From: an uncultured Cohaesibacter sp.
Lineage (GTDB): Bacteria; Pseudomonadota; Alphaproteobacteria; Rhizobiales; Cohaesibacteraceae
Assembly: GCF_963677725.1 (NCBI RefSeq)
Contig: NZ_OY782507.1
Span: 1,922,001-1,986,000, forward strand
Direction: 5' to 3'
DNA: 64,000 bases
Shown piece by piece: positions 1 through 64,000 of this stretch. The notes below the pieces were generated by a model. It ran no database searches. It worked only from the letters and a program-made list of their open reading frames with translations, and had not been told where the DNA came from. Each line of letters opens with the position of its first letter. Position 1 is the first letter of the stretch. Both the position numbers and the translations under genes were made by a program.

Positions 1-276
1 GACACCGTGTCCGCCAAGATGCGACGTTATCTCGACATTCTGATTTCGTTTTTACTGATGATCTATGCGCTCATTCTGGCTTATGCGGCGGGGCTGGTCG
101 CCTATGAATCGCTCTACACGCCATGGGGTGCCTTCCGCATGGAGACCAGCGGCAGCGCGTGGGATCCCCCTTTCCCTGCAATCATCAAGAGTTTTCTGTT
201 TCTCGTGCTGGCCGTAATGGTCATTCAAACCGCGCTGCACCTCGTCTATCATATCCGGAGGAAAGTCGATGCCTGA
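1..276 (+). CDS. TRAP transporter small permease (DctQ family), 3' part only
   Basis: The reading frame is open from the first base of the window, so the gene starts upstream and only the C-terminal part is present. Two hydrophobic segments are visible, roughly codons 9-33 and 60-82, followed by a basic end (HIRRKVDA). This matches the last two of the four membrane helices of DctQ proteins. The stop codon overlaps the start of the following large permease by 8 bases, the usual arrangement of the two membrane subunits. DctQ and DctM form the membrane part of a sodium-driven uptake system fed by a periplasmic binding protein, which must lie upstream. A GTG at position 7 could be read as a start, but an 89-residue protein would be too short for the family. 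The substrate cannot be read from this fragment. Confidence 0.85.
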   Translation, partial: DTVSAKMRRYLDILISFLLMIYALILAYAAGLVAYESLYTPWGAFRMETSGSAWDPPFPAIIKSFLFLVLAVMVIQTALHLVYHIRRKVDA

Positions 277-1600
277 ACTTTTCGAACTCAGTTCCATCGG
301 CATCGCTTGGGGTAGCATTCTGCTGTTGGTGATGATGATGGTGTTGCTGGCCACCGGCATGCCACTGGCCTTTGTCACCGGTCTGGTTGCCGCCTTCTTC
401 ACCATTTTCTGGGTCGGGCCGGAAACGGCGACCATCACGGCCAGCCGGGTCTTCAGCTTCACCACCTCTTACGTCTTTGTCGCCGTGCCAATGTTCGTGC
501 TTATGGCATCGATCCTTGACCGATCAGGCATTGCGCGCGACCTGTTCAATGCCATGCGGATGGTGGGGGGCAGTCTACGCGGCGGTGTGGCGGTCCAGAC
601 ACTGATTGTCGCGGTGTTTCTTGCTGCCATGTCGGGCATCATTGGCGGGGAAACTGTACTGCTGGGGCTGCTCGCTTTGCCGCAGATGCTTCGGCTCGGT
701 TATGATCGCAATCTGGCCATTGGCACAGTGGCGGCCGGTGGCACCCTTGGCACCATGGTGCCGCCGTCAATCGTGCTGATCATTTATGGCCTGATTGCCA
801 ATGTGTCGATTTCCGATCTGTTCACGGCGGCCTTCCTGCCCGCTTTGATGCTGGCTTCCTTTTATGTCATCTATGTTCTGACCCGCTGCTATCTCAACCC
901 GGCCATGGCACCGATTGCCACCGGGGACGAGCTAAAAATGACCACTTCTGAAAAGCTCGCAGCCATGAAGGGCGTTGCCCTGCCAGTGGTGATTGCCATG
1001 TCGGTGCTCGGCAGCATTTATGCCGGGATCGCGTCGGTGACGGAAGCCTCGGGCATCGGCGCTTTCGGGATTGCCGTCTCGACCTGGATACGAGGGGAGC
1101 TGACCTGGAAATTGCTCAAGGACAGCGCCATGCAGACGCTGAATACCTGCGGCATGATCATCTGGATCGGCATTGGTGCCAGCGTATTGGTAGGTGTCTA
1201 TAATCTGATGGGTGGCATCCACTTTGTTGAAACCCTGATCCTTAATTTTGGCGATGGGTCGCCACTGGCCATCATTCTTTTGATGATGGGCATCCTGTTC
1301 ATGCTTGGCATGTTTCTGGACTGGGTTGGTGTGGCTTTGTTGACAATGCCGATTTTCGTGCCGATCGTGATAAAGCTCGGCTATGATCCGGTCTGGTTCG
1401 GCGTCGTTTTTGCCATGAATATGCAGGTCTCGTTCCTGTCGCCGCCCTTTGGCCCTGCGGCCTTCTATCTGAAGTCGGTTGCGCCCGACGGCATTACGCT
1501 GAACGATATCTTCCGCTCGGTGTTGCCCTTCATTGCCATGCAAATCCTTGCGGTCGCGCTGTTGATCGCCTTCCCGACACTCGCTCTTTGGTGGATGTAA
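269..1600 (+). CDS. TRAP transporter large permease (DctM family)
   Basis: A 443-residue integral membrane protein, the usual DctM length, with about 12 hydrophobic segments. Family hallmarks are visible: an early MPLAFVTGLVA segment, GGTLGTMVPPSIVLIIYG near residue 155, and MQVSFLSPPFGPAAFYLKSV near residue 390. It is the ion-coupled translocation subunit of the inner membrane. It overlaps the DctQ gene and is followed after one base by a 6-phosphogluconate dehydrogenase gene, so the three are almost certainly one transcript. That linkage suggests, but does not prove, that the imported compound is a sugar acid such as gluconate. Confidence 0.95.
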   Translation: MPELFELSSIGIAWGSILLLVMMMVLLATGMPLAFVTGLVAAFFTIFWVGPETATITASRVFSFTTSYVFVAVPMFVLMASILDRSGIARDLFNAMRMVGGSLRGGVAVQTLIVAVFLAAMSGIIGGETVLLGLLALPQMLRLGYDRNLAIGTVAAGGTLGTMVPPSIVLIIYGLIANVSISDLFTAAFLPALMLASFYVIYVLTRCYLNPAMAPIATGDELKMTTSEKLAAMKGVALPVVIAMSVLGSIYAGIASVTEASGIGAFGIAVSTWIRGELTWKLLKDSAMQTLNTCGMIIWIGIGASVLVGVYNLMGGIHFVETLILNFGDGSPLAIILLMMGILFMLGMFLDWVGVALLTMPIFVPIVIKLGYDPVWFGVVFAMNMQVSFLSPPFGPAAFYLKSVAPDGITLNDIFRSVLPFIAMQILAVALLIAFPTLALWWM

Positions 1601-1601
1601 T

Positions 1602-3011
1602 ATGAAAAAAGCTGATTTTGCGGTTATTGGTCTCGGCGTCATGGGGCTGGGCCTTGCAGAAAATCTCGCCCGCAACGGGGTGCATGTCGCTGGGTTCGAC
1701 CTTGATGAGGAGCGCCGGGCCAATCTCACGCGGCTGGGGGAGGGATCGGACCGGATCTCCACCGCCCAGAGCCTGTCCGATCTGGTGGACAGCCTGTCCA
1801 TGCCGCGGCAGATTTTGCTGATGGTGCCTGCCGGTGCGCCGGTTGACCGGGCCATTGCCGATCTTAGGCCACTCCTGTCTGCCGGGGATTGCATCATTGA
1901 CGGGGGCAATTCTCATTTCCTTGAAACCGAGCGGCGGCATCAGGAGCTGGTTGCGGACAAGATCCACTTTTTCGGTATGGGGGTTTCCGGTGGCGAGGCT
2001 GGCGCGCGCAATGGTCCGGCCTTGATGCCCGGTGGCGACCGCGCGGCCTTTGACAAGATGGAGCCGATCCTTAAAAAGATTGCCGCCAAGGCTGCCGAGG
2101 ATGGCGAGCCATGCGTCAGTTATATTGGTGCGAAGGGTGCAGGCCACTTCGTCAAGATGGTGCATAATGGCATCGAATATGCCGAAATGCAGTTGTTGGC
2201 AGAAACCTATTATCTCCTCGCCCGGGTCTATGGCCAACCAGCCAAGGCCATTGGCGCGATCTTCGAGGACTGGAACAAGGGCGAGGACCGCTCCTATTTG
2301 CTTGGGGTCAGCGCGGCGGTCCTGCAAAAGGATGATCCAGAAACCGGACAGCCAGCCGTTGACATAATCCGCGACCGCGCAGGCCAGAAAGGCACCGGCA
2401 AATGGACAACCCAGACCGCGCTTGATTTGGGCGCTGGTGTGCCCTCCATCACCGCGGCACTGGATGCGCGGATCCTGTCCTCAATGACTTCAGCGCGGGT
2501 GGCGCTTTCCGCCAGCCTTGAAAGCCAAACCCGCGATCCCTTGCCCCTTGATGCGACAGCTCTTGCGAGCTTACGCGATAGCCTGTTTGTGGGGCGGATC
2601 ATCGGCTTTGCCCAAGGGCTGGACATGATGGCGACCGCGTCAGAGGAGCATCAATTCGGTCTTGATCTGCCGCGCATTGCGCGTGGCTGGCGGGCAGGCT
2701 GTATCCTCGCGTCTCCACTGCTTGATCACATAGCCAGCGCCATTGAAGAGGCTGAGGATTTTGTCCATTTGTTACAACTGCCATGGTTCAAGACCCAGCT
2801 TGAGGTGAAATTGCCGGGTCTCAAACAAACGATCCTTACGGGGATCGATGCGGATCTTCCCCTGCCGGTGATGACCGCCTCTAAAGGTTATGTCGACAGC
2901 TTGCGCCAGAAGCGTTTGCCAGCCAATCTCATTCAGGGGCAGCGGGACTATTTCGGTGCCCATGGGTTTGAACGCACCGACAAGGCGGGGACCCATCACC
3001 TTGATTGGTGA
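1602..3011 (+). CDS. gnd: 6-phosphogluconate dehydrogenase, decarboxylating
   Basis: A 469-residue protein matching the family length of about 470. It converts 6-phosphogluconate to ribulose 5-phosphate, CO2 and NADPH in the cytoplasm. Visible motifs: the dinucleotide-binding GLGVMG at residues 10-15, GGNSHFLETERR near 105, GMGVSGGEAGARNGPALMPG near 125, the catalytic lysine and histidine region HFVKMVHNGIEYAEMQ near 183, and the C-terminal LIQGQRDYFGAHGFER. The ATG lies one base after the dctM stop. Being in a TRAP operon, rather than beside zwf, points to catabolism of an imported sugar acid. A 9-bp hairpin (arms 2992-3000 and 3007-3015) spans the stop codon but has no T-run. Confidence 0.96.
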   Translation: MKKADFAVIGLGVMGLGLAENLARNGVHVAGFDLDEERRANLTRLGEGSDRISTAQSLSDLVDSLSMPRQILLMVPAGAPVDRAIADLRPLLSAGDCIIDGGNSHFLETERRHQELVADKIHFFGMGVSGGEAGARNGPALMPGGDRAAFDKMEPILKKIAAKAAEDGEPCVSYIGAKGAGHFVKMVHNGIEYAEMQLLAETYYLLARVYGQPAKAIGAIFEDWNKGEDRSYLLGVSAAVLQKDDPETGQPAVDIIRDRAGQKGTGKWTTQTALDLGAGVPSITAALDARILSSMTSARVALSASLESQTRDPLPLDATALASLRDSLFVGRIIGFAQGLDMMATASEEHQFGLDLPRIARGWRAGCILASPLLDHIASAIEEAEDFVHLLQLPWFKTQLEVKLPGLKQTILTGIDADLPLPVMTASKGYVDSLRQKRLPANLIQGQRDYFGAHGFERTDKAGTHHLDW

Positions 3012-3051
3012 TGGGCCACGATGGGTCAAGCGTGGTGCCACACTTCAAGTA

Positions 3052-3765
3052 TCAGCCAAATTTGAGGAACATTTTGGCGTAGGCGGGTTTAAGGCCCTTA
3101 ATGGCTTTGCCCACCGCCATCGGATCATTGCCGTCAAGGGCAACACGGAGCCTGTCGATGGACAGATGCAATTCGTCAAGCAGCGCCTTGAAGTCGGGTT
3201 TGTCCTGATGGGCTGCGGGGACATGGGTAGCAATGTCCTTGGCGAGGTAGGCGAGGATGCCGGTCTGCTCGCGGATGTCGCTCGCCAGTTTCGGATTCCA
3301 GCTTTCCTTGGTGATTTTCAGTTTGAAGAGATGTTCCATCTCGCGGTGATAGGCATTGATGTAGCTTGAGAAAACGCGAATGCCATTGCGATCCCGCAGA
3401 CCGTCAAGCTCATCGCGGATGGCTTCGAGAATGTCGTGGGCTTTGACAACATTGCCTTCATAGGCGGACGCGTCGGCCTTCAGTGCAATGGTTTTGATGT
3501 CCTCAAGGGTTTTTGACCAATTTTCCTCGCCTTCATAGCGGGCTGGTGCGCTCTGATATTGGGTCAGGATTGTGCCGTTCCAGATTTTCAAGAATTTTCC
3601 GATGGCCTTTATTGTCGCCTCGGCATCCTTCTGATTGCTTTTAAACAACGCAATCCGGTAGGACGCATAGGCCTTGTCAACATCCTCATCAAAGCCAGCT
3701 TGTGCAGGCAGGCTGATTGTCGTCAGAAGCAGAGCAGCGAAGAGTGGTTTGGTCCAATTTTGCAT
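3052..3765 (-). CDS. exported all-helical protein of unknown function
   Basis: I do not recognise this 237-residue protein. It begins with a clear Sec signal peptide (basic N-terminus, hydrophobic stretch, LPAQA cleavage near residue 23), so the mature protein is periplasmic. The rest looks like a bundle of amphipathic helices rich in Lys, Ala, Asp and Glu, with no cysteine and no CXXCH, so it is not a cytochrome. Conserved-looking stretches include YRIALFKSNQKDAEATIKAIGKFLKIW and the tandem aspartates of the C-terminal LSIDRLRVALDGNDPMAVGKAIKGLKPAY. It is convergent with gnd and stands alone. It may be a metal- or ligand-binding helical bundle, but that is a guess from fold impression only. 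Confidence 0.75.
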   Translation of the reverse strand: MQNWTKPLFAALLLTTISLPAQAGFDEDVDKAYASYRIALFKSNQKDAEATIKAIGKFLKIWNGTILTQYQSAPARYEGEENWSKTLEDIKTIALKADASAYEGNVVKAHDILEAIRDELDGLRDRNGIRVFSSYINAYHREMEHLFKLKITKESWNPKLASDIREQTGILAYLAKDIATHVPAAHQDKPDFKALLDELHLSIDRLRVALDGNDPMAVGKAIKGLKPAYAKMFLKFG

Positions 3766-3944
3766 GTTCGATCCCTGTGATTGGCAATATTCGAAACTAC
3801 CATATCATTTAGCGCCATACCATGGGAGGAAAGCAGCTTTTGTCTGTTTCAAAAGGGACCGGCTGTATCTGCAAAAGGCCCGGATGATCCTCATGACCAA
3901 CCGGACCTTTTGTTTGAGCCATTTTGTCTCACATCTTGATTGGC

Positions 3945-5210
3945 TCACGATCCGGACAGGAAGGTGGCTGTCTGCGGGATAAAGGCTACAATCATCAAGG
4001 TGACAAACATGGCCAGGATAAACCATTTGCAATAGCCCATCACTTCCTCGACCTTAAGGCCGGTTACCGAACAGACGGTGAGCAGCACCGAGGCGACTGG
4101 CGGGGTCTGTTGGCCAATGCCAAGATTGAGGCAAACGATGACGCCGAAATGCACCGGGTCAATGCCCATTTCATTGGCCAGCGGCAGCAGCATCGGGACC
4201 ACAACAATGATGGCGGCAGAGGCATGCAGAAACATGCCCAAGAACAGCAAGAAGACATTGATCAGCAGCATCCGTCCGACAAAGCTGTCGGTCAGCCCGC
4301 CAAGACCGGAGGCGATTTGCTGCGGGATCTGCTCGTTGGCAAGAAACTGCCCCAGAACCGCCGAGCCGGCAATGATCATCATCACCACCGATGTCTGGCG
4401 CACGGTGACCGAGCCGAGCTGATAGATGGCCTTCAGATCAATGTCACGACGGATCGGCCAGCCATAGATCAGCGCTGCCACGACGCCCAGAGTTGCCGCT
4501 TCAGTCGGTGTGACAAAGCCACCGATCAGTCCCCCTACCACCAGCACGGGAATGAGCAATGGCACCAAGGCACCGACAAGAGCCTTGCCAAGGCGGCTGA
4601 CCTCAAAGCGCTCATCGACCGGGTGATCTTCCTTGCGGGCAAAGATGTAGGAGGTGACCATGAAGGCACCGCCAAGCAAAAGACCGGGAATGATGCCCGC
4701 GATAAACAGATCCTTGATCGAAGTGTTGGTTGTCACCCCATAAAGCACCATCGGGATAGAAGGCGGAATGATGATGCCAAGGGTGGCGCTGGTTGCAGTC
4801 ACCGCCGCAGCAAAGCTTTTCGGATAGCCCTGCTTTTCCATCGAGGGAACGAAAATCTTACTCATCACGGCGGCATCAGCCACCGCCGAGCCAGACATCT
4901 CGGCCATAAACATCGAGGTAACGACATTGACATGCGCGAGTCCACCGCGCATCCAGCCAACAAGCGCGCGGGCCAGCGCGATGATCCGTTCGGAAATCGA
5001 GGTAGCCCCCATCAATTCCCCCATGAAAATGAAGAGGGGAATGGCAAGCAAAACCACTTTGTTGGCACCGGAAAACATCTGGATCGGAGCCATGATCAGA
5101 TCAATGCCGGAAATGGCCATGGCGATAGCTGCCGAGATCATCAAGGCAAAGCCAATGGGCATGCCAATCGCGATCAAAACCAAAAGAAGAAGAACAACAA
5201 GCCATGCCAT
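3945..5210 (-). CDS. dctM: TRAP transporter large permease (DctM family)
   Basis: 421 residues with about 12 hydrophobic segments. Visible signatures include IPLFIFMGELMGATSISERIIALARALVG near residue 55, GIIIPPSIPMVLYGVTTNTSI near 145, and the C-terminal LNLGIGQQTPPVASVLLTVCSVTGL, all typical of DctM subunits of the DctP-type family. It begins 2 bases after the small permease stop and is the last gene of a GntR-dctP-dctQ-dctM operon on the minus strand. Together with DctQ it forms the sodium-coupled inner-membrane translocator for the substrate delivered by the DctP encoded upstream. Confidence 0.95.
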   Translation of the reverse strand: MAWLVVLLLLVLIAIGMPIGFALMISAAIAMAISGIDLIMAPIQMFSGANKVVLLAIPLFIFMGELMGATSISERIIALARALVGWMRGGLAHVNVVTSMFMAEMSGSAVADAAVMSKIFVPSMEKQGYPKSFAAAVTATSATLGIIIPPSIPMVLYGVTTNTSIKDLFIAGIIPGLLLGGAFMVTSYIFARKEDHPVDERFEVSRLGKALVGALVPLLIPVLVVGGLIGGFVTPTEAATLGVVAALIYGWPIRRDIDLKAIYQLGSVTVRQTSVVMMIIAGSAVLGQFLANEQIPQQIASGLGGLTDSFVGRMLLINVFLLFLGMFLHASAAIIVVVPMLLPLANEMGIDPVHFGVIVCLNLGIGQQTPPVASVLLTVCSVTGLKVEEVMGYCKWFILAMFVTLMIVAFIPQTATFLSGS

Positions 5211-5212
5211 GA

Positions 5213-5761
5213 TCAGTCTCTCTTCTCTTGGGGTTTATTGAGATCAAAAAAGCGTTGGATGGTTGCAATCAGCAACAGGATAGCTGCGATTGGCATGATC
5301 AGCATGAACCAGCCTTGCGCAATTTCAGCGGTTTCGATTTCGGTTGCACCGGCAATGGAAATCATCCGGACGGATTGCCAGAGCAGCAGCAACAAAAAGC
5401 CGCTGATCAGAAGGGCGTTGATGCCCTGCATCAACCGCCGCCAAGTCTGGGGCAGGCTTTCAACAAGCAAGTCAAAGGCGATATGGCCTTCGCGACGCAT
5501 GGTCAGGTAGGCCCCCAGAAATGCCACCCAGACCAGAAGCAGTCCGGGTACTTCATCGGCGGTGACGACAATGTTGCCCAGCAGATCCCGCACCCAGAAA
5601 TAGAGCGGGCGCATTGCCTCGTTGGCCTTGGCCCAATCGCGCATCAGGCCGAGCACCAGATATCGATTGACCACATTAAGGAAGACAAAGGCGGAGGATA
5701 TGGCGAAGAGTGTCACCGCCATAGCCTCAACAATCCGGTCCAGAAGACGCAGCATGATCAT
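5213..5761 (-). CDS. dctQ: TRAP transporter small permease (DctQ family)
   Basis: 182 residues with four hydrophobic segments, the expected size and topology. The segment VPGLLLVWVAFLGAYLTMRREGHIAFDLLVESLP carries the (R)xEGHI-like motif found between helices 2 and 3 of DctQ proteins. The N-terminus is somewhat long, with an extra polar stretch (LMRDWAKANEAMRPLYFWVRDLL) between the first two helices. Its ATG overlaps the dctP stop by 4 bases (ATGA), implying translational coupling. Confidence 0.93.
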   Translation of the reverse strand: MIMLRLLDRIVEAMAVTLFAISSAFVFLNVVNRYLVLGLMRDWAKANEAMRPLYFWVRDLLGNIVVTADEVPGLLLVWVAFLGAYLTMRREGHIAFDLLVESLPQTWRRLMQGINALLISGFLLLLLWQSVRMISIAGATEIETAEIAQGWFMLIMPIAAILLLIATIQRFFDLNKPQEKRD

Positions 5762-6732
5762 TTTGCCGAATCGCGAATGATGGTCAGATAATCTTCACCC
5801 TGACTTTTGACATATGCATCGTAGCTTTCTGCCGTGGCTTTCTTGAAGGCTGACAGATCCACCTCGTTGATCTCGAGCTTGGACTTCATTTCCTCGAAAT
5901 ATTTTGCTTCAAGCGCCGCAGACGCATCATAGGCTGCGTCGGTGATTTCGTGCCCGACCTCGGTAAAGACCTTTTTCTGCTCGTCCGTCAGGCTGTTGAA
6001 GAAGTCGTTGGATGCCAGCAGGAAGGACGGCGTATAGACGTGGCTTGTCAGAGAGAGATATTTCGCAACTTCGAAATGCTTCTGCTCATAGAAGCCATAG
6101 GTTGCGGCTTCGGCCCCATCGACGACACCGGCCTGCAGGGCGGTGAACGTTTCACCCCATGACACTTTCTGCGGTGTGGCCCCCATCTGCTGGAACACGC
6201 TCTGACGAAACTTGCCGCCGGAAATGCGAATTTTGAGGCCTTCGAGATCAAAGGGTTCCTTGATCGGCCGCTTGGTGTTGATGACATGGCGGAAGCCATT
6301 TTCGTAAACACCGATGACTTTCATGCCACCGACTTCCTCAATGCGGGCACGGATGGCGTCTTCCAGACCGGCCTTCATGGCGCGTTTGACATGATCGCGG
6401 TCGGTAAAGAGCCAGGGCAGATCGAACACGCCAAGCTTCTTGTCGAGCTTCATGACGCCTGATGCCACATTGATCATTTCGATCGAGCCGGCTTGCACGT
6501 TGGTCATCAGGTCTTTTTCCTTGCCCAATTGACCACCGGGGAAGAGTTTGAACTCAAACTGGCCGGGCAACCGTTTTTCAACTTCGGCTGCGAACATCTC
6601 GGACTGGGCATGCAACGGAGAGAAGGCCGAAACATGGCTGGCAATGCGAACTTCGATCGGTTCGGCAAAGGCGGTGCTGCTGGCAAGGACCGACCCCAAA
6701 AGGGTCAGGCCGATAGATTTGATAAAATGCAT
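5758..6732 (-). CDS. dctP: TRAP transporter periplasmic substrate-binding protein (DctP family)
   Basis: The start is placed at 6732 because a strong ribosome binding site (GGGAGGAAACC) directly precedes that ATG and a signal peptide follows (MHFIKSIGLTLLGSVLASSTAFA). The mature protein begins EPIEVRIASH. At 324 residues it matches the family. Visible DctP signatures: FKLFPGGQLG, ENGFRHVINTKRPI with the arginine that contacts a carboxylate, KIRISGG and GVVDGAEAATYGFYE. These predict an organic acid or sugar-acid ligand, though the exact compound is not readable. An in-frame extension up to 6834 would run into the GntR gene and lacks a signal sequence at its start. Confidence 0.94.
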   Translation of the reverse strand: MHFIKSIGLTLLGSVLASSTAFAEPIEVRIASHVSAFSPLHAQSEMFAAEVEKRLPGQFEFKLFPGGQLGKEKDLMTNVQAGSIEMINVASGVMKLDKKLGVFDLPWLFTDRDHVKRAMKAGLEDAIRARIEEVGGMKVIGVYENGFRHVINTKRPIKEPFDLEGLKIRISGGKFRQSVFQQMGATPQKVSWGETFTALQAGVVDGAEAATYGFYEQKHFEVAKYLSLTSHVYTPSFLLASNDFFNSLTDEQKKVFTEVGHEITDAAYDASAALEAKYFEEMKSKLEINEVDLSAFKKATAESYDAYVKSQGEDYLTIIRDSAK

Positions 6733-6757
6733 GGTTTCCTCCCAAAGAAAAGTAAAG

Positions 6758-7495
6758 TCAGCGAATTTCAGTGTGATAGCGGAACAGATCTGCCCGGCCG
6801 CGAGAGCGTCTCCATTCCAGTGGCGTGCCGTCATAGCCTTTTGCCAGACGGTCGATCAGCATGACCGGTGTGCCGGTCTCAATGCGCAGAAGTCGGGCCG
6901 TCTCAGTTGTTGCAGCTTCTGCCGTCAGGCTCTCCTCTGCCCGGGCAACCAACTGGCCGCATACGTCGTCATAGATGGGGTACAGCAGATCGCCAATCTC
7001 CTCGTCAGCAATGTCCAGAAAAGCGGCAAAGCGATCCAGTGGCAGCCAGATTTCCTCCGCCACCACAGGCACGGCATCGATCAGACGCACACGGCTCATG
7101 GAAATGGCCTGACTGCCTTCTTCGATGTGCAATTGGCGTGCGACATAGCTTGGGACTTTTTCCTCCGACCGGCGCAGGATCCGGCCTTCCGGAACAGCAC
7201 CCGAGCCGGTCGGGCCGCGAAACCGGAAAAATCGAAACAGAGAGCTGTCGAAAGACGGACGACGAACAAAAGTGCCCCTACCGTGGAAGCGCTCAAAAAG
7301 CTCTTCCTGAACCAACAGGTCCAGCGCTTTGCGCACGGTGCCGGGGGACAACTCATAGGCTTGGGACAATTCATTGTCGGACGGCACACGGTCGCCGGGA
7401 CGCAACCGGCCTTCGGTGACGTCGCGTCGCAGCAGGTCCGCCAGACGCTGATAAATAGGAAGTCTCTGATCTCCAGAGAGTTGCTGTACTGGCAT
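6758..7495 (-). CDS. GntR-family transcriptional regulator with UTRA effector domain
   Basis: About 245 residues. The N-terminal winged helix (residues about 8-75) reads LPIYQRLADLLRRDVTEGRLRPGDRVPSDNELSQAYELSPGTVRKALDLLVQEEL, the standard GntR/HutC pattern, followed by FHGRGTFVRRP. The C-terminal half is a UTRA ligand domain (SMSRVRLIDAVPVVAEEIWLP; ETGTPVMLIDRLAKGYDGTPLEWRRSRGRADLFRY). I prefer the ATG at 7495 because GGAG lies just upstream and little sequence precedes the wing; TTG 7516 and ATG 7510 are in-frame alternatives. It is the first gene of the dctPQM operon, 25 bases upstream of dctP, so it very likely controls that transporter in response to the substrate or a derivative. Confidence 0.92.
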   Translation of the reverse strand: MPVQQLSGDQRLPIYQRLADLLRRDVTEGRLRPGDRVPSDNELSQAYELSPGTVRKALDLLVQEELFERFHGRGTFVRRPSFDSSLFRFFRFRGPTGSGAVPEGRILRRSEEKVPSYVARQLHIEEGSQAISMSRVRLIDAVPVVAEEIWLPLDRFAAFLDIADEEIGDLLYPIYDDVCGQLVARAEESLTAEAATTETARLLRIETGTPVMLIDRLAKGYDGTPLEWRRSRGRADLFRYHTEIR

Positions 7496-7553
7496 TGTCT
7501 CCACCCTCATAGGCAATTGCTTTTTCGCTCTTGCCTTTCTGTTATTTCTATAG

Positions 7554-7565
7554 TTCTATATAGAA
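7554..7565. promoter_or_regulatory. 12-bp palindrome, candidate GntR operator
   Basis: TTCTATATAGAA is a perfect palindrome about 60 bp upstream of the GntR gene start, inside an AT-rich stretch with several TATAG-like elements. Autoregulation from such a site is common for GntR/HutC proteins. Assignment to this regulator is inference from position only. Confidence 0.4.
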
Positions 7566-7738
7566 GTAGATAAGTCAAGGCGGATTTTGTTCTACCTCGC
7601 TGTGCGCCAGCCCGAACATCACGGAAGACCTTGAACAGATTGCCTATTGGGGTTTTGACCAAGTGGGAAAATCGAATGCCGAACCGGCAATCGATCTCCA
7701 AATCCGATGGCAGACAAAGAAGATAATGCAGGGGAAGC

Positions 7739-8602
7739 ATGAACGAGCAAAGCATGGCGACGCAAGCAAGGGACTGTCCGGAAACGAACGACAAGACACT
7801 CACGGGAGCCAACCGATTGATGGGTGGGCTATCGGGGCGCTTTGATGGCCATGCCCATATCTTCCGTTGCGATCTGCCGATGGCCAGTCCCCGGCGCTAT
7901 ACACCCGATTATCATGCAGAGCCAGACGCCTATTGTAGGCTGCTGCGTGATCATGGTCTGGATGGGGCGTTGCTGGTGCAACCAAGTTTTCTTGGCACTG
8001 ATAACAGCTATATGCTCGACCAGATGGCAATCATGGCTGAAAATTCCGGTTTGACCTTCCGGGCGGTGGTCGTGCTTGACTCTAGAGATCGTTCAATTGA
8101 CCGGGCGATGCTTGAAGGATTGAGTGATCGGGGCGTTGTGGGGTTAAGGCTCAATCTGGTCGGAGTGAGCGATATTGATGATCTGTCCCACTGGGAGCGT
8201 TTGGTGCGGTTGACCGATCAGGGGGGCTGGCATGTGGAGCTGCATTGCGAAGGGCCTCGTCTCTCAACCCCTCTTGGCCAATTGCTCCGCTGGAGCCAGC
8301 AAGTGGTGATCGATCATTTCGGTCTCCCGGATCCGTCTGATCCCCTCGCCTGTCCTGGCTTGCAGGCGCTCCTCGGCGCGCCGAAAGAGCAGGTGTTTGT
8401 CAAATGCTCCGCTCCCTACAGGGTGTTTCCTGCCCTTTCCTCAGCAGATGCATCCTCGGCCATCATTCCGGTCTTTGCCCAGCTGCATCAGGCGCTGGGG
8501 GCCGATCATCTGGTCTGGGGCAGCGACTGGCCTCATACGCGCTTTGAAGGGCGTCAGAGCTATCAGGACGGACTTGATTGGCAAACAGCCTATCTGGCTT
8601 GA
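7739..8602 (+). CDS. amidohydrolase (TIM-barrel, Amidohydro_2 family), C-terminal end frameshifted
   Basis: 287 residues in the open frame. The metal-dependent hydrolase pattern is clear: FDGHAHIF (HxH) near residue 38, RLNLVG near 138, HVELHCEG with a histidine near 163, VVIDHFG with a histidine near 190, and WGSDWPHT with the catalytic aspartate near 261. These cytoplasmic enzymes often hydrolyse lactones or cyclic amides. The frame stops right after SYQDGLDWQTAYLA, where relatives continue for about 25 residues. The missing end is visible in the other frames: DHATRTRIDEIPQ in one (about 8601-8636) and NPYAQLLRFPA followed by TAG in the next (8638-8673). Two single-base changes would restore it. 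All active-site residues lie before the break, so activity is possible. An ABC transporter operon follows. Confidence 0.85.
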   Translation: MNEQSMATQARDCPETNDKTLTGANRLMGGLSGRFDGHAHIFRCDLPMASPRRYTPDYHAEPDAYCRLLRDHGLDGALLVQPSFLGTDNSYMLDQMAIMAENSGLTFRAVVVLDSRDRSIDRAMLEGLSDRGVVGLRLNLVGVSDIDDLSHWERLVRLTDQGGWHVELHCEGPRLSTPLGQLLRWSQQVVIDHFGLPDPSDPLACPGLQALLGAPKEQVFVKCSAPYRVFPALSSADASSAIIPVFAQLHQALGADHLVWGSDWPHTRFEGRQSYQDGLDWQTAYLA

Positions 8603-8801
8603 CCATGCCACCCGGACGCGCATCGACGAAATTCCCCAATCCATACGCACAGTTGCTACGGTTTCCTGCGTAGGCAATCGGCAATCACCTGTGTAAAAAG
8701 CCGTTTTCCCCGGTCACTCCGCATTTTGATCATAGAAATTGGCCGGCAAACGAAATTAATTGCCACCAGCTTCTCAAAATTCAATCGGGAGACACCAGAA
8801 A

Positions 8802-9620
8802 ATGAAAATGAAGTTCCTTGGCATTGTTGCTGCGGCTGCCGTCAGCTTTGGCTTTGCCTCCGTCGCTCAGGCCGATCTGTTGGCCGACATCAAGGCAAAA
8901 GGCAAAATCACCGCCGCCACCGAGATGCATTACGCTCCTTATGACATGCTCAAAGATGGCGAATATCAGGGCATTTGCCGCGACATGTTTGATGAAGTGG
9001 CCAAGGAACTGGGCGTTGAAGTGGAATATCTCGATCTGCCATGGCAATCGATCCTGCCGGGTCTGGAAGCTGGCAAATTCGACTTTGTTCATGCCCCAGT
9101 CACCATGACCGCGGAACGGATGAAGCGGTATGCCTTCACCCTGCCAATGGGCAACGCCACCGTGGCTCTCGCCAAGAAAGCTGGCGACGACAGCATCACG
9201 AAGCCTGAAGACATTGCAGGCAAGAAAGTCGGCTCGCAAAAAGGCTCCGCCGAGCTGGCAGAGCTGGAAAAACTGGCCAGCAGCGTAAAACCTGCGGCTG
9301 ATGTGCGTGGCTATGTCAATATCGACGAAGCTCTGGCCGATCTGGCCGCCGGGCGTATTCAGGGCGTTGCCAATGCGGTGGGTCTGATGGGCTATGCGGC
9401 CACGCAGCGTCCGGGCCTGTTCGAACTGGTGCTGCCTCCTTTTGGTGAACCTGCCTATTTCGGTTGGGTCGCACGCAATGACGAAGAAAGCGCGTCTCTG
9501 GTCGCCGCGATCAATGAAGCCTTGCTGAAAATGCACAAGGACGGACGCATCAAGGCGATCAACGAAAAGTGGCTCGGAGCCAATCCGGAGTTGCCAACCG
9601 AGATGCCGGTCGTTAAATAA
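8802..9620 (+). CDS. ABC transporter periplasmic substrate-binding protein, polar amino-acid type (SBP_bac_3)
   Basis: 272 residues from the ATG at 8802, preceded by GGGAG. A signal peptide (MKMKFLGIVAAAAVSFGFASVAQA) leads into DLLADIKAKGKITAATEMHYAPYDMLKDGEYQGICRDMFDEVAKELG, the typical start of family 3 binding proteins. Also present are WQSILPGLEAGKFDFVHAPVTMTAERMKRYAFTLPM and a repeat-like KPEDIAGKKVGSQKGSAE. It would capture an amino acid or related small amine in the periplasm. Two permease genes and an ATPase follow. The upstream amidohydrolase may act on the imported compound or a product of it. Confidence 0.93.
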   Translation: MKMKFLGIVAAAAVSFGFASVAQADLLADIKAKGKITAATEMHYAPYDMLKDGEYQGICRDMFDEVAKELGVEVEYLDLPWQSILPGLEAGKFDFVHAPVTMTAERMKRYAFTLPMGNATVALAKKAGDDSITKPEDIAGKKVGSQKGSAELAELEKLASSVKPAADVRGYVNIDEALADLAAGRIQGVANAVGLMGYAATQRPGLFELVLPPFGEPAYFGWVARNDEESASLVAAINEALLKMHKDGRIKAINEKWLGANPELPTEMPVVK

Positions 9621-9626
9621 TCACGC

Positions 9627-9660
9627 ATATGCATCCGGCAAAGCACTGCCGGATGCATAT
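9627..9660 (+). promoter_or_regulatory. intercistronic hairpin after the binding-protein gene
   Basis: Perfect 14-bp inverted repeat: ATATGCATCCGGCA (9627-9640), six-base loop, TGCCGGATGCATAT (9647-9660). No T-run follows, so it is not a classical terminator. Hairpins at this position usually protect the upstream message from 3' decay and so raise the amount of binding protein relative to permeases. Confidence 0.6.
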
Positions 9661-9691
9661 CTTCTTGTGCCATCCCTTGTGACCATGATCC

Positions 9692-10381
9692 TTGGCCATC
9701 CCCGACAACGATGCGGAGTCCGAACAATTGAGCTTTTCGTTCGAAACGATATTGCACAATTTTCCCTATTTACTGGCAGCTGCCAGATGGACTCTGCTGA
9801 TTTCGCTGTCCGGCATGGCCATTTCTTTGGTCTGGGGCATCTTTCTTTGTGCGGCCCGCATGTCAAAAGGGTGGGTGCTGTCAAATGGTGCTGCTCTTTA
9901 TATCAGCTTCTTTCGCGGCGTGCCTTTGCTCGTCCAGTTGCTGATGTTCTATTATATGCTTCCCTATATCGGTATTGATCTGCCCGCCGTGCAGGCGGCC
10001 ATTCTGGCGGTCGGCATGTGTTCGGCGGCCTATACGGCAGAGATTTTGCGTGGTGCCTTAATGGCCATCCCCGCTGGGCAAAGCGAAGCTGCCCGTGCGC
10101 TGGGCATGTCGAGCCTGTCCCTCTGGAAGCGCATTCTGGTGCCGCAGGCCATCCGCATCAGCATGCCAAGTCTGGTCAATGAGCTGATCCTGTTGGTCAA
10201 GGTATCGTCGCTGGCCTCGGTTGTGGGCATTGGCGAGTTGACCCGGATCTCGCAGAATATCGCTGGCGAGACCTTCCGGCCGCTGGAGATTTATCTCTCG
10301 GCAGCTGTCATCTATTTTGTCATCAATTGGATCCTGTCGCTCGGCGGCCGACTGATTGAGCGTAAATTGCAGGTCGGATAG
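9692..10381 (+). CDS. ABC transporter permease, polar amino-acid type
   Basis: About 229 residues with five hydrophobic segments. The coupling loop that docks on the ATPase is present: EILRGALMAIPAGQSEAARALGMSSLSLWKRILVPQAIRISMPS (EAA motif). No ATG starts this frame: an in-frame stop at 9686-9688 forces initiation at TTG 9692 or TTG 9728. A downstream start near 9728 would leave LSFSFETILHNFPYLLAAARWTLLISL, which fits the family better. It pairs with the permease starting at 10394 to form a heterodimeric channel. Confidence 0.9.
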   Translation: MAIPDNDAESEQLSFSFETILHNFPYLLAAARWTLLISLSGMAISLVWGIFLCAARMSKGWVLSNGAALYISFFRGVPLLVQLLMFYYMLPYIGIDLPAVQAAILAVGMCSAAYTAEILRGALMAIPAGQSEAARALGMSSLSLWKRILVPQAIRISMPSLVNELILLVKVSSLASVVGIGELTRISQNIAGETFRPLEIYLSAAVIYFVINWILSLGGRLIERKLQVG

Positions 10382-10393
10382 GAGCGAGCGGAT

Positions 10394-11053
10394 ATGGAAC
10401 TTGATCTGTTTGTCCGCTACGGCCCGGCCTTGCTGTCCGGCTTTGGAGTGACCATTCTGTGTTGGCTGGTGGGCTCGCTGGGCGGGGTGGCCTTCGGCTT
10501 TCTGCTGGCCTGCCTCAATCGCTGGGGACCACGGCCTTTGAGTTGGCTGATCTATGCCTATGTGGAGGTGATCCGCGGCACGCCTTTCATGATCCAGCTC
10601 TTCATCCTCTATTATGGAGGGCCCTATATCGGGCTGGTGCTGGAACCGGTGGAAGCGGGAATTCTGAGCTTCATTCTTTATGGCAGCCCCTATTTTGCCG
10701 AGATTTTCCGTTCCGGCTTCAATGCTGTGCCCCAAGGCCAGATCGAGGCGGCACGTTGTGTCGGCCTGCCGGAGAAACGAATTCTCTGGCGGATCATCCT
10801 GCCGCAAATGCTGGTGCCGATCACTGCACCGCTGACCAATTTTTTCATAATCCTGACCAAGGAAACCGCCATCCTGTCCGTGGTGACCGTGCCTGAGCTG
10901 CTCTATGAAACCCAGACCATGGCCGCAGAGACCTTTTCCTTTGTCGAGCCTTTCCTTGCGCTGTCGCTGTTCTACTGGCTGATGGTGGTTGGTGCCAACT
11001 GGCTTGGCGGGCGGGTGGAAGAGCGTGTGACCCGTCATCTGCACCGCGCCTGA
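10394..11053 (+). CDS. ABC transporter permease, polar amino-acid type
   Basis: 219 residues with about five membrane segments. The EAA loop reads EIFRSGFNAVPQGQIEAARCVGLPEKRILWRIILPQMLVPI. A GGAG-like ribosome site precedes the ATG, 12 bases after the previous permease stop. It forms the membrane channel with that permease. Its stop is immediately followed by the ATG of the ATPase gene, so expression is coupled. Confidence 0.93.
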   Translation: MELDLFVRYGPALLSGFGVTILCWLVGSLGGVAFGFLLACLNRWGPRPLSWLIYAYVEVIRGTPFMIQLFILYYGGPYIGLVLEPVEAGILSFILYGSPYFAEIFRSGFNAVPQGQIEAARCVGLPEKRILWRIILPQMLVPITAPLTNFFIILTKETAILSVVTVPELLYETQTMAAETFSFVEPFLALSLFYWLMVVGANWLGGRVEERVTRHLHRA

Positions 11054-11911
11054 ATGGAGAGAGACTTGACCAAAATGACCCAGCCCCTTTCCGCTTCTTC
11101 TGATTCATCTTCTGACGCGTCTTCTGGTGATGATGTGATCATCGCAGTGCGTCAGCTCACAAAGCATTTTGATGACTTCACCGCACTTGACGACATTTCG
11201 CTCGATGTCCATCGCTCCGAAGTTCTGTGCCTGATTGGCCCGTCCGGTTCAGGCAAGTCGACCCTGCTGCGCTGCCTCAATTTCCTTGAAGAATATGACG
11301 GGGGAGAAGTGCGGCTTGACGGTGACTTGATCGGCTGGAAAGAAGGAACCTCCGCTCCGCGCAAGGCACTGACGGGCGAAGCTCTGCGCAGCCAGCGCCA
11401 ACAGATCGGCATGGTGTTCCAGCATTTCCATCTCTGGCCGCACATGTCGGCGATCGACAATGTGGCCGAGGCGCTTCTCAGCGTCAAAGGACTCAGCCGA
11501 ACCAAGGCCCGTGCCAAGGCGCTTGAAGCTCTCACCAAAGTGCATCTTGAGGACAAGGCCGACAGCTATCCGGCCAATTTGTCCGGTGGCCAGCAGCAAC
11601 GTGTGGCCATTGCCCGGGCCATTGCGATGGAACCACGGGTGATGCTGTTTGATGAGCCGACTTCAGCGCTTGACCCGGAACTGGTTGGAGAAGTGCTAAG
11701 TGTGATGAAGGAAATGGCGTCCGAAGGCATGACCATGGTGGTGGTTACCCACGAAATGGGCTTTGCGGCTCATGTGGCCGACCGGGTGGCCTTTCTGGAT
11801 GCGGGCCGTTTGGTGACCTGCGTGCCACCCAAAGAGATATTTGCTCAGGAACCGCATGACCAGCGGGTGCGGGACTTCCTCCAGACCTATCGCGACCGCA
11901 ACGTGGTCTAA
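11054..11911 (+). CDS. ABC transporter ATP-binding protein, polar amino-acid type
   Basis: 285 residues, with about 30 extra residues rich in Ser and Asp before the core fold. Walker A is GPSGSGKST near residue 61, the Q-loop is [15 protein letters not shown], the signature is LSGGQQQRV, and Walker B is [18 protein letters not shown], followed by the switch histidine in VVTHEMGF. The first ATG directly abuts the preceding stop; TTG 11066 or ATG 11075 after GGAGAG could be the true start and would shorten the odd leader. It powers the two permeases encoded just upstream. Confidence 0.95.
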
Positions 11912-11921
11912 CGCAGACAAA

Positions 11922-11964
11922 GTGCGTGCGGCGAAGTGAGGCCACTCCCTCACTCCGCACGCAC
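11922..11964. terminator. imperfect long hairpin between convergent genes
   Basis: GTGCGTGCGG pairs with CCGCACGCAC, extended by AGTGAGG/CCTCACT, between the convergent ATPase and M42 peptidase genes. The stem is strong but the T-run is poor on both strands (TTTGT on the minus strand), so it is a probable but not certain bidirectional terminator. Confidence 0.5.
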
Positions 11965-11999
11965 GCCTCCCCGCTTCAGCCTTCAGATGGCCTCCTCAT

Positions 12000-13172
12000 T
12001 CAGGCTTGGGGTCCGAGATCTTCATTATCGACATCACGAGTCAGATCCTGCTCGGCATCATCGGTCTTCTGCTTGGTGAAGCCGGAAATGCCTTCGGCAT
12101 ATTGCTCAAAGTCACGCTTGATCTCGACCGGACTGCCGACATAGGCGGTGATCAGCTCGGACAAAGACCGCAACGCATGCATGTGGATGCGCTCATAGCC
12201 GTGGGACGCATCAACACCGAATGTGATCAGAGCGGTTCGGACATCGGCCCCGGCCTCGATCGCGCTGGCGGAATCCGAACGGTAATAACGGAAGATATCC
12301 TTCTGGAAACGGATGTCATTTTCCCTGCAGAGCGAGACCAGTTTCTTGGTCAGATGATAGTCGAACGGGCCGGTCTGGTCCGCCATGCCAATGGTCACGC
12401 CGAACTCGTCAGAATTCTGGCCCGGAGCCGAAGTGCCGTTGTCGACCGAGATCATCGAAGCGACCTCTGGCGTAAGCACAGATGACGCGCCGACGCCGAC
12501 TTCCTCGGCAATGGTGAAAAGAAAATGGATATCGACCGGGGTCCGCAATTCCGCATCCTGCATGGCCTTTAGCGCCGTTAAGGCCACTGCAACGCCCGCC
12601 TTGTTGTCAAGATGGCGCGAGACAATGAAACCATTGTCGATGAATTCTGCCTGCGGATCGATGGCGACGATGTCACCGATATCGATGGTCAGCTTTTCCA
12701 GATCTTCCCTGTTGCGGGCCAGCGCATCGATGCGCAATTCCACATGGTCCCAGCCTATCGGGGCCTGATCCACTTCCTCGTTAAAGGTGTGACCGGACGC
12801 CTTGAGCGGCAGGATGGTACCGCGATAGGCGCCGTCTTCGGAAAAGATGGTGGCGCGCGCCCCTTCGGCAAATCGGGCAGACCAATGGCCAACTGGCACA
12901 AGTGCCAGGCGTCCATTGTCTTTCAGGAATTTGACCTGCGCACCCAGCGTGTCAAGATGGGTGACAATGGCACGTGCGCCTTTGCGGCGGGAGCCCTGTC
13001 GGATGGCGCAAATCGCCCCGCGTCGTGTCAATTCCGCTTCGAGCCCCAGGCTTTGCAGCTCTTCAGTCACGAAGCGGACAATGGTGTCGGTATAGCCTGT
13101 GGGACTGGGGATCTCCAACAGCCGCGACAGGATGGATTGCAGATAGCCGGTGTCAATGGTCAACAAGGTCAT
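12000..13172 (-). CDS. M42-family peptidase of the NAGGN osmolyte cluster
   Basis: 390 residues. The di-metal aminopeptidase fold is recognisable by its ligands: VTHLDTLG near residue 71, HLDNKAGVAV near 187, the EEVGVGASS pair of glutamates near 222, SVDNGT near 242 and the late histidine HGYERIH near 325. It is the third member of a conserved trio with the glutamine-dipeptide synthetase and the amidotransferase just upstream; the family is known as the trio M42 hydrolase. Its precise step is not established. Turnover or trimming of the dipeptide when osmotic stress ends is a reasonable guess. It begins 12 bases after the synthetase stop, so the three genes form one operon. The acidic C-terminal 20 residues are a tail beyond the core. 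Confidence 0.92.
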   Translation of the reverse strand: MTLLTIDTGYLQSILSRLLEIPSPTGYTDTIVRFVTEELQSLGLEAELTRRGAICAIRQGSRRKGARAIVTHLDTLGAQVKFLKDNGRLALVPVGHWSARFAEGARATIFSEDGAYRGTILPLKASGHTFNEEVDQAPIGWDHVELRIDALARNREDLEKLTIDIGDIVAIDPQAEFIDNGFIVSRHLDNKAGVAVALTALKAMQDAELRTPVDIHFLFTIAEEVGVGASSVLTPEVASMISVDNGTSAPGQNSDEFGVTIGMADQTGPFDYHLTKKLVSLCRENDIRFQKDIFRYYRSDSASAIEAGADVRTALITFGVDASHGYERIHMHALRSLSELITAYVGSPVEIKRDFEQYAEGISGFTKQKTDDAEQDLTRDVDNEDLGPQA

Positions 13173-13184
13173 GGAATTTGGGCC

Positions 13185-14984
13185 TTATTCGGTAGCGTCA
13201 CGGGTCAGCCGCTTTTGCCGCACGGCGGCGGGCATTGAGCGCGGAAAGAGCAGATCAATGAAGCGTTCTGCGGTCGGCTGGGGTTCATGATTGGCAAGGC
13301 CGGGCCGTTCATTGGCTTCGATGAAGACATAGTCGGCCTGACGATGGTCCTTTACCATGAAGTCGATCCCTGTGACAGGAATATCGATGGCCTTGGCTGC
13401 CTTGATGGCGGCTTGAATTAGATGCGGATGCACCTCTTCGGTGACATCGACAATCGTACCGCCGGTATGGAGATTGGCCGTTTTTCGGACGGTGATCTCC
13501 CGCCCCCGTTCGAGGCGATCATCCATGCCAAGGCCCGCTTCGATGACGCAACGCTCGGTTTCGGCATCAATGGGAATGGTGCTTTCGCCCCCGGTGGCAG
13601 CAGCGCGCCTGCGGCTCTGGGTCTCGATCAACTGACGCACGGTCTTCTTGCCGTCGCCAATCACCTTGGCTGGCAGGCGAAGCGCGGCGGCGACAACCTT
13701 GTCATCGATGACAACGAGGCGCAGATCGTGACCGATATAGCAATCTTCAAGCAGCACGTCGGGGCACACCTTGCGGGCGCGATCAATTGCCGCCAGGACG
13801 GCATCATAATTGCTGACCCCGACCGCAATGCCCTGTCCTTGCTCGCCGCGCGAGGGCTTGACGACAACGGACTCATGGCTGCGCAAAAAGGCCGAAATAT
13901 CGGCACCCTCCACCAGATCGAGTTGATCAGGGACAGTAACGCCAGCCTTCTCTGCGAGCTTGCGGGTCATCCGTTTGTCATCGCAAATGGACAAGGTGAC
14001 CGCACTGGTCAGATCGGTCAGGGACTCGCGGCAGCGGACCGAGCGGCCGCCATAGGTGAGCCGGAACATCCCATAATCCGCATCGATGATATCAACATGA
14101 ATGCCGCGTCTTAGCGCCTCATCAACAATAATCTGGGCATAGGGGTTGAGACCGGTCTTTTCCTGATCGCCCACAAACAGATTTTCGTTGATCTGGTTCT
14201 TGCGCTTGATGGCAAAGACATTGACCCGGCGAAAACCGAGTTTTTCGTAAAGGGCAATGGCCTGATCATTGTTATGCAGAACAGAGAGATCCATGTAGGA
14301 CGAGCCACGGGCCTTGTATTGTTCGGCCAACCGGCGCAGCAGGGATTCGCCCAAGCCCGCATGAGGAGCGTTGGGTGAGACCGCAAGGCACCAGAGCGAC
14401 GACCCCTTGTCCGGGTCGTCGAAGGCTTTTTCATGATCAATCCCCATCACCGAGCCCAGAACATCGCCGGTTTGTGCATCTTCGGCCACCAGCATGGTGA
14501 GCGTACCTGCATCCCTGTGCGACCAGAAAAATTCCGGCGGGACTGTGATCATCCCCCTTTCGGCGAGGATAACGTTGATGGCTTCGGCGTCGGCTTGGGT
14601 GGAGATGCGACGAATATGGAAGGTCTGCCGCCGATCGCGGGCTGGGCGATAATTGGCCAGATCCAGGCGATAGGTGTGGGACGGGTCAAGGAAAAACTCC
14701 TGTGGGGCTTGGGCCAGCACAACATGCGGATCGCGGACATAGAAGGCGATATCCCTCTGGTCCGACTGTTCATCGCGCATGACATCGATCAGTTCCTCGG
14801 CATTGTCAAAGGTATTGCCAAAGATCAGGCGTCCCCAGCCGCAATCCAATGCCACATTGGTGCGCTTGAGTTCGTGGGAGGCATGAAGCGAACTCATGCC
14901 TTCCTGCCTGATGCGCTGCAGCCGATGTTGGGCCACGTGACGCTGTTGGGGCGTTTGCTTCTGTTTTTCCCGGTCAGAGCTCAT
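13185..14984 (-). CDS. ngs: N-acetylglutaminylglutamine synthetase (GNAT plus ATP-grasp)
   Basis: About 599 residues from the ATG at 14984, chosen because AGGAGGT lies 9 bases upstream. The N-terminal half carries a GNAT acetyltransferase fold (LWCLAVSPNAPHAGLGESLLRRLAEQYKARG, the acetyl-CoA loop, then AIALYEKLGF). The C-terminal half is an ATP-grasp ligase (VVVKPSRGEQGQGIAVGV, VLLEDCYIGHDLRLVVIDDKVVAAALR, GIDFMVKD, FIEANERPGLANH). Such fused proteins acetylate glutamine and join a second glutamine, giving N-acetylglutaminylglutamine, which the partner amidotransferase amidates to NAGGN, a compatible solute of salt-stressed rhizobia and pseudomonads. It starts 5 bases after the amidotransferase stop. 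Confidence 0.93.
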   Translation of the reverse strand: MSSDREKQKQTPQQRHVAQHRLQRIRQEGMSSLHASHELKRTNVALDCGWGRLIFGNTFDNAEELIDVMRDEQSDQRDIAFYVRDPHVVLAQAPQEFFLDPSHTYRLDLANYRPARDRRQTFHIRRISTQADAEAINVILAERGMITVPPEFFWSHRDAGTLTMLVAEDAQTGDVLGSVMGIDHEKAFDDPDKGSSLWCLAVSPNAPHAGLGESLLRRLAEQYKARGSSYMDLSVLHNNDQAIALYEKLGFRRVNVFAIKRKNQINENLFVGDQEKTGLNPYAQIIVDEALRRGIHVDIIDADYGMFRLTYGGRSVRCRESLTDLTSAVTLSICDDKRMTRKLAEKAGVTVPDQLDLVEGADISAFLRSHESVVVKPSRGEQGQGIAVGVSNYDAVLAAIDRARKVCPDVLLEDCYIGHDLRLVVIDDKVVAAALRLPAKVIGDGKKTVRQLIETQSRRRAAATGGESTIPIDAETERCVIEAGLGMDDRLERGREITVRKTANLHTGGTIVDVTEEVHPHLIQAAIKAAKAIDIPVTGIDFMVKDHRQADYVFIEANERPGLANHEPQPTAERFIDLLFPRSMPAAVRQKRLTRDATE

Positions 14985-14989
14985 GTGCT

Positions 14990-16765
14990 TCAGACCTCCT
15001 GCGTTTGCAACCACAATTCGAGCAAAGCGACCTGCCACAGCTCGGAGCCGCGCAGGGGTGTAATATGGTCAGACGGGGCATCAAACAGCCGATCCAGATA
15101 GGATTGCTGGAACAGACCGCGATCTTTGGCCGCTTGCGAGCCAAGGGCGTCCTTGACCATCTCAAGGTAAGGGCCTTCGATATATTTGAGGGCCGGAACC
15201 GGGAAATAGCCCTTGGGTCGATCAATCACCGCGGACGGAATGACCTGTCGTGCGGCTTGCTTTAACACGCCCTTGCCGCCATGGGCCAGCTTATGGCGGC
15301 TGGGGATGCGACCTGCCAGTTCCACCACCTCATGATCGAGGAATGGCACGCGGGCTTCCAGACCCCACGCCATGGTCATATTGTCGACCCGCTTGACCGG
15401 ATCATCGACCAGCATGACATTGGTGTCGAGGCGCAGGGCCTTGTCGACAGGATCGGAAGCGCCGGGACGAGAGAAATGCTCGGCAACGAAGGCCAGACTT
15501 TCATTGCGATCGGCGAGATAGTCGGGATTCAGATGGCGCGCCATGCGCTTCTGGTCACGGTCGAAAAAGGCCAGAGCATAATTCTCGATCGGATTCTGGG
15601 CGCTTTGCAGTGGCGGATACCAGTGATAGCCGCCAAAGACTTCGTCAGCCCCCTGGCCCGACTGCACCACCTTGATGGTCTTGGAGACTTCCCGGCTGAG
15701 CAAATAGAAGCCGATATTGTCATAGGACACCATTGGCTCGGACATGGCCTTGATGGCATGGGGGAGATTTTCCATCATCTCGTCGGATGGAATGTGGATC
15801 TTGTGGTGGTTGGTGCCATAATGCTTGGCGATGAGGTCGGAATATTCGAACTCGTTGCCCTTCTCATTGTTGGCATCTTCAAAGCCGATGGAATAGGTCG
15901 CCAGACCTTCCTGCCCCTGCTCGGCCAAAAGACCGACAATCATCGAGCTGTCCACCCCGCCCGAGAGCAACACGCCGACGGGCACGTCGCAGACCATGCG
16001 ACGGCGCACGGACTTGCGCAATTCTTCCAGCAGCAAGTCGCACCATTCGCCTTCCGAGCGGGCTTCATCTTCCGCACTTCGCTCAAAGGTTGGCTCCCAG
16101 TAGGTTTTCTCTGTGGAGTGGCCTTGTGCATCAATGATGCGCAGGGTGGCTGCGGGCAGTTTGCGCACGCCATTGAGGATGGTGCGTGGTGCAGGCACCA
16201 CCGCATGCCATGTCATGTAATGATGCAAAGCGGCACGGTCGATGGACGTATCGACATCACCTCCGGCAAGGATCGATTGCAAGCTGGAAGCAAAGCGGAT
16301 ATGTCCGGGGCCTTCATTCAAATAGAGCGGTTTGATGCCAAACCGGTCACGGGCAAGGATTGTGCGTCCGGTGCGCTTTTCATAGATGACAAAGGCAAAC
16401 ATGCCTTGCAGACGCGGCAGGGCCTCTTCGCCCCATTCGGCCCAAGCCTTAAGAATGACTTCGGTGTCCCCTTGCGACTTGAAGCGATGGCCTGCTTGCT
16501 GAAGCTCGGCGCGCAGTTCGGGATAATTGTAAATACAGCCATTGAAGACCATGATGCGCTCATTGTCTTCATCGTTGAAGGGCTGGCTGGAAGCATCGGA
16601 CAGATCGATGATTTTCAGGCGTCTATGTCCCATGCCAATCGGGCCTTCGGCATGGGTTCCTGACGCATCGGGGCCACGCGAGGCGAGGCGGTCTGTCATG
16701 GTCTGGATTTTTTCGATTGGAACGTGAGTGCCATCGAACCTGACTTCGCCGCAAATTCCACACAT
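14990..16765 (-). CDS. asnO: N-acetylglutaminylglutamine amidotransferase (asparagine-synthetase type)
   Basis: 591 residues. The mature protein would begin at the nucleophilic cysteine of MCGICGEV, followed by the class II glutaminase motifs RLASRGPDASG, GHRRLKIIDLS and FNGCIYNYPELR. The synthetase half has the ATP pyrophosphatase loop LLSGGVDSSM near residue 268 and a PFLDHEVVELA-type segment near 480. It transfers ammonia from glutamine to the dipeptide made by the neighbouring synthetase, completing NAGGN. A GGAGA site precedes the ATG. This is the first gene of the operon; the promoter must lie in 16766-17016, where the sequence is AT-rich but I could not pick a specific box. Confidence 0.94.
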   Translation of the reverse strand: MCGICGEVRFDGTHVPIEKIQTMTDRLASRGPDASGTHAEGPIGMGHRRLKIIDLSDASSQPFNDEDNERIMVFNGCIYNYPELRAELQQAGHRFKSQGDTEVILKAWAEWGEEALPRLQGMFAFVIYEKRTGRTILARDRFGIKPLYLNEGPGHIRFASSLQSILAGGDVDTSIDRAALHHYMTWHAVVPAPRTILNGVRKLPAATLRIIDAQGHSTEKTYWEPTFERSAEDEARSEGEWCDLLLEELRKSVRRRMVCDVPVGVLLSGGVDSSMIVGLLAEQGQEGLATYSIGFEDANNEKGNEFEYSDLIAKHYGTNHHKIHIPSDEMMENLPHAIKAMSEPMVSYDNIGFYLLSREVSKTIKVVQSGQGADEVFGGYHWYPPLQSAQNPIENYALAFFDRDQKRMARHLNPDYLADRNESLAFVAEHFSRPGASDPVDKALRLDTNVMLVDDPVKRVDNMTMAWGLEARVPFLDHEVVELAGRIPSRHKLAHGGKGVLKQAARQVIPSAVIDRPKGYFPVPALKYIEGPYLEMVKDALGSQAAKDRGLFQQSYLDRLFDAPSDHITPLRGSELWQVALLELWLQTQEV

Positions 16766-17016
16766 ACTTTAAACACGTCTCCTGCTATTGATTTCTGCTC
16801 TAATAATTAGTGTTGTAACGTTTATTATACAAGTCTAAAGGCAAAAGCGTGGCACTTTTGACGTGGATGCTTTTGCGTAACCGAGGGTTAAAACGCGATT
16901 TCGCTCAGGTCAAAAGCCGGTCGCGCCAGCCCTTGATGCGGCATCTGATCGCCAACCAAACCCGGCAGCAAGGAACGCGCTAAAGATCTGAAATATTAAA
17001 TTAAATCCCTATCTCC

Positions 17017-17511
17017 CTATTTGTTCTCGGACGGCTTTTGGAAAGCCTGCTGGACATGAATATGACGATGAGGAGAGGCTTTTTCATCATCATGGACATG
17101 ATGATCGCCGTGAGCACTGATTGGCACCAGAGAAAGTGCACCATGCGCCACACCTCGCTCCAAAAACAGGGTTTCGGCAGCGGACGCAATGTCTCCGAGC
17201 TTGCCTTGGGTGACTTCAATTTCCAGCGCGGTGGAATGGTCCAGCGGCACCGACAGGGAGGTCAGATGGCGGTCATGGGCATCGAGCCGACGCTTGGCCA
17301 GTCTGGCACCAAGATTGCGTTTGGTCTGATCGACGGTATAGGAAACAATTCCCAAACAATCTGCATCATCCGGGCCGTCATACCGGTCCAGCATGGCGCG
17401 TCGAACCAGATCGCGAATGGCTTCGGACCGATTTTTTGCCCCGCTATCCCCCATATATTGGTCTAGGTCTGTGGCAATTTCATCAGAAAGCGTAATGGTG
17501 ATGCGCTTCAT
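17017..17511 (-). CDS. nikR: NikR-family ribbon-helix-helix regulator lacking the canonical nickel ligands
   Basis: 164 residues against about 133 for E. coli NikR. The N-terminal strand MKRITITL keeps the DNA-contacting Arg3, Thr5 and Thr7, and NRSEAIRD (27-34) is identical to E. coli. The C-terminal ACT-like domain aligns without gaps (YTVDQTKRNL, ALEIEVTQGKLGDI, ERGVAHG). At the four high-affinity nickel positions, His76, His87, His89 and Cys95 of E. coli, this protein has Leu76, Ser87, Pro89 and Ala95. His79 and His82 remain nearby. Beyond the family end there is a tail with seven histidines between residues 134 and 152. It is divergent from the NikK-like gene across an exact NikR operator. 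It should bind that DNA, but how it senses metal must differ from E. coli. Confidence 0.9.
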   Translation of the reverse strand: MKRITITLSDEIATDLDQYMGDSGAKNRSEAIRDLVRRAMLDRYDGPDDADCLGIVSYTVDQTKRNLGARLAKRRLDAHDRHLTSLSVPLDHSTALEIEVTQGKLGDIASAAETLFLERGVAHGALSLVPISAHGDHHVHDDEKASPHRHIHVQQAFQKPSENK

Positions 17512-17621
17512 CTTTTCGCGGTCCTTCAGCTGTTTTTCGGCTTTTCAGCCCATACCGAGCTTAACAGCAAAGGCCCCATATCAGAAGGAACAAAAAAATA
17601 CGTATTGTACAGGCAGTGGGG

Positions 17622-17649
17622 GTATGATTTATCTTCGATTTATTCATAC
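17622..17649. promoter_or_regulatory. NikR operator, exact match to GTATGA-N16-TCATAC
   Basis: GTATGA at 17622-17627 and TCATAC at 17644-17649 are separated by exactly 16 bases, the arrangement known for E. coli NikR. One further base on each side (G and C) continues the symmetry. The site lies between the divergent nikR gene (start 17511) and the NikK-like gene (start 17683), 33 bases before the latter start, so it could repress both. Confidence 0.9.
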
Positions 17650-17682
17650 CGAATCCTTCCCTCCCATCAAGGATCCTCACCC

Positions 17683-18450
17683 ATGATCGTATCTGCCCGC
17701 ACCCTAACGTTGGCTTCCCTGCTTGTCTCTTTTGCTTTGCCTGTGTCCGCTCATTTTCAGGAAATCATTCCATCTGCGGATGTTTTGCCCGATGGTGGCA
17801 CCGTCGATGTGAACCTTGTTTTCACCCACCCGTTCGAAGGTGGCCCTGTCATGAATATGGCAAAGCCGACTATGGTCGGGGTGTTGAAAGACGGCGAGAA
17901 GCAGGATCTTGGCAGCAAGCTTGTGGAAAAACCGCAGGGCGATGCAATGGCTTACAGCTTCAGTTATGAGCTGGCCGAACCGGGCGCTTCGATCTTCTAT
18001 GTCGAGCCAGCCCCTTATTGGGAACCTGCTGAAGGCAAGTATATCATCCATTATTCAAAGGTCGTCGTAGACAATTATGCTTCGGGTGAAGGCTGGGATG
18101 AAACTGTTGGCTTCCCGGTTGAAATCGTACCCATGAGCAACCCGACCGGCCTTTGGACCGGCAATCTGTTTACCGGCATCGTCACCAAAGGTGGCAAGCC
18201 TGTGCCGTTTGCTGAAATCGAAGTGGAACTGATCAATGATCAGGGCATCAAGGCACCGAACGATGCTTACATCACCCAGGTAATCAAGGCAGATGCCAAT
18301 GGCACCTTCTCCTACGCCATGCCTTTTGCAGGCTGGTGGGGATTTGCCGCCTTGATCGATGGCGACAAGCCGATGACCTCGCCGAACGGCAAGGAGGTGC
18401 CGGTTGAGCTTGGTGCCCTCATTTGGGTCAATGCCAAATCGCCGCAATAA
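17683..18450 (+). CDS. exported DUF4198 protein, NikK-like periplasmic nickel-uptake component
   Basis: 255 residues from the ATG at 17683, which has AAGGA upstream and a signal peptide (residues 1-22, ending PVSA). The mature protein starts with HFQEI, so its first residue is a histidine that could bind metal as the free N-terminus. A second part, from about residue 155 (GNLFTGIVTKGGKPVPFAEIEVELIND), looks like a carboxypeptidase-regulatory beta-sandwich, ending FSYAMPFAGWWGFAALIDGD. DUF4198 proteins accompany nickel and cobalt uptake transporters in proteobacteria (NikK). The NikR operator immediately upstream supports a nickel role. The ATG-bearing extension upstream to 17605 runs through the operator and is not used. 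Confidence 0.85.
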   Translation: MIVSARTLTLASLLVSFALPVSAHFQEIIPSADVLPDGGTVDVNLVFTHPFEGGPVMNMAKPTMVGVLKDGEKQDLGSKLVEKPQGDAMAYSFSYELAEPGASIFYVEPAPYWEPAEGKYIIHYSKVVVDNYASGEGWDETVGFPVEIVPMSNPTGLWTGNLFTGIVTKGGKPVPFAEIEVELINDQGIKAPNDAYITQVIKADANGTFSYAMPFAGWWGFAALIDGDKPMTSPNGKEVPVELGALIWVNAKSPQ

Positions 18451-18625
18451 AATCTATCGCTTATTGGTTCTGCCGCTCCCAGCCGTGTCCGGGGGCGGCT
18501 TTGCACCATTGGGGCTTGTTGTCTGTTGGGTCCGCTCAAGTTAAAAGCGGACAGCAGCCAAATGAGCCCGGATTTTCGAGGGCAGCTCTGTTGCCAACCA
18601 ACCAAAAGACCGGGATCTCCTATCG

Positions 18626-19225
18626 ATGCGCCATTCTTCAATTCTGCCCCTTGTCCGTCTGATTTGCCTGTCCATGCTATGCCTTGGGATTTGCACCCCT
18701 GCCTTTGCCCATAGTCTTAAACTGTTCGCAACGGTCGAGGGGGATGTGGTGCGCGGATATGGCTTCTTCGTTGGGGGCGGACGGCCACGCGGCGTCGACT
18801 GGACAGCCAAAATGGATGGCAAAGGGGTAGCCAGCGGGAAAACCGACGATGAAGGGGCGTTTCGCTTCCCGGTGCCTGCGACCATCAGCGGTCCGCTCAC
18901 TGTCAAAATCAATAGCGGCGATGGTCATGTTGCTTCCAAAACGCTGGCAGCGGATCGGTTTGGCACGGCTCTCACCCCCAATCATGCGCCAAAGACAGCT
19001 AAAGATGCCACAGCTGCCCAAGTTGCAGGGAAGTCTGCGCCCAAGGCCATAGTGACTGGTCTGACCGAAGCCCAGCTCCGCTCAGTGGTGGCGCACGAGA
19101 TTACTCCTCTTCTGGAGCGGATTGAAGAAATGGATGCACGCGTCCGTCTGGCGGATGTCATTGCAGGCATTTGTCTGATTTTCGGTCTGGCAGGCATCAC
19201 CATGTGGGCAAAAACCAGACGCTGA
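18626..19225 (+). CDS. NikL-like exported, C-terminally membrane-anchored protein
   Basis: 199 residues. Signal peptide 1-29 (ends TPAFA), so the mature protein begins HSLKLFATVEGDVVRGYGFFVGGGRPRGVDW, a small beta-sandwich pattern with an N-terminal histidine, typical of NikL/CbiL-like proteins. A low-complexity Ala/Lys/Thr linker (about 115-140) leads to a short helical region (EAQLRSVVAHEITPLLERIEEMDARVR) and one membrane helix near residues 172-193, ending in KTRR. NikL proteins work with NikK and the energy-coupling factor transporter NikMQO. No NikMQO gene is present in this window, so the transporter must be elsewhere. It lies 175 bases after the NikK-like gene on the same strand, probably co-transcribed. 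Confidence 0.8.
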   Translation: MRHSSILPLVRLICLSMLCLGICTPAFAHSLKLFATVEGDVVRGYGFFVGGGRPRGVDWTAKMDGKGVASGKTDDEGAFRFPVPATISGPLTVKINSGDGHVASKTLAADRFGTALTPNHAPKTAKDATAAQVAGKSAPKAIVTGLTEAQLRSVVAHEITPLLERIEEMDARVRLADVIAGICLIFGLAGITMWAKTRR

Positions 19226-19529
19226 GTGCACCGTCTTTGGCTTGGCAACCAGGCGTTGGCCTTAACAAATGGCGCGAATGGTCCCACGTGCCGGACGCAT
19301 TTTCCCCAGCGACGATTGCCAGATCGCGGCCTCTGCAAAGAGAAATCAAATACAGATCAAAGCCAAATCATTGTATATAATAGTCTCTTAAAATTTTTGT
19401 TTTGAGTATTTATCAAAAATTTCACCTTCAAATGGTTTCGGTCATTCAATCTAAGTAATTTAACTCAAAAGGAACATCAGCCACCTAGAGTCTGTTTGAA
19501 TGATACTCTTGTATTAAGAGACTAAACTT
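19226..19529. other. 304-bp intergenic stretch, AT-rich
   Basis: Lies between the NikL-like gene and the GGDEF-EAL gene. AT content rises sharply after about 19370. A short inverted repeat CTCTT-gtatt-AAGAG occurs around 19505-19520, just upstream of the next start. No convincing gene or terminator with a T-run is visible; it probably holds the promoter of the following gene. Confidence 0.5.
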
Positions 19530-21116
19530 ATGTGGCAGAAATTGCGTTCATCTAAGCACCTCGAACCAGTCCTGATCTTCATTCTGGCTATTCTGGCTTG
19601 GAGAATCGGATCGCACTATGACGGCTTTGAAGTGCTGGTCAATTATGTAAATACCCATGAATCATGGGAACTTGATGAGCTCTTGCTTGCAGTGGCGATG
19701 TTAGGGCTTGCAGGGGCCTTCAATTATTACCGCTATCTGACCAAGCAACGAATGGAAGCTCAGCGACGCGTGCGTGCAGAAAGCGACCTTGATTGGCTGT
19801 CTCACCATGACAGTTTAACGGGTCTGCCCAATCGCCATTATCTCAAGAGTTTTGTCGAGACGTCCGATCGCGGCTTTAGCAAGCAAAAAGGCAAAGATCC
19901 TGACACAGCCTATGGTCTGATTGCGATGGATCTGGATGGCTTCAAAAAGGTCAATGATTTGTTGGGCCATGCGGGTGGTGATCGATTGCTCTGCCAGATA
20001 GCGGAGCGGATCACGGCACATGATGCCGTACAACTGGCCTTCCGTCTTGGTGGTGACGAGTTTCTCGCTGTGATTGATCTCAACAAGACGCCAGATATTG
20101 AGTCCATTGCGGGAGACCTGCGTCAAAGCCTTCTGGCTCCAATTCTCATAGATGGCATCACCAACCACATCGGCGTGTCCATGGGACTGGCACGATTTCC
20201 GCACGACAGTTCCGACCTCACCGGGGCGATCAACAATGCCGATATTGCCATGTATCATGCCAAGAGATCAGGCAAGAATGGCATTGCGTCCTTCGAGCCA
20301 GAAATGCTTGAGCTGAAGATCGAACGCTCCAAACTCGAGCAGGATTTGCTGGCCGCGCTGGCGCGCAATGAAATCAAGCCTTACTATCAGCCTTTGTTTG
20401 ACCTGAAGTCCGGCGACTTGCGCGGATTCGAAGCTTTGGCGCGTTGGAATCGTGCAGGTCACGGCTATGTTCCGCCAAGTAAATTCATCCCGCTTGCCGA
20501 AGATATGGGTGTCATCACTGAATTGTCGGACAAGCTATTGTTGCAGGCCAGTAGAGATGCCAAGGCATGGCCGGCGGATTTGACCTTGTCGTTCAATTTG
20601 TCTCCATTGCAATTGTCAGACCGACTTGTGGGCCTGCGTATTCTTTCTGTGTTGTGCGAGACCGGCCTGCCGCCCCATCGTCTGGAAGTGGAAGTCACCG
20701 AATCGTCGCTCATCATCGATATGGAACTGGCGAGCGAGGTGATCGAGAGCCTGCATAAAGCCGGTGTCCGGATTGCGCTGGATGATTTCGGTACGGGCTA
20801 TTCCAACCTGTCGCAACTAACCAACCTCTATTTCGACCGCATCAAGATTGACCGCAGCTTCATTAGCAGCATCAAGACCGACGAGAAGCAGATGCGCATC
20901 GTCAAGACCATTCTGTCTCTCGGCGAAGGGCTTGGCCTTTACACCACGGCAGAAGGCATCGAAGAAATGGAGCAAATGGCCATCCTTCAGGATCTTGGCT
21001 GCGATTGTGGTCAGGGGTTTCATTTGGGCAAACCAGTGAATTCGGTTGAAACCGCGCATTTCATTGACGAACATTTCAAACAGAAGAATAAAGAGCGCTT
21101 ACGCGAAAGCGCCTAA
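19530..21116 (+). CDS. membrane-bound GGDEF-EAL protein (cyclic-di-GMP metabolism)
   Basis: 528 residues: two hydrophobic segments near residues 13-30 and 50-70, then a GGDEF domain (HHDSLTGLPNRHYL near 92; intact GGDEF at 174-178) and an EAL domain (FEALARW with EAL at 301-303, NLSPLQL, EVEVTESSLI, ALDDFGTGYSNL, FDRIKIDRSFI, AEGIEEMEQM, QGFHLGKP). Catalytic residues of both domains are present, so it could make and degrade cyclic-di-GMP. The RxxD inhibitory site is absent before GGDEF, so product inhibition is not expected. The N-terminal region is too short to be a recognisable sensor. It stands alone between the nickel-type locus and the polyol operon. Confidence 0.95.
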   Translation: MWQKLRSSKHLEPVLIFILAILAWRIGSHYDGFEVLVNYVNTHESWELDELLLAVAMLGLAGAFNYYRYLTKQRMEAQRRVRAESDLDWLSHHDSLTGLPNRHYLKSFVETSDRGFSKQKGKDPDTAYGLIAMDLDGFKKVNDLLGHAGGDRLLCQIAERITAHDAVQLAFRLGGDEFLAVIDLNKTPDIESIAGDLRQSLLAPILIDGITNHIGVSMGLARFPHDSSDLTGAINNADIAMYHAKRSGKNGIASFEPEMLELKIERSKLEQDLLAALARNEIKPYYQPLFDLKSGDLRGFEALARWNRAGHGYVPPSKFIPLAEDMGVITELSDKLLLQASRDAKAWPADLTLSFNLSPLQLSDRLVGLRILSVLCETGLPPHRLEVEVTESSLIIDMELASEVIESLHKAGVRIALDDFGTGYSNLSQLTNLYFDRIKIDRSFISSIKTDEKQMRIVKTILSLGEGLGLYTTAEGIEEMEQMAILQDLGCDCGQGFHLGKPVNSVETAHFIDEHFKQKNKERLRESA

Positions 21117-21190
21117 CGGTCGCCTCGCGTCGCGCCTTGATGCGGTGCGTCAGAGATGATCAATCAGGACAATCGCTCTGGCACTAAAAA

Positions 21191-21214
21191 GGCCTCCCTG
21201 ATGACAGGGAGGCC
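21191..21214 (-). terminator. rho-independent terminator of the polyol operon
   Basis: Inverted repeat GGCCTCCCTG / CAGGGAGGCC with a four-base loop. Read on the minus strand it is followed directly by TTTTTAG, giving a classical terminator 33 bases after the mtlK stop. Confidence 0.9.
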
Positions 21215-21246
21215 CATTTATTTGATCGATAGGCGTCGTTTTGATT

Positions 21247-22731
21247 TCAGGCGGCACCACCGCCATAGGCATCCAACGTTTCTTTTACGCCTTTATCTTC
21301 CAACATGCTCACCCATTTCACAAAGCTCTCTCTGAATGGCGTGTTGTTGGCAATGTCGCCATAATATTGTTGCTGATCAATCCAGAGAACCGGCTTTTCT
21401 TCTGCTTGCCTTGCCACCGCTTGCAGAGCGTCCCAGTTGGGATCATTTGGCTCGATGACCGTGCCATCGTCACGCTTGGCGAGACAATAACGCATCCACA
21501 GAGCACTCATCAGGGCCAGACCCTCGGTTGGCTGCCCATTTTGCAGTGCAGAATAGATTGAGGGAATGATGAAGCCCGGCTGACGGCTGGATCCATCAAA
21601 GGCCACGCGTTTGGTCGTATCGACAATTTCCGGATTGGAAAAGCGCCTTACGATCAGCTCGAGATAGCTCTCTGGATCCATACCGGGCACTGGCTTGACG
21701 TTGGCGAGAACCTCATCCTGCATCGCTTTTATAAGGAAGCGATGGATCGATGGATGCTCCATGCAGCCGGAAATGGTGACGATGCCGAGAAGATCTCCGG
21801 GCATGGAGATCATCTGGTGACCGCCATTGAGAATGCGCAGCTTCATCGTCTCGAATTCATGCACATCATCTGAGAAGGTTGCGCCCGCCTTGTTATAATC
21901 GGGACGGCCCGCACAGAAGTCATCCTCAATCACCCATTGGCGGAAATTCTCATGGGTCACAGGCGCAGCATCCTTGATGCCAAACGACTGTGCCATGGCC
22001 ATTTCCTTTGCCCCTGTGGCTGGCACGATGCAATCCACCATCGAGTTGGGGAAGCTGCAGTTGCTGTCGATCCAGTCGGCAAGATCCGGGTCCGACATGC
22101 GGGCCAGTGACACGATTGTGCGCCGAAGAATCGTGCCGTTGCCTTGCAGATTGTCACAGCATTGGCCCGTGAAGGGCCCTGCCCCGGAGGCCCGCCGCAA
22201 TTTCAGCGCTGCGATGATGGCCCCAAAGGCGGTTTTCGGCTGATCTGGATGCGCGGCATCATGGACAATGTCAGGGTGCTCGCGGTCAAATTCACCGGTT
22301 GCCGGATCGAAATAATAGCCGCCTTCGGTCACAGTCAACGACACGATGCGGATATCCGGCTCTGCCATGCGGGCAATCAGCGAGGCATTGTCCGGATCAA
22401 CCGGAACAAAGTCGATCATCGCACCGGTAATTTCCGCCGACTTGCCCGATGGGTCAAGCTCGATCAGGGTGGTAAGGCAATCCTGCGCCAGAAGACGCTC
22501 ACGCTGAGCGGCATCGGCAGGGCGAACGCCAGCGCCAATGATTGCCCAGTCGTGGGCCAGTCCCTGCTCCATCAGCCGATGCAGATACCATGCCTGATGG
22601 GCACGATGAAAGTTGCCAAGTCCGATATGGACGATGCCCGGGGTCAGCTTGGCGCGATCATAGGTGGGAACCGCGACGCCGTTCGGCACCTGATCAAGCG
22701 TCGCATTGCTAAGGGAAACTAACTCATCCAT
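21247..22731 (-). CDS. mtlK: mannitol 2-dehydrogenase
   Basis: 494 residues, the long-chain polyol dehydrogenase family. It shows the N-terminal GIVHIGLGNFHRAHQAWYLHRLM motif, TEGGYYFDPATGEFD, and the catalytic region MKLRILNGGHQMISMPGDLLG near residue 300, which contains the conserved lysine-histidine pair. It oxidises mannitol (and likely arabitol) to the ketose with NAD in the cytoplasm. It is the last gene of the smo operon, overlapping smoS by 13 bases, the same order as in Rhodobacter sphaeroides, where the pair handles sorbitol and mannitol. Confidence 0.93.
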   Translation of the reverse strand: MDELVSLSNATLDQVPNGVAVPTYDRAKLTPGIVHIGLGNFHRAHQAWYLHRLMEQGLAHDWAIIGAGVRPADAAQRERLLAQDCLTTLIELDPSGKSAEITGAMIDFVPVDPDNASLIARMAEPDIRIVSLTVTEGGYYFDPATGEFDREHPDIVHDAAHPDQPKTAFGAIIAALKLRRASGAGPFTGQCCDNLQGNGTILRRTIVSLARMSDPDLADWIDSNCSFPNSMVDCIVPATGAKEMAMAQSFGIKDAAPVTHENFRQWVIEDDFCAGRPDYNKAGATFSDDVHEFETMKLRILNGGHQMISMPGDLLGIVTISGCMEHPSIHRFLIKAMQDEVLANVKPVPGMDPESYLELIVRRFSNPEIVDTTKRVAFDGSSRQPGFIIPSIYSALQNGQPTEGLALMSALWMRYCLAKRDDGTVIEPNDPNWDALQAVARQAEEKPVLWIDQQQYYGDIANNTPFRESFVKWVSMLEDKGVKETLDAYGGGAA

Positions 22732-23492
22732 TGTCCACCATCCACATTGTAGGTTTGCGAGACAATGTAATCGGCTTCATCGCTCGCAAGGAAAATAGCC
22801 ATTCCGGTCAGATCGCCAGCCCGGCCCATACGTCCATATGGCACGCTCAATCCGACTTCGCGTTTTTTCTGGCCCGGTTCCTTATTCTCATATTTGGCAA
22901 AGAAGGCGTCGACGCCATCCCAGTGCTCGCCATCGACGACACCGGGCGCAATGGCATTGACGTTGATCCCGTGCTCAATGAGGTTAAGACCGGCCGACTG
23001 GGTCAAAGAAATGATTGCGGCCTTGGTCGCGCAATAGACCGCGACCAGCGGTTCGCCCCGGCGCCCCGCCTGACTGGCCATATTGATGATTTTTCCTTTG
23101 ATGCCTTTGTCGATCATGTGGCGGGCGACGGCCTGCAACGTGAACAATGTGCCACTGACATTGATGTCAAAGGCTCGCTGGAAGTCACCCCGATCGATCT
23201 CGACAATCGGGGCGGCGGTGAATATTGCTGCATTGTTGATCAGGATGTCGATCTGGCCAAAGGCATCGATGGTTTGGGCGAGGCCCTCATCGATGCTTCT
23301 TTGGCTGGTGACATCCATGTTGATGGCAATCGCATTGCCGCCCAGTTCGGCGGCAGACTGCTGCGCTCTTTCCAGGTCAATGTCAGCGATGGCAACTTTT
23401 GCGCCTTCGCTGATATAGGCCTCGGCAAAGCTGCGACCGATGCCGCGCGCTGCACCCGTGATTAACGCATTTTTGCCTGCAAGTCGTTTCAT
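22719..23492 (-). CDS. smoS: sorbitol (L-iditol/galactitol) 2-dehydrogenase, SDR family
   Basis: 257 residues, classical short-chain dehydrogenase. NAD-binding TGAARGIG at residues 12-19, NNAA near 87, catalytic serine in MASQAG and the Tyr-x3-Lys motif YCATK near 153. Operon position and strong overall likeness to Rhodobacter SmoS indicate oxidation of sorbitol to fructose. Its ATG overlaps the smoK stop by 4 bases. Confidence 0.93.
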
Positions 23493-24499
23493 TGGACCCG
23501 CATCCCTTCTTCGTCAAACTTGTGAAGCTGACCGGCTTCAGGTGTCAGATAGACCTTGTCGCCATTGGTGATTTCCATGTCGCCACCCATGCGCACGGTC
23601 ATTGGATCGCAGCCGGGGACTTCATGGACGTGGATGAAGGTGTCAGAACCCAGATGCTCGGCAACACCGACGACACCCTCCCAACTGCCTGCAGTCGGTT
23701 CGGTCGAGACATGCATATGCTCTGGGCGGATACCGATTGAATGCGCCCCCATCTTCGCTGCGGTCTCGCCTTCGATGAAGTTCATCTTGGGCGAGCCGAT
23801 GAAGCCGGCAACGAATTTGTTGCGCGGGGTGCGATAGAGTTCGAGCGGCGAGCCAACCTGCTCGATAACACCGGCCTGCAACACAACGATTTTGTCCGCC
23901 ATGGTCATGGCTTCGACCTGATCGTGGGTCACATAGACCATGGTGGTGCCCAGTCGATTGTGCATCTCGCTGATTTCAAGGCGCATGCCCACACGCAAGG
24001 CGGCATCAAGGTTGGAGAGCGGCTCGTCGAACAGGAAGGCGGTCGGGTCGCGAACGATGGCGCGGCCAATGGCAACACGCTGGCGTTGACCACCGGACAA
24101 TTGGCCCGGCTTGCGATCGAGATAATCGGTGAGGTTGAGCGCCTTGGCGGCTGCGTCGATGCGCTTTTCCTGCTCGGCTTCACTCATGCCCGACATCCGC
24201 ATCGGAAAGGCGATATTCTTGCGCACCGTCATATGCGGATAGAGGGCATAGGTCTGGAACACCATCGCCAAGCCGCGCTTGGAGGGGGAAATTTCGGTCA
24301 CATCCTGCCCATCGATCAGAACCTTGCCGGAGGTTACATCCTCAAGGCCCGCAATCAGGCGCAGAAGTGTCGACTTGCCACAGCCCGAAGGGCCGACAAA
24401 GACCGTGAATTCCCCATCCTCGATGGTCAGGTTGAGTTCTGGAATGACCGCGAGATCGCCGAATTTCTTGGTCACGTTTTCAAGTTTAATACGTCCCAT
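23489..24499 (-). CDS. smoK: polyol ABC transporter ATP-binding protein
   Basis: 336 residues, a MalK/UgpC-type ATPase. Walker [10 protein letters not shown] near residue 38, [22 protein letters not shown], signature [19 protein letters not shown], Walker [16 protein letters not shown] and the switch VTHDQVEAM, followed by a C-terminal OB-fold regulatory domain ([10 protein letters not shown]). AGGAAAAG precedes the ATG. It energises SmoFG. Confidence 0.96.
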
Positions 24500-24508
24500 G
24501 ATCTTTTC

Positions 24509-25345
24509 CTACTTCACAGCACCAAAGGTCAAACCTTGGACCAATTGTTTTTGACAGAACCAGCCGAGCACGATGATCGGACCCACGGCTGCCGCGGATA
24601 CCGCCGACAGGCGACCGAAAAACAGACCTTCGGGAGCGCGGTTGCCTTCAATGAGTTTGGAAAGAGTGGCCGCGTCCGATGTCGTCAGACGGACAGTCCA
24701 ATAGGCTTCGTTCCAGCAGAAGATGAAGCACAGAAGGGCCGTTGAAGCGATGCCACCCCATGCAAGCGGCACAAGGATTTCCTTGATTTCGCCCCAGGTG
24801 TCCACGCCATCCATCTTGCCTGCTTCAATGATCTCTTTGGGGATCTCCTTGAAATAGGTAAAGAGCATCCAGACAACGATCGGCAGGTTGATCAGACTGA
24901 GTACGATGATCAGCAGGAAGTGCGTATCGAAGATCCCGAGGAAGTTTTTCGTCAGGAAGGTCATCGGATAGAGCACAGCTGCGGCAGGCAACATCTTGGT
25001 CGAAAGCATCCACATCAACACATCCTTGGTGTGACGGGTTGGATTGAATGCCATTGCGTAGGCTGCCGGAATGCCCACTGCGAGCGTGAAGAGGGTCGCA
25101 GAAACAGACGTGATGACCGAATTGGCAGCAAAGTGCCAATAGTCGTAATTCTCGGTCATGTTGAGATAGTTTTTGAGCGTCGGCGTGAAGTAGAACAGAT
25201 ATTCAGGCTTCACGGCGTCGGCGTCGGTTTTGAAACTGGTCAGGATCATCCAGAAAATCGGAAAGAAAAAGGTCAGTCCCACGCCCCAGGCCAGCAGCAT
25301 GCGGCTTGAGCGTCCCAGTGTCGAGGATTGTGCAACAATAGCCAT
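24509..25345 (-). CDS. smoG: polyol ABC transporter permease
   Basis: 278 residues from the ATG at 25345, which has GAGGAGC upstream; an in-frame ATG 15 bases earlier lacks a good site. About six membrane segments and the EAA loop EIIEAGKMDGVDTWGEIKEILVPLAWGGIAST, as in MalG-type permeases. Partner of SmoF. The gene starts 12 bases past the smoF stop. Confidence 0.94.
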   Translation of the reverse strand: MAIVAQSSTLGRSSRMLLAWGVGLTFFFPIFWMILTSFKTDADAVKPEYLFYFTPTLKNYLNMTENYDYWHFAANSVITSVSATLFTLAVGIPAAYAMAFNPTRHTKDVLMWMLSTKMLPAAAVLYPMTFLTKNFLGIFDTHFLLIIVLSLINLPIVVWMLFTYFKEIPKEIIEAGKMDGVDTWGEIKEILVPLAWGGIASTALLCFIFCWNEAYWTVRLTTSDAATLSKLIEGNRAPEGLFFGRLSAVSAAAVGPIIVLGWFCQKQLVQGLTFGAVK

Positions 25346-25356
25346 TGATCCGCTCC

Positions 25357-26295
25357 TCACTCCATCAGTGTTTTGCCAACCATGCGCAGAAGGAAAATTG
25401 CGACAATGTTGGCGAGAATGACCGCAAAGATGCCCGTGGCGCTGGCTGCGCCGATATTGTTATTGGCAAATTCACCGATCAAATATGGAAGGTTCTTGTT
25501 CCCGTTGCCGCGACTGACAATCTCAATCTCGGCATAAAGGGACAGGTGGAAAATCGCCTGGATCATCACCACGATCGCAATCGGTCGACCCAGATGTGGT
25601 AACGTCAGGAACCGGAATTGCGACCAGGGGCCAGCGCCATCCAGAACAGCGGCTTCCTTTTGCTGCTGATCTTCGGACTGCAATGAGGTCATGAAGATCA
25701 GGACAGCAAACGGGGTCCACTGCCAGGTCACCATGATGATGACGGCATAGGCGGAGGTTTGCGTGGCGCGGAAGGAAATCGGCTCCAACGTTGGCCAAAG
25801 CGAGAAGAACCAACCGACGAGCGGCGCATCCTTCAAACTCATGATCACGCCATTGATGCCTTCGACGGCGATCCCCTGCAATCCAAGCACAGGATCGAGG
25901 ATCATGTTGATCCAGAGCACGGCATTGACGGCAGGCATGACGAAGAAGGGCGAAATCAACAGCACGCGAACGATGCCACGGCCCGGAAAGGCATTGTTGA
26001 TCAGGATTGCGATCAGGACACCCAGAATCACCGTGAGGAACAGGATGCTGCCAACGATGAGCAGGCTGTTCTGAATGGCGAACAGGAAGTCTTTCGAATG
26101 CAGCACGAAATCGTAATTACCGAAGCCGCGCCAGTTGTCGAGGGATGGCGTTGTCCATTCGGGACGACGCAAGTTATTTAGCACATAACGAATGAACGAG
26201 AAGAACAGCGTCATGCTGAGAGGCACCAACATCCAGACAAGCAGCAGCAACACCGCCGGCATCTGAAGAAGGCGTGGTAGTCTTCGATTATTCAT
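25357..26295 (-). CDS. smoF: polyol ABC transporter permease
   Basis: 312 residues from the ATG at 26295, chosen for its CAGGAGCG ribosome site; the longer in-frame version adds 22 polar residues and runs into the upstream hairpin region. Six or so membrane segments, with the EAA loop QQKEAAVLDGAGPWSQFRFLTLPHLGRPIAI. MalF-type permease forming the channel with SmoG. Confidence 0.94.
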   Translation of the reverse strand: MNNRRLPRLLQMPAVLLLLVWMLVPLSMTLFFSFIRYVLNNLRRPEWTTPSLDNWRGFGNYDFVLHSKDFLFAIQNSLLIVGSILFLTVILGVLIAILINNAFPGRGIVRVLLISPFFVMPAVNAVLWINMILDPVLGLQGIAVEGINGVIMSLKDAPLVGWFFSLWPTLEPISFRATQTSAYAVIIMVTWQWTPFAVLIFMTSLQSEDQQQKEAAVLDGAGPWSQFRFLTLPHLGRPIAIVVMIQAIFHLSLYAEIEIVSRGNGNKNLPYLIGEFANNNIGAASATGIFAVILANIVAIFLLRMVGKTLME

Positions 26296-26418
26296 ATCGG
26301 TAACGCTCCTGCGACCTGTTTCAGTCACCGTCCACGTTGCGGTATAATTGTGGGGTGTCAAGCTCTCGTCCCGTAACGAGACATGGCCAAGGGGGCCAAT
26401 AACCTACCCGGTTTGGGT

Positions 26419-26445
26419 GGAGGTCCGGCAAGATGCCGAACCTCC
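26419..26445 (-). promoter_or_regulatory. intercistronic hairpin between smoE and smoF
   Basis: GGAGGT (26419-26424) pairs with ACCTCC (26440-26445) and CGGCA (26426-26430) with TGCCG (26434-26438), around a three-base loop and one mismatch. No T-run. Its place directly after the binding-protein gene suggests message stabilisation or partial read-through control, keeping SmoE in excess of the permeases. Confidence 0.6.
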
Positions 26446-26465
26446 TGTCTGGGAGCTGGGAGAGC

Positions 26466-27755
26466 TTACTCGAAGTAGCCAGCTTCTTTCATGATTGATT
26501 CCGCGACTTCCTGGGAGGCAGCGAGGGCTTCTTCGACAGTTTTTGCGCCAGACAATGCAGCAGCCATTTCCTGGGCTACGGCGGATCCAACTTCCGGGAA
26601 CTCCGGAATTGCTGCAAACTGAACACCAACATAAGGCTTCAGATCGGTTGCTTCTGGTGCAGCGGTTTCAATGGCCTTGAGCTCAGCGGCTGCGAATTTG
26701 GCAGCTTTCTGGAATTCTGGCTGAGCGTAGGTGGACTTGCGGGTGCCGGTTGGAACAGAGCCCCAGCCAAAATCCGGATGGTTTGCAACGGCCTGGATAT
26801 AATCCTTGGACGTTGCCCATTCGATGAAGGCTTTGGCTTCGTCAGCCTGAGGGGTGCCGGCCGGAACAGCCATTGCCCAAGCCCAGAGCCAGTTTGCACC
26901 AACAGGGTTGCCAGCATTTGGAGACTGGGCATAGTCAACACCGTCGACCTTCAGGAAGGAGGCTGCAATGGTGGCATCAATCCACATGCCGCACTTGCCT
27001 TCGTTATAGAGGGCGAGGATTTCGTTGAACGAGTTGCCTTCCGAGCCTGGAGGGCCATAGGTGCCAAGCAGGTCAACATAGAAGGTGACGGCTTTTTTCC
27101 ATGCTTCGGTGTTGATGGTTGGATGGTAATCCTTGTCGAACCATGCGCCGCCAAAGGAGTTGACCATGGCAGTCAGGAACGCCATGTTGTCGCCCCAGCC
27201 CGGCTTGCCGCGCAAACAGATGCCATAGATACCTTTTTCAGGATTATGGATTGCGGCAGCGGCTTTCTTGATGTTCTCCCAGCTGTCATTGTCCTTGATG
27301 GTAACACCAGCCGCATCGGTCAGATCCTTGCGGTACATCACCATTGAGGATTCGCCGTAGAACGGGGCAGCATAGAGCTGACCTTTATAGGACAGGCCGT
27401 TGCGAATGGCAGGTAGCATATCATCAATATCGTAGGATTTGCCGAAATTCAGTGGCTCGATCCAACCTGCGGCACCCCAAATCGGAGCTTCCTGCATGCC
27501 GATATTGATGACGTCATACTGGCCACCACCGGTTGCGGTGTCAGACGTGACCTGCTCACGCAGAACACCTTCTTCCAGAGAAACCCAGTTGAGTTTCACG
27601 CCAGTTTTCTCGGTATAAGCTTCCGCGACTTTCTGCATATTGATCATGTGACCGTTGTTCACAATCGCGATGGTCAAGGTGGTATCAGCAGCCATTGCGC
27701 CGGTTGTGAGCATGGTCAGGGCCGTCGTCAGACCCAGGACGTTTTTGTAAAGCAT
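26466..27755 (-). CDS. smoE: polyol ABC transporter periplasmic binding protein
   Basis: 429 residues with a signal peptide (residues 1-22, ending GAMA). The family 1 extracellular solute-binding pattern is visible: VAEAYTEKTGVKLNWVSLEEGVLREQVTSDTATGGGQYDVINIG, GKSYDIDDMLPAIRNGLSYKGQLYAAPFYGESSMVMYRKDL, and EAKAFIEWATSKDYIQAV. It binds sorbitol/mannitol in the periplasm by homology to Rhodobacter SmoE. AGGGAGGAAG gives a strong ribosome site. A LacI-type operator lies about 75-88 bases upstream. Confidence 0.94.
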   Translation of the reverse strand: MLYKNVLGLTTALTMLTTGAMAADTTLTIAIVNNGHMINMQKVAEAYTEKTGVKLNWVSLEEGVLREQVTSDTATGGGQYDVINIGMQEAPIWGAAGWIEPLNFGKSYDIDDMLPAIRNGLSYKGQLYAAPFYGESSMVMYRKDLTDAAGVTIKDNDSWENIKKAAAAIHNPEKGIYGICLRGKPGWGDNMAFLTAMVNSFGGAWFDKDYHPTINTEAWKKAVTFYVDLLGTYGPPGSEGNSFNEILALYNEGKCGMWIDATIAASFLKVDGVDYAQSPNAGNPVGANWLWAWAMAVPAGTPQADEAKAFIEWATSKDYIQAVANHPDFGWGSVPTGTRKSTYAQPEFQKAAKFAAAELKAIETAAPEATDLKPYVGVQFAAIPEFPEVGSAVAQEMAAALSGAKTVEEALAASQEVAESIMKEAGYFE

Positions 27756-27829
27756 CTATTCTTCCTCCCTAGATTGCTTTTCGTCTGGAGGAAATCAAAA
27801 CACATCGATATCGCGCGGTCAACTATTTT

Positions 27830-27843
27830 TTTACGCGCGTAAA
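27830..27843. promoter_or_regulatory. LacI-family operator upstream of smoE
   Basis: TTTACGCGCGTAAA is a perfect 14-bp palindrome with the central CG typical of LacI-family sites. It sits between the regulator gene and smoE. A near copy, TTTACGCGCGCAAT, occurs upstream of the regulator gene at 28934-28947, which makes an accidental palindrome unlikely. Confidence 0.75.
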
Positions 27844-27854
27844 TTTTATAGCTA

Positions 27855-28889
27855 TTACGCAGACTTGCGCATGATCAGTTTGCCTTCGAAAAAGGTGTCG
27901 GGACGCTCGGATGGAACTTCTTCTTCTTTCACGGCATCAAGCAGAGCCTCTACTGCGCGCTTGGAGATCGCCTCATAGTCCTGGGCAATGGTGGTCAATG
28001 GCGGGTAGGTAAAGCGGGAAAAGGGATGGTCATCCTGCCCGGCCACACGGATATCCGTGTCCGGGCCGATGCCAACCTTGAGACCCTTCTCATGGCAGGC
28101 AGCCAGAAAGCCGATGGCCAAACGGTCGTTGGAACAGAGTACCGTACGAGACTTGAAGGCCTTGTCAGCAAAGGCTTTCATGCCGCCAGCATAGCCGATA
28201 TCTTCCAGCCGCCAGCCCTCCCCATCGATCTGGATGATTTCCGGTTCCAGACGGTGATACTCCATTGCTGTCAAATAGCCCTGACGACGCTTTCTGGCGT
28301 TCGGGTTGGGCGGTGTTTTCATCTCCAACAAAGCCGGCGGCTCACCGGTCCGATGCAGATAGTCAACCATCAGAGCGGTGAACTGAGAATTGTCAGACCC
28401 AACGAAAGACAACCCCAAATCCTTGATATTACTATCAAAAAGAACAGTTGGCACATCCCTGCAAAAGGCAGCAACGGAGCTTTGGTCAGACAGGCGTCCA
28501 AGGGGTGCGAGCAACACGCCAGTCGGCTTCATCGAGCGCAGGCTGTCGAATATCTCGCTTTCCTGATCCGCCGTGCCGTTTGAGCTGAACATCGATGGGG
28601 AATAACCTTGGGCGACGCATTTGGCGGCCAGCATACGGGCAATTTCACCGAAGAAAGGGTCCGTCAAATAGGGAACGACGATGCCGATTGTCTTGGTCAG
28701 CCGCCGATTCTGATTGATCGCGTAAATGTTCGGTCGATAGTCAAAGCGCTCCAGAGCTTCCTCGATTTTCTTGCGCGTCGATGGACGCACGCTCTCTGGA
28801 TCATTGAAGAATTTGGAGACGGTCGGACGAGACAATCCACTCGCCTCGGCGAACTGTTCCATATTACGGATTTTCGGTGTTCTGATCAT
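27855..28889 (-). CDS. LacI-family regulator of the polyol operon
   Basis: 344 residues. The helix-turn-helix at residues 10-32 (MEQFAEASGLSRPTVSKFFNDPESVRPSTRKKIEEAL) and hinge (YRPNIYAINQNRRLTKTIGIVVPYLTDPFFGEI) are standard, followed by a periplasmic-binding-protein-like sensor domain (TVLCSNDRLAIGFLAACHEKGL near residue 250, VAGQDDHPFSRFTYPPLTTIAQD). It is just upstream of smoE on the same strand, with matching palindromes before smoE and before itself. It is therefore probably the autoregulated polyol-responsive repressor. Confidence 0.93.
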   Translation of the reverse strand: MIRTPKIRNMEQFAEASGLSRPTVSKFFNDPESVRPSTRKKIEEALERFDYRPNIYAINQNRRLTKTIGIVVPYLTDPFFGEIARMLAAKCVAQGYSPSMFSSNGTADQESEIFDSLRSMKPTGVLLAPLGRLSDQSSVAAFCRDVPTVLFDSNIKDLGLSFVGSDNSQFTALMVDYLHRTGEPPALLEMKTPPNPNARKRRQGYLTAMEYHRLEPEIIQIDGEGWRLEDIGYAGGMKAFADKAFKSRTVLCSNDRLAIGFLAACHEKGLKVGIGPDTDIRVAGQDDHPFSRFTYPPLTTIAQDYEAISKRAVEALLDAVKEEEVPSERPDTFFEGKLIMRKSA

Positions 28890-29285
28890 GGCGCCTTCGT
28901 CTCTTTGTGATTTTCGCAGGTAATCACATTTTCTTTACGCGCGCAATTTTTAAAATTCACAAAAATCGCACTAACTATCTAAAAATGTTCTAAATTTTGA
29001 CTGACAAGCAAATTTGCCATTAAAAAGCACTCTTTCCATCTATCACTTCGCATAAGTGTCAGGCAACGAACGCAGATTTGATGGCAAGACACTAAAGCGC
29101 GTAAAAGTTGTTTTTCGCGCGTTCGGGGCAAAGCGCATGACTGGTGCCAGCAATGTGATTGGCGGTTGATCTCTTGGATTACTATCTTTCAAACAGACAC
29201 CATGTCCGCTGCGCGCCCTTGAAAGGCGAAAGGCTAATGTGGTGGTGCAGATGTGCAGACATGATTGATTGAAAAGGAGATCACC
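28890..29285. other. 396-bp divergent promoter region between the LacI gene and msrB
   Basis: Very AT-rich between about 28940 and 29040. Contains the LacI-type operator at 28934-28947 and a half-site-like GCGCGTAAA at 29098-29106. No gene is supported here. It must hold the promoters of the regulator (minus) and of msrB (plus). Confidence 0.6.
28934..28947. promoter_or_regulatory. second LacI-family operator, upstream of the regulator gene
   Basis: TTTACGCGCGCAAT differs from the perfect palindrome before smoE (27830-27843) at two positions only. It lies 45 bases upstream of the regulator start, consistent with autoregulation. Confidence 0.65.
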
Positions 29286-29783
29286 ATGAAGAGACGGACC
29301 TTTCTTCTGTCCGGTGCTGCGGCCCTGTTCGGTGCAAGCGCCGCGGGCCTGTTCACAAGACATCAGTCTCACGCCAGTGACAAGAGCACCTTTCCCCTCA
29401 GCCTCAGCGACGCGGAGTGGCGAAAACGGCTGACGGACGAGCAATATCGGGTCTTGCGTGAGCATGGCACCGAGAGCGCCTTCACCAGCCCGCTGAATGA
29501 CGAAAAACGCACCGGCCTGTTCCATTGCGCCGGATGCGAGCAGGCGCTCTATTCCTCAAAAACCAAATATGACAGCGGCACCGGCTGGCCAAGTTTTTAT
29601 GAGGCATTGCCCGATGCGGTCGGCACCAGCGTCGACAAGAGCTTTTTCATGACCCGCACCGAGGTGCATTGCAGCAATTGTGGCGGTCATCTGGGCCATA
29701 TCTTTGATGATGGACCTCAGCCGACTGGCAAGCGGCACTGCATCAATGGTGTCGCAATGACCTTCAAACCGGAAGCAGCCTGA
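29286..29783 (+). CDS. msrB: peptide-methionine (R)-S-oxide reductase with Tat signal
   Basis: 165 residues from the ATG at 29286 (AAGGAG upstream). The N-terminus MKRRTFLLSGAAALFGASAAGLF is a twin-arginine signal, so the enzyme should fold in the cytoplasm and be exported. The MsrB core follows: zinc cysteines Cys81-x2-Cys84 (CAGC) and Cys129-x2-Cys132 (CSNC), GTGWPSFYEAL near 98, GGHLGHIFDDGP and the catalytic Cys152 in RHCINGVAMTF. It reduces the R form of methionine sulfoxide in oxidised periplasmic proteins. The reductant for an exported MsrB is not evident in the window. Confidence 0.95.
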   Translation: MKRRTFLLSGAAALFGASAAGLFTRHQSHASDKSTFPLSLSDAEWRKRLTDEQYRVLREHGTESAFTSPLNDEKRTGLFHCAGCEQALYSSKTKYDSGTGWPSFYEALPDAVGTSVDKSFFMTRTEVHCSNCGGHLGHIFDDGPQPTGKRHCINGVAMTFKPEAA

Positions 29784-29979
29784 ACCGGCATGATGCGGCA
29801 TCCTCCACCGCGCTTGCCTTTCCATGGCAACTGTAGCAAAGCAGGCGGCTTCTGGCCGCCTGTTATCTGATGCTTGCTGGTTGATGCGAACCACTTGATT
29901 GCTTATCACCTTTGCAAGAATGCGAAGGCATGCTAGGCGATAGGGGCGGCAGCAAGCGCCGTGACTGGAGGGAGTTTTC

Positions 29980-30588
29980 ATGACAATCAAAGATGCAAAA
30001 TTGACAAGCCCGTCGTCCATGCGCAACCGGGATCCGATACTGGGCGTTCTACGCGACCATTTCCCGGCAAAGGGCCTTGTTCTGGAGATTGCCAGCGGCT
30101 CCGGGGAACATGTGGTGCATTTTGCTTCCCATTTGCCTGGTCTGGTCTGGCAACCCACGGACCCCTCCTCCGAGGCCCGGCAGTCCATTGCTGCACGCTT
30201 GGCGGAAGCAGACATGGACTCCATTCTGCCGCCGATTGATCTTGATGCCTCCACGGCGGACTGGCCGGTAGAGACAGCTGATGCCATCCTTGCCATCAAT
30301 ATGGTCCATATCAGTCCTTGGGCCTCGAGCGAAGGCTTGCTTGCTGGCGCGGGCCGCCTGTTGCCAAAGGGGGCGCCATTGGTGCTCTATGGCCCTTATC
30401 GACAAGAGGGCCGGGACTTTGTGGAGAGCAACGCGGCCTTTGACGCGAGCCTGAAGGCGCGCAATCCGCTTTGGGGTATCCGCCAACTGGAGGATGTCGT
30501 TGCCTGTGCCAAGACATATGGGCTTGCGCTTGACGCAGTGATCGACATGCCCGCCAACAATCTCAGTGTCATTTTCCGTCGCGCCTGA
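29980..30588 (+). CDS. DUF938-family SAM-dependent methyltransferase-like protein
   Basis: 202 residues. The Rossmann SAM motif is VLEIASGSGEHVVHFASHLP near residue 34, followed by WQPTDPSSEARQSIAARL and the acidic motif ILAINMVHISPW near 107; these are the hallmarks of DUF938. Substrate unknown. GGAGGGAG lies before the ATG. It is 196 bases downstream of msrB on the same strand and could be read through from it. Confidence 0.9.
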   Translation: MTIKDAKLTSPSSMRNRDPILGVLRDHFPAKGLVLEIASGSGEHVVHFASHLPGLVWQPTDPSSEARQSIAARLAEADMDSILPPIDLDASTADWPVETADAILAINMVHISPWASSEGLLAGAGRLLPKGAPLVLYGPYRQEGRDFVESNAAFDASLKARNPLWGIRQLEDVVACAKTYGLALDAVIDMPANNLSVIFRRA

Positions 30589-31783
30589 CAGGCTAAGTTA
30601 ACCCCCTGAAGCTGCCAGCAACCAGAATGGGTCAGAGACCCTGACACGGGGCATGTCGCCACCGGTATATATATTATAATGTCTATAGAGGCCGCCTGCA
30701 TGGGGTCTGCCAGTGGGCCTGCGCGGCGATCCCCTCCTCGCTTCAAGCATTCTTTGCCGCGTCCATCAGATAGTGAAGGCAAACAGACCGAGGAACGTTG
30801 CAACACGCCCACCACTGGCCAGCAATCGGATGCGCCTTGCGAGCCACAGCAGACCGAGTTCGCAAAAAGCCCACCTGAGGATACAGGCATGTCCAATCGG
30901 CAGGGACTATGTGGAAAAAGCCAATCATTCCCGCAACAGCCATGCCGAAGGTCCATTCAAGGGCATGCCACAGCGCGCCGCATCAAAAACCTCATTGCGC
31001 GTCAGCATCTCGTCAAAGACGCGCGCCAGGTGCCAAGATTGATGGCCGCCCGAACACTTCAAACGATATAAACGATCAAAGCCCGAGCCTGGGCCGAACA
31101 GGTCAGGAAAAGCGGGCGTCTTAGGCATCTGCGGCCAAATCTTGAGCGGTTGCGGTGCTGTTTGACGCGCTGACGGTCACGAATGCCACTCCAAGTTGGC
31201 CTTTCAAAGGGTGGTATTTTGTTGGGGAAGACCTGCGGCGCGCGGTTTGTCCGTATCAAGGGGAGGCTACATGGGCTGGTTGACCAACGGGCGCATCACC
31301 AAGACGAAAGAATGCTGGTAAAAACCCCTACCGCACTATTACGCAATAATCCACATATAAATAAGAAAAGTCTATAACCTGTTGAATGATCAGAACAATT
31401 GGACCAAATCCGGGATCTGGCAGTGTCCCATAAATTAAAGAGACTCACTTGCCTCCGAACGCGCTATTTTTCATAAAATTGGACAGATTGACGCAGTTCA
31501 AACGTTACAAACAGCCTCTTCATAGCAGTTTTTGCACAATTTGATATGCGGCTAAGGTATAACAGACATGAATGCCGCTTACGGAGACTGAATCTGCGTT
31601 TTCTGAGAGCCAAACGCTTGTCGTTGGGGTTGAAGCAGAGTAGTTTCCGATCAGTTTCTGAGCAGGATGAGATACATCAAGGGGAGGTTATCTCGAACAT
31701 GCTAGAAGCGGGGTAACGTCCTCTTCCCCGCTGTTTCAATGGGGCAGCGGTGTGGTCCACAATCAACGACATCGAGGTAATTC
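30589..31783. other. 1.2-kb stretch without a confident gene
   Basis: No open frame here has a recognisable domain together with a ribosome site. Its lower half on the minus strand (30766-31128) looks like a decayed gene, annotated separately. The upper part (31130-31783) is AT-richer and must contain the pckG promoter. A 7-bp hairpin, AGCGGGG (31707-31713) with CCCCGCT (31726-31732), lies in the probable pckG leader. Confidence 0.6.
30766..31128 (-). pseudogene. possible decayed gene, frame-broken
   Basis: Three overlapping minus-strand frames carry protein-like text that would join if two frame breaks were removed. The first reads MPKTPAFPDLFG and LARVFDEMLTRNEVFDAA; the second ALWHALEWTFGMAVAGMIGFF, which is membrane-like; the third ILRWAFCELGLLWLARRIRL ending at a stop near 30766. 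None stands alone as a gene. I do not recognise the family, and chance similarity to coding text cannot be excluded. Confidence 0.25.
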
Positions 31784-33610
31784 ATGAGCAATACCAAGAA
31801 CGCAAAGCTGCTTGCTTGGGTCGACGAAATGGCAGCACTTTGCAAGCCGGATCAGGTTCACTGGTGTGATGGTTCAGACGAAGAATATGATCGTTTGTGT
31901 CAGAAGCAGGTTGATGCTGGCGGCTTTATCAGATTGAACCCAGAGAAGCGCCCGAACAGTTATCTTGCTCGCTCCCACCCTAGTGACGTAGCGCGTGTTG
32001 AAGAACGTACCTTCATTTGCTCCGAAAAAGAAATCGACGCAGGCCCAACCAACAACTGGATGGACCCCAATGAGATGCGCCCGATCCTGAAAGACCGTTT
32101 CGACGGTTGCATGAAGGGCCGCACCATGTATGTCATTCCGTTCTCCATGGGCCCACTTGGTTCCCCAATTGCAGAGATCGGCGTGCAGGTCACCGATTCC
32201 GAATATGTGGTGGTCAACCAGAAAATCATGACCCGTATGGGTCAGCCGGTTCTTGATGTCCTTGGTGATGGCGACTTCATCCCTTGCGTGCATTCCGTTG
32301 GCGCTCCTCTGGAGCCTGGCCAGAAAGATGTGCCTTGGCCTTGTGAAGGCGAAATCAAGAACAAATACATTGTTCACTATCCTGAAACCCGCGAAATCTG
32401 GTCCTATGGGTCGGGTTATGGCGGCAACGCGCTGCTCGGCAAGAAATGTCTCGCCCTGCGTATCGCCTCCACCATGGCGCGCGATGAAGGCTGGCTCGCA
32501 GAGCATATGCTGATCCTTGGCATTGAAAGCCCAGAAGGCAAAAAAGACTATCTGGCAGCCGCTTTCCCCTCCGCTTGCGGCAAGACCAACCTCGCCATGC
32601 TGACCCCTCCGGCGGAATTGAACGACTGGAAAGTCTCCACCGTTGGTGACGATATCGCATGGATCAAGCCTGCTGCTGATGGCACCCTGCGTGCGATCAA
32701 CCCGGAACGCGGCTTCTTCGGCGTGGCTCCTGGCACCTCTTATTCTTCCAACCCGATGGCCATGAAGAGCCTGGAACCAGGCAATGCCATCTACACCAAC
32801 GTTGTTCTGACCGACGACGGCGATGTTTGGTGGGAAGGCATGGACGGCGAGCCACCTGCACATGGCATCGACTGGAAAGGCAACGACTGGACCCCTGAGT
32901 CCGGCGAAAAAGGCGCCCATCCAAACAGCCGCTTCTGCGTCCCTGCAGAACAGTGCCCAATCATCGACCCAGCCTGGGAAGATCCAGAAGGCGTGCCAAT
33001 CTCTGCATTCCTGTTCGGTGGTCGTCTGGCCAAGACCTTCCCATTGGTCTATGAATCCTTCGACTGGAACCATGGCGTCTTCTGTGCTGCCACCATCGGT
33101 TCTGAAGCAACCGCTGCCGCCATCGGCGTATCCGGTATCCGTCGTGACCCATTCGCCATGTTGCCATTCATGGCCTATCATATGGGCGACTACTGGAACC
33201 ACTGGATCAAGATGGGCAAACGCGACGATCTGAAACTGCCAAAAATCTTCCGGACCAACTGGTTCCGCAAAGACGAAAACGGCAAGTTCATCTGGCCTGG
33301 TTTCGGCGACAATATGCGCGTCCTGAAATGGGTTATCGAACGCGTTGAAGGCAAAGCGGATGCCGTTGAAAGCCCATTCGGCTACATGCCAACCTATGAC
33401 GATCTGGAATGGGCTGGCCTTGACTTCAGCAAAGAGCAATATGCTTCCATCACCAACGTCGAAAAAGAAGGTGGTCTGGCTGAAGCTGCAGAGCTGAAAG
33501 AATATTTCAAGAAGTATGGCGACCGGCTGCCAGTGGCAATTTCGGAAGAATTGTCCAAGTTTGAAGCCCGCTTCGAAGCAGCTCCAGACGTCTGGAAACT
33601 GCCTTCCTAA
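31784..33610 (+). CDS. pckG: phosphoenolpyruvate carboxykinase (GTP)
   Basis: 608 residues, the size of the GTP-dependent family and unlike the roughly 535-residue ATP enzyme common in rhizobia. Signatures: [27 protein letters not shown] near residue 115, the nucleotide loop [13 protein letters not shown] near 265 with the reactive cysteine, [32 protein letters not shown] near 305 and [26 protein letters not shown] near 490. It converts oxaloacetate and GTP to phosphoenolpyruvate in gluconeogenesis. Codon use is strongly biased toward a narrow set (AAC, ATC, GGC, GAA), as expected for a highly expressed gene. It is monocistronic, with its own terminator. Confidence 0.97.
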
Positions 33611-33640
33611 TCCCTAACCGGATTGGACTGAAAGATCATG

Positions 33641-33671
33641 GCCTCTTCCCCGCCGGGGGAGAGGCTTTTTT
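33641..33671 (+). terminator. rho-independent terminator of pckG
   Basis: GCCTCTTCCCCG pairs with CGGGGGAGAGGC (one bulge), followed by TTTTTT, 31 bases after the pckG stop. Confidence 0.92.
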
Positions 33672-34035
33672 GTTGCCAAGACCTTGCTGCAAGTGTGCGA
33701 GTCAGATGGTCACCACGCGACCGCATCACCTTGCCATGGCCGCTCGGAGACATCCGCAATGGTGTCGAAGTCCGGTTTAAGCCCTGCCAGATAGCAACTC
33801 TTGTTTATATCTTTGCCTGCTCACCATACGCACATGGCGAGCGGCGGCATATCGCATCAAAAGCCGGTTACAAGGCTGGACAGAACCACCAAAATTGGGT
33901 CATCTAACGATAGTGCTTTGTCCCGCTGACGCGCCCTTGCCGCCTCAATTGGCGAAATGGTTTGGGCCGGCCCGGAAAAGCCCTGCCGCCCCGTTTCTTT
34001 CGGGCTTGCCCTATCAACGCATGAAGGACGTTTTC
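33672..34035. other. 364-bp intergenic stretch before an ABC operon
   Basis: After the pckG terminator I see no gene. An open frame begins at 33895 and runs into the next gene, but its first 47 codons lack a ribosome site and look unlike protein. The promoter of the ABC operon should lie here. Confidence 0.5.
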
Positions 34036-34875
34036 ATGACCTTGCCATTGAAATCCATCGCTCTTGTTCCTGCTCTGGCATTCACCGTTGCGGTGGCCAG
34101 CCTGCCTGCGTCAGCGGCCAATGACTGCGCCAGCGGCAAAACCCTTGTTGACGGCAAGTTCACCATTGCGACCGGCAACCCGGCCTATTTCCCCTGGGTG
34201 ATTGATAATGCGCCTGAAAGCGGCAAGGGTTTTGAGCCAGCGGTGGCCTATGCGGTGGCCGAAAAAATGGGATTTGCCAAAGATGATGTGATCTGGGTAC
34301 GCACCAGCTTTGATGAATCGATCCAGCCTGGCCCGAAGAATTTCGACGTCAACATGCAGCAATATTCCATCACTCCCGACCGCGACAAAACCGTCGATTT
34401 CTCGGCCCCCTATTACACCTCGGCCATGGCTGTTCTGACCACCAAGGCAGTGGTCGAGAAAGGCGCAAAGCCAACCCTTCAATCCCTTAAAAAGCTGCAA
34501 TGGGGCGCGCATGCGACCACCACCGCCGTGCCGATGCTGACAGGTCTGGTCGGACCGGACAGCGATCCGCTGCTTTACAATGACAATGCGGATGTGACCG
34601 CTGCCATTCAGGCCGGTCAAATTGATGCAGCTCTGTTCGATTTGCCAACGGCGCTCTATCTCTCCGCTGTTGTGGTCAATGACGGGGTTCTGCTGGGGCA
34701 GTTCCCCGCAGAGCGCAGCACCAATCCCGATCAGTTCGGCATGCTAATGGAAGAAGGCAATCCGCTGAAAACCTGCCTTGACGCGGCCATCAAGGCATTG
34801 AGCGATGATGGCACACTAGCCAAGCTGGAAGCCACCTGGCTGGCAGAAACCACAGGCGTGCCGGTCGTCAAATAA
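34036..34875 (+). CDS. ABC transporter periplasmic substrate-binding protein, polar amino-acid type
   Basis: 279 residues from the ATG at 34036, preceded by AAGGA; ATG 34021 is a weaker in-frame alternative. Signal peptide to about residue 27 (SLPASA). The mature protein reads GKTLVDGKFTIATGNPAYFPWVIDN, then FEPAVAYAVAEKMGF and QYSITPDRDKTVDFSAPYYTSAMAVLT, the family 3 pattern. It supplies an amino-acid-like ligand to the two following gene products. The stop and the permease start share an A (TAATG). Confidence 0.93.
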   Translation: MTLPLKSIALVPALAFTVAVASLPASAANDCASGKTLVDGKFTIATGNPAYFPWVIDNAPESGKGFEPAVAYAVAEKMGFAKDDVIWVRTSFDESIQPGPKNFDVNMQQYSITPDRDKTVDFSAPYYTSAMAVLTTKAVVEKGAKPTLQSLKKLQWGAHATTTAVPMLTGLVGPDSDPLLYNDNADVTAAIQAGQIDAALFDLPTALYLSAVVVNDGVLLGQFPAERSTNPDQFGMLMEEGNPLKTCLDAAIKALSDDGTLAKLEATWLAETTGVPVVK

Positions 34876-35705
34876 TGGCCAATATGCAACCTAGTCTGAC
34901 CCGCAGGCAAGCGTTTGAACGCAAGCTCAAACGCCGTTCTCTGCTCCTTGCGGCTTTATCAACCTTTGGCGTGCTGGCAGCCATCATTCTGCTCATCCCG
35001 CTGACGCCGGGATGGGAACGGGTCAAGCACAGTTTTTTCAATTGGGATGTGATGGTGCGCAGCTTTCCCAAGCTGCTGGACGCCTTCACGCTTGATGTGG
35101 CCATCTTTGCATGGTCGGTGCCTTTGATTGCCGTGTTGGGGCTTGCCATTGCGCTGGCGCGCGATGTGCGCGATCCGGTTCTGTATCCGTTGCGGATGTT
35201 TGCCGCGCTCTATACGGACATTTTTCGCGGGGTACCGGTGGTTCTCGTGGTCTATCTGATCGGCTTTGGCATTCCCGGGCTTGGTCTGTCCCGGCCCTTC
35301 AATTCGCCCTATATCTGGGGCACGGTGGCGCTGGTGCTGACCTATGCGGCCTATGTGGCCGAGATTTTCCGCTCGGGCATTGAAAGCATCCATCAGTCCC
35401 AGCGCAGCGCTGCCCTGTCCCTTGGCCTGTCCAGGGCCGATGTGATGCGGTATGTGGTGCTGCCGCAAGCGGTCCGGCGGGTGATCCCTGCGCAGATGAA
35501 TATTCTGATCGCACTGCAAAAAGATGTGGCCTTGTTGTCCTTCATCGGGCCGGTGGAAATTTTCCGGCAGGCCGGGGTCTTTAAGTCGCTGCTCGCCAAC
35601 TTCACCCCTTATGTTGTGGCTGCTGCCATTTTCCTTGTTGTGACCATTCCGGCCACGCGACTGGCCGATCACCTGATTGCCAAGCAAAATCGGGCACGCT
35701 CATGA
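34875..35705 (+). CDS. ABC transporter permease, polar amino-acid type
   Basis: 276 residues with about five membrane helices and a long basic N-terminus. The first helix ([21 protein letters not shown]) is followed by a periplasmic stretch, then the channel domain with EAA loop [45 protein letters not shown] single permease gene is present, so the transporter is probably homodimeric. Overlaps both neighbours. Confidence 0.93.
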
Positions 35706-36436
35706 AATTGCGACTGAACAATCTGCATAAATCCTTCGGCTCGACCAAGGTTCTGGACGGCATCTCGCTAGAGGTGGATGAGGGGGAGATGATCTGCCTG
35801 ATCGGCGCTTCCGGCTCTGGCAAGTCGACCTTGCTGCGCTGTATCAATCTGCTCGAACCCGTGGATGATGGCGAGATCTGGCTGGAGGGAGAAGAGATCG
35901 GCGATCCGACTCTCGATCCGCAGCCCATTCGCCAGCGGATCGGCATCGTGTTCCAGTCTTTCAACCTCTTCCCGCACATGACGGCAGAAGAAAATGTGAT
36001 GCTGGCTCCAAGGCGGATTTTCCAACGCAGCCGCGATGCCTTGCGGCCAGAAGTCGAGACATTGTTTGAGCGGTTTGGTCTCAGGGACCGGATGAAGCAC
36101 TATCCGGATCAGTTGTCCGGCGGCCAGCAGCAACGGGTGGCGATTGTCCGGGCGCTGGCCATGCAGCCGGAAATCATGCTGTTTGACGAAATCACTTCGG
36201 CGCTTGATCCGGAGCTGGTGGGTGAAGTGCTTGAAGTGCTGAAGTCCCTAAAGCTGGATGGCATGACGATGATCCTTGCCACCCATGAAATGGCCTTTGC
36301 GCGCGATGTCGCCGACCGGGTCTGTTTCCTTGACAAGGGACGCATTCTGGAACAGGGCGCGCCAGAAGAGATTTTCTCGCACCCGAAAGAGGAACGCACC
36401 CGCGACTTCCTTGCCCGGGTTCTGCGAGCCAGCTGA
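35702..36436 (+). CDS. ABC transporter ATP-binding protein, polar amino-acid type
   Basis: 244 residues. Walker [10 protein letters not shown] near residue 37, Q-loop [21 protein letters not shown], signature [19 protein letters not shown], Walker [17 protein letters not shown]. The usual DEPTSALD is DEITSALD here, with the catalytic glutamate kept. Switch [15 protein letters not shown]. Overlaps the permease by 4 bases and closes the three-gene operon. Confidence 0.95.
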
Positions 36437-36568
36437 TGCCCTCCCCCAGCTGATGCCCTCCAAGTGTCTTGAGCAATTGCCGCGAACCCCTGTTTGCGAG
36501 AATGCAATACCATGCTGAAAAATGGTCTTTCAGTCTAAACCGGTGACCCGGTTGATCTTCAAAGCGCT

Positions 36569-37642
36569 CTAGTCAGCCTTTGGCTGCTCATCCTGTTCGG
36601 TTTCATTCCTGATGCGGTCAGCCAGTGTTTGATTGTTCCGTTGCAGCGCCAGTTTTTGGAGATCTTCAACTTCATCATGTTCGTCTACGATTTCAGCGCC
36701 CAGAAGCGTTTCCAGCACATCCTCCATGGTGATCAGCCCCGCAGTCCCGCCATAATCGTCTTGGACAAGGGCAATGTGAACGTCATTTCCCATGAGTTTC
36801 TCGAGCAATGAATCAAGATCTTCATTTTCCGAGATGCACAGAATGTCACGGCGCAGCGCCGACAGGTCGCTATCATTTTGCCCATTCACTGCGCTGAGCA
36901 GAAGATCTCGTGTGAGAAGGAACCCTGTCACCTCATCAATCGACGATCCGGTCACAAGCATCCGGGAAAAGGGATAGGTGTCTCGCGACTTGACCACCTC
37001 TCCAACCGTCATGGTTTCGGGGACATGGTCGATCACTGTGCGTGGTGTCATGACCTCACGCGCTGTGATTTCGGGAAGCCGGAAAAGGTTCGTGACCACG
37101 CGCGTCTCGTCTTCATCGACAATGCCCAATCGGTTGCCCAAGGCCGCCAAAGCCGAGATTTCCTCGCGGGACACTTCATGCTCTGGACCGCCTTTCGTGA
37201 GGAAACGCGTGATGCCCTGGCTCATCCAAACCAGCGGCCATTGTATGGTGATCAGCCATGGAAGCACCCGAACAGCAAAGGGCACGAGAAATCGCCAATA
37301 TGTTGCCCCGACCGTTTTGGGGATGATTTCCGACAGGATGAGGATGGCGAGTGTCAAAAACGCAGAAAAAACGCCTACGCCAGTATCATCAAATACAAGT
37401 GCTGCTTGCGCTCCGGCTCCGGTCGCACCCACCGTGTGCGCAATCGTGTTGAGCGAGAGGATGGCAGCGAGCGGTCTTTCAATGTCTGCACGAAGGTTTC
37501 TCAGGCTTTTTGCAAGCTTGGGCCGATCCTCGTTTGCCGATTCCACAAAAGACGGTGTGATGGACAACAGGACGGCTTCCAGAATTGAGCATAGAAAAGA
37601 AACCCCGATGGCAAGCACCACGAAAAGGATCAATAAGGTCAA
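36569..37642 (-). CDS. CorC/CNNM-type membrane protein (DUF21 plus CBS domains)
   Basis: About 357 residues. N-terminal DUF21 membrane domain with three to four helices (LTLLILFVVLAIGVSFLCSILEAVLLSITPSF, FLTLAILILSEIIPKTVGATYW), then two cytosolic CBS domains (VMTPRTVIDHVPETMTVGEVV near residue 210, DDYGGTAGLITMEDVLETLLGAEIVDEHDE near 305). Such proteins are linked to magnesium or cobalt efflux. The start is unclear: the longest frame begins with TTG at 37672, but GGAG lies six bases before a TTG at 37642, which I prefer. The C-terminal CorC/HlyC domain of longer homologues is missing. Confidence 0.9.
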   Translation of the reverse strand: MTLLILFVVLAIGVSFLCSILEAVLLSITPSFVESANEDRPKLAKSLRNLRADIERPLAAILSLNTIAHTVGATGAGAQAALVFDDTGVGVFSAFLTLAILILSEIIPKTVGATYWRFLVPFAVRVLPWLITIQWPLVWMSQGITRFLTKGGPEHEVSREEISALAALGNRLGIVDEDETRVVTNLFRLPEITAREVMTPRTVIDHVPETMTVGEVVKSRDTYPFSRMLVTGSSIDEVTGFLLTRDLLLSAVNGQNDSDLSALRRDILCISENEDLDSLLEKLMGNDVHIALVQDDYGGTAGLITMEDVLETLLGAEIVDEHDEVEDLQKLALQRNNQTLADRIRNETEQDEQPKAD

Positions 37643-37726
37643 ATTTTTCTCCGCCACAAGTCCGATAGCCAATAAAGCAAATGATCAATGGCCCGGCAAA
37701 AAAATCGCAGTGGTCCATGAGTATAT

Positions 37727-37739
37727 ACGGTTTAACCGT
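37727..37739. promoter_or_regulatory. 13-bp palindrome upstream of the redox operon
   Basis: ACGGTT-T-AACCGT is a perfect odd palindrome in an AT-rich context (TATAT before, TTTT after), 118 bases before the SDR start. No regulator gene is adjacent, so the protein that would bind it is unknown. Confidence 0.35.
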
Positions 37740-37857
37740 TTTTTGGTTGCACAGCAAACCCACTTTGGAGCCTGCCACGCAATCCGGCCTTTTCCGGGTT
37801 TTAAGGAACCAACCGGCTTCTGCACCGTTATTCAACAGTAACCAACTGGAGAACTGA

Positions 37858-38589
37858 ATGCGGAATAAACGTTATTGGATAATGGGTGCAAGCAGCGGTA
37901 TCGGTGCCGCACTGGCAGCCGAGATGAATAAACGTGGCGCGCATCTTGTTCTCTCTGCACGGTCTGAAGAAAAGCTGCAGGAGGTCGCGTCCACTCTCGA
38001 TGGCTGCAAAGTCATCACCGCAGATGTCTCAGATCCGGATAGCCTGAAGCTAGCAGCGAGCACCATAACCAATTTGGGCGCGCTGGATGGAGCGATCAAT
38101 CTTGCCGCCATCTATGATCCCGGTCTCGTGATGGAGGCTGATGCCGCCAAGGCTGCGCAGATCGTCACTGTCAATCTGACTGGAACCCTCAACTTCGCAC
38201 AGGCAGCAAAGCCGCTTCTCAAGCCCGGCGGCATTCTGGCATTGACCGGATCGATTGCCGGGCATTTCGGACTTCCTAACGGTCAAATCTATTCTGCAAC
38301 AAAAGCGGGCGTCACAAACCTTGCGGAAAGTTTGCGCGCAGAACTCTCACCTGGCGTGGATGTGCGTCTTCTCAGCCCCGGTTTCGTTCGCACGCGCCTG
38401 ACCGAAGAAAACGACTTCGAGATGCCCTTCATTCTGGAACCCGAAGAGGCAGCGAAGCGGATCGCAGACGGGCTGGAGAGCGGTAGTTTCGAGATCCATT
38501 TTCCGAAACGGCTGACGCTGGCGCTGAAGGTCCTGCGCGTGCTGCCTTATGTGATTTCAATGCCGCTCATCAAACGGTTCGTCAAATAA
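37858..38589 (+). CDS. short-chain dehydrogenase/reductase
   Basis: 243 residues. NAD(P)-binding GASSGIGAALA at residues 10-20, VSDPDSL acidic motif, NLAAIYDPG in place of the usual NNAG, catalytic serine in LTGSIAGHFG, and YSATK near residue 147. The C-terminal segment (FEIHFPKRLTLALKVLRVLPYVISMPLIKRFVK) resembles membrane-associating SDRs acting on hydrophobic carbonyls. First gene of a four-gene operon with an aldehyde dehydrogenase 22 bases downstream. Substrate unknown. Confidence 0.9.
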   Translation: MRNKRYWIMGASSGIGAALAAEMNKRGAHLVLSARSEEKLQEVASTLDGCKVITADVSDPDSLKLAASTITNLGALDGAINLAAIYDPGLVMEADAAKAAQIVTVNLTGTLNFAQAAKPLLKPGGILALTGSIAGHFGLPNGQIYSATKAGVTNLAESLRAELSPGVDVRLLSPGFVRTRLTEENDFEMPFILEPEEAAKRIADGLESGSFEIHFPKRLTLALKVLRVLPYVISMPLIKRFVK

Positions 38590-38611
38590 ACCCCGAATAA
38601 AAGGGAAAACC

Positions 38612-39994
38612 ATGCTGAAAACAGTCAATCCGGCAACAGAAGAGTCTGTTGCGTCTTATGAAACCATGAGCGATGCCGAGATGTTCAAGGCCCTTGAGGC
38701 CTGTCACGCAGCGTTTGAAGACTGGCGCCTTGTCTCCGCACAGGACCGCGCTGCTGTCATCAACGCAATTGCGGACGGGTTGGAAGAAGCGAGCGAAGAC
38801 CTCGCCCAACTCATGACAAAAGAGACCGGCAAGCTGTTGTCTGACAGCCGGCAGGAAGTGGAGCTTTGCGCTGCTATCTGCCGCTGGACGGCGAAAACCG
38901 GCCCGGATGCTTTGGCCGATGAAACGAAAACTCTGGTTGATGGACGGCGCGGACTTGTCAGCTATGCTCCACTGGGTGTGATTTACGGGGTTCAGCCTTG
39001 GAACTTCCCTGCTTATCAGGCAATCCGCTATGCAATTGCGAGCCTGATGGCTGGCAACGGGGTGCTTCTCAAGCACGCAGAAATCTGCACCGGGTCCGGT
39101 CTGATGCTGCGTGATATCATGGAACGATCAGGACTGCCAAAGGCTCTCTTCACCGTTATGCTGATCTCGCACGATCAATCAGACAAGCTGATCGCACACG
39201 AGCTTGTGCGCGGCGTCACGCTGACCGGGAGCGGAGCAGCAGGTCGCCATGTTGCCGAGAAATCGGGCGCTGCAATCAAGAAAACAGTGCTGGAACTGGG
39301 CTCCAACGACGCCTACATGGTGTTGGCTGATGCCGATCTCGATATGGCGGTCAAAACGGCCATCAAGGGACGTGTCTACAACAACGGACAGACCTGTGTG
39401 AACGCCAAGCGTTTTGTGGTCGTCGATAGCGTCTATGACACCTTTGTGGAGCGCTATGTCGAAGGCATGAAGGCTTTGACCGTTGGAGATCCGACTGACG
39501 AGGCCACAGAGCTCGGCCCGATGTCGAATGTCGACTTGCGTGACAAGCTGCATGAACAAGTCAGGGAAAGTCTTGATAAAGGTGCCAAGTTGGAGTGCGG
39601 CGGCGCAATCCCGAACCGCAAGGGCGCCTGGTATCCGGCGACAGTGCTGACAAATGTATCTCCGGGCCAGCCTGCTTATGATGACGAATTGTTCGGCCCT
39701 GTGGCATCGATCATTCGTGCGAAAGATACAGAGGATGCGGTGCGGATCGCCAACGACAGCCGCTATGGTCTGGGTGGAGGCATCTTCAGCGCTGACGAAG
39801 ACGAAGCGGTGAGACTGGCAAAGGACCATTTCGACACGGGCATGGTCTTCATCAACCAGTTCAATCTTGCCTCACCCGACATGCCGTTTGGCGGGGTCAA
39901 AGACAGTGGCTACGGCCGCGAACATGGTGGCTTCGGTATCAAGGAATTTGTGAACGCCAAAGCAATTACATTGCCGGCAGCAAATGATGACTGA
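38612..39994 (+). CDS. NAD(P)-dependent aldehyde (succinate-semialdehyde type) dehydrogenase
   Basis: 460 residues. Aldehyde dehydrogenase signatures: YGVQPWNFPAYQ near residue 126, VTLTGSGAAGRHV near 203, the catalytic glutamate in LELGSNDAYMVL near 228 and the catalytic cysteine in NNGQTCVNAKRFVV near 262, then DELFGPVASI and MPFGGVKDSGYGREHGG. The length and the NGQTC site match the short succinate-semialdehyde dehydrogenase group, but the real aldehyde is not known. It overlaps the following flavoprotein gene by 11 bases, so the two are co-translated. Confidence 0.93.
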   Translation: MLKTVNPATEESVASYETMSDAEMFKALEACHAAFEDWRLVSAQDRAAVINAIADGLEEASEDLAQLMTKETGKLLSDSRQEVELCAAICRWTAKTGPDALADETKTLVDGRRGLVSYAPLGVIYGVQPWNFPAYQAIRYAIASLMAGNGVLLKHAEICTGSGLMLRDIMERSGLPKALFTVMLISHDQSDKLIAHELVRGVTLTGSGAAGRHVAEKSGAAIKKTVLELGSNDAYMVLADADLDMAVKTAIKGRVYNNGQTCVNAKRFVVVDSVYDTFVERYVEGMKALTVGDPTDEATELGPMSNVDLRDKLHEQVRESLDKGAKLECGGAIPNRKGAWYPATVLTNVSPGQPAYDDELFGPVASIIRAKDTEDAVRIANDSRYGLGGGIFSADEDEAVRLAKDHFDTGMVFINQFNLASPDMPFGGVKDSGYGREHGGFGIKEFVNAKAITLPAANDD

Positions 39995-41396
39995 TCTTAT
40001 TTGTGATGTGGCAGTGATCGGGGCCGGCACTGCCGGCCTCGCCGCTGAGCGTGCAGCGCGGGAAGAAGGAGCCAAGACGCTGCTCATCGACCCGGACTTC
40101 GCCGGAACCGTTTGTGCGAATGTTGGCTGCATGCCGTCCAAATTGCTGATTGCGGCCGCCAAAGCGGCACAGAACGTTCGTGCTGCCGAAACCTTCGGGA
40201 TCACCGCAACACCTCAAATCGATGGCCCTGCGGTGATGGCTCGCCTGCGCGCATACAGAGATCAGTTCGTTGCGGGCGTGAAAGAGGATATCAATGCTCT
40301 GCCAGAAGGCGTCTGCGTCACAGGCAAGGCAAGCTTTAAAAGCCAGACTGATACAAAGACTGAGCTTGCGCTTGATGATGGCCGAACCATTTCAGCCCGC
40401 TCGGTGATCGTCGCCACCGGGTCTCACCCGATGATACCGGATGCTTACCAGACTTTGGGAGAAAGACTGCTCACCAATCGAACCGTCTTCGAACTTAATG
40501 ACTTGCCCGCGCGTCTGGCGGTTGTGGGGTCGGGTGCAATTGGGGTCGAACTGGCTCAAGCCTTTGCGCGGCTGGGTGTCGAGGTCACGCTGTTCGAGCT
40601 GAGTGATGAACTCTCCTCAGGGAGGATCCCAGAGGTAAAACAGGCCCTATTGAGCGCATTGAGAGAAGAAATGACAGTGTATCTTGGCGTCGAGGCCCAG
40701 CCTGAACGACAGGATGACATGGTGGAAATGCGTTGGGATGATCAGTCCATTTCAGTCGACTATGTTCTTTTGGCAACGGGGCGGCCCCCGACACTGAAGG
40801 GCCTTAACCTTGAGGCCACTGGGGCGAAGTTGGACGAGAAGGGCATGCCCAACGTGAACCCGTTGACCTTCCAGATTGAGAGCTTGGCTTTGTTCATGGC
40901 CGGTGATGTGACCGGTACACGTCCTGTTTTGCATGAAGCCTCCACAGAGGGAACCATCGCCGGGCGAAACGCGGCGCATTTCCCACATTCAACGCCTTCC
41001 GACCCGATGGTCTCCTTTGCCATCACCTTTTCAGACCCACCCGTTGCCACCATTGGTGAAGGGCCCAAAGCAGCCAATATTACAGGTCGCGCGTCCTATG
41101 CAAATCAGGGGAGAGCCAAGGTCGAAGGCAAGGCCCATGGCTTGGTTGACCTCCATGCCGATGCATCAGGGCGTCTCACAGGAGCGGATCTTTGCGCGCC
41201 TGGAGGCGAACATCTGGCGCACCTTATCGCCTGGATGATCGAGCAGAAAATGACAGCCCGCGCGGTTTTGGCCATGCCATTTTATCACCCGACCCTAGAG
41301 GAAGGCTTGAAAGGCGCGCTGCGCGAAATTTGCAACCAAACCAACAATCCCGCGCCAGAGAATCGTGACCGAGCGAACGCACCAGGAGATTTTTGA
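39984..41396 (+). CDS. dihydrolipoamide dehydrogenase-like pyridine nucleotide-disulfide oxidoreductase
   Basis: 470 residues. FAD motif AVIGAGTAGLAAERAA at the N-terminus, the redox pair in CANVGCMPSKLL (Cys at about residues 44 and 49), NAD-binding VVGSGAIGVELAQAFARLG near 178, LFMAGDVTGTRPVLHEA near 305, and the C-terminal base HPTLEEGL near 435. All elements for dithiol/disulfide chemistry are present. It is not next to any 2-oxo-acid dehydrogenase subunit, so it probably reduces a different disulfide or a quinone-like substrate. It overlaps both neighbouring genes. Confidence 0.92.
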   Translation: MMTDLICDVAVIGAGTAGLAAERAAREEGAKTLLIDPDFAGTVCANVGCMPSKLLIAAAKAAQNVRAAETFGITATPQIDGPAVMARLRAYRDQFVAGVKEDINALPEGVCVTGKASFKSQTDTKTELALDDGRTISARSVIVATGSHPMIPDAYQTLGERLLTNRTVFELNDLPARLAVVGSGAIGVELAQAFARLGVEVTLFELSDELSSGRIPEVKQALLSALREEMTVYLGVEAQPERQDDMVEMRWDDQSISVDYVLLATGRPPTLKGLNLEATGAKLDEKGMPNVNPLTFQIESLALFMAGDVTGTRPVLHEASTEGTIAGRNAAHFPHSTPSDPMVSFAITFSDPPVATIGEGPKAANITGRASYANQGRAKVEGKAHGLVDLHADASGRLTGADLCAPGGEHLAHLIAWMIEQKMTARAVLAMPFYHPTLEEGLKGALREICNQTNNPAPENRDRANAPGDF

Positions 41397-42157
41397 TGTC
41401 AGACACACTTGAAAAACTGCACCAGCATTTCTGGTGCGTACGCGGTAGCTTCAAGCTTGGCGGACTTGTGAATGTTGGAACCCAGTGCGCCTTGATCGAG
41501 CGCCCGTCTGGCTCTCACCTGTTCCTTGATAGTTACACACTGCAAGGTGATATGCGCGATGAGATAATGGCTCGGACCAATAACGGCAGGACGGTCGAGG
41601 CTGTTTTGAACGTGCATCCCTATCACACCATCCATTGTGCTCAGATGGCGCAGGATTTTCCCGGCGCCACGTTTTACGGCTCGACGCGCCATCGCGAACA
41701 AGTGCCAGAGGTGGAATGGGCCGATGATTTGGTTGAAAGCGATGCTGTCGCTACCCGCTTCGCGGAATTGTCTTTCTCTTTGCCGCGCGGCATCGCCTAC
41801 ATCCACGAAAAAGAGCATGTTCACGCGGGATCCCTCGTGGTCTTCCACCCGGAAAGTGCGACCCTTTATGTCGATGACACGTTCAATGTCCTTCCGATCC
41901 CCAAGCTTGTTCGCAAAATGACCGGAATGCGACGCCTCCGGCTCCATCCAACCCTTGAGACGGCACTAACAGGTGGCCCTGATGCAGGCGCTGAATTTTG
42001 TGGATGGCTCGAAGAGATCGCGCATAATTGGGCGACGACAAAAACGCTCTGTGCGGCCCATTCAGGAATGCTTGAGTTCGAGCCCGGTGAATTTTCCCGC
42101 GTTATTCATGAGATCCTGGACTCCGTACGTCCGAAACTGACGGCGGACAGAGGATAA
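41396..42157 (+). CDS. divergent metallo-beta-lactamase-fold protein
   Basis: 253 residues from the ATG at 41396 (CAGGAG upstream), overlapping the previous stop by one base (TGATG). The metal-binding segment reads NVHPYHTIHCAQM near residue 80 instead of the classic THxHxDH. Later come LVVFHPESATLYVDDTFNVLP, which holds the bridging aspartate, and LCAAHSGML with a final histidine. This HPxHTxH form occurs in uncharacterised relatives. It may be a hydrolase of thioesters or lactones, but there is no direct evidence. It ends the SDR-ALDH-flavoprotein operon, which is followed by a terminator. Confidence 0.8.
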   Translation: MSDTLEKLHQHFWCVRGSFKLGGLVNVGTQCALIERPSGSHLFLDSYTLQGDMRDEIMARTNNGRTVEAVLNVHPYHTIHCAQMAQDFPGATFYGSTRHREQVPEVEWADDLVESDAVATRFAELSFSLPRGIAYIHEKEHVHAGSLVVFHPESATLYVDDTFNVLPIPKLVRKMTGMRRLRLHPTLETALTGGPDAGAEFCGWLEEIAHNWATTKTLCAAHSGMLEFEPGEFSRVIHEILDSVRPKLTADRG

Positions 42158-42230
42158 TAATCTGCGGTCCCAACAATCACCGGACGTGCTCAAGGCGATC
42201 AAGACATCGCGCACGGCAACCATGAACACA

Positions 42231-42269
42231 AAAAAGCCAGCGCTCGGATCAAACCGGCGCTGGCTTTTT
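42231..42269. terminator. bidirectional rho-independent terminator
   Basis: AAAAAGCCAGCGC pairs with GCGCTGGCTTTTT around a 13-base loop, between the convergent MBL-fold and host-attachment-family genes. A-run and T-run make it work on both strands. Confidence 0.9.
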
Positions 42270-42309
42270 AAGCTTTGTGTCAGAGGGAGCCGAAATCCCA
42301 GTCTCGCGC

Positions 42310-42762
42310 CTAGCCCAAGACAATCTTTTCAATTTCGTCCACCGGATGGTTCGTCAGGTCCTTGTCAACCTCGGCAACGATACGGTCACTGACCTCTTTG
42401 TGGAGTTCTTTTCGGATCTGACCAAGAGCATTTGGAGCAGCCACCAAAATAATTTCGTCGAACCGCCCTGCATGAGCGCGCTTGTAGAGCATGTCAGCAA
42501 GGTCTGAGGCAAAATCCTCCTGAGCCAACTCATGCCAGTCCGCATTGTCAACGGCGCTGCGGTGCCCATGGCCACCATCGAACATGCGTCCGGGACGATC
42601 GGTCCCCTGTTCGTGGGTGAGTGGATTATCCTGCGTTTCCTTTTTGAACACGGAGAGATTGGGGTGCACTTCATCACCGTCGTTACGCAGGAACAGCGCT
42701 TTTTCCCCGTTCGCGACGACAATCCAACCGTTGTTTTTCAGCTTGATATTCTTTGTCACCAT
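42310..42762 (-). CDS. host attachment family protein (PF10116-like)
   Basis: 150 residues. Family pattern: WIVVANGEKALFLRNDGD at the N-terminus, DRPGRMFDGGHGHRSAVDNADWHELAQEDFASDLADMLYKRAHAGRFDEIILVAAPNALGQIRKELHKEV in the middle, and the end segment VDKDLTNHPVDEIEKIVL. First described as needed for plant attachment in Agrobacterium; the fold resembles release factor eRF1 domain 2, and the molecular role is not settled. AGGAGAAATATG gives a strong start. Stands alone. Confidence 0.9.
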   Translation of the reverse strand: MVTKNIKLKNNGWIVVANGEKALFLRNDGDEVHPNLSVFKKETQDNPLTHEQGTDRPGRMFDGGHGHRSAVDNADWHELAQEDFASDLADMLYKRAHAGRFDEIILVAAPNALGQIRKELHKEVSDRIVAEVDKDLTNHPVDEIEKIVLG

Positions 42763-42943
42763 ATTTCTCCTTTGTTGCTTAAGGAGAACGGCTCACGACC
42801 AATATTGTTCCCGTTTTCAACCCTTTTGCCAATGGCCCTGCATCAGGATTCCTTGCCTGCAACTGGTCAGGCAAGGCGGTTAAAGCGTGTCGTGCTGCGC
42901 GAAGCTGATCATGGGTGGCGGTGATGCGCTGGTTAACCCTCTA

Positions 42944-43918
42944 TCATTCGCTCGGCCAGTCCAGACGATTGAGATGTTTGGCACAGAAGGTGAGCTTTTC
43001 ACGCACAACAGGCGAAATAACAAATGGATAGGCATCGTCCAGCCCCATCGACCGGTTCATGTGATTGAGTGCCACGCCAAGCTGTAGTCCGTCATCGAGT
43101 GCCGTCTGAACGTCGTCTGCATCAAAGTTTGCGCCCTGAAGGGAAAAACCAACGGCTTTTGCGCTGTCCCGCAAATCCAGCAAGTGGAGCACGTGGGCCG
43201 CTGTTTCCGCCCAGTCCTCGTGCGGGTGCGCGCTGGCATATTCAGAAACATACGTTTCTGCCCACTGGTCTCCTGCTCCGGTTTCGTAATAGGCTTTCAA
43301 AGCAGCACCGTAATCGGCTCTTTCATCGCCGAACAGGGAGCGGAACTGGGTGAGAAAAGCGTCGGTTTCGCTGAGCCTTGAAAACAGAAAGTGCGATATT
43401 TCATGGCGAAAATGCCCGACCATCGTGCGAAAGGGCTCTTGCATCTCTTCACGGCGCTCGACAACGGTTGCCGGGTCTGCCTCAGCGACATTGATGATGA
43501 TCTTGCCGGCCAAGTGCCCCATGATCGGATTGTCTGACCCTGCAGAGGTCACCTCGGACAGCAATTCAAAAGTCGGGCGTGCGCCAGTGTCTGATGCCGT
43601 GAACCAACCAAGCTGTTTCAAATTGGCAAGGACCCAACGCTTGGAGGCCTCTGTGCTGGCCCAAAGCGCCAGGTTCTGGTCAACATCCGGCTCGGGATGG
43701 ACTTTCGTCATCGCACAGGATTCACAAAGCGCCTCCCCGGGCTGCGCCGTCCAGTTACAGGACAACAGCTCCCTGTTCTCGCAAGCAGAACCGTCGGTCG
43801 AAAACCCGGCTGTTTCGGGATTGTAAAACAGCTCGGAGGAGCAAGAGCAGCTCATATTCTCAAAAAAGACCGGGCTGGAACAATCTGGACATTGAAAAAT
43901 TTTCAAACCTGCCTCCAA
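42944..43918 (-). CDS. zinc-ribbon plus HExxH putative metallopeptidase
   Basis: 324 residues. The N-terminal zinc ribbon has paired cysteines (FQCPDCSSPVFFENMSCSCSSELFYNP and CNWTAQPGEALCESCAMTK). The rest matches the putative zinc-binding metallopeptidase family (Peptidase_Mx type), with the active-site HFRHEISHFLF near residue 190 and HPHEDWAETAAHVLHLLD near 255 giving further ligands. Cytoplasmic, since no signal is seen. Such proteins are widespread in proteobacteria but uncharacterised. Confidence 0.88.
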   Translation of the reverse strand: MEAGLKIFQCPDCSSPVFFENMSCSCSSELFYNPETAGFSTDGSACENRELLSCNWTAQPGEALCESCAMTKVHPEPDVDQNLALWASTEASKRWVLANLKQLGWFTASDTGARPTFELLSEVTSAGSDNPIMGHLAGKIIINVAEADPATVVERREEMQEPFRTMVGHFRHEISHFLFSRLSETDAFLTQFRSLFGDERADYGAALKAYYETGAGDQWAETYVSEYASAHPHEDWAETAAHVLHLLDLRDSAKAVGFSLQGANFDADDVQTALDDGLQLGVALNHMNRSMGLDDAYPFVISPVVREKLTFCAKHLNRLDWPSE

Positions 43919-44179
43919 ACAAGGAACCTAAAATAGCATCGATCATCGCACGCGCATGGACCAACCCAACCCTTTAGCGGATTTGGTATGGATACCACCG
44001 ATGCATTGACCTGCCGAGCTATTGCATATGGTGACCAAATAATCGAATGGAAGACCTATGGAATCATGGAACGTTCTTCTTCGATAGCAGTTAAATCATA
44101 TGATTCATATGATTTGGTCCGATAGGCTGATATGGTCACTTAAGCACGATTAACCAAGGGAACCTTTGTCATTTCGTAT

Positions 44180-45253
44180 TTGCTGCTTGTCTTGGCTTTC
44201 ATTTGCATGATCGCAAGTCTTTTGCCTTTGATCCCCATTGCACATGGTGCGATCCGAATATTTGATTTCGGTCGCCTTCAGATTATTGCGATCGCAGCAA
44301 GCCTGCTCTGCCTGACATTGTTGTTTTCCGGCTGGTCCACGCAAATTGAGATGGCAATTCTGGTGATGTTGGCGGTCTGTCTGACTATTCAGATGGCGCA
44401 CATTCTGCCATTCACGCCTTTGTGGACCAAACAAACTGCGACCGTTTCCGGGCCAATCGATGAAGACAACAGGCTCTCGGTCTTGTCTTGCAACGTCAAG
44501 CAAAGCAACCGACACTATGATTACGTCGTTGCTCAAGTGGCGGCTGTGGATCCTGACATAGCGGTGTTCATGGAAGTGGACAAAGACTGGGTGAGAGCAC
44601 TGAGAAAAGGGTTCGATGACACCTATTTTCGCGTTGAGTGCCCGATGGACAACAGCTATGGCATCATGTTTGCCTGCCGATTGCCCGTCGACAGATACCA
44701 AATTCGCCATCTGCTAAACGAGGATGTACCAAGCATTGATGCGCTCGTCCGGCTTCCAAACGGCACAGCTATGCGGGTGATCGCCCTGCACCCAGAGCCA
44801 CCTGTCCCGACGCGCGATACAGAAGCAAGGGATGCCGAAATTCTGATGGTCGGACAGCAAGCCCGAACAGAAAAAAGGCCGCTTATCGTTACCGGTGACT
44901 TGAATGATGTTGCGTGGTCTCGCACCACCCGGCGCTTTCTCAGGATTTCCAGATTGTTGGATCCCCGCCAGGGCCGTGGCTTTTTCAATTCCTTCGACGC
45001 GCGATACTGGTTTTTAAGATGGCCGCTGGATCACATCTTTCACTCCAAACATTTCGAGATAGAGGAGTTGCGTCGGCTGCCGTTTGTCGGTTCTGACCAT
45101 TTCCCCATGCTGTACCGGCTGGTCCTTCACGGCGATGGCAACAACGAAATGCCCGTAGAGGCAACCGCAGCGGATAAAGCGGAAGCAAAAAAAGTGGTGT
45201 CAGCAGAAAAGCAAAGGGATCGAGCACCTGTTGGCGAAGACTGGGAGGGATAG
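44180..45253 (+). CDS. membrane-anchored endonuclease/exonuclease/phosphatase-family protein
   Basis: About 357 residues. Three N-terminal hydrophobic segments (to about residue 78), then an EEP domain: LSCNVKQSNRHYDYVV near 99, catalytic glutamate in DIAVFMEVDKDW near 125, VTGDLNDVAWS near 235, LDHIFHSKHF near 283 and GSDHFPMLYRL near 302. The tail is charged and rich in Ala, Glu and Lys. Related proteins act on nucleic acids or phospholipids; here the domain probably faces the periplasm. The start is uncertain: the longest frame opens with TTG 44180, with AGGGAA 20 bases upstream and no ATG nearby. Confidence 0.88.
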   Translation: MLLVLAFICMIASLLPLIPIAHGAIRIFDFGRLQIIAIAASLLCLTLLFSGWSTQIEMAILVMLAVCLTIQMAHILPFTPLWTKQTATVSGPIDEDNRLSVLSCNVKQSNRHYDYVVAQVAAVDPDIAVFMEVDKDWVRALRKGFDDTYFRVECPMDNSYGIMFACRLPVDRYQIRHLLNEDVPSIDALVRLPNGTAMRVIALHPEPPVPTRDTEARDAEILMVGQQARTEKRPLIVTGDLNDVAWSRTTRRFLRISRLLDPRQGRGFFNSFDARYWFLRWPLDHIFHSKHFEIEELRRLPFVGSDHFPMLYRLVLHGDGNNEMPVEATAADKAEAKKVVSAEKQRDRAPVGEDWEG

Positions 45254-45364
45254 TTGCCCATTTTTAAGACTCAGGCCCGTCATTGACCAATGAAACCACG
45301 GGGACAGACAGCGCCAACAGCACCCGACCAAAGCATAGGCCTTTGATGTATTAGTGATTTTTCC

Positions 45365-46819
45365 TTAATTGCCCTCACTCTGAAATAGTGCGTGCGAGCG
45401 CTTGAGAAGGCCATCAGTCTCGGCGGCCAGATACTGATAGACCTCTTCATTGATCCGTTTGTAAAGTGCAACATAGTCCGGCACTGGTTCGAACATGTCC
45501 TTGCGCCGCACCATCTTGTCGATGGCGTCCTGCCGGTTGGCATGGATGCCGAGAGCCAGTGCGGTGCAGATGGCAGCCCCCATGCTAGCCGAGCCATTGA
45601 CCGCGTTGCGATAGGCGGGCAGCCCGAAGACATCAGCAAAGATTTGCATGAAAAGATCGCCGTTCGAGCCGCCGCCGCTGACAATGATCTGTGTGGGCAC
45701 GACGCCGCATTCATCGCACATGGCTTGGGCGTTGTTTTTCATGGTCAGCGCGATGCCTTCGAGCAACGAGCGGAACATATGCGGCCCCTTGTGGGTGCCA
45801 TTGAAGCCGATCATCACGCCGCGCTCATGCAGCCGGGAGGGATGAGCGAGCCAATGCAACAGGGTGTAGAGACCGTTGCAACCCGGAGCCACCTCTTGGG
45901 CTGCGCGTTTGTTGAGATAGTCTTCCGGTGTCAAGCCCTCGGCCTCAGCTTCGCGGTCGATGTCGCTGCCCATCAGGTCCTTGATCCAGGAGACCGTCGA
46001 CATACCCCGGCGGATGCCCGCACTCTCATAAAGAAACTCGCCGGGTACAGCGCCGGGATTGGCAAAGAAGCTGGTCGCATCCTGCCGGTTTTCCTCGCCG
46101 ACCATCATCGAGGTGATATAGGTGCCAAGGGAAATCAGCACGGTGCCATCATTGACAAGGCCTGCGCCCAAGCCTTCGACCGCCTTGTCATTGGCGGTGG
46201 CAACCACGGGCAAGCCTTCGGGAATGCCGGTTGCCTGCGCCGCGAAGGCACTGACATGGCCAAGGATGGAGGCCGGGTCGACCAGATCAAACAGCATATC
46301 ACGCGGGGTGGTGTAGCTGTCGAACAAGTCCTTGTCCTTGAACCAGTCGAGGGTGACAGGGTCGATAGGCCAGGGGCCAACATAATTGCTGCGCGTGTCC
46401 TTTCTCTCTCCGGTCAGGCGATGGGTGAGATAGCCTGTTGAGGTGGTCACATATCTGACCGTATCATCGTCGTGCTGATAAGGTCGGGAGAGACGCAGAT
46501 CCATCCAGCTTTGCACGGGAGAGGCAAGTGTCCCATCTTCGCGTATCAGGGCGCGGCAGCAGCGGATCGAGCCCAGGCCGACCCCTGCAATGGCGCTCCT
46601 GTCGTCCTCAAATTTGGCGAACAGGGCCTTACAGGCCTCTTTGAGGCTGTCCCATAGGTTGTCATCGGGATGTTCGGCGCGCTCGTCGCCATATAGATGG
46701 ATGGGGCGCAGCTTGACTGTGTGAGAGCAGAGCTCATATCCGAAAAAATCGAATATCGCGACCTTGGTGCTCTGGGTCCCGCCATCGATTGTCAGGATAT
46801 AGCGTTTGTCTCGTTGCAT
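45365..46819 (-). CDS. FGGY-family carbohydrate kinase
   Basis: 484 residues from the ATG at 46819, chosen for the GGGAGGAG site upstream; an in-frame ATG at 46888 would overlap the SDR gene. The phosphate-binding TIDGGTQSTKVAIFD lies at residues 9-23. The catalytic aspartate is in VATANDKAVEGLGAG, then GTYITSM and the signature VSGGGSNGDLFMQIFADVFGLP near 385, and GSASMGAAICTALALG. Closest in style to ribulokinase/xylulokinase-like kinases, but not assignable. It follows an SDR and an FAD oxidase gene, so it probably phosphorylates a keto-sugar or sugar acid that these produce. Confidence 0.92.
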   Translation of the reverse strand: MQRDKRYILTIDGGTQSTKVAIFDFFGYELCSHTVKLRPIHLYGDERAEHPDDNLWDSLKEACKALFAKFEDDRSAIAGVGLGSIRCCRALIREDGTLASPVQSWMDLRLSRPYQHDDDTVRYVTTSTGYLTHRLTGERKDTRSNYVGPWPIDPVTLDWFKDKDLFDSYTTPRDMLFDLVDPASILGHVSAFAAQATGIPEGLPVVATANDKAVEGLGAGLVNDGTVLISLGTYITSMMVGEENRQDATSFFANPGAVPGEFLYESAGIRRGMSTVSWIKDLMGSDIDREAEAEGLTPEDYLNKRAAQEVAPGCNGLYTLLHWLAHPSRLHERGVMIGFNGTHKGPHMFRSLLEGIALTMKNNAQAMCDECGVVPTQIIVSGGGSNGDLFMQIFADVFGLPAYRNAVNGSASMGAAICTALALGIHANRQDAIDKMVRRKDMFEPVPDYVALYKRINEEVYQYLAAETDGLLKRSHALFQSEGN

Positions 46820-46884
46820 CAAAGTGTCTCCTCCCAAGGGAAAGGCCGAGCCAACCGGAATGATGTCATCCCGGTCTGCAAGGT

Positions 46885-47664
46885 TCATCGCATCAAATAG
46901 CCGCCATCAACGGTTAGCACCGTGCCATTGACATAGTCCGAAGCCGGGCTGGCAAGAAAGACCGTGGCACCCATCAGATCCGTAGCCCGCCCCCATCGGT
47001 TGGCCGGGATATGGGAAATAATTTCGGCGTTGCGCTTGTCATTCTTGCGGGTCATTTCCGTCATCGGCGTCGCATAATAACCCGGAGCAATGGCATTGAC
47101 CTGAATGTTGAACTGGGCCAACTCATCGCACATGGCCTTGGTCAGGCCAACAATGCCATGCTTGGTCGAAGCATAGGCCGGGGACCATTTGCCACCAAGG
47201 AACGAATAGAGCGAGGCTATATTGATGATTTTGCCGCTCTGTTGCTCGATCATGTGACTGCAGGCCTCGTGGATCATCTCAAAGGCGGCGGTCAGATTGA
47301 CCGAGACCATCTTGTCCCACTGACTGCGGCGGAATTTTGTAACGTCTTTTTCGTTGATCAAGATGCCGGCGCAGTTGATCAGAATGTCGATGCTGCCCCA
47401 CCTCTTGACGCAGGCATCAACGACGCGTTTGCACTCGCCTTCTTTGGAAATATCAGCTTCGATAAATGCATAATCCACGCCGCAAGCTTCGACGCGGGAT
47501 TTGGTGGTGCCGTCATCATCCATCAGGCTGGGAACCATGACATTGGCCCCCGCCTTGGCCAGCGCGGTCGAGAAAGCCACCCCAAGACCTCCATTGCCAC
47601 CGGTCACGACAGCATTGCGGCCTTTGCAAGAGAAAAAGTCCATGTTGAAATCAGAGAGTTCCAT
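46885..47664 (-). CDS. SDR oxidoreductase, gluconate 5-dehydrogenase/KduD-like
   Basis: 259 residues from the ATG at 47664 (AAGGAGG nine bases upstream); the open frame extends further but without protein-like sequence. TGGNGGLG at about residues 21-28, NCAG near 95, catalytic serine in NIASLYSF and YASTK near 168, with VDGGYLMR at the end. The pattern WSPAYASTKHGIVGLTKAMCDELAQFNIQVNAIAPGYYATPMTE is typical of 2-keto-gluconate and deoxygluconate dehydrogenases. It lies between the FAD oxidase and the kinase on the same strand. Confidence 0.92.
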   Translation of the reverse strand: MELSDFNMDFFSCKGRNAVVTGGNGGLGVAFSTALAKAGANVMVPSLMDDDGTTKSRVEACGVDYAFIEADISKEGECKRVVDACVKRWGSIDILINCAGILINEKDVTKFRRSQWDKMVSVNLTAAFEMIHEACSHMIEQQSGKIINIASLYSFLGGKWSPAYASTKHGIVGLTKAMCDELAQFNIQVNAIAPGYYATPMTEMTRKNDKRNAEIISHIPANRWGRATDLMGATVFLASPASDYVNGTVLTVDGGYLMR

Positions 47665-47890
47665 TGCATTGTTCCTCCTTGATCTTATTGAGCAATTGAT
47701 CAACCAATGCGAGAGCATCGCCCGGCTCGCAGCAACCGCGCCGCCCAAAGCGTCGGCCAACGGCTGGAGGCATTGAAATTGCGCTGAACGTCGCGTCCGC
47801 ACTGTCCTCCAGACATTGCGACAAAGTACACCATAAAAGGGAACGCCATAGCAGGCAAAGAATGCCTCCCTTTGCATCACTTCGATGGCC

Positions 47891-49375
47891 CTAGCTTTCG
47901 TCCTGATAGATATATTTTTTGACTTCGTCCTGCGGGAAAATGGTCCCATGGTTCATAATGCCGTTTGGATCGAAGGCTTCCTTGAGCTTTTCGAGCATGT
48001 AATAGGCAGAACCATGTTCATCTCTTGTCCATTCGGAGCGATATTTGCCGATGCCGTGATGGTGGCACATGGACCCACCATGCTTGATGGTTTCCTCCAC
48101 GATGATCTTCTGGATCGGATGATGATAGACAAGCAGTTCATCCTGCGGGGCACAGCGGATGTCGTAATTATAGACGAAATACATATTCGTGCCGTTGATG
48201 TAGGAGTGGGACGAATGCCCGCCCAATAGTGTGAGATCATCAGCGCGATCAAACTCTTTGCGGATGCGGGCAATCACCCGGTCATAGATGATAGGTATTG
48301 TTTCCCAGTCAGCCGAGATCTCGGTGGTGAAGCCCGCGTGGCTGTCGCTTTTGCGCATGGCTTCAAACTCATCGTCAATGTCCTTCTGGGACCAGTTGAG
48401 ATGGTTGAACCAGTTTTCAATAAGGGCGCTGTCCACCTCCTTGATGATGCCATCCTGGAAGGTCTCAACAGCGGCCTTGATGCCAGCGCCGGTTGCTTCG
48501 ACAAGGCCTTTGGGGCCTTCTGCCATGAAGAGCAGGACGCATTTGTTGTCATGGAAGTGAGAAAAATGCTGGGCCGCGTCTTCTTCAGAATAGACACGGG
48601 CGACAGAGGGACGATAGCCATTGACCATCACTTCGCGCAGGATCTTGATGCCGGTGTCGACATCCTTGACCAGATAGCCATAGAATTTGTTGTTTTCCGG
48701 GTAATATCTGAAGATCTTGACAGTGACTTCGGTGATGTAGCACAGCGCCCCTTCATTGCCGATGACAATGTGGCGAATGTCCGGACCGCCTGCGCGGCGA
48801 GACACATTCTTGATGCGCGAAATGGTGCCATCGGGGAAGACCGCTTCCAGCCCGACCACCATATCCTCGATGCCGCCATAAAGGGTCGATAACTGACCGA
48901 TGGAACGGGTGGCCACCAGTCCGCCATATTTGGCGACCGGCTTGGACTGAGGCGAATGTCCGGTGGTGAACCCAATCTTGCGCGATTCATCTTCAAGCTG
49001 CTGCAAAGGCACACCAGCCTGCACGGTCGCCTGACTGTTATAGGGATCGAGCTTGATGATCTTGTCGAGCTTTAGCGTGTCGACGACCAAAGTCACCTCT
49101 TTCCAGTTTTCGAGCCCGCCTTCGGTCGCGGTCATGCCTGCACGTGGAATGACATTGATATTGTTTTCGTTGCAGAATTTCAGGATCTCGGCAACTTGCC
49201 CGGCATCTTTTGGATAGACGATAGCAATGGGGGCCGGAACGTCTAGCACGTTGCGCGCCTTGGCATATTTCTTGTAGCGGTCTGCAGACGCTTCATACAA
49301 AGCATCCGGATCGGTGTTGATCTGTTTGGCTGGTAGGATGGTTGCAAGTTGGTTCAGAAGCGTGGCGGCGTCCAA
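47891..49375 (-). CDS. FAD-binding oxidase (VAO/PCMH fold, alkylglycerone-phosphate-synthase-like)
   Basis: About 494 residues if translation begins at TTG 49375, which has GGAG eight bases before it; the longer version from 49399 would place that ribosome site inside the gene. The FAD domain reads PIAIVYPKDAGQVAEILKFCNENNINVIPRAGMTATEGG near residue 55, then ATVQAGVPLQQLEDESRKIGFTTGHSPQS and IGNEGALCYITEVTVKIF. The C-terminal cap has MCHHHGIGKYRSEW near 455, the histidine-rich motif of the alkylglycerone-phosphate synthase and lactate/glycolate oxidase group. It probably oxidises a hydroxy acid or polyol. It starts the three-gene operon and is divergent from an RpiR-type regulator. Confidence 0.9.
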   Translation of the reverse strand: MDAATLLNQLATILPAKQINTDPDALYEASADRYKKYAKARNVLDVPAPIAIVYPKDAGQVAEILKFCNENNINVIPRAGMTATEGGLENWKEVTLVVDTLKLDKIIKLDPYNSQATVQAGVPLQQLEDESRKIGFTTGHSPQSKPVAKYGGLVATRSIGQLSTLYGGIEDMVVGLEAVFPDGTISRIKNVSRRAGGPDIRHIVIGNEGALCYITEVTVKIFRYYPENNKFYGYLVKDVDTGIKILREVMVNGYRPSVARVYSEEDAAQHFSHFHDNKCVLLFMAEGPKGLVEATGAGIKAAVETFQDGIIKEVDSALIENWFNHLNWSQKDIDDEFEAMRKSDSHAGFTTEISADWETIPIIYDRVIARIRKEFDRADDLTLLGGHSSHSYINGTNMYFVYNYDIRCAPQDELLVYHHPIQKIIVEETIKHGGSMCHHHGIGKYRSEWTRDEHGSAYYMLEKLKEAFDPNGIMNHGTIFPQDEVKKYIYQDES

Positions 49376-49697
49376 TTGTCTTTCTCCTGTTGGAACCATC
49401 CACGCGCAAGGCTCTGGCGCGGATGGAGTCTGTTCCAGTTTGCTTGGTGTCGGGCCGATGGGACGGCAGCCGCATCACTCGAGCAAGCATAGTGGAAAGT
49501 TTCATTCGCTCTGCTGGCAGGGTAGGACTGAATGGAAAATTACTCAAAATATTGCGATATATTTTCTATCATTTGTGCACAATTTGGCGGTTATGCGGAA
49601 AATTTTCTATCCTTCTTACGGAAAATTTTCCGTTTCACTTGCGCTTTTGAACCGAGACTTGTTACCATTGCCGGGCAATGCAGACAGGACGGTTCCA
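49376..49697. other. 322-bp divergent control region between the FAD oxidase and RpiR-type regulator
   Basis: The half nearest the regulator (49531-49640) is very AT-rich and contains repeated GGAAAATTTTC elements listed separately. No gene is supported. Confidence 0.6.
49596..49632. promoter_or_regulatory. paired palindromes, candidate RpiR-type operators
   Basis: CGGAAAATTTTCCG at 49619-49632 is a perfect 14-bp palindrome, and CGGAAAATTTTC begins a near copy at 49596-49607. The two are spaced 23 bases start to start, about two helical turns. A third partial copy, GGAAAATTAC, lies around 49535. Tandem AAAATTTT-centred sites fit SIS-domain regulators. They sit between the divergent FAD-oxidase operon and the regulator, so both could be controlled. 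Confidence 0.65.
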
Positions 49698-50402
49698 ATG
49701 ATCAATATCGACTTTGGCATTCTCAATCCTCTGGAGAAGAAAATCCATGCGGCGCTGACCGAAGAGAGCAAGAAGGTCGAAACGATCCGCATCACCGATG
49801 CCGCAGCCTTATGCGATTGCTCGGTGTCGAAAATCTCCAAATTCACCAAGAAGCTCGGCTTTTCCAACTATAAACAATATCTGGATTTTCTGTATGGCCG
49901 CACCCAGTTGCGGGCCGATCACTCGTCTGAACTGGATCGACTGGAAAACTTCATCCAGTCTTTCGACAGCCAGAAAGTGCGCGATGTTGCCAAGCTGATT
50001 GCTGAGAAGGACAAGCTGGTTTTGCTGGGCTATGGGCCATCCTATGTCTGCGCCCAGTATTTTGAATATCGCCTCAAGACCTGCAGCAACAAGGCAACCA
50101 TTGCAATGCCGGACGAATGGTCGGCACGGACGATGATCGACGCCAATAGCCTGCTTCTAATCCTGACAGTCACCGGCAGCTTCAAGAGTTTTGCCGATAT
50201 CTACAAGGACAGCGAAGAAAAGGGAGGCAGCGTTGCGTTGATCGTCGAGGAGTATAATCCCGATCTCATCCGGCAATATGACAAGATCTTTTGCCTGACG
50301 CGGGATGTTCAGTCGCGCGGCCTTAAGCCCTATGAGAAGAACCGCACGTTGTTTTTCATCTTCATGGAAGAGGTGATCCGGGAATTGACGCGGATGACCT
50401 GA
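49698..50402 (+). CDS. RpiR/MurR-family regulator with SIS sugar-phosphate domain
   Basis: 234 residues from the ATG at 49698 (AGGA upstream). The N-terminal helix-turn-helix (residues about 10-65) is shorter than usual: NPLEKKIHAALTEESKKVETIRITDAAALCDCSVSKISKFTKKLGFSNYKQYLDFLYG. The SIS domain follows (LVLLGYGPSYVCAQYFEYRLKTCSNKA near 110, LLLILTVTGSFKSFADIYKDSEEKGGSVALIVEEYN near 160). It probably senses a phosphorylated sugar made by the FGGY kinase of the divergent operon, and acts through the repeated palindromes upstream. Confidence 0.88.
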   Translation: MINIDFGILNPLEKKIHAALTEESKKVETIRITDAAALCDCSVSKISKFTKKLGFSNYKQYLDFLYGRTQLRADHSSELDRLENFIQSFDSQKVRDVAKLIAEKDKLVLLGYGPSYVCAQYFEYRLKTCSNKATIAMPDEWSARTMIDANSLLLILTVTGSFKSFADIYKDSEEKGGSVALIVEEYNPDLIRQYDKIFCLTRDVQSRGLKPYEKNRTLFFIFMEEVIRELTRMT

Positions 50403-50431
50403 TCCGGCCGCGCCGCATTGGCTCTTGCGCC

Positions 50432-51238
50432 TTATCTTAAGGCACAGCGATCGGTGACAACGGTCATGAAGCGGTGCTTGCCCTGATGCAAATGCAGGCA
50501 GGTCAATGGCCCACCGCCCACCGCCTTGGTGTCGATGCCGATGCGGCCCTTGCCCATGCGAGGCATCGGGGCCGGACTGTGACCATGCACGACCAACCGA
50601 TCCGAGGCTTGCTCCTTGACGAGAAAGTCGTCTCGAATCCAGAGCATGTCCACTTCTTCCTGCGCCCCAATAGGCACCCCAACCCGCAAGCCTGCATGGA
50701 CGAAATGGGCTTCCGGGATGGTCAATGACAGGGGCAAGGCTTTAAGGTAGGCGATATGCTCGGGCGGAATGTGTGCCTCCATCGCCGCCGTCAAATCAGC
50801 CTCAGTTCCTCCCTCAGCCCTCAGTTTGTCGCAATCGATGCCATAGGACAACAAGGTTTCGCGACCACCCCAATCGAGCCAATGGGCATCGAGGTCGGGA
50901 TGATTGATAAAGTCCAGAAATGCCTGATCGTGATTGCCGCAAAGGCTGAGACGCTCGATTGTCGCGGGCAACGCGGACAGGCAATGATCGAGCACGCTTT
51001 TGCTCTCATCCCCGCGATCCACCAGATCGCCGAGATAAAGGATCAACTTGGTGCCGGTAAGATCGGCGCAGACCTCAAGGATGCGGGCTTCCATCTTTTG
51101 CTGCACATCAAGACAGCCATGCACATCGCCGATGGCAAAGATATGGTCTGGCGCAACAGGTAGGGAGAGACGGGCACGTCCACCTTTGCCCTCAACCAGA
51201 TTGACGGCTTGGTTCACCACAGAAGATCCTTTGGTCAT
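50432..51238 (-). CDS. calcineurin-like metallophosphatase (PPP type)
   Basis: 268 residues from the ATG at 51238 (GAGGGACG upstream). Motifs in order: IFAIGDVHGCLDVQQ near residue 35, LYLGDLVDRGDES near 65, LCGNHDQAF near 95, and late histidines in HFVHAGLRVGVP near 187 and LVVHGHSPAP near 222. These form the di-metal site of serine/threonine protein phosphatase-like enzymes (PrpA/ApaH group). Substrate may be a phosphoprotein or dinucleoside polyphosphate. Convergent with the RpiR-type gene, divergent from the ABC operon. Confidence 0.9.
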   Translation of the reverse strand: MTKGSSVVNQAVNLVEGKGGRARLSLPVAPDHIFAIGDVHGCLDVQQKMEARILEVCADLTGTKLILYLGDLVDRGDESKSVLDHCLSALPATIERLSLCGNHDQAFLDFINHPDLDAHWLDWGGRETLLSYGIDCDKLRAEGGTEADLTAAMEAHIPPEHIAYLKALPLSLTIPEAHFVHAGLRVGVPIGAQEEVDMLWIRDDFLVKEQASDRLVVHGHSPAPMPRMGKGRIGIDTKAVGGGPLTCLHLHQGKHRFMTVVTDRCALR

Positions 51239-51513
51239 GTTCGTCCCTCGTCCTCCATGCGCCTTCATAAAATCTGCCGATGCTGCTTTGTAGCCGGATT
51301 TGACCTCCAAACCAACTGACAATCAGACGGATCCTCCAACATGCAAGCCGACTGGTTCGCTCCCTGCCTGTCAGCGCGTGTGCCAACCATAGTCATGCCG
51401 ACAGCTTCATCCATCTGTCACAAAACTGATACGCAAACGTCATTTACACATTTTAGAACGCAGTGACTCTTATCCACTTCATCCTTTGCCAAGCCCTTTA
51501 GCAAGCCTTTTTA

Positions 51514-52596
51514 ATGACCCACTCATCACAATCGCCTCTGGCCCTGTCGATCCGCGCGCTTTGCATGAGCTATGGTGAGGAACAGGTGCTGTTCGACATC
51601 GACGTCGATCTGGCAGCAGGTCAGGTGCTGGGGCTGTTGGGACCGTCGGGCTGTGGCAAAACGACCCTGCTGCGTCTGATTTCCGGCCTGCTGATGCCCG
51701 ATGACGGACAGATCGAGATTGCCGGGCGGATCGTGGCGGACCGTGCCAGGGGCATAGCCCAACCGCCAGAACAGCGTGGTCTGGGCATGGTGTTTCAAGA
51801 TTATGCGCTCTGGCCGCATCTCTCGGTCGCGCGCAATGTGGCCTTTCCGCTTGAAATGCAAAGGATCCCAGCAGCCGAATGCAAAAGCCGGGTGATGACC
51901 GCCCTCGACCGGGTGGGGCTTGGAGCGATGGCCGATCGTCGCCCGTCGGATCTGTCAGGGGGGCAGCAGCAACGCGTCGCCATTGCCAGAGCGATCGTTG
52001 CCGAGCCGCCCTTGGTCTTGTTTGACGAACCGTTGTCGAACCTTGACCGCGAGTTGCGCGAGACGATGATTGATGAATTGGGCGATCTGGTCGCTGATCT
52101 CAATCTCAGTGCGGTTTATGTGACCCATGATCACTCCGAGGCGCTAACCCTGTCGCACAAGGTCGCGGTGATGCAGGGTGGACGGATCGAGCAATTGGCA
52201 TCCCCCGATGCTCTGATCCACGCGCCCGCCAGTGCAGCGGTGGCGGATTTTCTGCGCCTTGGCAGCCTGTTGCCTGCCCGGCGGACTGTTGATGGCTGGG
52301 TTATCGAGCCATCGAACATCCCCCTGCCCGCCTCTGGGTTAACAGCAATGACCGGCGAACGGGCGCAAGTGCTGTTGCCCGAACAGGCCCTGCGCCTTGA
52401 CGGTTCGGGCTCTCACCGCCTTGAAGCGCAAGTGGTCCGCAGCCAGACCCGCACGACGGGTCGGGCCCTTAGCATGAAGATCTGCGGTACGGATCATCTG
52501 GTCCGATTGCTCAGCCCGATGAAAGCCAACCCCGGTGACAAGCTGGACCTGACCTATTCCCCTCAAGACCTGCGCTGGTTCCCTGCCGCGCCCTAA
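51514..52596 (+). CDS. ABC transporter ATP-binding protein, FbpC/AfuC type
   Basis: 360 residues. Walker A GPSGCGKTT near residue 43, Q-loop GMVFQDYALWPHLSV, signature [19 protein letters not shown], Walker [17 protein letters not shown], switch VTHDHSEAL, and a C-terminal TOBE-like domain (QVLLPEQALRLDGSGS). Ferric iron importers use this type, as do phosphonate and hexose-phosphate importers. The ribosome site is weak (AAGCC). First gene of a three-gene operon in the uncommon order ATPase, binding protein, permease. Confidence 0.92.
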   Translation: MTHSSQSPLALSIRALCMSYGEEQVLFDIDVDLAAGQVLGLLGPSGCGKTTLLRLISGLLMPDDGQIEIAGRIVADRARGIAQPPEQRGLGMVFQDYALWPHLSVARNVAFPLEMQRIPAAECKSRVMTALDRVGLGAMADRRPSDLSGGQQQRVAIARAIVAEPPLVLFDEPLSNLDRELRETMIDELGDLVADLNLSAVYVTHDHSEALTLSHKVAVMQGGRIEQLASPDALIHAPASAAVADFLRLGSLLPARRTVDGWVIEPSNIPLPASGLTAMTGERAQVLLPEQALRLDGSGSHRLEAQVVRSQTRTTGRALSMKICGTDHLVRLLSPMKANPGDKLDLTYSPQDLRWFPAAP

Positions 52597-52616
52597 TTCA
52601 CCTATAGGAGACTGAC

Positions 52617-53549
52617 ATGCGTAAACTGATCCTTGCCCTTTCTGCTGGCCTTCTGGCCACCACCGCTGCTCATGCGGACATCACCGTCTATTCCGCAGGC
52701 CCTGGTTCTTTGGCCAAAAACCTGATCAAGGGCTTCACCGCCCAAACCGGTATCAAGGCCAACCTGTTTCAGGCCACGACCGGCAAGGTCATGGCCCGTC
52801 TGGAAGCTGAAAGCGCCAATCCGGTGGCTGATGTGGTGATCTCCGCCAGCTGGGGCACCGCCACCGATTTTGAATCAAAGGGCCTGTTGTTGCCCTACAC
52901 CAGCCCGAACGCTGCCACCGTGCCGGATTTCCTGAAAACCGAAGGCGCTGTTGCTCAGGGCGTCGCTGGCATCATCATCGGCTGGAACAGCAAGTCCGGC
53001 ACGCCGAAACCTGCTGACTGGTCCGATCTGGCAAAGCCAGCCTATAAAGACATGATTACCCTGCCTGATCCGGCTGCGTCTGGTGGCACCTACACCCTCG
53101 TGGAAGCCTTCACCGCCAATGGCATGACGGACGTGCTGCAGGGTCTCAAGGACAATGGCGCGATTGTTGCCGGAGCCAACAAAGCGGCTCTCAACCCCGT
53201 CCTTCAGGGTGCAAAAGCAGCCGTTTTCGCTGGTGTTGACTATATCACCATGGGGGCTGCTGCCAAAGGTGAGAGCGTGGAAGCCATCTTCCCGACCTCA
53301 GGCACCGTGGTGGCTCCGCGTCCGATGATGATCCTGAAATCCTCCAAACAGCAGGAAGAAGCCAAGAAGTTCATCGACTATGTTCTCTCGGATGAAGGCC
53401 AGAAAGCCGTTGCCAAGGTTTACCTCATGCCATCGCGTACCGACATCAAAGTTGACCGTCCGCTGATCGGTGATCTGAAACTTCTCTCCAAGGATGGCGC
53501 GCCATCCCGTGAAGAGGTTCTGGCAGGCTTTAAAGGCATCTTCAACTGA
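52617..53549 (+). CDS. ABC transporter periplasmic binding protein, FbpA/AfuA-like
   Basis: 310 residues with signal peptide (residues 1-20, ending AAHA). The mature protein starts DITVYSAGPGSLAKNLIKGFTAQTGIKANLF, then ATTGKVMARLEAESANPVADVVISASWGTA and WSDLAKPAYKDMITLPDPAASGG, the family pattern of ferric/phosphonate/hexose-phosphate binding proteins. The adjacent tyrosine pair that binds iron in FbpA is not evident; only one tyrosine is seen in GVDYITMG. A non-iron anionic ligand is therefore as likely as ferric iron. Strong GGAG site. Confidence 0.9.
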   Translation: MRKLILALSAGLLATTAAHADITVYSAGPGSLAKNLIKGFTAQTGIKANLFQATTGKVMARLEAESANPVADVVISASWGTATDFESKGLLLPYTSPNAATVPDFLKTEGAVAQGVAGIIIGWNSKSGTPKPADWSDLAKPAYKDMITLPDPAASGGTYTLVEAFTANGMTDVLQGLKDNGAIVAGANKAALNPVLQGAKAAVFAGVDYITMGAAAKGESVEAIFPTSGTVVAPRPMMILKSSKQQEEAKKFIDYVLSDEGQKAVAKVYLMPSRTDIKVDRPLIGDLKLLSKDGAPSREEVLAGFKGIFN

Positions 53550-55252
53550 TGGCACGGGGCGCAGTGATATCAGGGGCCGAAGGCAGTGCCTTGCTAAGAT
53601 GGATCGCCACCGTCGGCCTTCTGGTGATTGTTGCAATCCCCGTTCTGTTCATCGTCATTCAGGCGATTTTTCCTCATATCGGGGGCGGCTCTTTTGCCGC
53701 TCCTTTTTCTTTGTTCATCAAGACGCTTGCCGACCCGGACTTGATTGGTCTTGGACGCAACACGCTCCTGCTGGGAGTTGGCACCGTCATGTGCGCCGCC
53801 ATTCTGGGGATCCCCTTGGCAGCCTTGCGGGCGCTTTACCGCATTCCCGGTGCACTCATCTGGGATGCGATCCTGCTCATACCCTTCATGATTCCCCCCT
53901 ATATTGCAGCCCTTGGCTGGATTATGACCCTGCAGCCGAGGGGCTATCTGGAGCAGTTGACGTCTATAAATCTCGCTCCTTTGCTGTTTTCCGTGCCCGG
54001 CATCATGATCATTATGGGGCTGAATACCTTCTCGGTGGTCTATTTTGTTCTCTCGCGGACCTTTGAGACCATTGGCGCGCGCTATAGCGATGTGGGACGG
54101 GTGTTTGGCGCGGGGCAGTGGCGATCCTTCTGGCGCATCACCTTTCCGCTGGCCATGCCAGGGTTGGCGGCGAGCCTGTTGCTGGTCTTTGCCATGTCTA
54201 TCGAGGAATATGGCACCCCTGCCGCGCTCGGTCGCCGAATTGGCTTTGAAGTGCTGGTGACGGGCATTGAAAACCGCATTTCCGAATGGCCGATTGATCT
54301 GCCCGGAGCGGCCACGCTTTCGCTGGTGCTGGTGCTGCTGGCGTTGGGGGCCTTCATGGTGCAAAGATGGCTTTTGACCCGGCGGGATTATCGCATCGTT
54401 GGCGGCAAGCCACAGGCATCTGACAAGCGTGATCTTGGCGTCTGGCGCTGGCCGGTCACCTTGTGGTTTGCCTTTATCGCCTTTCTCGCCACTGGTCTGC
54501 CAATCCTCGCCATACTGGCGACTGCCCTGTCACGGACGATATCCGGCGGATTGGCATGGGGCAATCTCGGCTTTGACAATTTCAATGAATTGCTGGGCGT
54601 TGGCAGCGACGGTTTGGTGGCGCTCGGTAATTCGCTCGTGCTGGGACTGGTGACAGCGTTGCTTGCTGGCCTGTTGGGGGCGATCACCGCCTATTCGGTA
54701 GTCAAGGGGCGTGGGCGCTTCCGGATCGTGTTGGATGCCTTATCGATCACACCCAACGCCCTGCCCGGCGTTGTGGTGGCAGTCGGCATCATTCTGGCGT
54801 GGAATCAGCCATGGCTGCCAATCACCCCCTACAACACGCCCTTCATTTTGTTGCTGGCTTATGTCTGTATCCTGCTGCCGCAGCCGGTGCGGTATGCAAC
54901 AGCTTCCCTCCATCAGCTGGGAGACAATCTGGAAGCGGCTGCAAGGGTGTCCGGCTCCGGTCCAATGCGGGCCTTTTGGCGGATCATCCTGCCGCTGATC
55001 CTGCCAAGCATGATCACCGCCATGATCCTTGTTTTTGCCGTGGCCTCGCGCGAGCTGGTGGCCTCGCTGTTGGTGGCGCCGGTCGGCTTTCAGACCATTG
55101 CCGTTTTCATTTGGCAGCAATTTGATCAGGGGTCTATGGGGCTCGGCATGGCGATGGCCTTCTCGGCGGTCGTCATTACCACCCTCATCCCCCTCGTCCT
55201 GATTTCGATCCTCAAGCGGGTGTCCAAAGGCACCGTGGCGGGCCTTAATTAA
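53549..55252 (+). CDS. ABC transporter permease with two fused channel domains, FbpB/AfuB type
   Basis: 567 residues, about 12 membrane segments in two similar halves. Each half has its own coupling loop: GARYSDVGRVFGAGQWRSFWRITFPLAMPGLAASL near residue 185 and LGDNLEAAARVSGSGPMRAFWRIILPLILPSM near 470. This tandem architecture is characteristic of FbpB-like permeases. The start overlaps the binding-protein stop by one base (TGATG). Its stop overlaps the stop of the convergent Cys-rich gene by two bases within TTAATTAA. Confidence 0.94.
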   Translation: MARGAVISGAEGSALLRWIATVGLLVIVAIPVLFIVIQAIFPHIGGGSFAAPFSLFIKTLADPDLIGLGRNTLLLGVGTVMCAAILGIPLAALRALYRIPGALIWDAILLIPFMIPPYIAALGWIMTLQPRGYLEQLTSINLAPLLFSVPGIMIIMGLNTFSVVYFVLSRTFETIGARYSDVGRVFGAGQWRSFWRITFPLAMPGLAASLLLVFAMSIEEYGTPAALGRRIGFEVLVTGIENRISEWPIDLPGAATLSLVLVLLALGAFMVQRWLLTRRDYRIVGGKPQASDKRDLGVWRWPVTLWFAFIAFLATGLPILAILATALSRTISGGLAWGNLGFDNFNELLGVGSDGLVALGNSLVLGLVTALLAGLLGAITAYSVVKGRGRFRIVLDALSITPNALPGVVVAVGIILAWNQPWLPITPYNTPFILLLAYVCILLPQPVRYATASLHQLGDNLEAAARVSGSGPMRAFWRIILPLILPSMITAMILVFAVASRELVASLLVAPVGFQTIAVFIWQQFDQGSMGLGMAMAFSAVVITTLIPLVLISILKRVSKGTVAGLN

Positions 55253-55530
55253 TGCTCCGCCAAGGGTCTTTCTTTTGCATCGGGTTTGCCAACGGGTGTC
55301 TTGAGGGGTGTTGTCGTATCAAACTTGAGCTCACCGGGCACGCAGGCAGAGCAGGTCGGCCCGCCAGAGGTGCAATCTGAACAGGCGCCGCGTTTGGCCC
55401 AGAGTTTGCGATAGAGATAAAAGAGCGCCAAAGCCACAATCAGGGCTACGGGCAACAAGTCCCAAAGGCTGCCTCTGCTGCCTTCCAGCAAGGCGGTGGT
55501 GGCGTTATCTGCCGCATATGCCATCATCAT
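55249..55530 (-). CDS. FeoB-associated Cys-rich membrane protein
   Basis: 93 residues. One membrane helix (LWDLLPVALIVALALFYLYRKLW, about residues 22-44), followed by a cytosolic tail with two CxxC pairs, CSDC and CSAC, in positions 50-67, and a disordered end. This is the pattern of the small proteins encoded after feoB in many bacteria, which may bind iron or an iron-sulfur cluster and support FeoB. It overlaps feoB by 4 bases. Confidence 0.85.
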   Translation of the reverse strand: MMMAYAADNATTALLEGSRGSLWDLLPVALIVALALFYLYRKLWAKRGACSDCTSGGPTCSACVPGELKFDTTTPLKTPVGKPDAKERPLAEH

Positions 55531-58022
55531 TGTGCCATCCTCACGCGTTTCGCTTCATTGCGGCCACTGACAAGTCCAACAAAGAGCAACAAGGCCAGCG
55601 CTGACAGATAAACCACAGTCATCATTTGAATGCCCGTCAGCCCGGTCATGCGACCGATGGTGAAGACCAGACTAGACACCGTCAGCCCAAGGGCTGTGGG
55701 GAACAGAATGGCAAACAGCATCCATTTGTAAGAGCCGGTTTGAACCTTTACCATCACAGTGGTCGCCAGGCAGGGCGGATAGAGGGCGAAGAACAGGATC
55801 ATCGAAACGGCCAGCAGAGCAGTGGCACCTGCCGCTTCTGTTTCAGCTCCCATCCGTTGTTCAAGGCTGGCATTCTGATCTTCATCCTGCTGGAACAATA
55901 CCCCGAGGGTCGCAACAGAGCTTTCCCGCGCCGCAAAGGAGGACAGCAAGGCCACGTTGATCTTCCAGTCAAAGCCGGCAAATTGCGTCACCGGCTCCAT
56001 TGACCGACCCACCTCGCCAAGAATGGAGTTGGTGATCCGCTCTTCTTTCATGACACGACGGATGGATTTGCGGGTTTTGACCAGTTTCTTGAGGGACCTG
56101 CCTGCGGCTCTGGCCTGTTTGTCGCCCTTGGGCGCCTTGACCAGGGGATAAAATGCCGGGTTGCGGGCCTTGAAGTCATCATTCACTGCCTTGGAGGCTT
56201 CCGCCCCCTTGGCATTCAGCTTGGCCCGCTTGAAGTCGGTATAATAATTGACCAACCCGACGATATTGTCGTTGCTGGCGAGGCTTTGATATTGGTTACC
56301 GGACATGTCCGCCTGAAAAGCCTCGATGGCAGCAAGCCCTTGGGCTTTGAAGTCATCCATACGCTCATCGGACAGGCCGGGAAATTGCAGCAGGGAGAAG
56401 ACCACCACCGCAACAGCGACGACGATGGTGCCAACCTTCTTGAGATAAATCCATGTGCGCTCGAACGACCGGCGGATAACCGCGGATGGGGTTGGCATAT
56501 GATAGGCAGGCAGTTCCATCACGAAGGGCGAGGTTTCTTCTCCGCGCAGGATCGTAACGGTCAGCAATTTTGATACCAACAATGCAAAGATGATGGTCAT
56601 GGTCGAGATGTAGAACATCATCAAGGACTTGTCGTCGACGAAGAAGATGCCGAGCAGAAGGGTATAAAGCGGCACCTTGGCCAGGCAATTCATGAAGGGC
56701 ACGGCAAAGATGGTGGCCATGCGCGCACGATTGTCAGGAATGCCTTTGGTCGACATGATGCCGGGCACCGCGCAGCCCCCGGCAAAGACACCGCCAAGGA
56801 TCAGCGGCAGGGTGCTCTGGCCATGCAGACCAAAGCGATGGAGGATCTTGTCAAGAATGAAGGCAATCCGCGCCATATAACCGGAATCCTCCAATATGGC
56901 GATCAGGGCAAAGAGAATGACGAAGATGGGCACATAATTGAGCAGGGTGTTGGCGGAATCGACCAGCCACAGCCCCATGGCTCGACTATAGGGATCTTCC
57001 AGAAACCCGGCATCTGGCAAAAGGCCAGCCATGATCTCACGGAATTTGGCAAGGTAGGGCCATGTGTGATTGGTCAGCTCATAGCCCCAGACGATGGAAA
57101 TCTGGTAGATCATAAAGACTGTTAAAACCAGAAAAGCAGGCGCTGCCCAACGATTAAGGACCACCCGGTCAATCTTGTTGGAGACGGATTCACCGGCATT
57201 TTGCCCCCCTTCCACACAGGCGTCGATGAGGCCTTGCACGCGGCGGTCGCGCATGGTGATCACATGATCAGAACAGCTCAATCCCTCGGCCTGCTCAAAA
57301 GCTTCCCCCATTGCGCGCGCCTGATTGATAATCCGGATCGCTTCGCTTTCTTCCAGTGTTTCGGAGAGTAAAGTCTGGGCCTGACTGTCCTGCTCAAGCA
57401 GCTTGATGGCCAGCCAGCGGGGCGGCAGTTGCCATTGTGATGCGCATGAGGCGACCATTTCTGCCATGTGTTCGATCTTTGGCTCAAGCACGCCATAGTC
57501 GACACGACAGTCCGGCTTTGCACTGCTCTGAGCTTCCCGGGTGATGGCATCGCGCAAGGCATCTCGTCCAATGCCTTTTGAACCGATGGTTTCAACCACA
57601 GACAGCCCCAGCGCCTTGGAAAGCCCGGCCAGATTGATCACGATGCCGCGTTTTCCGGCCATGTCCATCATGTTGAGGGCGAGAACCGATTTCAGACCCA
57701 TTTCCAGAAGCTGGAAGGTGAGATGCAGGGACCGACGCAAATTTGATGCATCCACAACATTAACCGCGACATCGGGTCGCTCCCGGATCAGGAAGTCTCT
57801 GGCGACCCGTTCTTCCAGTGAAAAAGAGGTCAGACTGTAGGTGCCCGGCAGGTCCACAGCGGTGACTGCGAGCCCTGCGAAATTGTATCGGCCATACTTC
57901 TTGTCGACCGTCACGCCCGGATAGTTGGCCACATGCTGTCGGGCACCGGTCAAAACGTTGAAAAGTGTCGATTTTCCTGCATTCTGCTGGCCAGCCAGGG
58001 CGACCTTGATTTGCTTGGTCAT
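55527..58022 (-). CDS. feoB: ferrous iron transport protein B
   Basis: 831 residues. Cytosolic G domain: G1 GQQNAGKST at 11-19, G3 DLPG at 57-60, G4 NMMD at 117-120. A helical spacer follows, then the membrane domain with the paired gate motifs GGVFAGGCAVPGIMSTKG near 415 and ALYPPCLATTVMVK near 755. Between them, about residues 555-675, is a long charged insertion predicted on the outer face (LNAKGAEASKAVNDDFKARNPAFY and the lysine/arginine-rich stretch after it), making the protein longer than the 773-residue E. coli FeoB. Imports Fe(II). Overlaps feoA and the Cys-rich gene by 4 bases each. Confidence 0.97.
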   Translation of the reverse strand: MTKQIKVALAGQQNAGKSTLFNVLTGARQHVANYPGVTVDKKYGRYNFAGLAVTAVDLPGTYSLTSFSLEERVARDFLIRERPDVAVNVVDASNLRRSLHLTFQLLEMGLKSVLALNMMDMAGKRGIVINLAGLSKALGLSVVETIGSKGIGRDALRDAITREAQSSAKPDCRVDYGVLEPKIEHMAEMVASCASQWQLPPRWLAIKLLEQDSQAQTLLSETLEESEAIRIINQARAMGEAFEQAEGLSCSDHVITMRDRRVQGLIDACVEGGQNAGESVSNKIDRVVLNRWAAPAFLVLTVFMIYQISIVWGYELTNHTWPYLAKFREIMAGLLPDAGFLEDPYSRAMGLWLVDSANTLLNYVPIFVILFALIAILEDSGYMARIAFILDKILHRFGLHGQSTLPLILGGVFAGGCAVPGIMSTKGIPDNRARMATIFAVPFMNCLAKVPLYTLLLGIFFVDDKSLMMFYISTMTIIFALLVSKLLTVTILRGEETSPFVMELPAYHMPTPSAVIRRSFERTWIYLKKVGTIVVAVAVVVFSLLQFPGLSDERMDDFKAQGLAAIEAFQADMSGNQYQSLASNDNIVGLVNYYTDFKRAKLNAKGAEASKAVNDDFKARNPAFYPLVKAPKGDKQARAAGRSLKKLVKTRKSIRRVMKEERITNSILGEVGRSMEPVTQFAGFDWKINVALLSSFAARESSVATLGVLFQQDEDQNASLEQRMGAETEAAGATALLAVSMILFFALYPPCLATTVMVKVQTGSYKWMLFAILFPTALGLTVSSLVFTIGRMTGLTGIQMMTVVYLSALALLLFVGLVSGRNEAKRVRMAQ

Positions 58023-58288
58023 AATTGGTCCCCGATCACCTCAATCGTTGCGGCCTCCCGCCGTCGAAGCGTAATGTCTGTCGCATCCAGCCGCAATTCA
58101 ATCGGGTCATTCAAAGGCGCAACCCTGACCACCTCAACGCGACTGTTGGGCATCAACCCCAAATCCAGAAGCCGCTGGCGCACTGCCCCAACCGCATTAT
58201 GCTTGCGGATACGCACCCGCGTTCCGGGCAAAGTATCGTTTAGGGTCATAGACTTAGCTTGTTCTTGCGGAGGAGTGGTGTTGGTCAT
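58019..58288 (-). CDS. feoA: ferrous iron transport protein A
   Basis: 89 residues, an SH3-like cytosolic accessory of FeoB. TLPGTRVRIRKHNAVGAVRQRLLDLGLMPNSRVEVVRVAPLNDPIELRLDATDITLRRREAATIEV matches the family, including the LDLGLMPN turn. Slightly long at the N-terminus. First gene of the feo operon, divergent from a gene for a small exported protein. Confidence 0.94.
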   Translation of the reverse strand: MTNTTPPQEQAKSMTLNDTLPGTRVRIRKHNAVGAVRQRLLDLGLMPNSRVEVVRVAPLNDPIELRLDATDITLRRREAATIEVIGDQL

Positions 58289-58420
58289 AAAGGCACCGAA
58301 TTTGTCGTGGCTATTTCATGTTTCATCCGATAGACGCGGTTTGTGCGCTGCGGAATGAAATTGCGAATGATTACTATTTACAACAAACGGATCCAAGAAT
58401 AAAGTAAAACTTGAGGAACA

Positions 58421-58436
58421 GGTTCAAATTTGAACC
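58421..58436. promoter_or_regulatory. 16-bp perfect palindrome in the feo divergent region
   Basis: GGTTCAAATTTGAACC is a perfect inverted repeat, 133 bases upstream of feoA and 104 bases before the small exported gene. It does not match Fur, RirA or NikR sites I know. Probably an operator; its binder is unknown. Confidence 0.5.
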
Positions 58437-58458
58437 CCTTCATAAGTAGAGCGCTGTC

Positions 58459-58476
58459 TTTGGAATGATTCTTAAA
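58459..58476. promoter_or_regulatory. possible Irr iron-control element
   Basis: TTTGGAATGATTCTTAAA resembles the rhizobial Irr element TTTAGAA-N3-TTCTAAA with one mismatch in the left arm and one or two in the right. It is 63 bases upstream of the small exported gene and next to the feo operon, where iron control is expected. A weak match that needs testing. Confidence 0.35.
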
Positions 58477-58539
58477 ATAGAGGGCGGTCTAATTACTTAC
58501 GTAACTGTACGCGTTTTTACTATTCGGGAATAAACTAGA

Positions 58540-58854
58540 ATGAAACAACTTATAGCGCTTTCGATGCTCGGCTTTCTGGCAACCAGTGGAACGAGCTTTG
58601 CCCATACGCCCGTTTGCGCCTGCTACGACAATGGCGACGGCACAGTCCTGTGTGAAGGCGGCTTTTCTGACGGCTCCACGGCATCTGGCGTCAAACTCAG
58701 TGTCTTTGATGGGCAAGACAAGCTGATCCTTGAAGGCAAAATGAATGAAGACAGCGAGTTCGAGTTCGACAAGCCCGATGGGGACTATCATGTCATTTTT
58801 GATGCAGGCCCCGGCCATGCATTGACAATCGACGGCAGCGAAATCGTCGAATAG
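58540..58854 (+). CDS. small exported Cys-containing beta-sandwich protein
   Basis: 104 residues. Signal peptide 1-21 (ends TSFA); the mature protein begins with HTPVCACYDNGDGTVLCEGG, so a free N-terminal histidine is followed by three cysteines (CAC and C) that could bind metal or form a disulfide. The rest (ASGVKLSVFDGQDKLILEGKMNEDSEFEFDKPDGDYHVIFDAGPGHALTIDGSEI) looks like a small carboxypeptidase-regulatory beta-sandwich, similar in plan to the NikL-like protein at 18626 but with no membrane anchor. It lies upstream of a DUF4198 gene on the same strand and divergent from feoAB. I do not know a characterised homologue. Confidence 0.75.
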   Translation: MKQLIALSMLGFLATSGTSFAHTPVCACYDNGDGTVLCEGGFSDGSTASGVKLSVFDGQDKLILEGKMNEDSEFEFDKPDGDYHVIFDAGPGHALTIDGSEIVE

Positions 58855-59051
58855 CCGCCAAAAGCTCCCAGTCCACCGGCGCGACGGCCCGGTAGGCTGA
58901 CACTTGTCCACCGCTCACGTCAACACATCGCTTCACCCTCCAACCCGCTTCACAATCCGATATCAGATCAACGCCGACAGCCTGCTGTTCGGCGAACGGG
59001 ATGCCTTTGGCTTTCGTCGATCTGATACAGGCCCAAACAAGGAATGAATTC

Positions 59052-59837
59052 ATGAAAGCCCTACTTGCCGGCGTCGCAATCACTGCCATTGCCGTGGCCT
59101 CTCAGGCCAACGCCCATTTTCAGTTGCTCTATACGCCGCATGTCATGCTGGACAAGGCACAGGAGATTCCGCTGAAAATGATGTTTGGCCATCCGATGGA
59201 AAATGGTCATGCGATGGACATGGGCAAACCGGAAGCCTTTGATGTTTATTTCAAGGGCAAGAAGAAAGACCTTTTGCCGACACTCAAGCCAATCATGTGG
59301 AAGGGCGCACATAATGAAGCGAAGGCCTTCGAGACAAGCTACAAAGTCAAGCGCAATGGCGACTATATCTTTGCCCTGACCCCTGCCCCCTATTATGAAG
59401 GCAGCGAAGACATCTATATCCAGCAGATCACCAAGAGCTACGTCAACAAGGCGATGCCATCCAACTGGAATGAACCGCTTGGCCTGCCAACTGAAATCGT
59501 TCCGCTCAACAAGCCTTATCAGAACTTTGTTGGCAGCACATTTACCGGTCAGCTGCTTTCCGAAGGCAAGCCGGCGGCGGGCATTGAATGCGAGATCGAA
59601 TATATCAACCCGACCATCGATTTGGAGAAGAACGCTTTCTCCAAGGACGTCTCAGGCCCTGTGCCAGACAGTGCGATGGTTGCGGTTACCGATCCGAAGG
59701 GCATGTTCACCTTTGGCTTGCCGCGTGCTGGCAGCTGGGGCTTTGCCTGCCTTGGCTCCGGTCCGGTGACCGAGCATGAAGGCAAAGAGCTATCGCAGGA
59801 TGCTGTGATCTGGATCGACGTCAAACCCTTCCAGTAA
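59052..59837 (+). CDS. exported DUF4198 protein next to the Feo system
   Basis: 261 residues from the ATG at 59052 (AAGGA upstream). Signal peptide 1-21 (ends SQANA); the mature form starts HFQLLYTPHVMLDKAQEIPLKMMFGHPMENGHAMDMGKP. A histidine- and methionine-rich segment is visible early on (GHPMENGHAMDMG, about residues 52-64), suitable for soft metal ions. The second half (TFTGQLLSEGKPAAGIECEIEYIN, TDPKGMFTFGLPRAGSWGFACLG) is the same beta-sandwich as in the paralogue at 17683. It lies 197 bases after the small Cys-containing gene. The position opposite feoAB suggests a periplasmic iron role, unlike the nickel-type paralogue. Confidence 0.85.
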   Translation: MKALLAGVAITAIAVASQANAHFQLLYTPHVMLDKAQEIPLKMMFGHPMENGHAMDMGKPEAFDVYFKGKKKDLLPTLKPIMWKGAHNEAKAFETSYKVKRNGDYIFALTPAPYYEGSEDIYIQQITKSYVNKAMPSNWNEPLGLPTEIVPLNKPYQNFVGSTFTGQLLSEGKPAAGIECEIEYINPTIDLEKNAFSKDVSGPVPDSAMVAVTDPKGMFTFGLPRAGSWGFACLGSGPVTEHEGKELSQDAVIWIDVKPFQ

Positions 59838-59870
59838 GCTCGACGGCGCGACCCATTATAATGCCGATTG

Positions 59871-59905
59871 AAAAGGCCCGGCTTCGTTGCGAAGTCGGGC
59901 CTTTT
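59871..59905. terminator. bidirectional rho-independent terminator
   Basis: A 16-bp stem, AAAAGGCCCGGCTTCG with CGAAGTCGGGCCTTTT (one G-T pair) and a three-base loop, between the convergent DUF4198 and kinase genes. Confidence 0.9.
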
Positions 59906-59929
59906 GTCTTTGGGCAATGGATGACGGAG

Positions 59930-60586
59930 TCAGTGATCAGATCGGTAGGCAATATCCGCTTCAATGCTGCGCTCAATCACGGCGCGACCATTGGGGAGGT
60001 CATTGCCGTCAAGCTTGTGCAGGATGTCTTCCTCGCTGAGACCATAGCCCACCCAACGTTGCCGCAACCGGCGACGCAGTTCTTCTTCTGGAACATCAAT
60101 GAAGATGGTCATATCGAAATAGGGATGGAGCTGTTGCCATGGCTCATCCTTGAGCAACAAATAATTGCCCTCGACCAGAATGAGCTCCACGTCAGACGCG
60201 ATGATCCGGGCGCTGCCACGGGAAATTTCCAGTTCCCGATCAAAGACCGGCACTGCAACGCGGGTCTCGGAAGGATCCTTCAAACGTTGAAGCACCGAAC
60301 GCAAGCCGCCGACATCGAAGGTGTCCGGCGCCCCTTTCCAGGGACGTCGACCCATCTCGTGCAACACCGCATCGTCATAATGGAAGCCATCCATTGGCAG
60401 GACAGCCACCTTGCCCGGATGGCGGGCTGCCAAGGCGTCATATAACGCTTCGGCCGCGGTGCTCTTGCCAGAGCCGGGGGCTCCGGCAATGGCAACGAAT
60501 TTCCGCCCCGACGGGCCGCCTTTGGAGTCTTTTTCCATCAAGGCATCCACTTGGGACAGCAGCGCTTCAAATTGATCCAGTTTCAT
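59930..60586 (-). CDS. FrcK-like nucleoside/sugar kinase (uridine kinase/PRK fold)
   Basis: 218 residues. P-loop VAIAGAPGSGKSTAAEAL near residue 32, LPMDGFHYDDAVLHEMGR near 63, DTFDVGGLRSVLQRL near 88, then VPVFDRELE and the Walker-B-like ILVEGNYLLLKDEPWQQL near 135, with a lid arginine pair in LRRRLRQRWV. This is the group of small kinases encoded in rhizobial sugar ABC operons (FrcK in the fructose operon). It probably phosphorylates the imported sugar or its epimer. It starts 10 bases after the stop of the epimerase-type gene, last in the operon. Confidence 0.9.
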   Translation of the reverse strand: MKLDQFEALLSQVDALMEKDSKGGPSGRKFVAIAGAPGSGKSTAAEALYDALAARHPGKVAVLPMDGFHYDDAVLHEMGRRPWKGAPDTFDVGGLRSVLQRLKDPSETRVAVPVFDRELEISRGSARIIASDVELILVEGNYLLLKDEPWQQLHPYFDMTIFIDVPEEELRRRLRQRWVGYGLSEEDILHKLDGNDLPNGRAVIERSIEADIAYRSDH

Positions 60587-60596
60587 CGCAATCCCG

Positions 60597-61451
60597 TCAA
60601 ATCAGATGATATTGCTCGGACTTGTTGCGCAGGAATGACAGGCCCTTGGACATGACCTCGTCGTGACTGTTGGCAACAGGCCGCCACACCGACAGACCAT
60701 AGGCGATTTCCGGCGGCATGTTGATGAAGCTTTCCATTGCCAGCCCGCCCTTGAAGTTGATGGCGCGCAAGGTGGCAAAGATTTCATCCCAGTCGCAGGT
60801 GCCCTCGCCCGGAGTTCCCCGGTCGCTTTCGCTCAAATGAATATATTTGATATAATCGCGGGCGTCGAGAATGCCGTTACCTGCACCTTTTTCTTCGATA
60901 TTCATGTGATAGGTATCGAGATGGATGAATATATTGTCCGCCCCGACCCGTTCAATCAGCTCACGGGCCTGACAACTGGTATTGATCAGATGGTTCTCAT
61001 AGCGGTTGACCGGTTCGATGCCAAGCTGCAGATCCAGTGTCTTGGCGTAAGCGGCAATTTCGGTCATCACACGAGCAATATTGTCATATTCCTCTTGCAC
61101 GGGCGGCACGCCGGAGCGCTGGCCGATCCCGCCATAGATGACACCGCTGAGGGCCTCCCCGCCAAGGCCTTTGGTCTTGTCGAGGGCGAGCTTGAGATAG
61201 TCGATTGCTTTTTCCGGTGCCACAGACGCCCAGCATTCCTCAGGCAGGCCGAGGGAGCAAACGGCGCGCAATTCGTTCTTTTCGATCAAATTGCGGGTAT
61301 GATCAGTGTCAACGTCATGAGGTCTGAGCATGGGGATTTCGATGAAATCAACACCATATTGCTTGGCACCGGCCACCGCACGCTCGGCACCTTCACGGTC
61401 CCAGTTCATGGTCCACATGCTTGTATGTACGCCAAAGCCTTCCATGGTCAT
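60597..61451 (-). CDS. sugar-phosphate isomerase/epimerase-type TIM barrel (ketose 3-epimerase-like)
   Basis: 284 residues. The start at 61451 overlaps the permease stop by 4 bases (ATGA) and has AAGGA just upstream. Family features: FGVHTSMWTMNWDREGAERAVAGAKQYGVDFIEIPM at the N-terminus, metal-ligand glutamates and histidines in LGIEPVNRYENHLINT near residue 155, FIHLDTYHMNIEEKG near 190, YIHLSESDRGTPGEG near 212 and GGLAMESFI near 240. These match D-tagatose/D-psicose 3-epimerases. With the kinase and sugar ABC genes it suggests ketose uptake, epimerisation and phosphorylation. Confidence 0.9.
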   Translation of the reverse strand: MTMEGFGVHTSMWTMNWDREGAERAVAGAKQYGVDFIEIPMLRPHDVDTDHTRNLIEKNELRAVCSLGLPEECWASVAPEKAIDYLKLALDKTKGLGGEALSGVIYGGIGQRSGVPPVQEEYDNIARVMTEIAAYAKTLDLQLGIEPVNRYENHLINTSCQARELIERVGADNIFIHLDTYHMNIEEKGAGNGILDARDYIKYIHLSESDRGTPGEGTCDWDEIFATLRAINFKGGLAMESFINMPPEIAYGLSVWRPVANSHDEVMSKGLSFLRNKSEQYHLI

Positions 61452-62443
61452 TCCTTCCTTAAATAGCTGATTAGTATCTTGATATGATGAGACCGCAGGA
61501 TCATTACCGCGATCAGGAACAATCCCCACACGGCAGTGGCGAGGTGCTGATTGGCACCGACAAGATTGAGACCTGACGACAGGATCTGCAGAATGAAAAG
61601 TGAGATGACCACAGGCACGACCCGGCCATGACCGCCGAAGGGGTCGACCCCGCCCAGAAAGCAGGCCAGCACGGTGATCAAAAGCAATGCCTCGCCGTGA
61701 CCGACACGGACCGAGTTGAAGCGCGCTGCCATCAGAATGCCAGCGATGGCACAGAGCAAACCCGAAAGGGCATAGATCAGCACCAAAGTGCGTTTGGTAT
61801 GCAAGCCCGCATATTCGGCGGCCTGAATGTTGGAGCCGGTCATATAGACCGAGAAGCCGTGACGGGTGCGTTTGAGCAGGATATGCCAGGCCGCTGCAAC
61901 CAACAGAAACAGGATGAACGGAACCGGAATACCCAACAGGCTGCCGTGGCCGAGCACCCGCATATAGTCGGGAAAGCCGGAAATATCGCCACCACGGGTG
62001 AGAAATTCACCCAAGCCTCTGAGAAAGACCATCATGGCCAACGACACCAGAATCGGGTGTGCGCCGATATAGGCGACAATTGCGCCGATGACGGCACCGG
62101 CCAGCATCCCAACCGCAATGGCAGCAATGACGCCAATGATAAAAGCCTCGATGCCAGCGTCCGGGCCACCAAATTGCAGCAGAACCCAAGCCAGCGTCAG
62201 CCCTGAAATATTGGCGGTATAGATGATTGCCAGATTGAGCCCGCCAGACAGGAGTGGCCCAAGCATGGCAAGGGTCAAAAAGCCAAGCAATGGCAATTGA
62301 TATCCCATGGAAGACAGGCTGGGGGCAGTCAGGAACTGAGGCGCGGCCAGACTGAAAGTTCCACCGATCAACAGCAGCAACACCAGCAGGCTGGCAGTTT
62401 CAGAGCCGAAGATAGAGGTGCCTTTTGAAGGTTTCTTGCTCAT
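61448..62443 (-). CDS. sugar ABC transporter permease (RbsC/FrcC type)
   Basis: 331 residues from the ATG at 62443, which has GGGAGG upstream. About nine hydrophobic segments. Family motifs: LSGGLNLAIIYTANISGLTLAW near residue 75, GAVIGAIVAYIGAHPILVSLAMMVFLRGLGEFLTRGG near 125, and VRVGHGEALLLITVLACFLGGVDPFGGHG near 255. One of two permeases for the same ATPase. A longer upstream frame exists but runs through the neighbouring permease gene. Confidence 0.92.
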   Translation of the reverse strand: MSKKPSKGTSIFGSETASLLVLLLLIGGTFSLAAPQFLTAPSLSSMGYQLPLLGFLTLAMLGPLLSGGLNLAIIYTANISGLTLAWVLLQFGGPDAGIEAFIIGVIAAIAVGMLAGAVIGAIVAYIGAHPILVSLAMMVFLRGLGEFLTRGGDISGFPDYMRVLGHGSLLGIPVPFILFLLVAAAWHILLKRTRHGFSVYMTGSNIQAAEYAGLHTKRTLVLIYALSGLLCAIAGILMAARFNSVRVGHGEALLLITVLACFLGGVDPFGGHGRVVPVVISLFILQILSSGLNLVGANQHLATAVWGLFLIAVMILRSHHIKILISYLRKE

Positions 62444-63435
62444 TTTGCTGCCTCCCTTCCGAGTTTGAAGAGATCGGAGAAATTGACGTTCGATGTGGAG
62501 ATCGCCACGAGAATGGCGGCACCAATGATCATCTGGAAGGCGAAAGGCGACACGCCGAGCAGGTTGAGGCCATTCTGGGTCACGGCGACAAACATCACGC
62601 CAATGACACAGCCAAGGATCGACCCCTTGCCGCCGCCAAGGCGGGCACCCCCCAAGACCACAGCGGCAAGGACATCCAGCTCGCGACCGAACAGGGCGTT
62701 GGGAACCACTTCCTGCACGATATTGACCTGCATGAGACCGGCAATCCCTGCCATCATGCCCATCCAGCCAAAGGCCAGCGCCTGCATGGCAGCCAGATTG
62801 ACCCCGGCCCGCCGCGCCCCTTCGGGATTGTCGCCAAAGGCATATAGCTGTCGGCCAAGGTTGGTGCGGCGAATGAGGATCCATGTGGCAATGACGCAGA
62901 CAATCATCACTCCGACCGAGAGATTGAGCTCGGCCCAAGAACCATCGGCCAGTTCATGCTCGAAAATAAAGATTCGATCGGTCAGCCAATCGGGCAGATC
63001 ATAGATGCTGCGGCCCTTGGTGAAGAACATCAGCAGGCCGAAAAAAGCATTGTAGGTGGCGATGGTGATGACGATCGTGACCACCCGGAAGGTGTGGATC
63101 AGGATCATGTTGATCAGGCCAAGGCCGATGCCAATGACGGCACAGATGGCAAGGCCAACAACCCAGTTGCCGCCACCAAGGGAGAAAAGAATCTGGACGC
63201 CGACATATTGCACCACCGAGGATGCCACGGCGAAGGAAATGTCGATCCCGCCTGCAATCAGCACAACGAGCAGGCCAACGGCCCAGATGAGGTTGATCGC
63301 ATTGTTGTTGAGAAGCGAGGTCAGATTGACCAAGGTGAAGAAAGTGTCTGTCAAAACGGACAGAGCAAGGCAGATGGCTAGAAGGACCACGGCCATGCGG
63401 ACTTCGATCTTGTTGTCACGCAGGAAGCTATGCAT
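62440..63435 (-). CDS. sugar ABC transporter permease (RbsC/FrcC type)
   Basis: 331 residues from the ATG at 63435 (GGAGGAGCG upstream). About nine hydrophobic segments with LIAGGIDISFAVASSVVQYVGV near residue 58 and GRELDVLAAVVLGGARLGGGKGSILGCVIGV near 255, the family's two signature regions. Overlaps the next permease by 4 bases and the ATPase by 8. Forms a heterodimeric channel with the permease encoded downstream. Confidence 0.93.
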   Translation of the reverse strand: MHSFLRDNKIEVRMAVVLLAICLALSVLTDTFFTLVNLTSLLNNNAINLIWAVGLLVVLIAGGIDISFAVASSVVQYVGVQILFSLGGGNWVVGLAICAVIGIGLGLINMILIHTFRVVTIVITIATYNAFFGLLMFFTKGRSIYDLPDWLTDRIFIFEHELADGSWAELNLSVGVMIVCVIATWILIRRTNLGRQLYAFGDNPEGARRAGVNLAAMQALAFGWMGMMAGIAGLMQVNIVQEVVPNALFGRELDVLAAVVLGGARLGGGKGSILGCVIGVMFVAVTQNGLNLLGVSPFAFQMIIGAAILVAISTSNVNFSDLFKLGREAAK

Positions 63436-64000
63436 AGATCCGCTCCTCCAGCTGTGGCACCGTAATGTCGTGGGGATTGTATTCATCAATGATGCGGCCA
63501 TCGGCCATATGCAGAATGCGGTCCGAATGGAACATCACCTCGGTGACTTCGTCTGAGATGAGCAGAATGGCAAGACCATTCTCGGCCAGCCTGCGCACAA
63601 TGCGGAAGATCCCGGCGCGGGCACCAACATCGACGCCGACCGTCGGGCTGTCGAGAATGAGCAATTTCGGATCGGTTGCCAGCCATTTGGCCAGAACCAC
63701 CTTCTGCTGGTTGCCACCGGACAAGGACGAAATCGGGTCGTCCTGATGGCCAATCTTGACACCAAGATCCTTGATCCAGCTGCTGACCAACTGTTCTTTC
63801 TTGGTCATGGAAATGAGCGGCACTTTCATTAAGAGCTTTTGCAGCACCGAGATGACTGTATTGTCGGCAATGGATTGCTTTTGCAGCAAGCCCAACGTCA
63901 ACCGATCTTCGGAGACATAGGCCATGCCCTTGCGGATTGCTTCACGGATGGAGGATGGAGCATAGGACTGACCGTCAAGGGTCATCGAGCCGCTGTCGTT
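63428..64000 (-). CDS. sugar ABC transporter ATPase (RbsA type), 3' part only
   Basis: The frame is open to the window edge, so the gene begins beyond 64000; about 190 codons of the C-terminal half are present. This is the second nucleotide-binding domain of the double-domain sugar ATPases: IREAIRKGMAYVSEDRLTLGLL, signature LSGGNQQKVVLAKWLA, Walker B LLILDSPTVGVDVGARAGIF, and the switch region LLISDEVTEVMFHSDRILHMADGRI. The catalytic glutamate of Walker B (usually DEPT) is DSPT here, as is common in the degenerate second half of this family. A methionine codon near 63985 is internal, not the start. Confidence 0.93.
   Translation of the reverse strand, partial: NDSGSMTLDGQSYAPSSIREAIRKGMAYVSEDRLTLGLLQKQSIADNTVISVLQKLLMKVPLISMTKKEQLVSSWIKDLGVKIGHQDDPISSLSGGNQQKVVLAKWLATDPKLLILDSPTVGVDVGARAGIFRIVRRLAENGLAILLISDEVTEVMFHSDRILHMADGRIIDEYNPHDITVPQLEERIYA

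Follow-up and report, generated by a model that had tools for sequence, protein, structure and literature searches.

NikR is a textbook metalloregulator, the nickel selectivity of which is explained by the geometry at one site. A first-pass annotation of the window, a stretch of 64,000 nucleotides from an uncultured Cohaesibacter sp., pointed to a NikR homolog with an intact DNA-binding end and an exact neighboring operator, but with all four canonical nickel ligands replaced. The locus raises the question of what such a protein senses, and by which site; a clade in which operator and targets persist without this site would test whether nickel selectivity needs that geometry, and how a sensor can exchange one metal site for another yet keep its regulon. 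The features of the locus are collected in Table 1.

Table 1. Features of the nikR–nikK locus and related elements (nucleotide positions refer to the window, unless a locus or residue range is given)
Feature	Position	Strand	Basis
nikR-like gene, 164 aa, ATG start	17017–17511	(-)	ORF, Pfam, NCBIfam, phmmer, AlphaFold2 fold match
RHH DNA-binding part of the window protein	residues about 1–45		
NikR_C core of the window protein without canonical Ni ligands	residues 50–132		
Codons of the conserved C-terminal His tail, residues 131–157	17041–17121	(-)	motif in 62/62 variant rows; modeled strand 148–153
NikR operator GTATGA-N16-TCATAC, palindrome, no mismatch	17622–17649	.	pattern match; between nikR and nikK
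nikK-like gene (DUF4198; 255 aa), transcribed divergently from nikR	17683–18450	(+)	PF10670, 184.9 bits
nikL gene, 199 aa	18626–19225	(+)	NF058648, 163.1 bits (cut-off 100)
Two cobalamin riboswitches	L009, 994–1206 and 7439–7662		second precedes DUF4198-CbiM-NikL-CbiQ-CbiO set

The window protein, the sole NikR-like match of the 4.63-Mb genome, exceeds the curated cut-offs of both Pfam domains, NikR_C (PF08753; 50.2 bits, cut-off 22) and RHH_1 (PF01402; 25.7 bits, cut-off 20.5), and its residues 1–130 were aligned by phmmer with residues 1–130 of Escherichia coli NikR with zero gaps (4e-21), which bears out both the homology and the shared numbering first obtained by eye. Among the NCBIfam models, NF002815 was matched with 111.2 bits, above its cut-off of 83, and TIGR02793 with 109.2 bits, short of its cut-off of 175.45; L024, which served as a canonical control, passes both cut-offs (201.2 and 189 bits). 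The DNA-binding end is indeed intact, with Arg3, Thr5, Thr7, and the NRSEAIRD stretch all retained. The four Ni(II) ligands of E. coli NikR (His76, His87, His89, and Cys95; PMC7055735, section 2.1) are replaced by Leu, Ser, Pro, and Ala (H76L, H87S, H89P, and C95A), as had been claimed, and it is indeed the ligand positions that carry these replacements, because residues 50–132 of the AlphaFold2 model superpose on residues 50–132 of the Ni-bound regulatory domain of E. coli NikR (1q5y_B) with 83/83 residues aligned at 1.3 Å. The structure alignment runs without a shift, and therefore no His or Cys is hidden at the old site; a register shift is ruled out by the sequence and structure alignments alike. 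Over the full length the superposition is loose (2hza_A, 131 residues, 10.3 Å), and the fold comparisons with PDB entries covered about residues 1–132, so that they hardly tested the tail. Glu30 and Asp34, which belong to the second (K+/low-affinity) site, are present in the window protein and invariant in all 42 aligned variants. Decay into a pseudogene is ruled out by the open frame and by the conservation of the tail in the 62 sequence rows described below.

The replacements proved to define a clade, as the first-pass annotation had suggested checking. Among 101 genomes (the window genome and 100 relatives), 27 contain one NikR-like match each, 15 of which are variants by sequence. Scanning genome contigs with the single window protein as the query gave no matches; a later scan, for which an alignment of C-terminal parts served as the query, yielded 48 loci, 47 of which were accepted as real, and the weakest match (L083), with an unaligned ligand region, was taken as false and excluded from every count. 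The resulting 62 variant rows (the window protein, 14 relatives, and the 47 loci) comprise 58 distinct sequences; the 47-locus scan targeted the variant and carries no information on its frequency. All of these rows have Ser at position 87, except L072, which has Thr; position 89 is always Pro, and position 95 is never Cys. Position 76 is occupied by Leu, Gln, or Met in 56 rows and still by His in six (L019–L023 and L081). A tree was calculated from 87 rows and 124 columns, from which positions 76, 79, 87, 89, 92, and 95 and everything past residue 130 had been removed, and all 62 variant rows fell on one side of a single branch (support, 100/98; one change). The tree program warned of the small number of columns and of a possibly false join of the variant clade with the long branch L035/L095/L107, a warning that concerns the neighbor of the clade and not its unity; two Cohaesibacter loci (L079 and L081) match rows of the window's genus exactly in the kept columns. 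By their sequences, the variants thus form a single clade and not a lone mutant.

Members of the clade occur in a dozen alphaproteobacterial families (Roseobacteraceae, Paracoccaceae, Aurantimonadaceae, Phyllobacteriaceae, Xanthobacteraceae, Kaistiaceae, Stappiaceae, Methylobacteriaceae, Cohaesibacteraceae, Amorphaceae, Roseomonadaceae, and Acetobacteraceae). The variant is nevertheless restricted, because in an even draw over the class (289 genomes, 14 with a match) the variant profile beat the canonical one only for the window protein. On the aligned sequences, we define here a rebuilt-site NikR subfamily as one clade with Ser/Thr87-x-Pro89, no Cys95, His79, His92, and the tail motif given below, into which the window protein fits. 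Outside the clade, L035, L095, and L107 are NikR_C-like proteins on a very long branch with Arg/Ser at position 76 and Thr/Ser at position 95, and may represent a further subfamily.

The seven histidines counted by the first-pass annotation past the normal NikR end are all there (residues 134, 137, 138, 140, 148, 150, and 152), and their conservation distinguishes four of them. The 42 aligned variants, of which 41 share 40–72% identity with the window protein, have seven invariant histidines (His79, His92, His123, His138, His140, His148, and His150), and Val153 and Phe157 are nearly invariant; Cys52 is invariant within the clade. In nine aligned canonical NikRs, His79 is invariant, position 92 is variable, and the tails do not align. 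The tail pattern HxH-x(5–26)-HxH-xx-[VI]-xxx-[FL], which was written after inspection of the sequences and is formed in the window protein by His138/His140, His148/His150, Val153, and Phe157, was found in 62/62 variant rows and in 0/19 other NikRs (17 with His76/His87/His89/Cys95, i.e., HHHC, and two with HQHC), and in 49 of the 62 variants the protein terminates exactly at the last Phe/Leu of the motif. HQHC is also the ligand set of L032 and L033, which have a His-rich tail some 130 residues long. His-rich tails are also found on some NikRs with the classic ligands (L028, L029, L085, and L093), so that a His tail alone is no proof of a sensor.

The AlphaFold2 model of the window protein has its last strand at residues 121–136 and an extra strand at 148–153, and that of L081, which is 40% identical to the window protein, has strands at 121–138 and 146–153. 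The mean pLDDT was 64 for residues 131–150 and 80 for residues 151–160 of the window protein, and 79 (131–140), 76 (141–150), and 88 (151–157) for L081; both are models of metal-free monomers (pTM, 0.62 and 0.67), and the two runs are not independent, because nearly the same sequences entered both alignments. With moderate confidence, the tail is thus modeled as a β-hairpin past the normal NikR end. Of the alternative sites proposed in the first-pass annotation (His79, His82, or the tail), the tail gains indirect support from the invariance of its four histidines in the clade, His79 is invariant but also usual in canonical NikRs, and His82 is ruled out as a ligand, not being conserved in the clade; the invariant His92 had not been named.

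The operator between nikR and nikK was found exactly as described, without a mismatch, whereas the nine other matches to the pattern in the window all have three mismatches. It is the same GTATGA-N16-TCATAC as that of E. coli NikR (PMC7055735, section 2.1) and ends 33 nt from the nikK ATG, so the canonical target, this sequence at a nickel-uptake gene, is matched by sequence. The window genome has three perfect sites. The second, at 1542090 (L007, 8091–8118), lies where a nikA-like ORF begins; the ABC operon to which this ORF belongs is predicted to encode a co-regulated uptake system, although the best match of the nikA-like product (TIGR02294 nickel_nikA, 103.6 bits) is below the cut-off of 393. 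The third (2231032) lies inside a 752-aa ORF, chemotaxis-receptor-like by eye, and was taken as a chance occurrence. With two or fewer mismatches, the pattern was no commoner in the window genome than a reversed control (60 vs 56 matches), and only perfect matches were therefore used.

Perfect operators were found in 26 of 36 variant genomes (29 sites), and the reversed pattern in none. For 27 of the sites, the adjoining gene is nikK or nikA-like, in one case by eye: in a set of 26 sites, 23 adjoin nikK, two adjoin nikA-like genes, and one (L134/L140) adjoins a short ORF that is NikA-like by eye, while one of the remaining three adjoins nikK and two have no adjoining nickel genes. Outside this assignment, further perfect sites occur in G001, G008, G013 (two), and G054. 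The ten variant genomes without a perfect operator include all five from Methylobacteriaceae. In the window's genus, a perfect operator was found in 13/13 variant genomes (the window genome included) and in 0/5 genomes without a NikR match, although these genomes are kin and the completeness of one among the five is only 64%; the G004 site (3776604), which lies 90 nt beyond the nikR match, is assigned by position only. Among genomes with other NikRs, 5/20 have a perfect site, and three of the five sites in canonical-NikR alphaproteobacteria, one per genome, adjoin nikA or nikK. The 36-genome set and the sets of the genus and of other NikRs seem to overlap (G007/G419, G010/G421, G082/G408, and G095/G396 have the same sites), so that their counts are not additive. 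Within the 500 nt before nikR at 48 loci (the window included), the operator occurs without a mismatch in 24 and with one mismatch in five, all 29 of which have an adjoining divergent nikK, and the reversed pattern never matched with fewer than two mismatches. From these placements, the regulon looks unchanged in the variant clade. Perfect operators also occur away from nickel genes in L137 (G419, also G007), L138 (G412), and L151 (G004); in two relatives, at L137 4029 and L151 1501, the perfect operator stands beside the same GntR-like regulator gene, as judged by eye.

The first-pass annotation had also suggested looking for NikK/NikL-type genes with the clade, and these do co-occur: 34 of the 48 loci (the window included) have an adjoining divergent nikK and 31 have the whole nikKMLQO set, 14 being without an adjoining nikK. 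In the window itself, no nikM, nikQ, or nikO was found beside nikK and nikL, and the next large ORF after nikL, at 19530, is GGDEF/EAL-like by eye. The nearest relative (G008) likewise has nikL directly after nikK, whereas G016 and G012 have cbiM there. Because the only CbiM match of the window genome lies elsewhere, in the DUF4198-CbiM-NikL-CbiQ-CbiO set of L009, nikK and nikL of the window form an orphaned pair, unlike the NikKMLQO transporter described in PMC2667541, where orphan NikK/NikL proteins without known function are also reported. In the window genome, relatives of one transporter type stand under two different metal controls. A canonical-profile search of the 36 variant genomes gave one match in 34 and, in G403, an extra 47-residue match to the N-terminal part of NikR, so that a second full-length NikR match is absent from 35 of the 36. 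The exception is G410 (Pseudoroseomonas wenyumeiae, L062), in which a canonical-like NikR (188 bits) occurs together with the variant and no perfect operator was found. Urease alpha is encoded in 15/15 variant genomes among the relatives, which agrees with nickel use without being diagnostic of it, because 80 of the 101 genomes overall have it too (72 above the cut-off).

Judged by its target and context, the variant would do the job of NikR. We consider it probable, though by a modest measure, that it is a nickel-responsive NikR-family repressor, the metal site of which has moved from the core interface to the histidine hairpin, perhaps with His79 or His92. In this mechanism, the RHH end would still recognize GTATGA-N16-TCATAC, the square-planar His3Cys site between subunits would be gone (His87 to Ser, His89 to Pro, and Cys95 to Ala/Ser), and Ni(II) would be bound by the two HxH pairs of the C-terminal hairpin (138/140 and 148/150), perhaps assisted by His79 and/or His92, both invariant, from the same subunit or an adjacent one, with coordination by five or six N/O ligands being likelier than a square plane. 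Binding of nickel would lock the tetramer in its DNA-binding form, so that plentiful nickel would, through the operator in the nikR–nikK interval, turn off nikK–nikL (nikKMLQO in relatives) and probably nikR itself, and would also turn off a nikABCDE-like operon. In its stricter form, in which the square-planar His3Cys site of the interface gave way to an all-histidine Ni(II) site on a newly acquired C-terminal hairpin without a change of fold, operator, or regulon, the proposal seems to us close to evenly balanced between right and wrong. If true, the relocated site would be a natural experiment on allostery surviving the move of the effector site.

That the variant might act on the same operator and targets with a metal other than nickel (e.g., cobalt or zinc), or with nickel and cobalt alike, appears unlikely. 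Six-ligand all-His sites suit several metals, and some proteobacterial NikKMLQO-type systems are inferred to carry cobalt, according to PMC2667541. Against this, nikK(MLQO) and nikA-like genes are where the operators of the variants are sited, and nickel is favored over cobalt because the other DUF4198-CbiM-NikL-CbiQ-CbiO set of the window genome follows a cobalamin riboswitch and is thus separately controlled; the fixed tail histidines together with operators at nickel-uptake genes also fit less well with another metal.

Less probable again is a metal-independent repressor that has lost its sensing site and bears a tail that merely stores or hands over nickel. The loss of His87, His89, and Cys95 throughout the 62 rows accords with it, as does the existence of single NikRs that have lost ligands without gaining a tail (L025, QAPR, and L094, RQPY). 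Yet a storage tail should vary freely, as the tails of the nine aligned canonical NikRs do, whereas this deep clade keeps four tail histidines, the near-fixed V..F end, and the invariant His92, and constitutive binding sits poorly with such fixed histidines and with operators at nickel-uptake genes. In both L025 and L094, which lie outside the clade, Pro89 recurs.

Equally improbable is that the old pocket still binds metal through nearby substitutes (His79 for His76, and His92 and Cys52 for the rest) with the tail as an accessory, for although these three residues are invariant in the clade and six of the 62 rows retain His76, the fold match leaves positions 87, 89, and 95 as Ser, Pro, and Ala, the tail is equally invariant, and Cys52 and His79 are no special compensations, because both are usual in canonical alphaproteobacterial NikRs too.

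The relocated hairpin site that we prefer can be set against known systems. E. coli NikR (1q5v, 2hza, and 1q5y) and the canonical NikR_C family share with the variant the gap-free RHH and NikR_C architecture (residues 1–130), the operator, Glu30/Asp34, and the place beside nickel-uptake genes; the variant differs in having lost three of the four high-affinity ligands in every row and the fourth in 56 of 62, and in its HxH...HxH tail, invariant His92, and Ser/Thr87-x-Pro89. Canonical alphaproteobacterial NikRs (e.g., Paracoccus yeei, L024, and L031) likewise accompany, in some genomes, the same operator beside nikA or nikKMLQO, and commonly have Cys52 and His79, but keep His76, His87, His89, and Cys95, and their C-terminal tails are variable or absent. 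The nikR knock-out of P. yeei, as presented in PMC11578231, was discarded as evidence on the variant, because the plasmid NikR of P. yeei has all four ligands (the sequence compared came from strain TT13, and the mutated strains were others). SlyD and UreE are also nickel proteins with a His-rich C-terminal extension; according to PMC7055735, the tail of SlyD is variable and lacks structure and that of UreE is dispensable for urease maturation, whereas the variant tail follows a fixed HxH...HxH..V...F pattern and is modeled as a strand.

The family is NikR and is already so called by annotation pipelines; by its ligands, the window protein falls outside the canonical, ligand-defined NikR. Judged by the titles and abstract openings listed, the literature on NikR homologs with altered ligands or tails, NikKMLQO, operators, and the host genera does not describe this clade. 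The label "nickel-responsive NikR" (NF002815 and a Roseomonas marmotae plasmid record) includes a subfamily without the known ligands. The R. marmotae plasmid protein, annotated nikR and outside the 62 rows, is a variant with Ser-x-Pro and the tail motif; its gene is flanked on one side by DUF4198-cbiM-hypothetical-cbiQ-ABC (a nikKMLQO set) and on the other by an SLC13 permease and an ammonium transporter, followed by a urea transporter, ureD, and ureG. Beside nikR in the window, a row of asparagine-synthase-like, GNAT/ATP-grasp-like, and peptidase-like ORFs occupies positions 12000–16765, which we take to resemble an N-acetylglutaminylglutamine amide osmolyte cluster.
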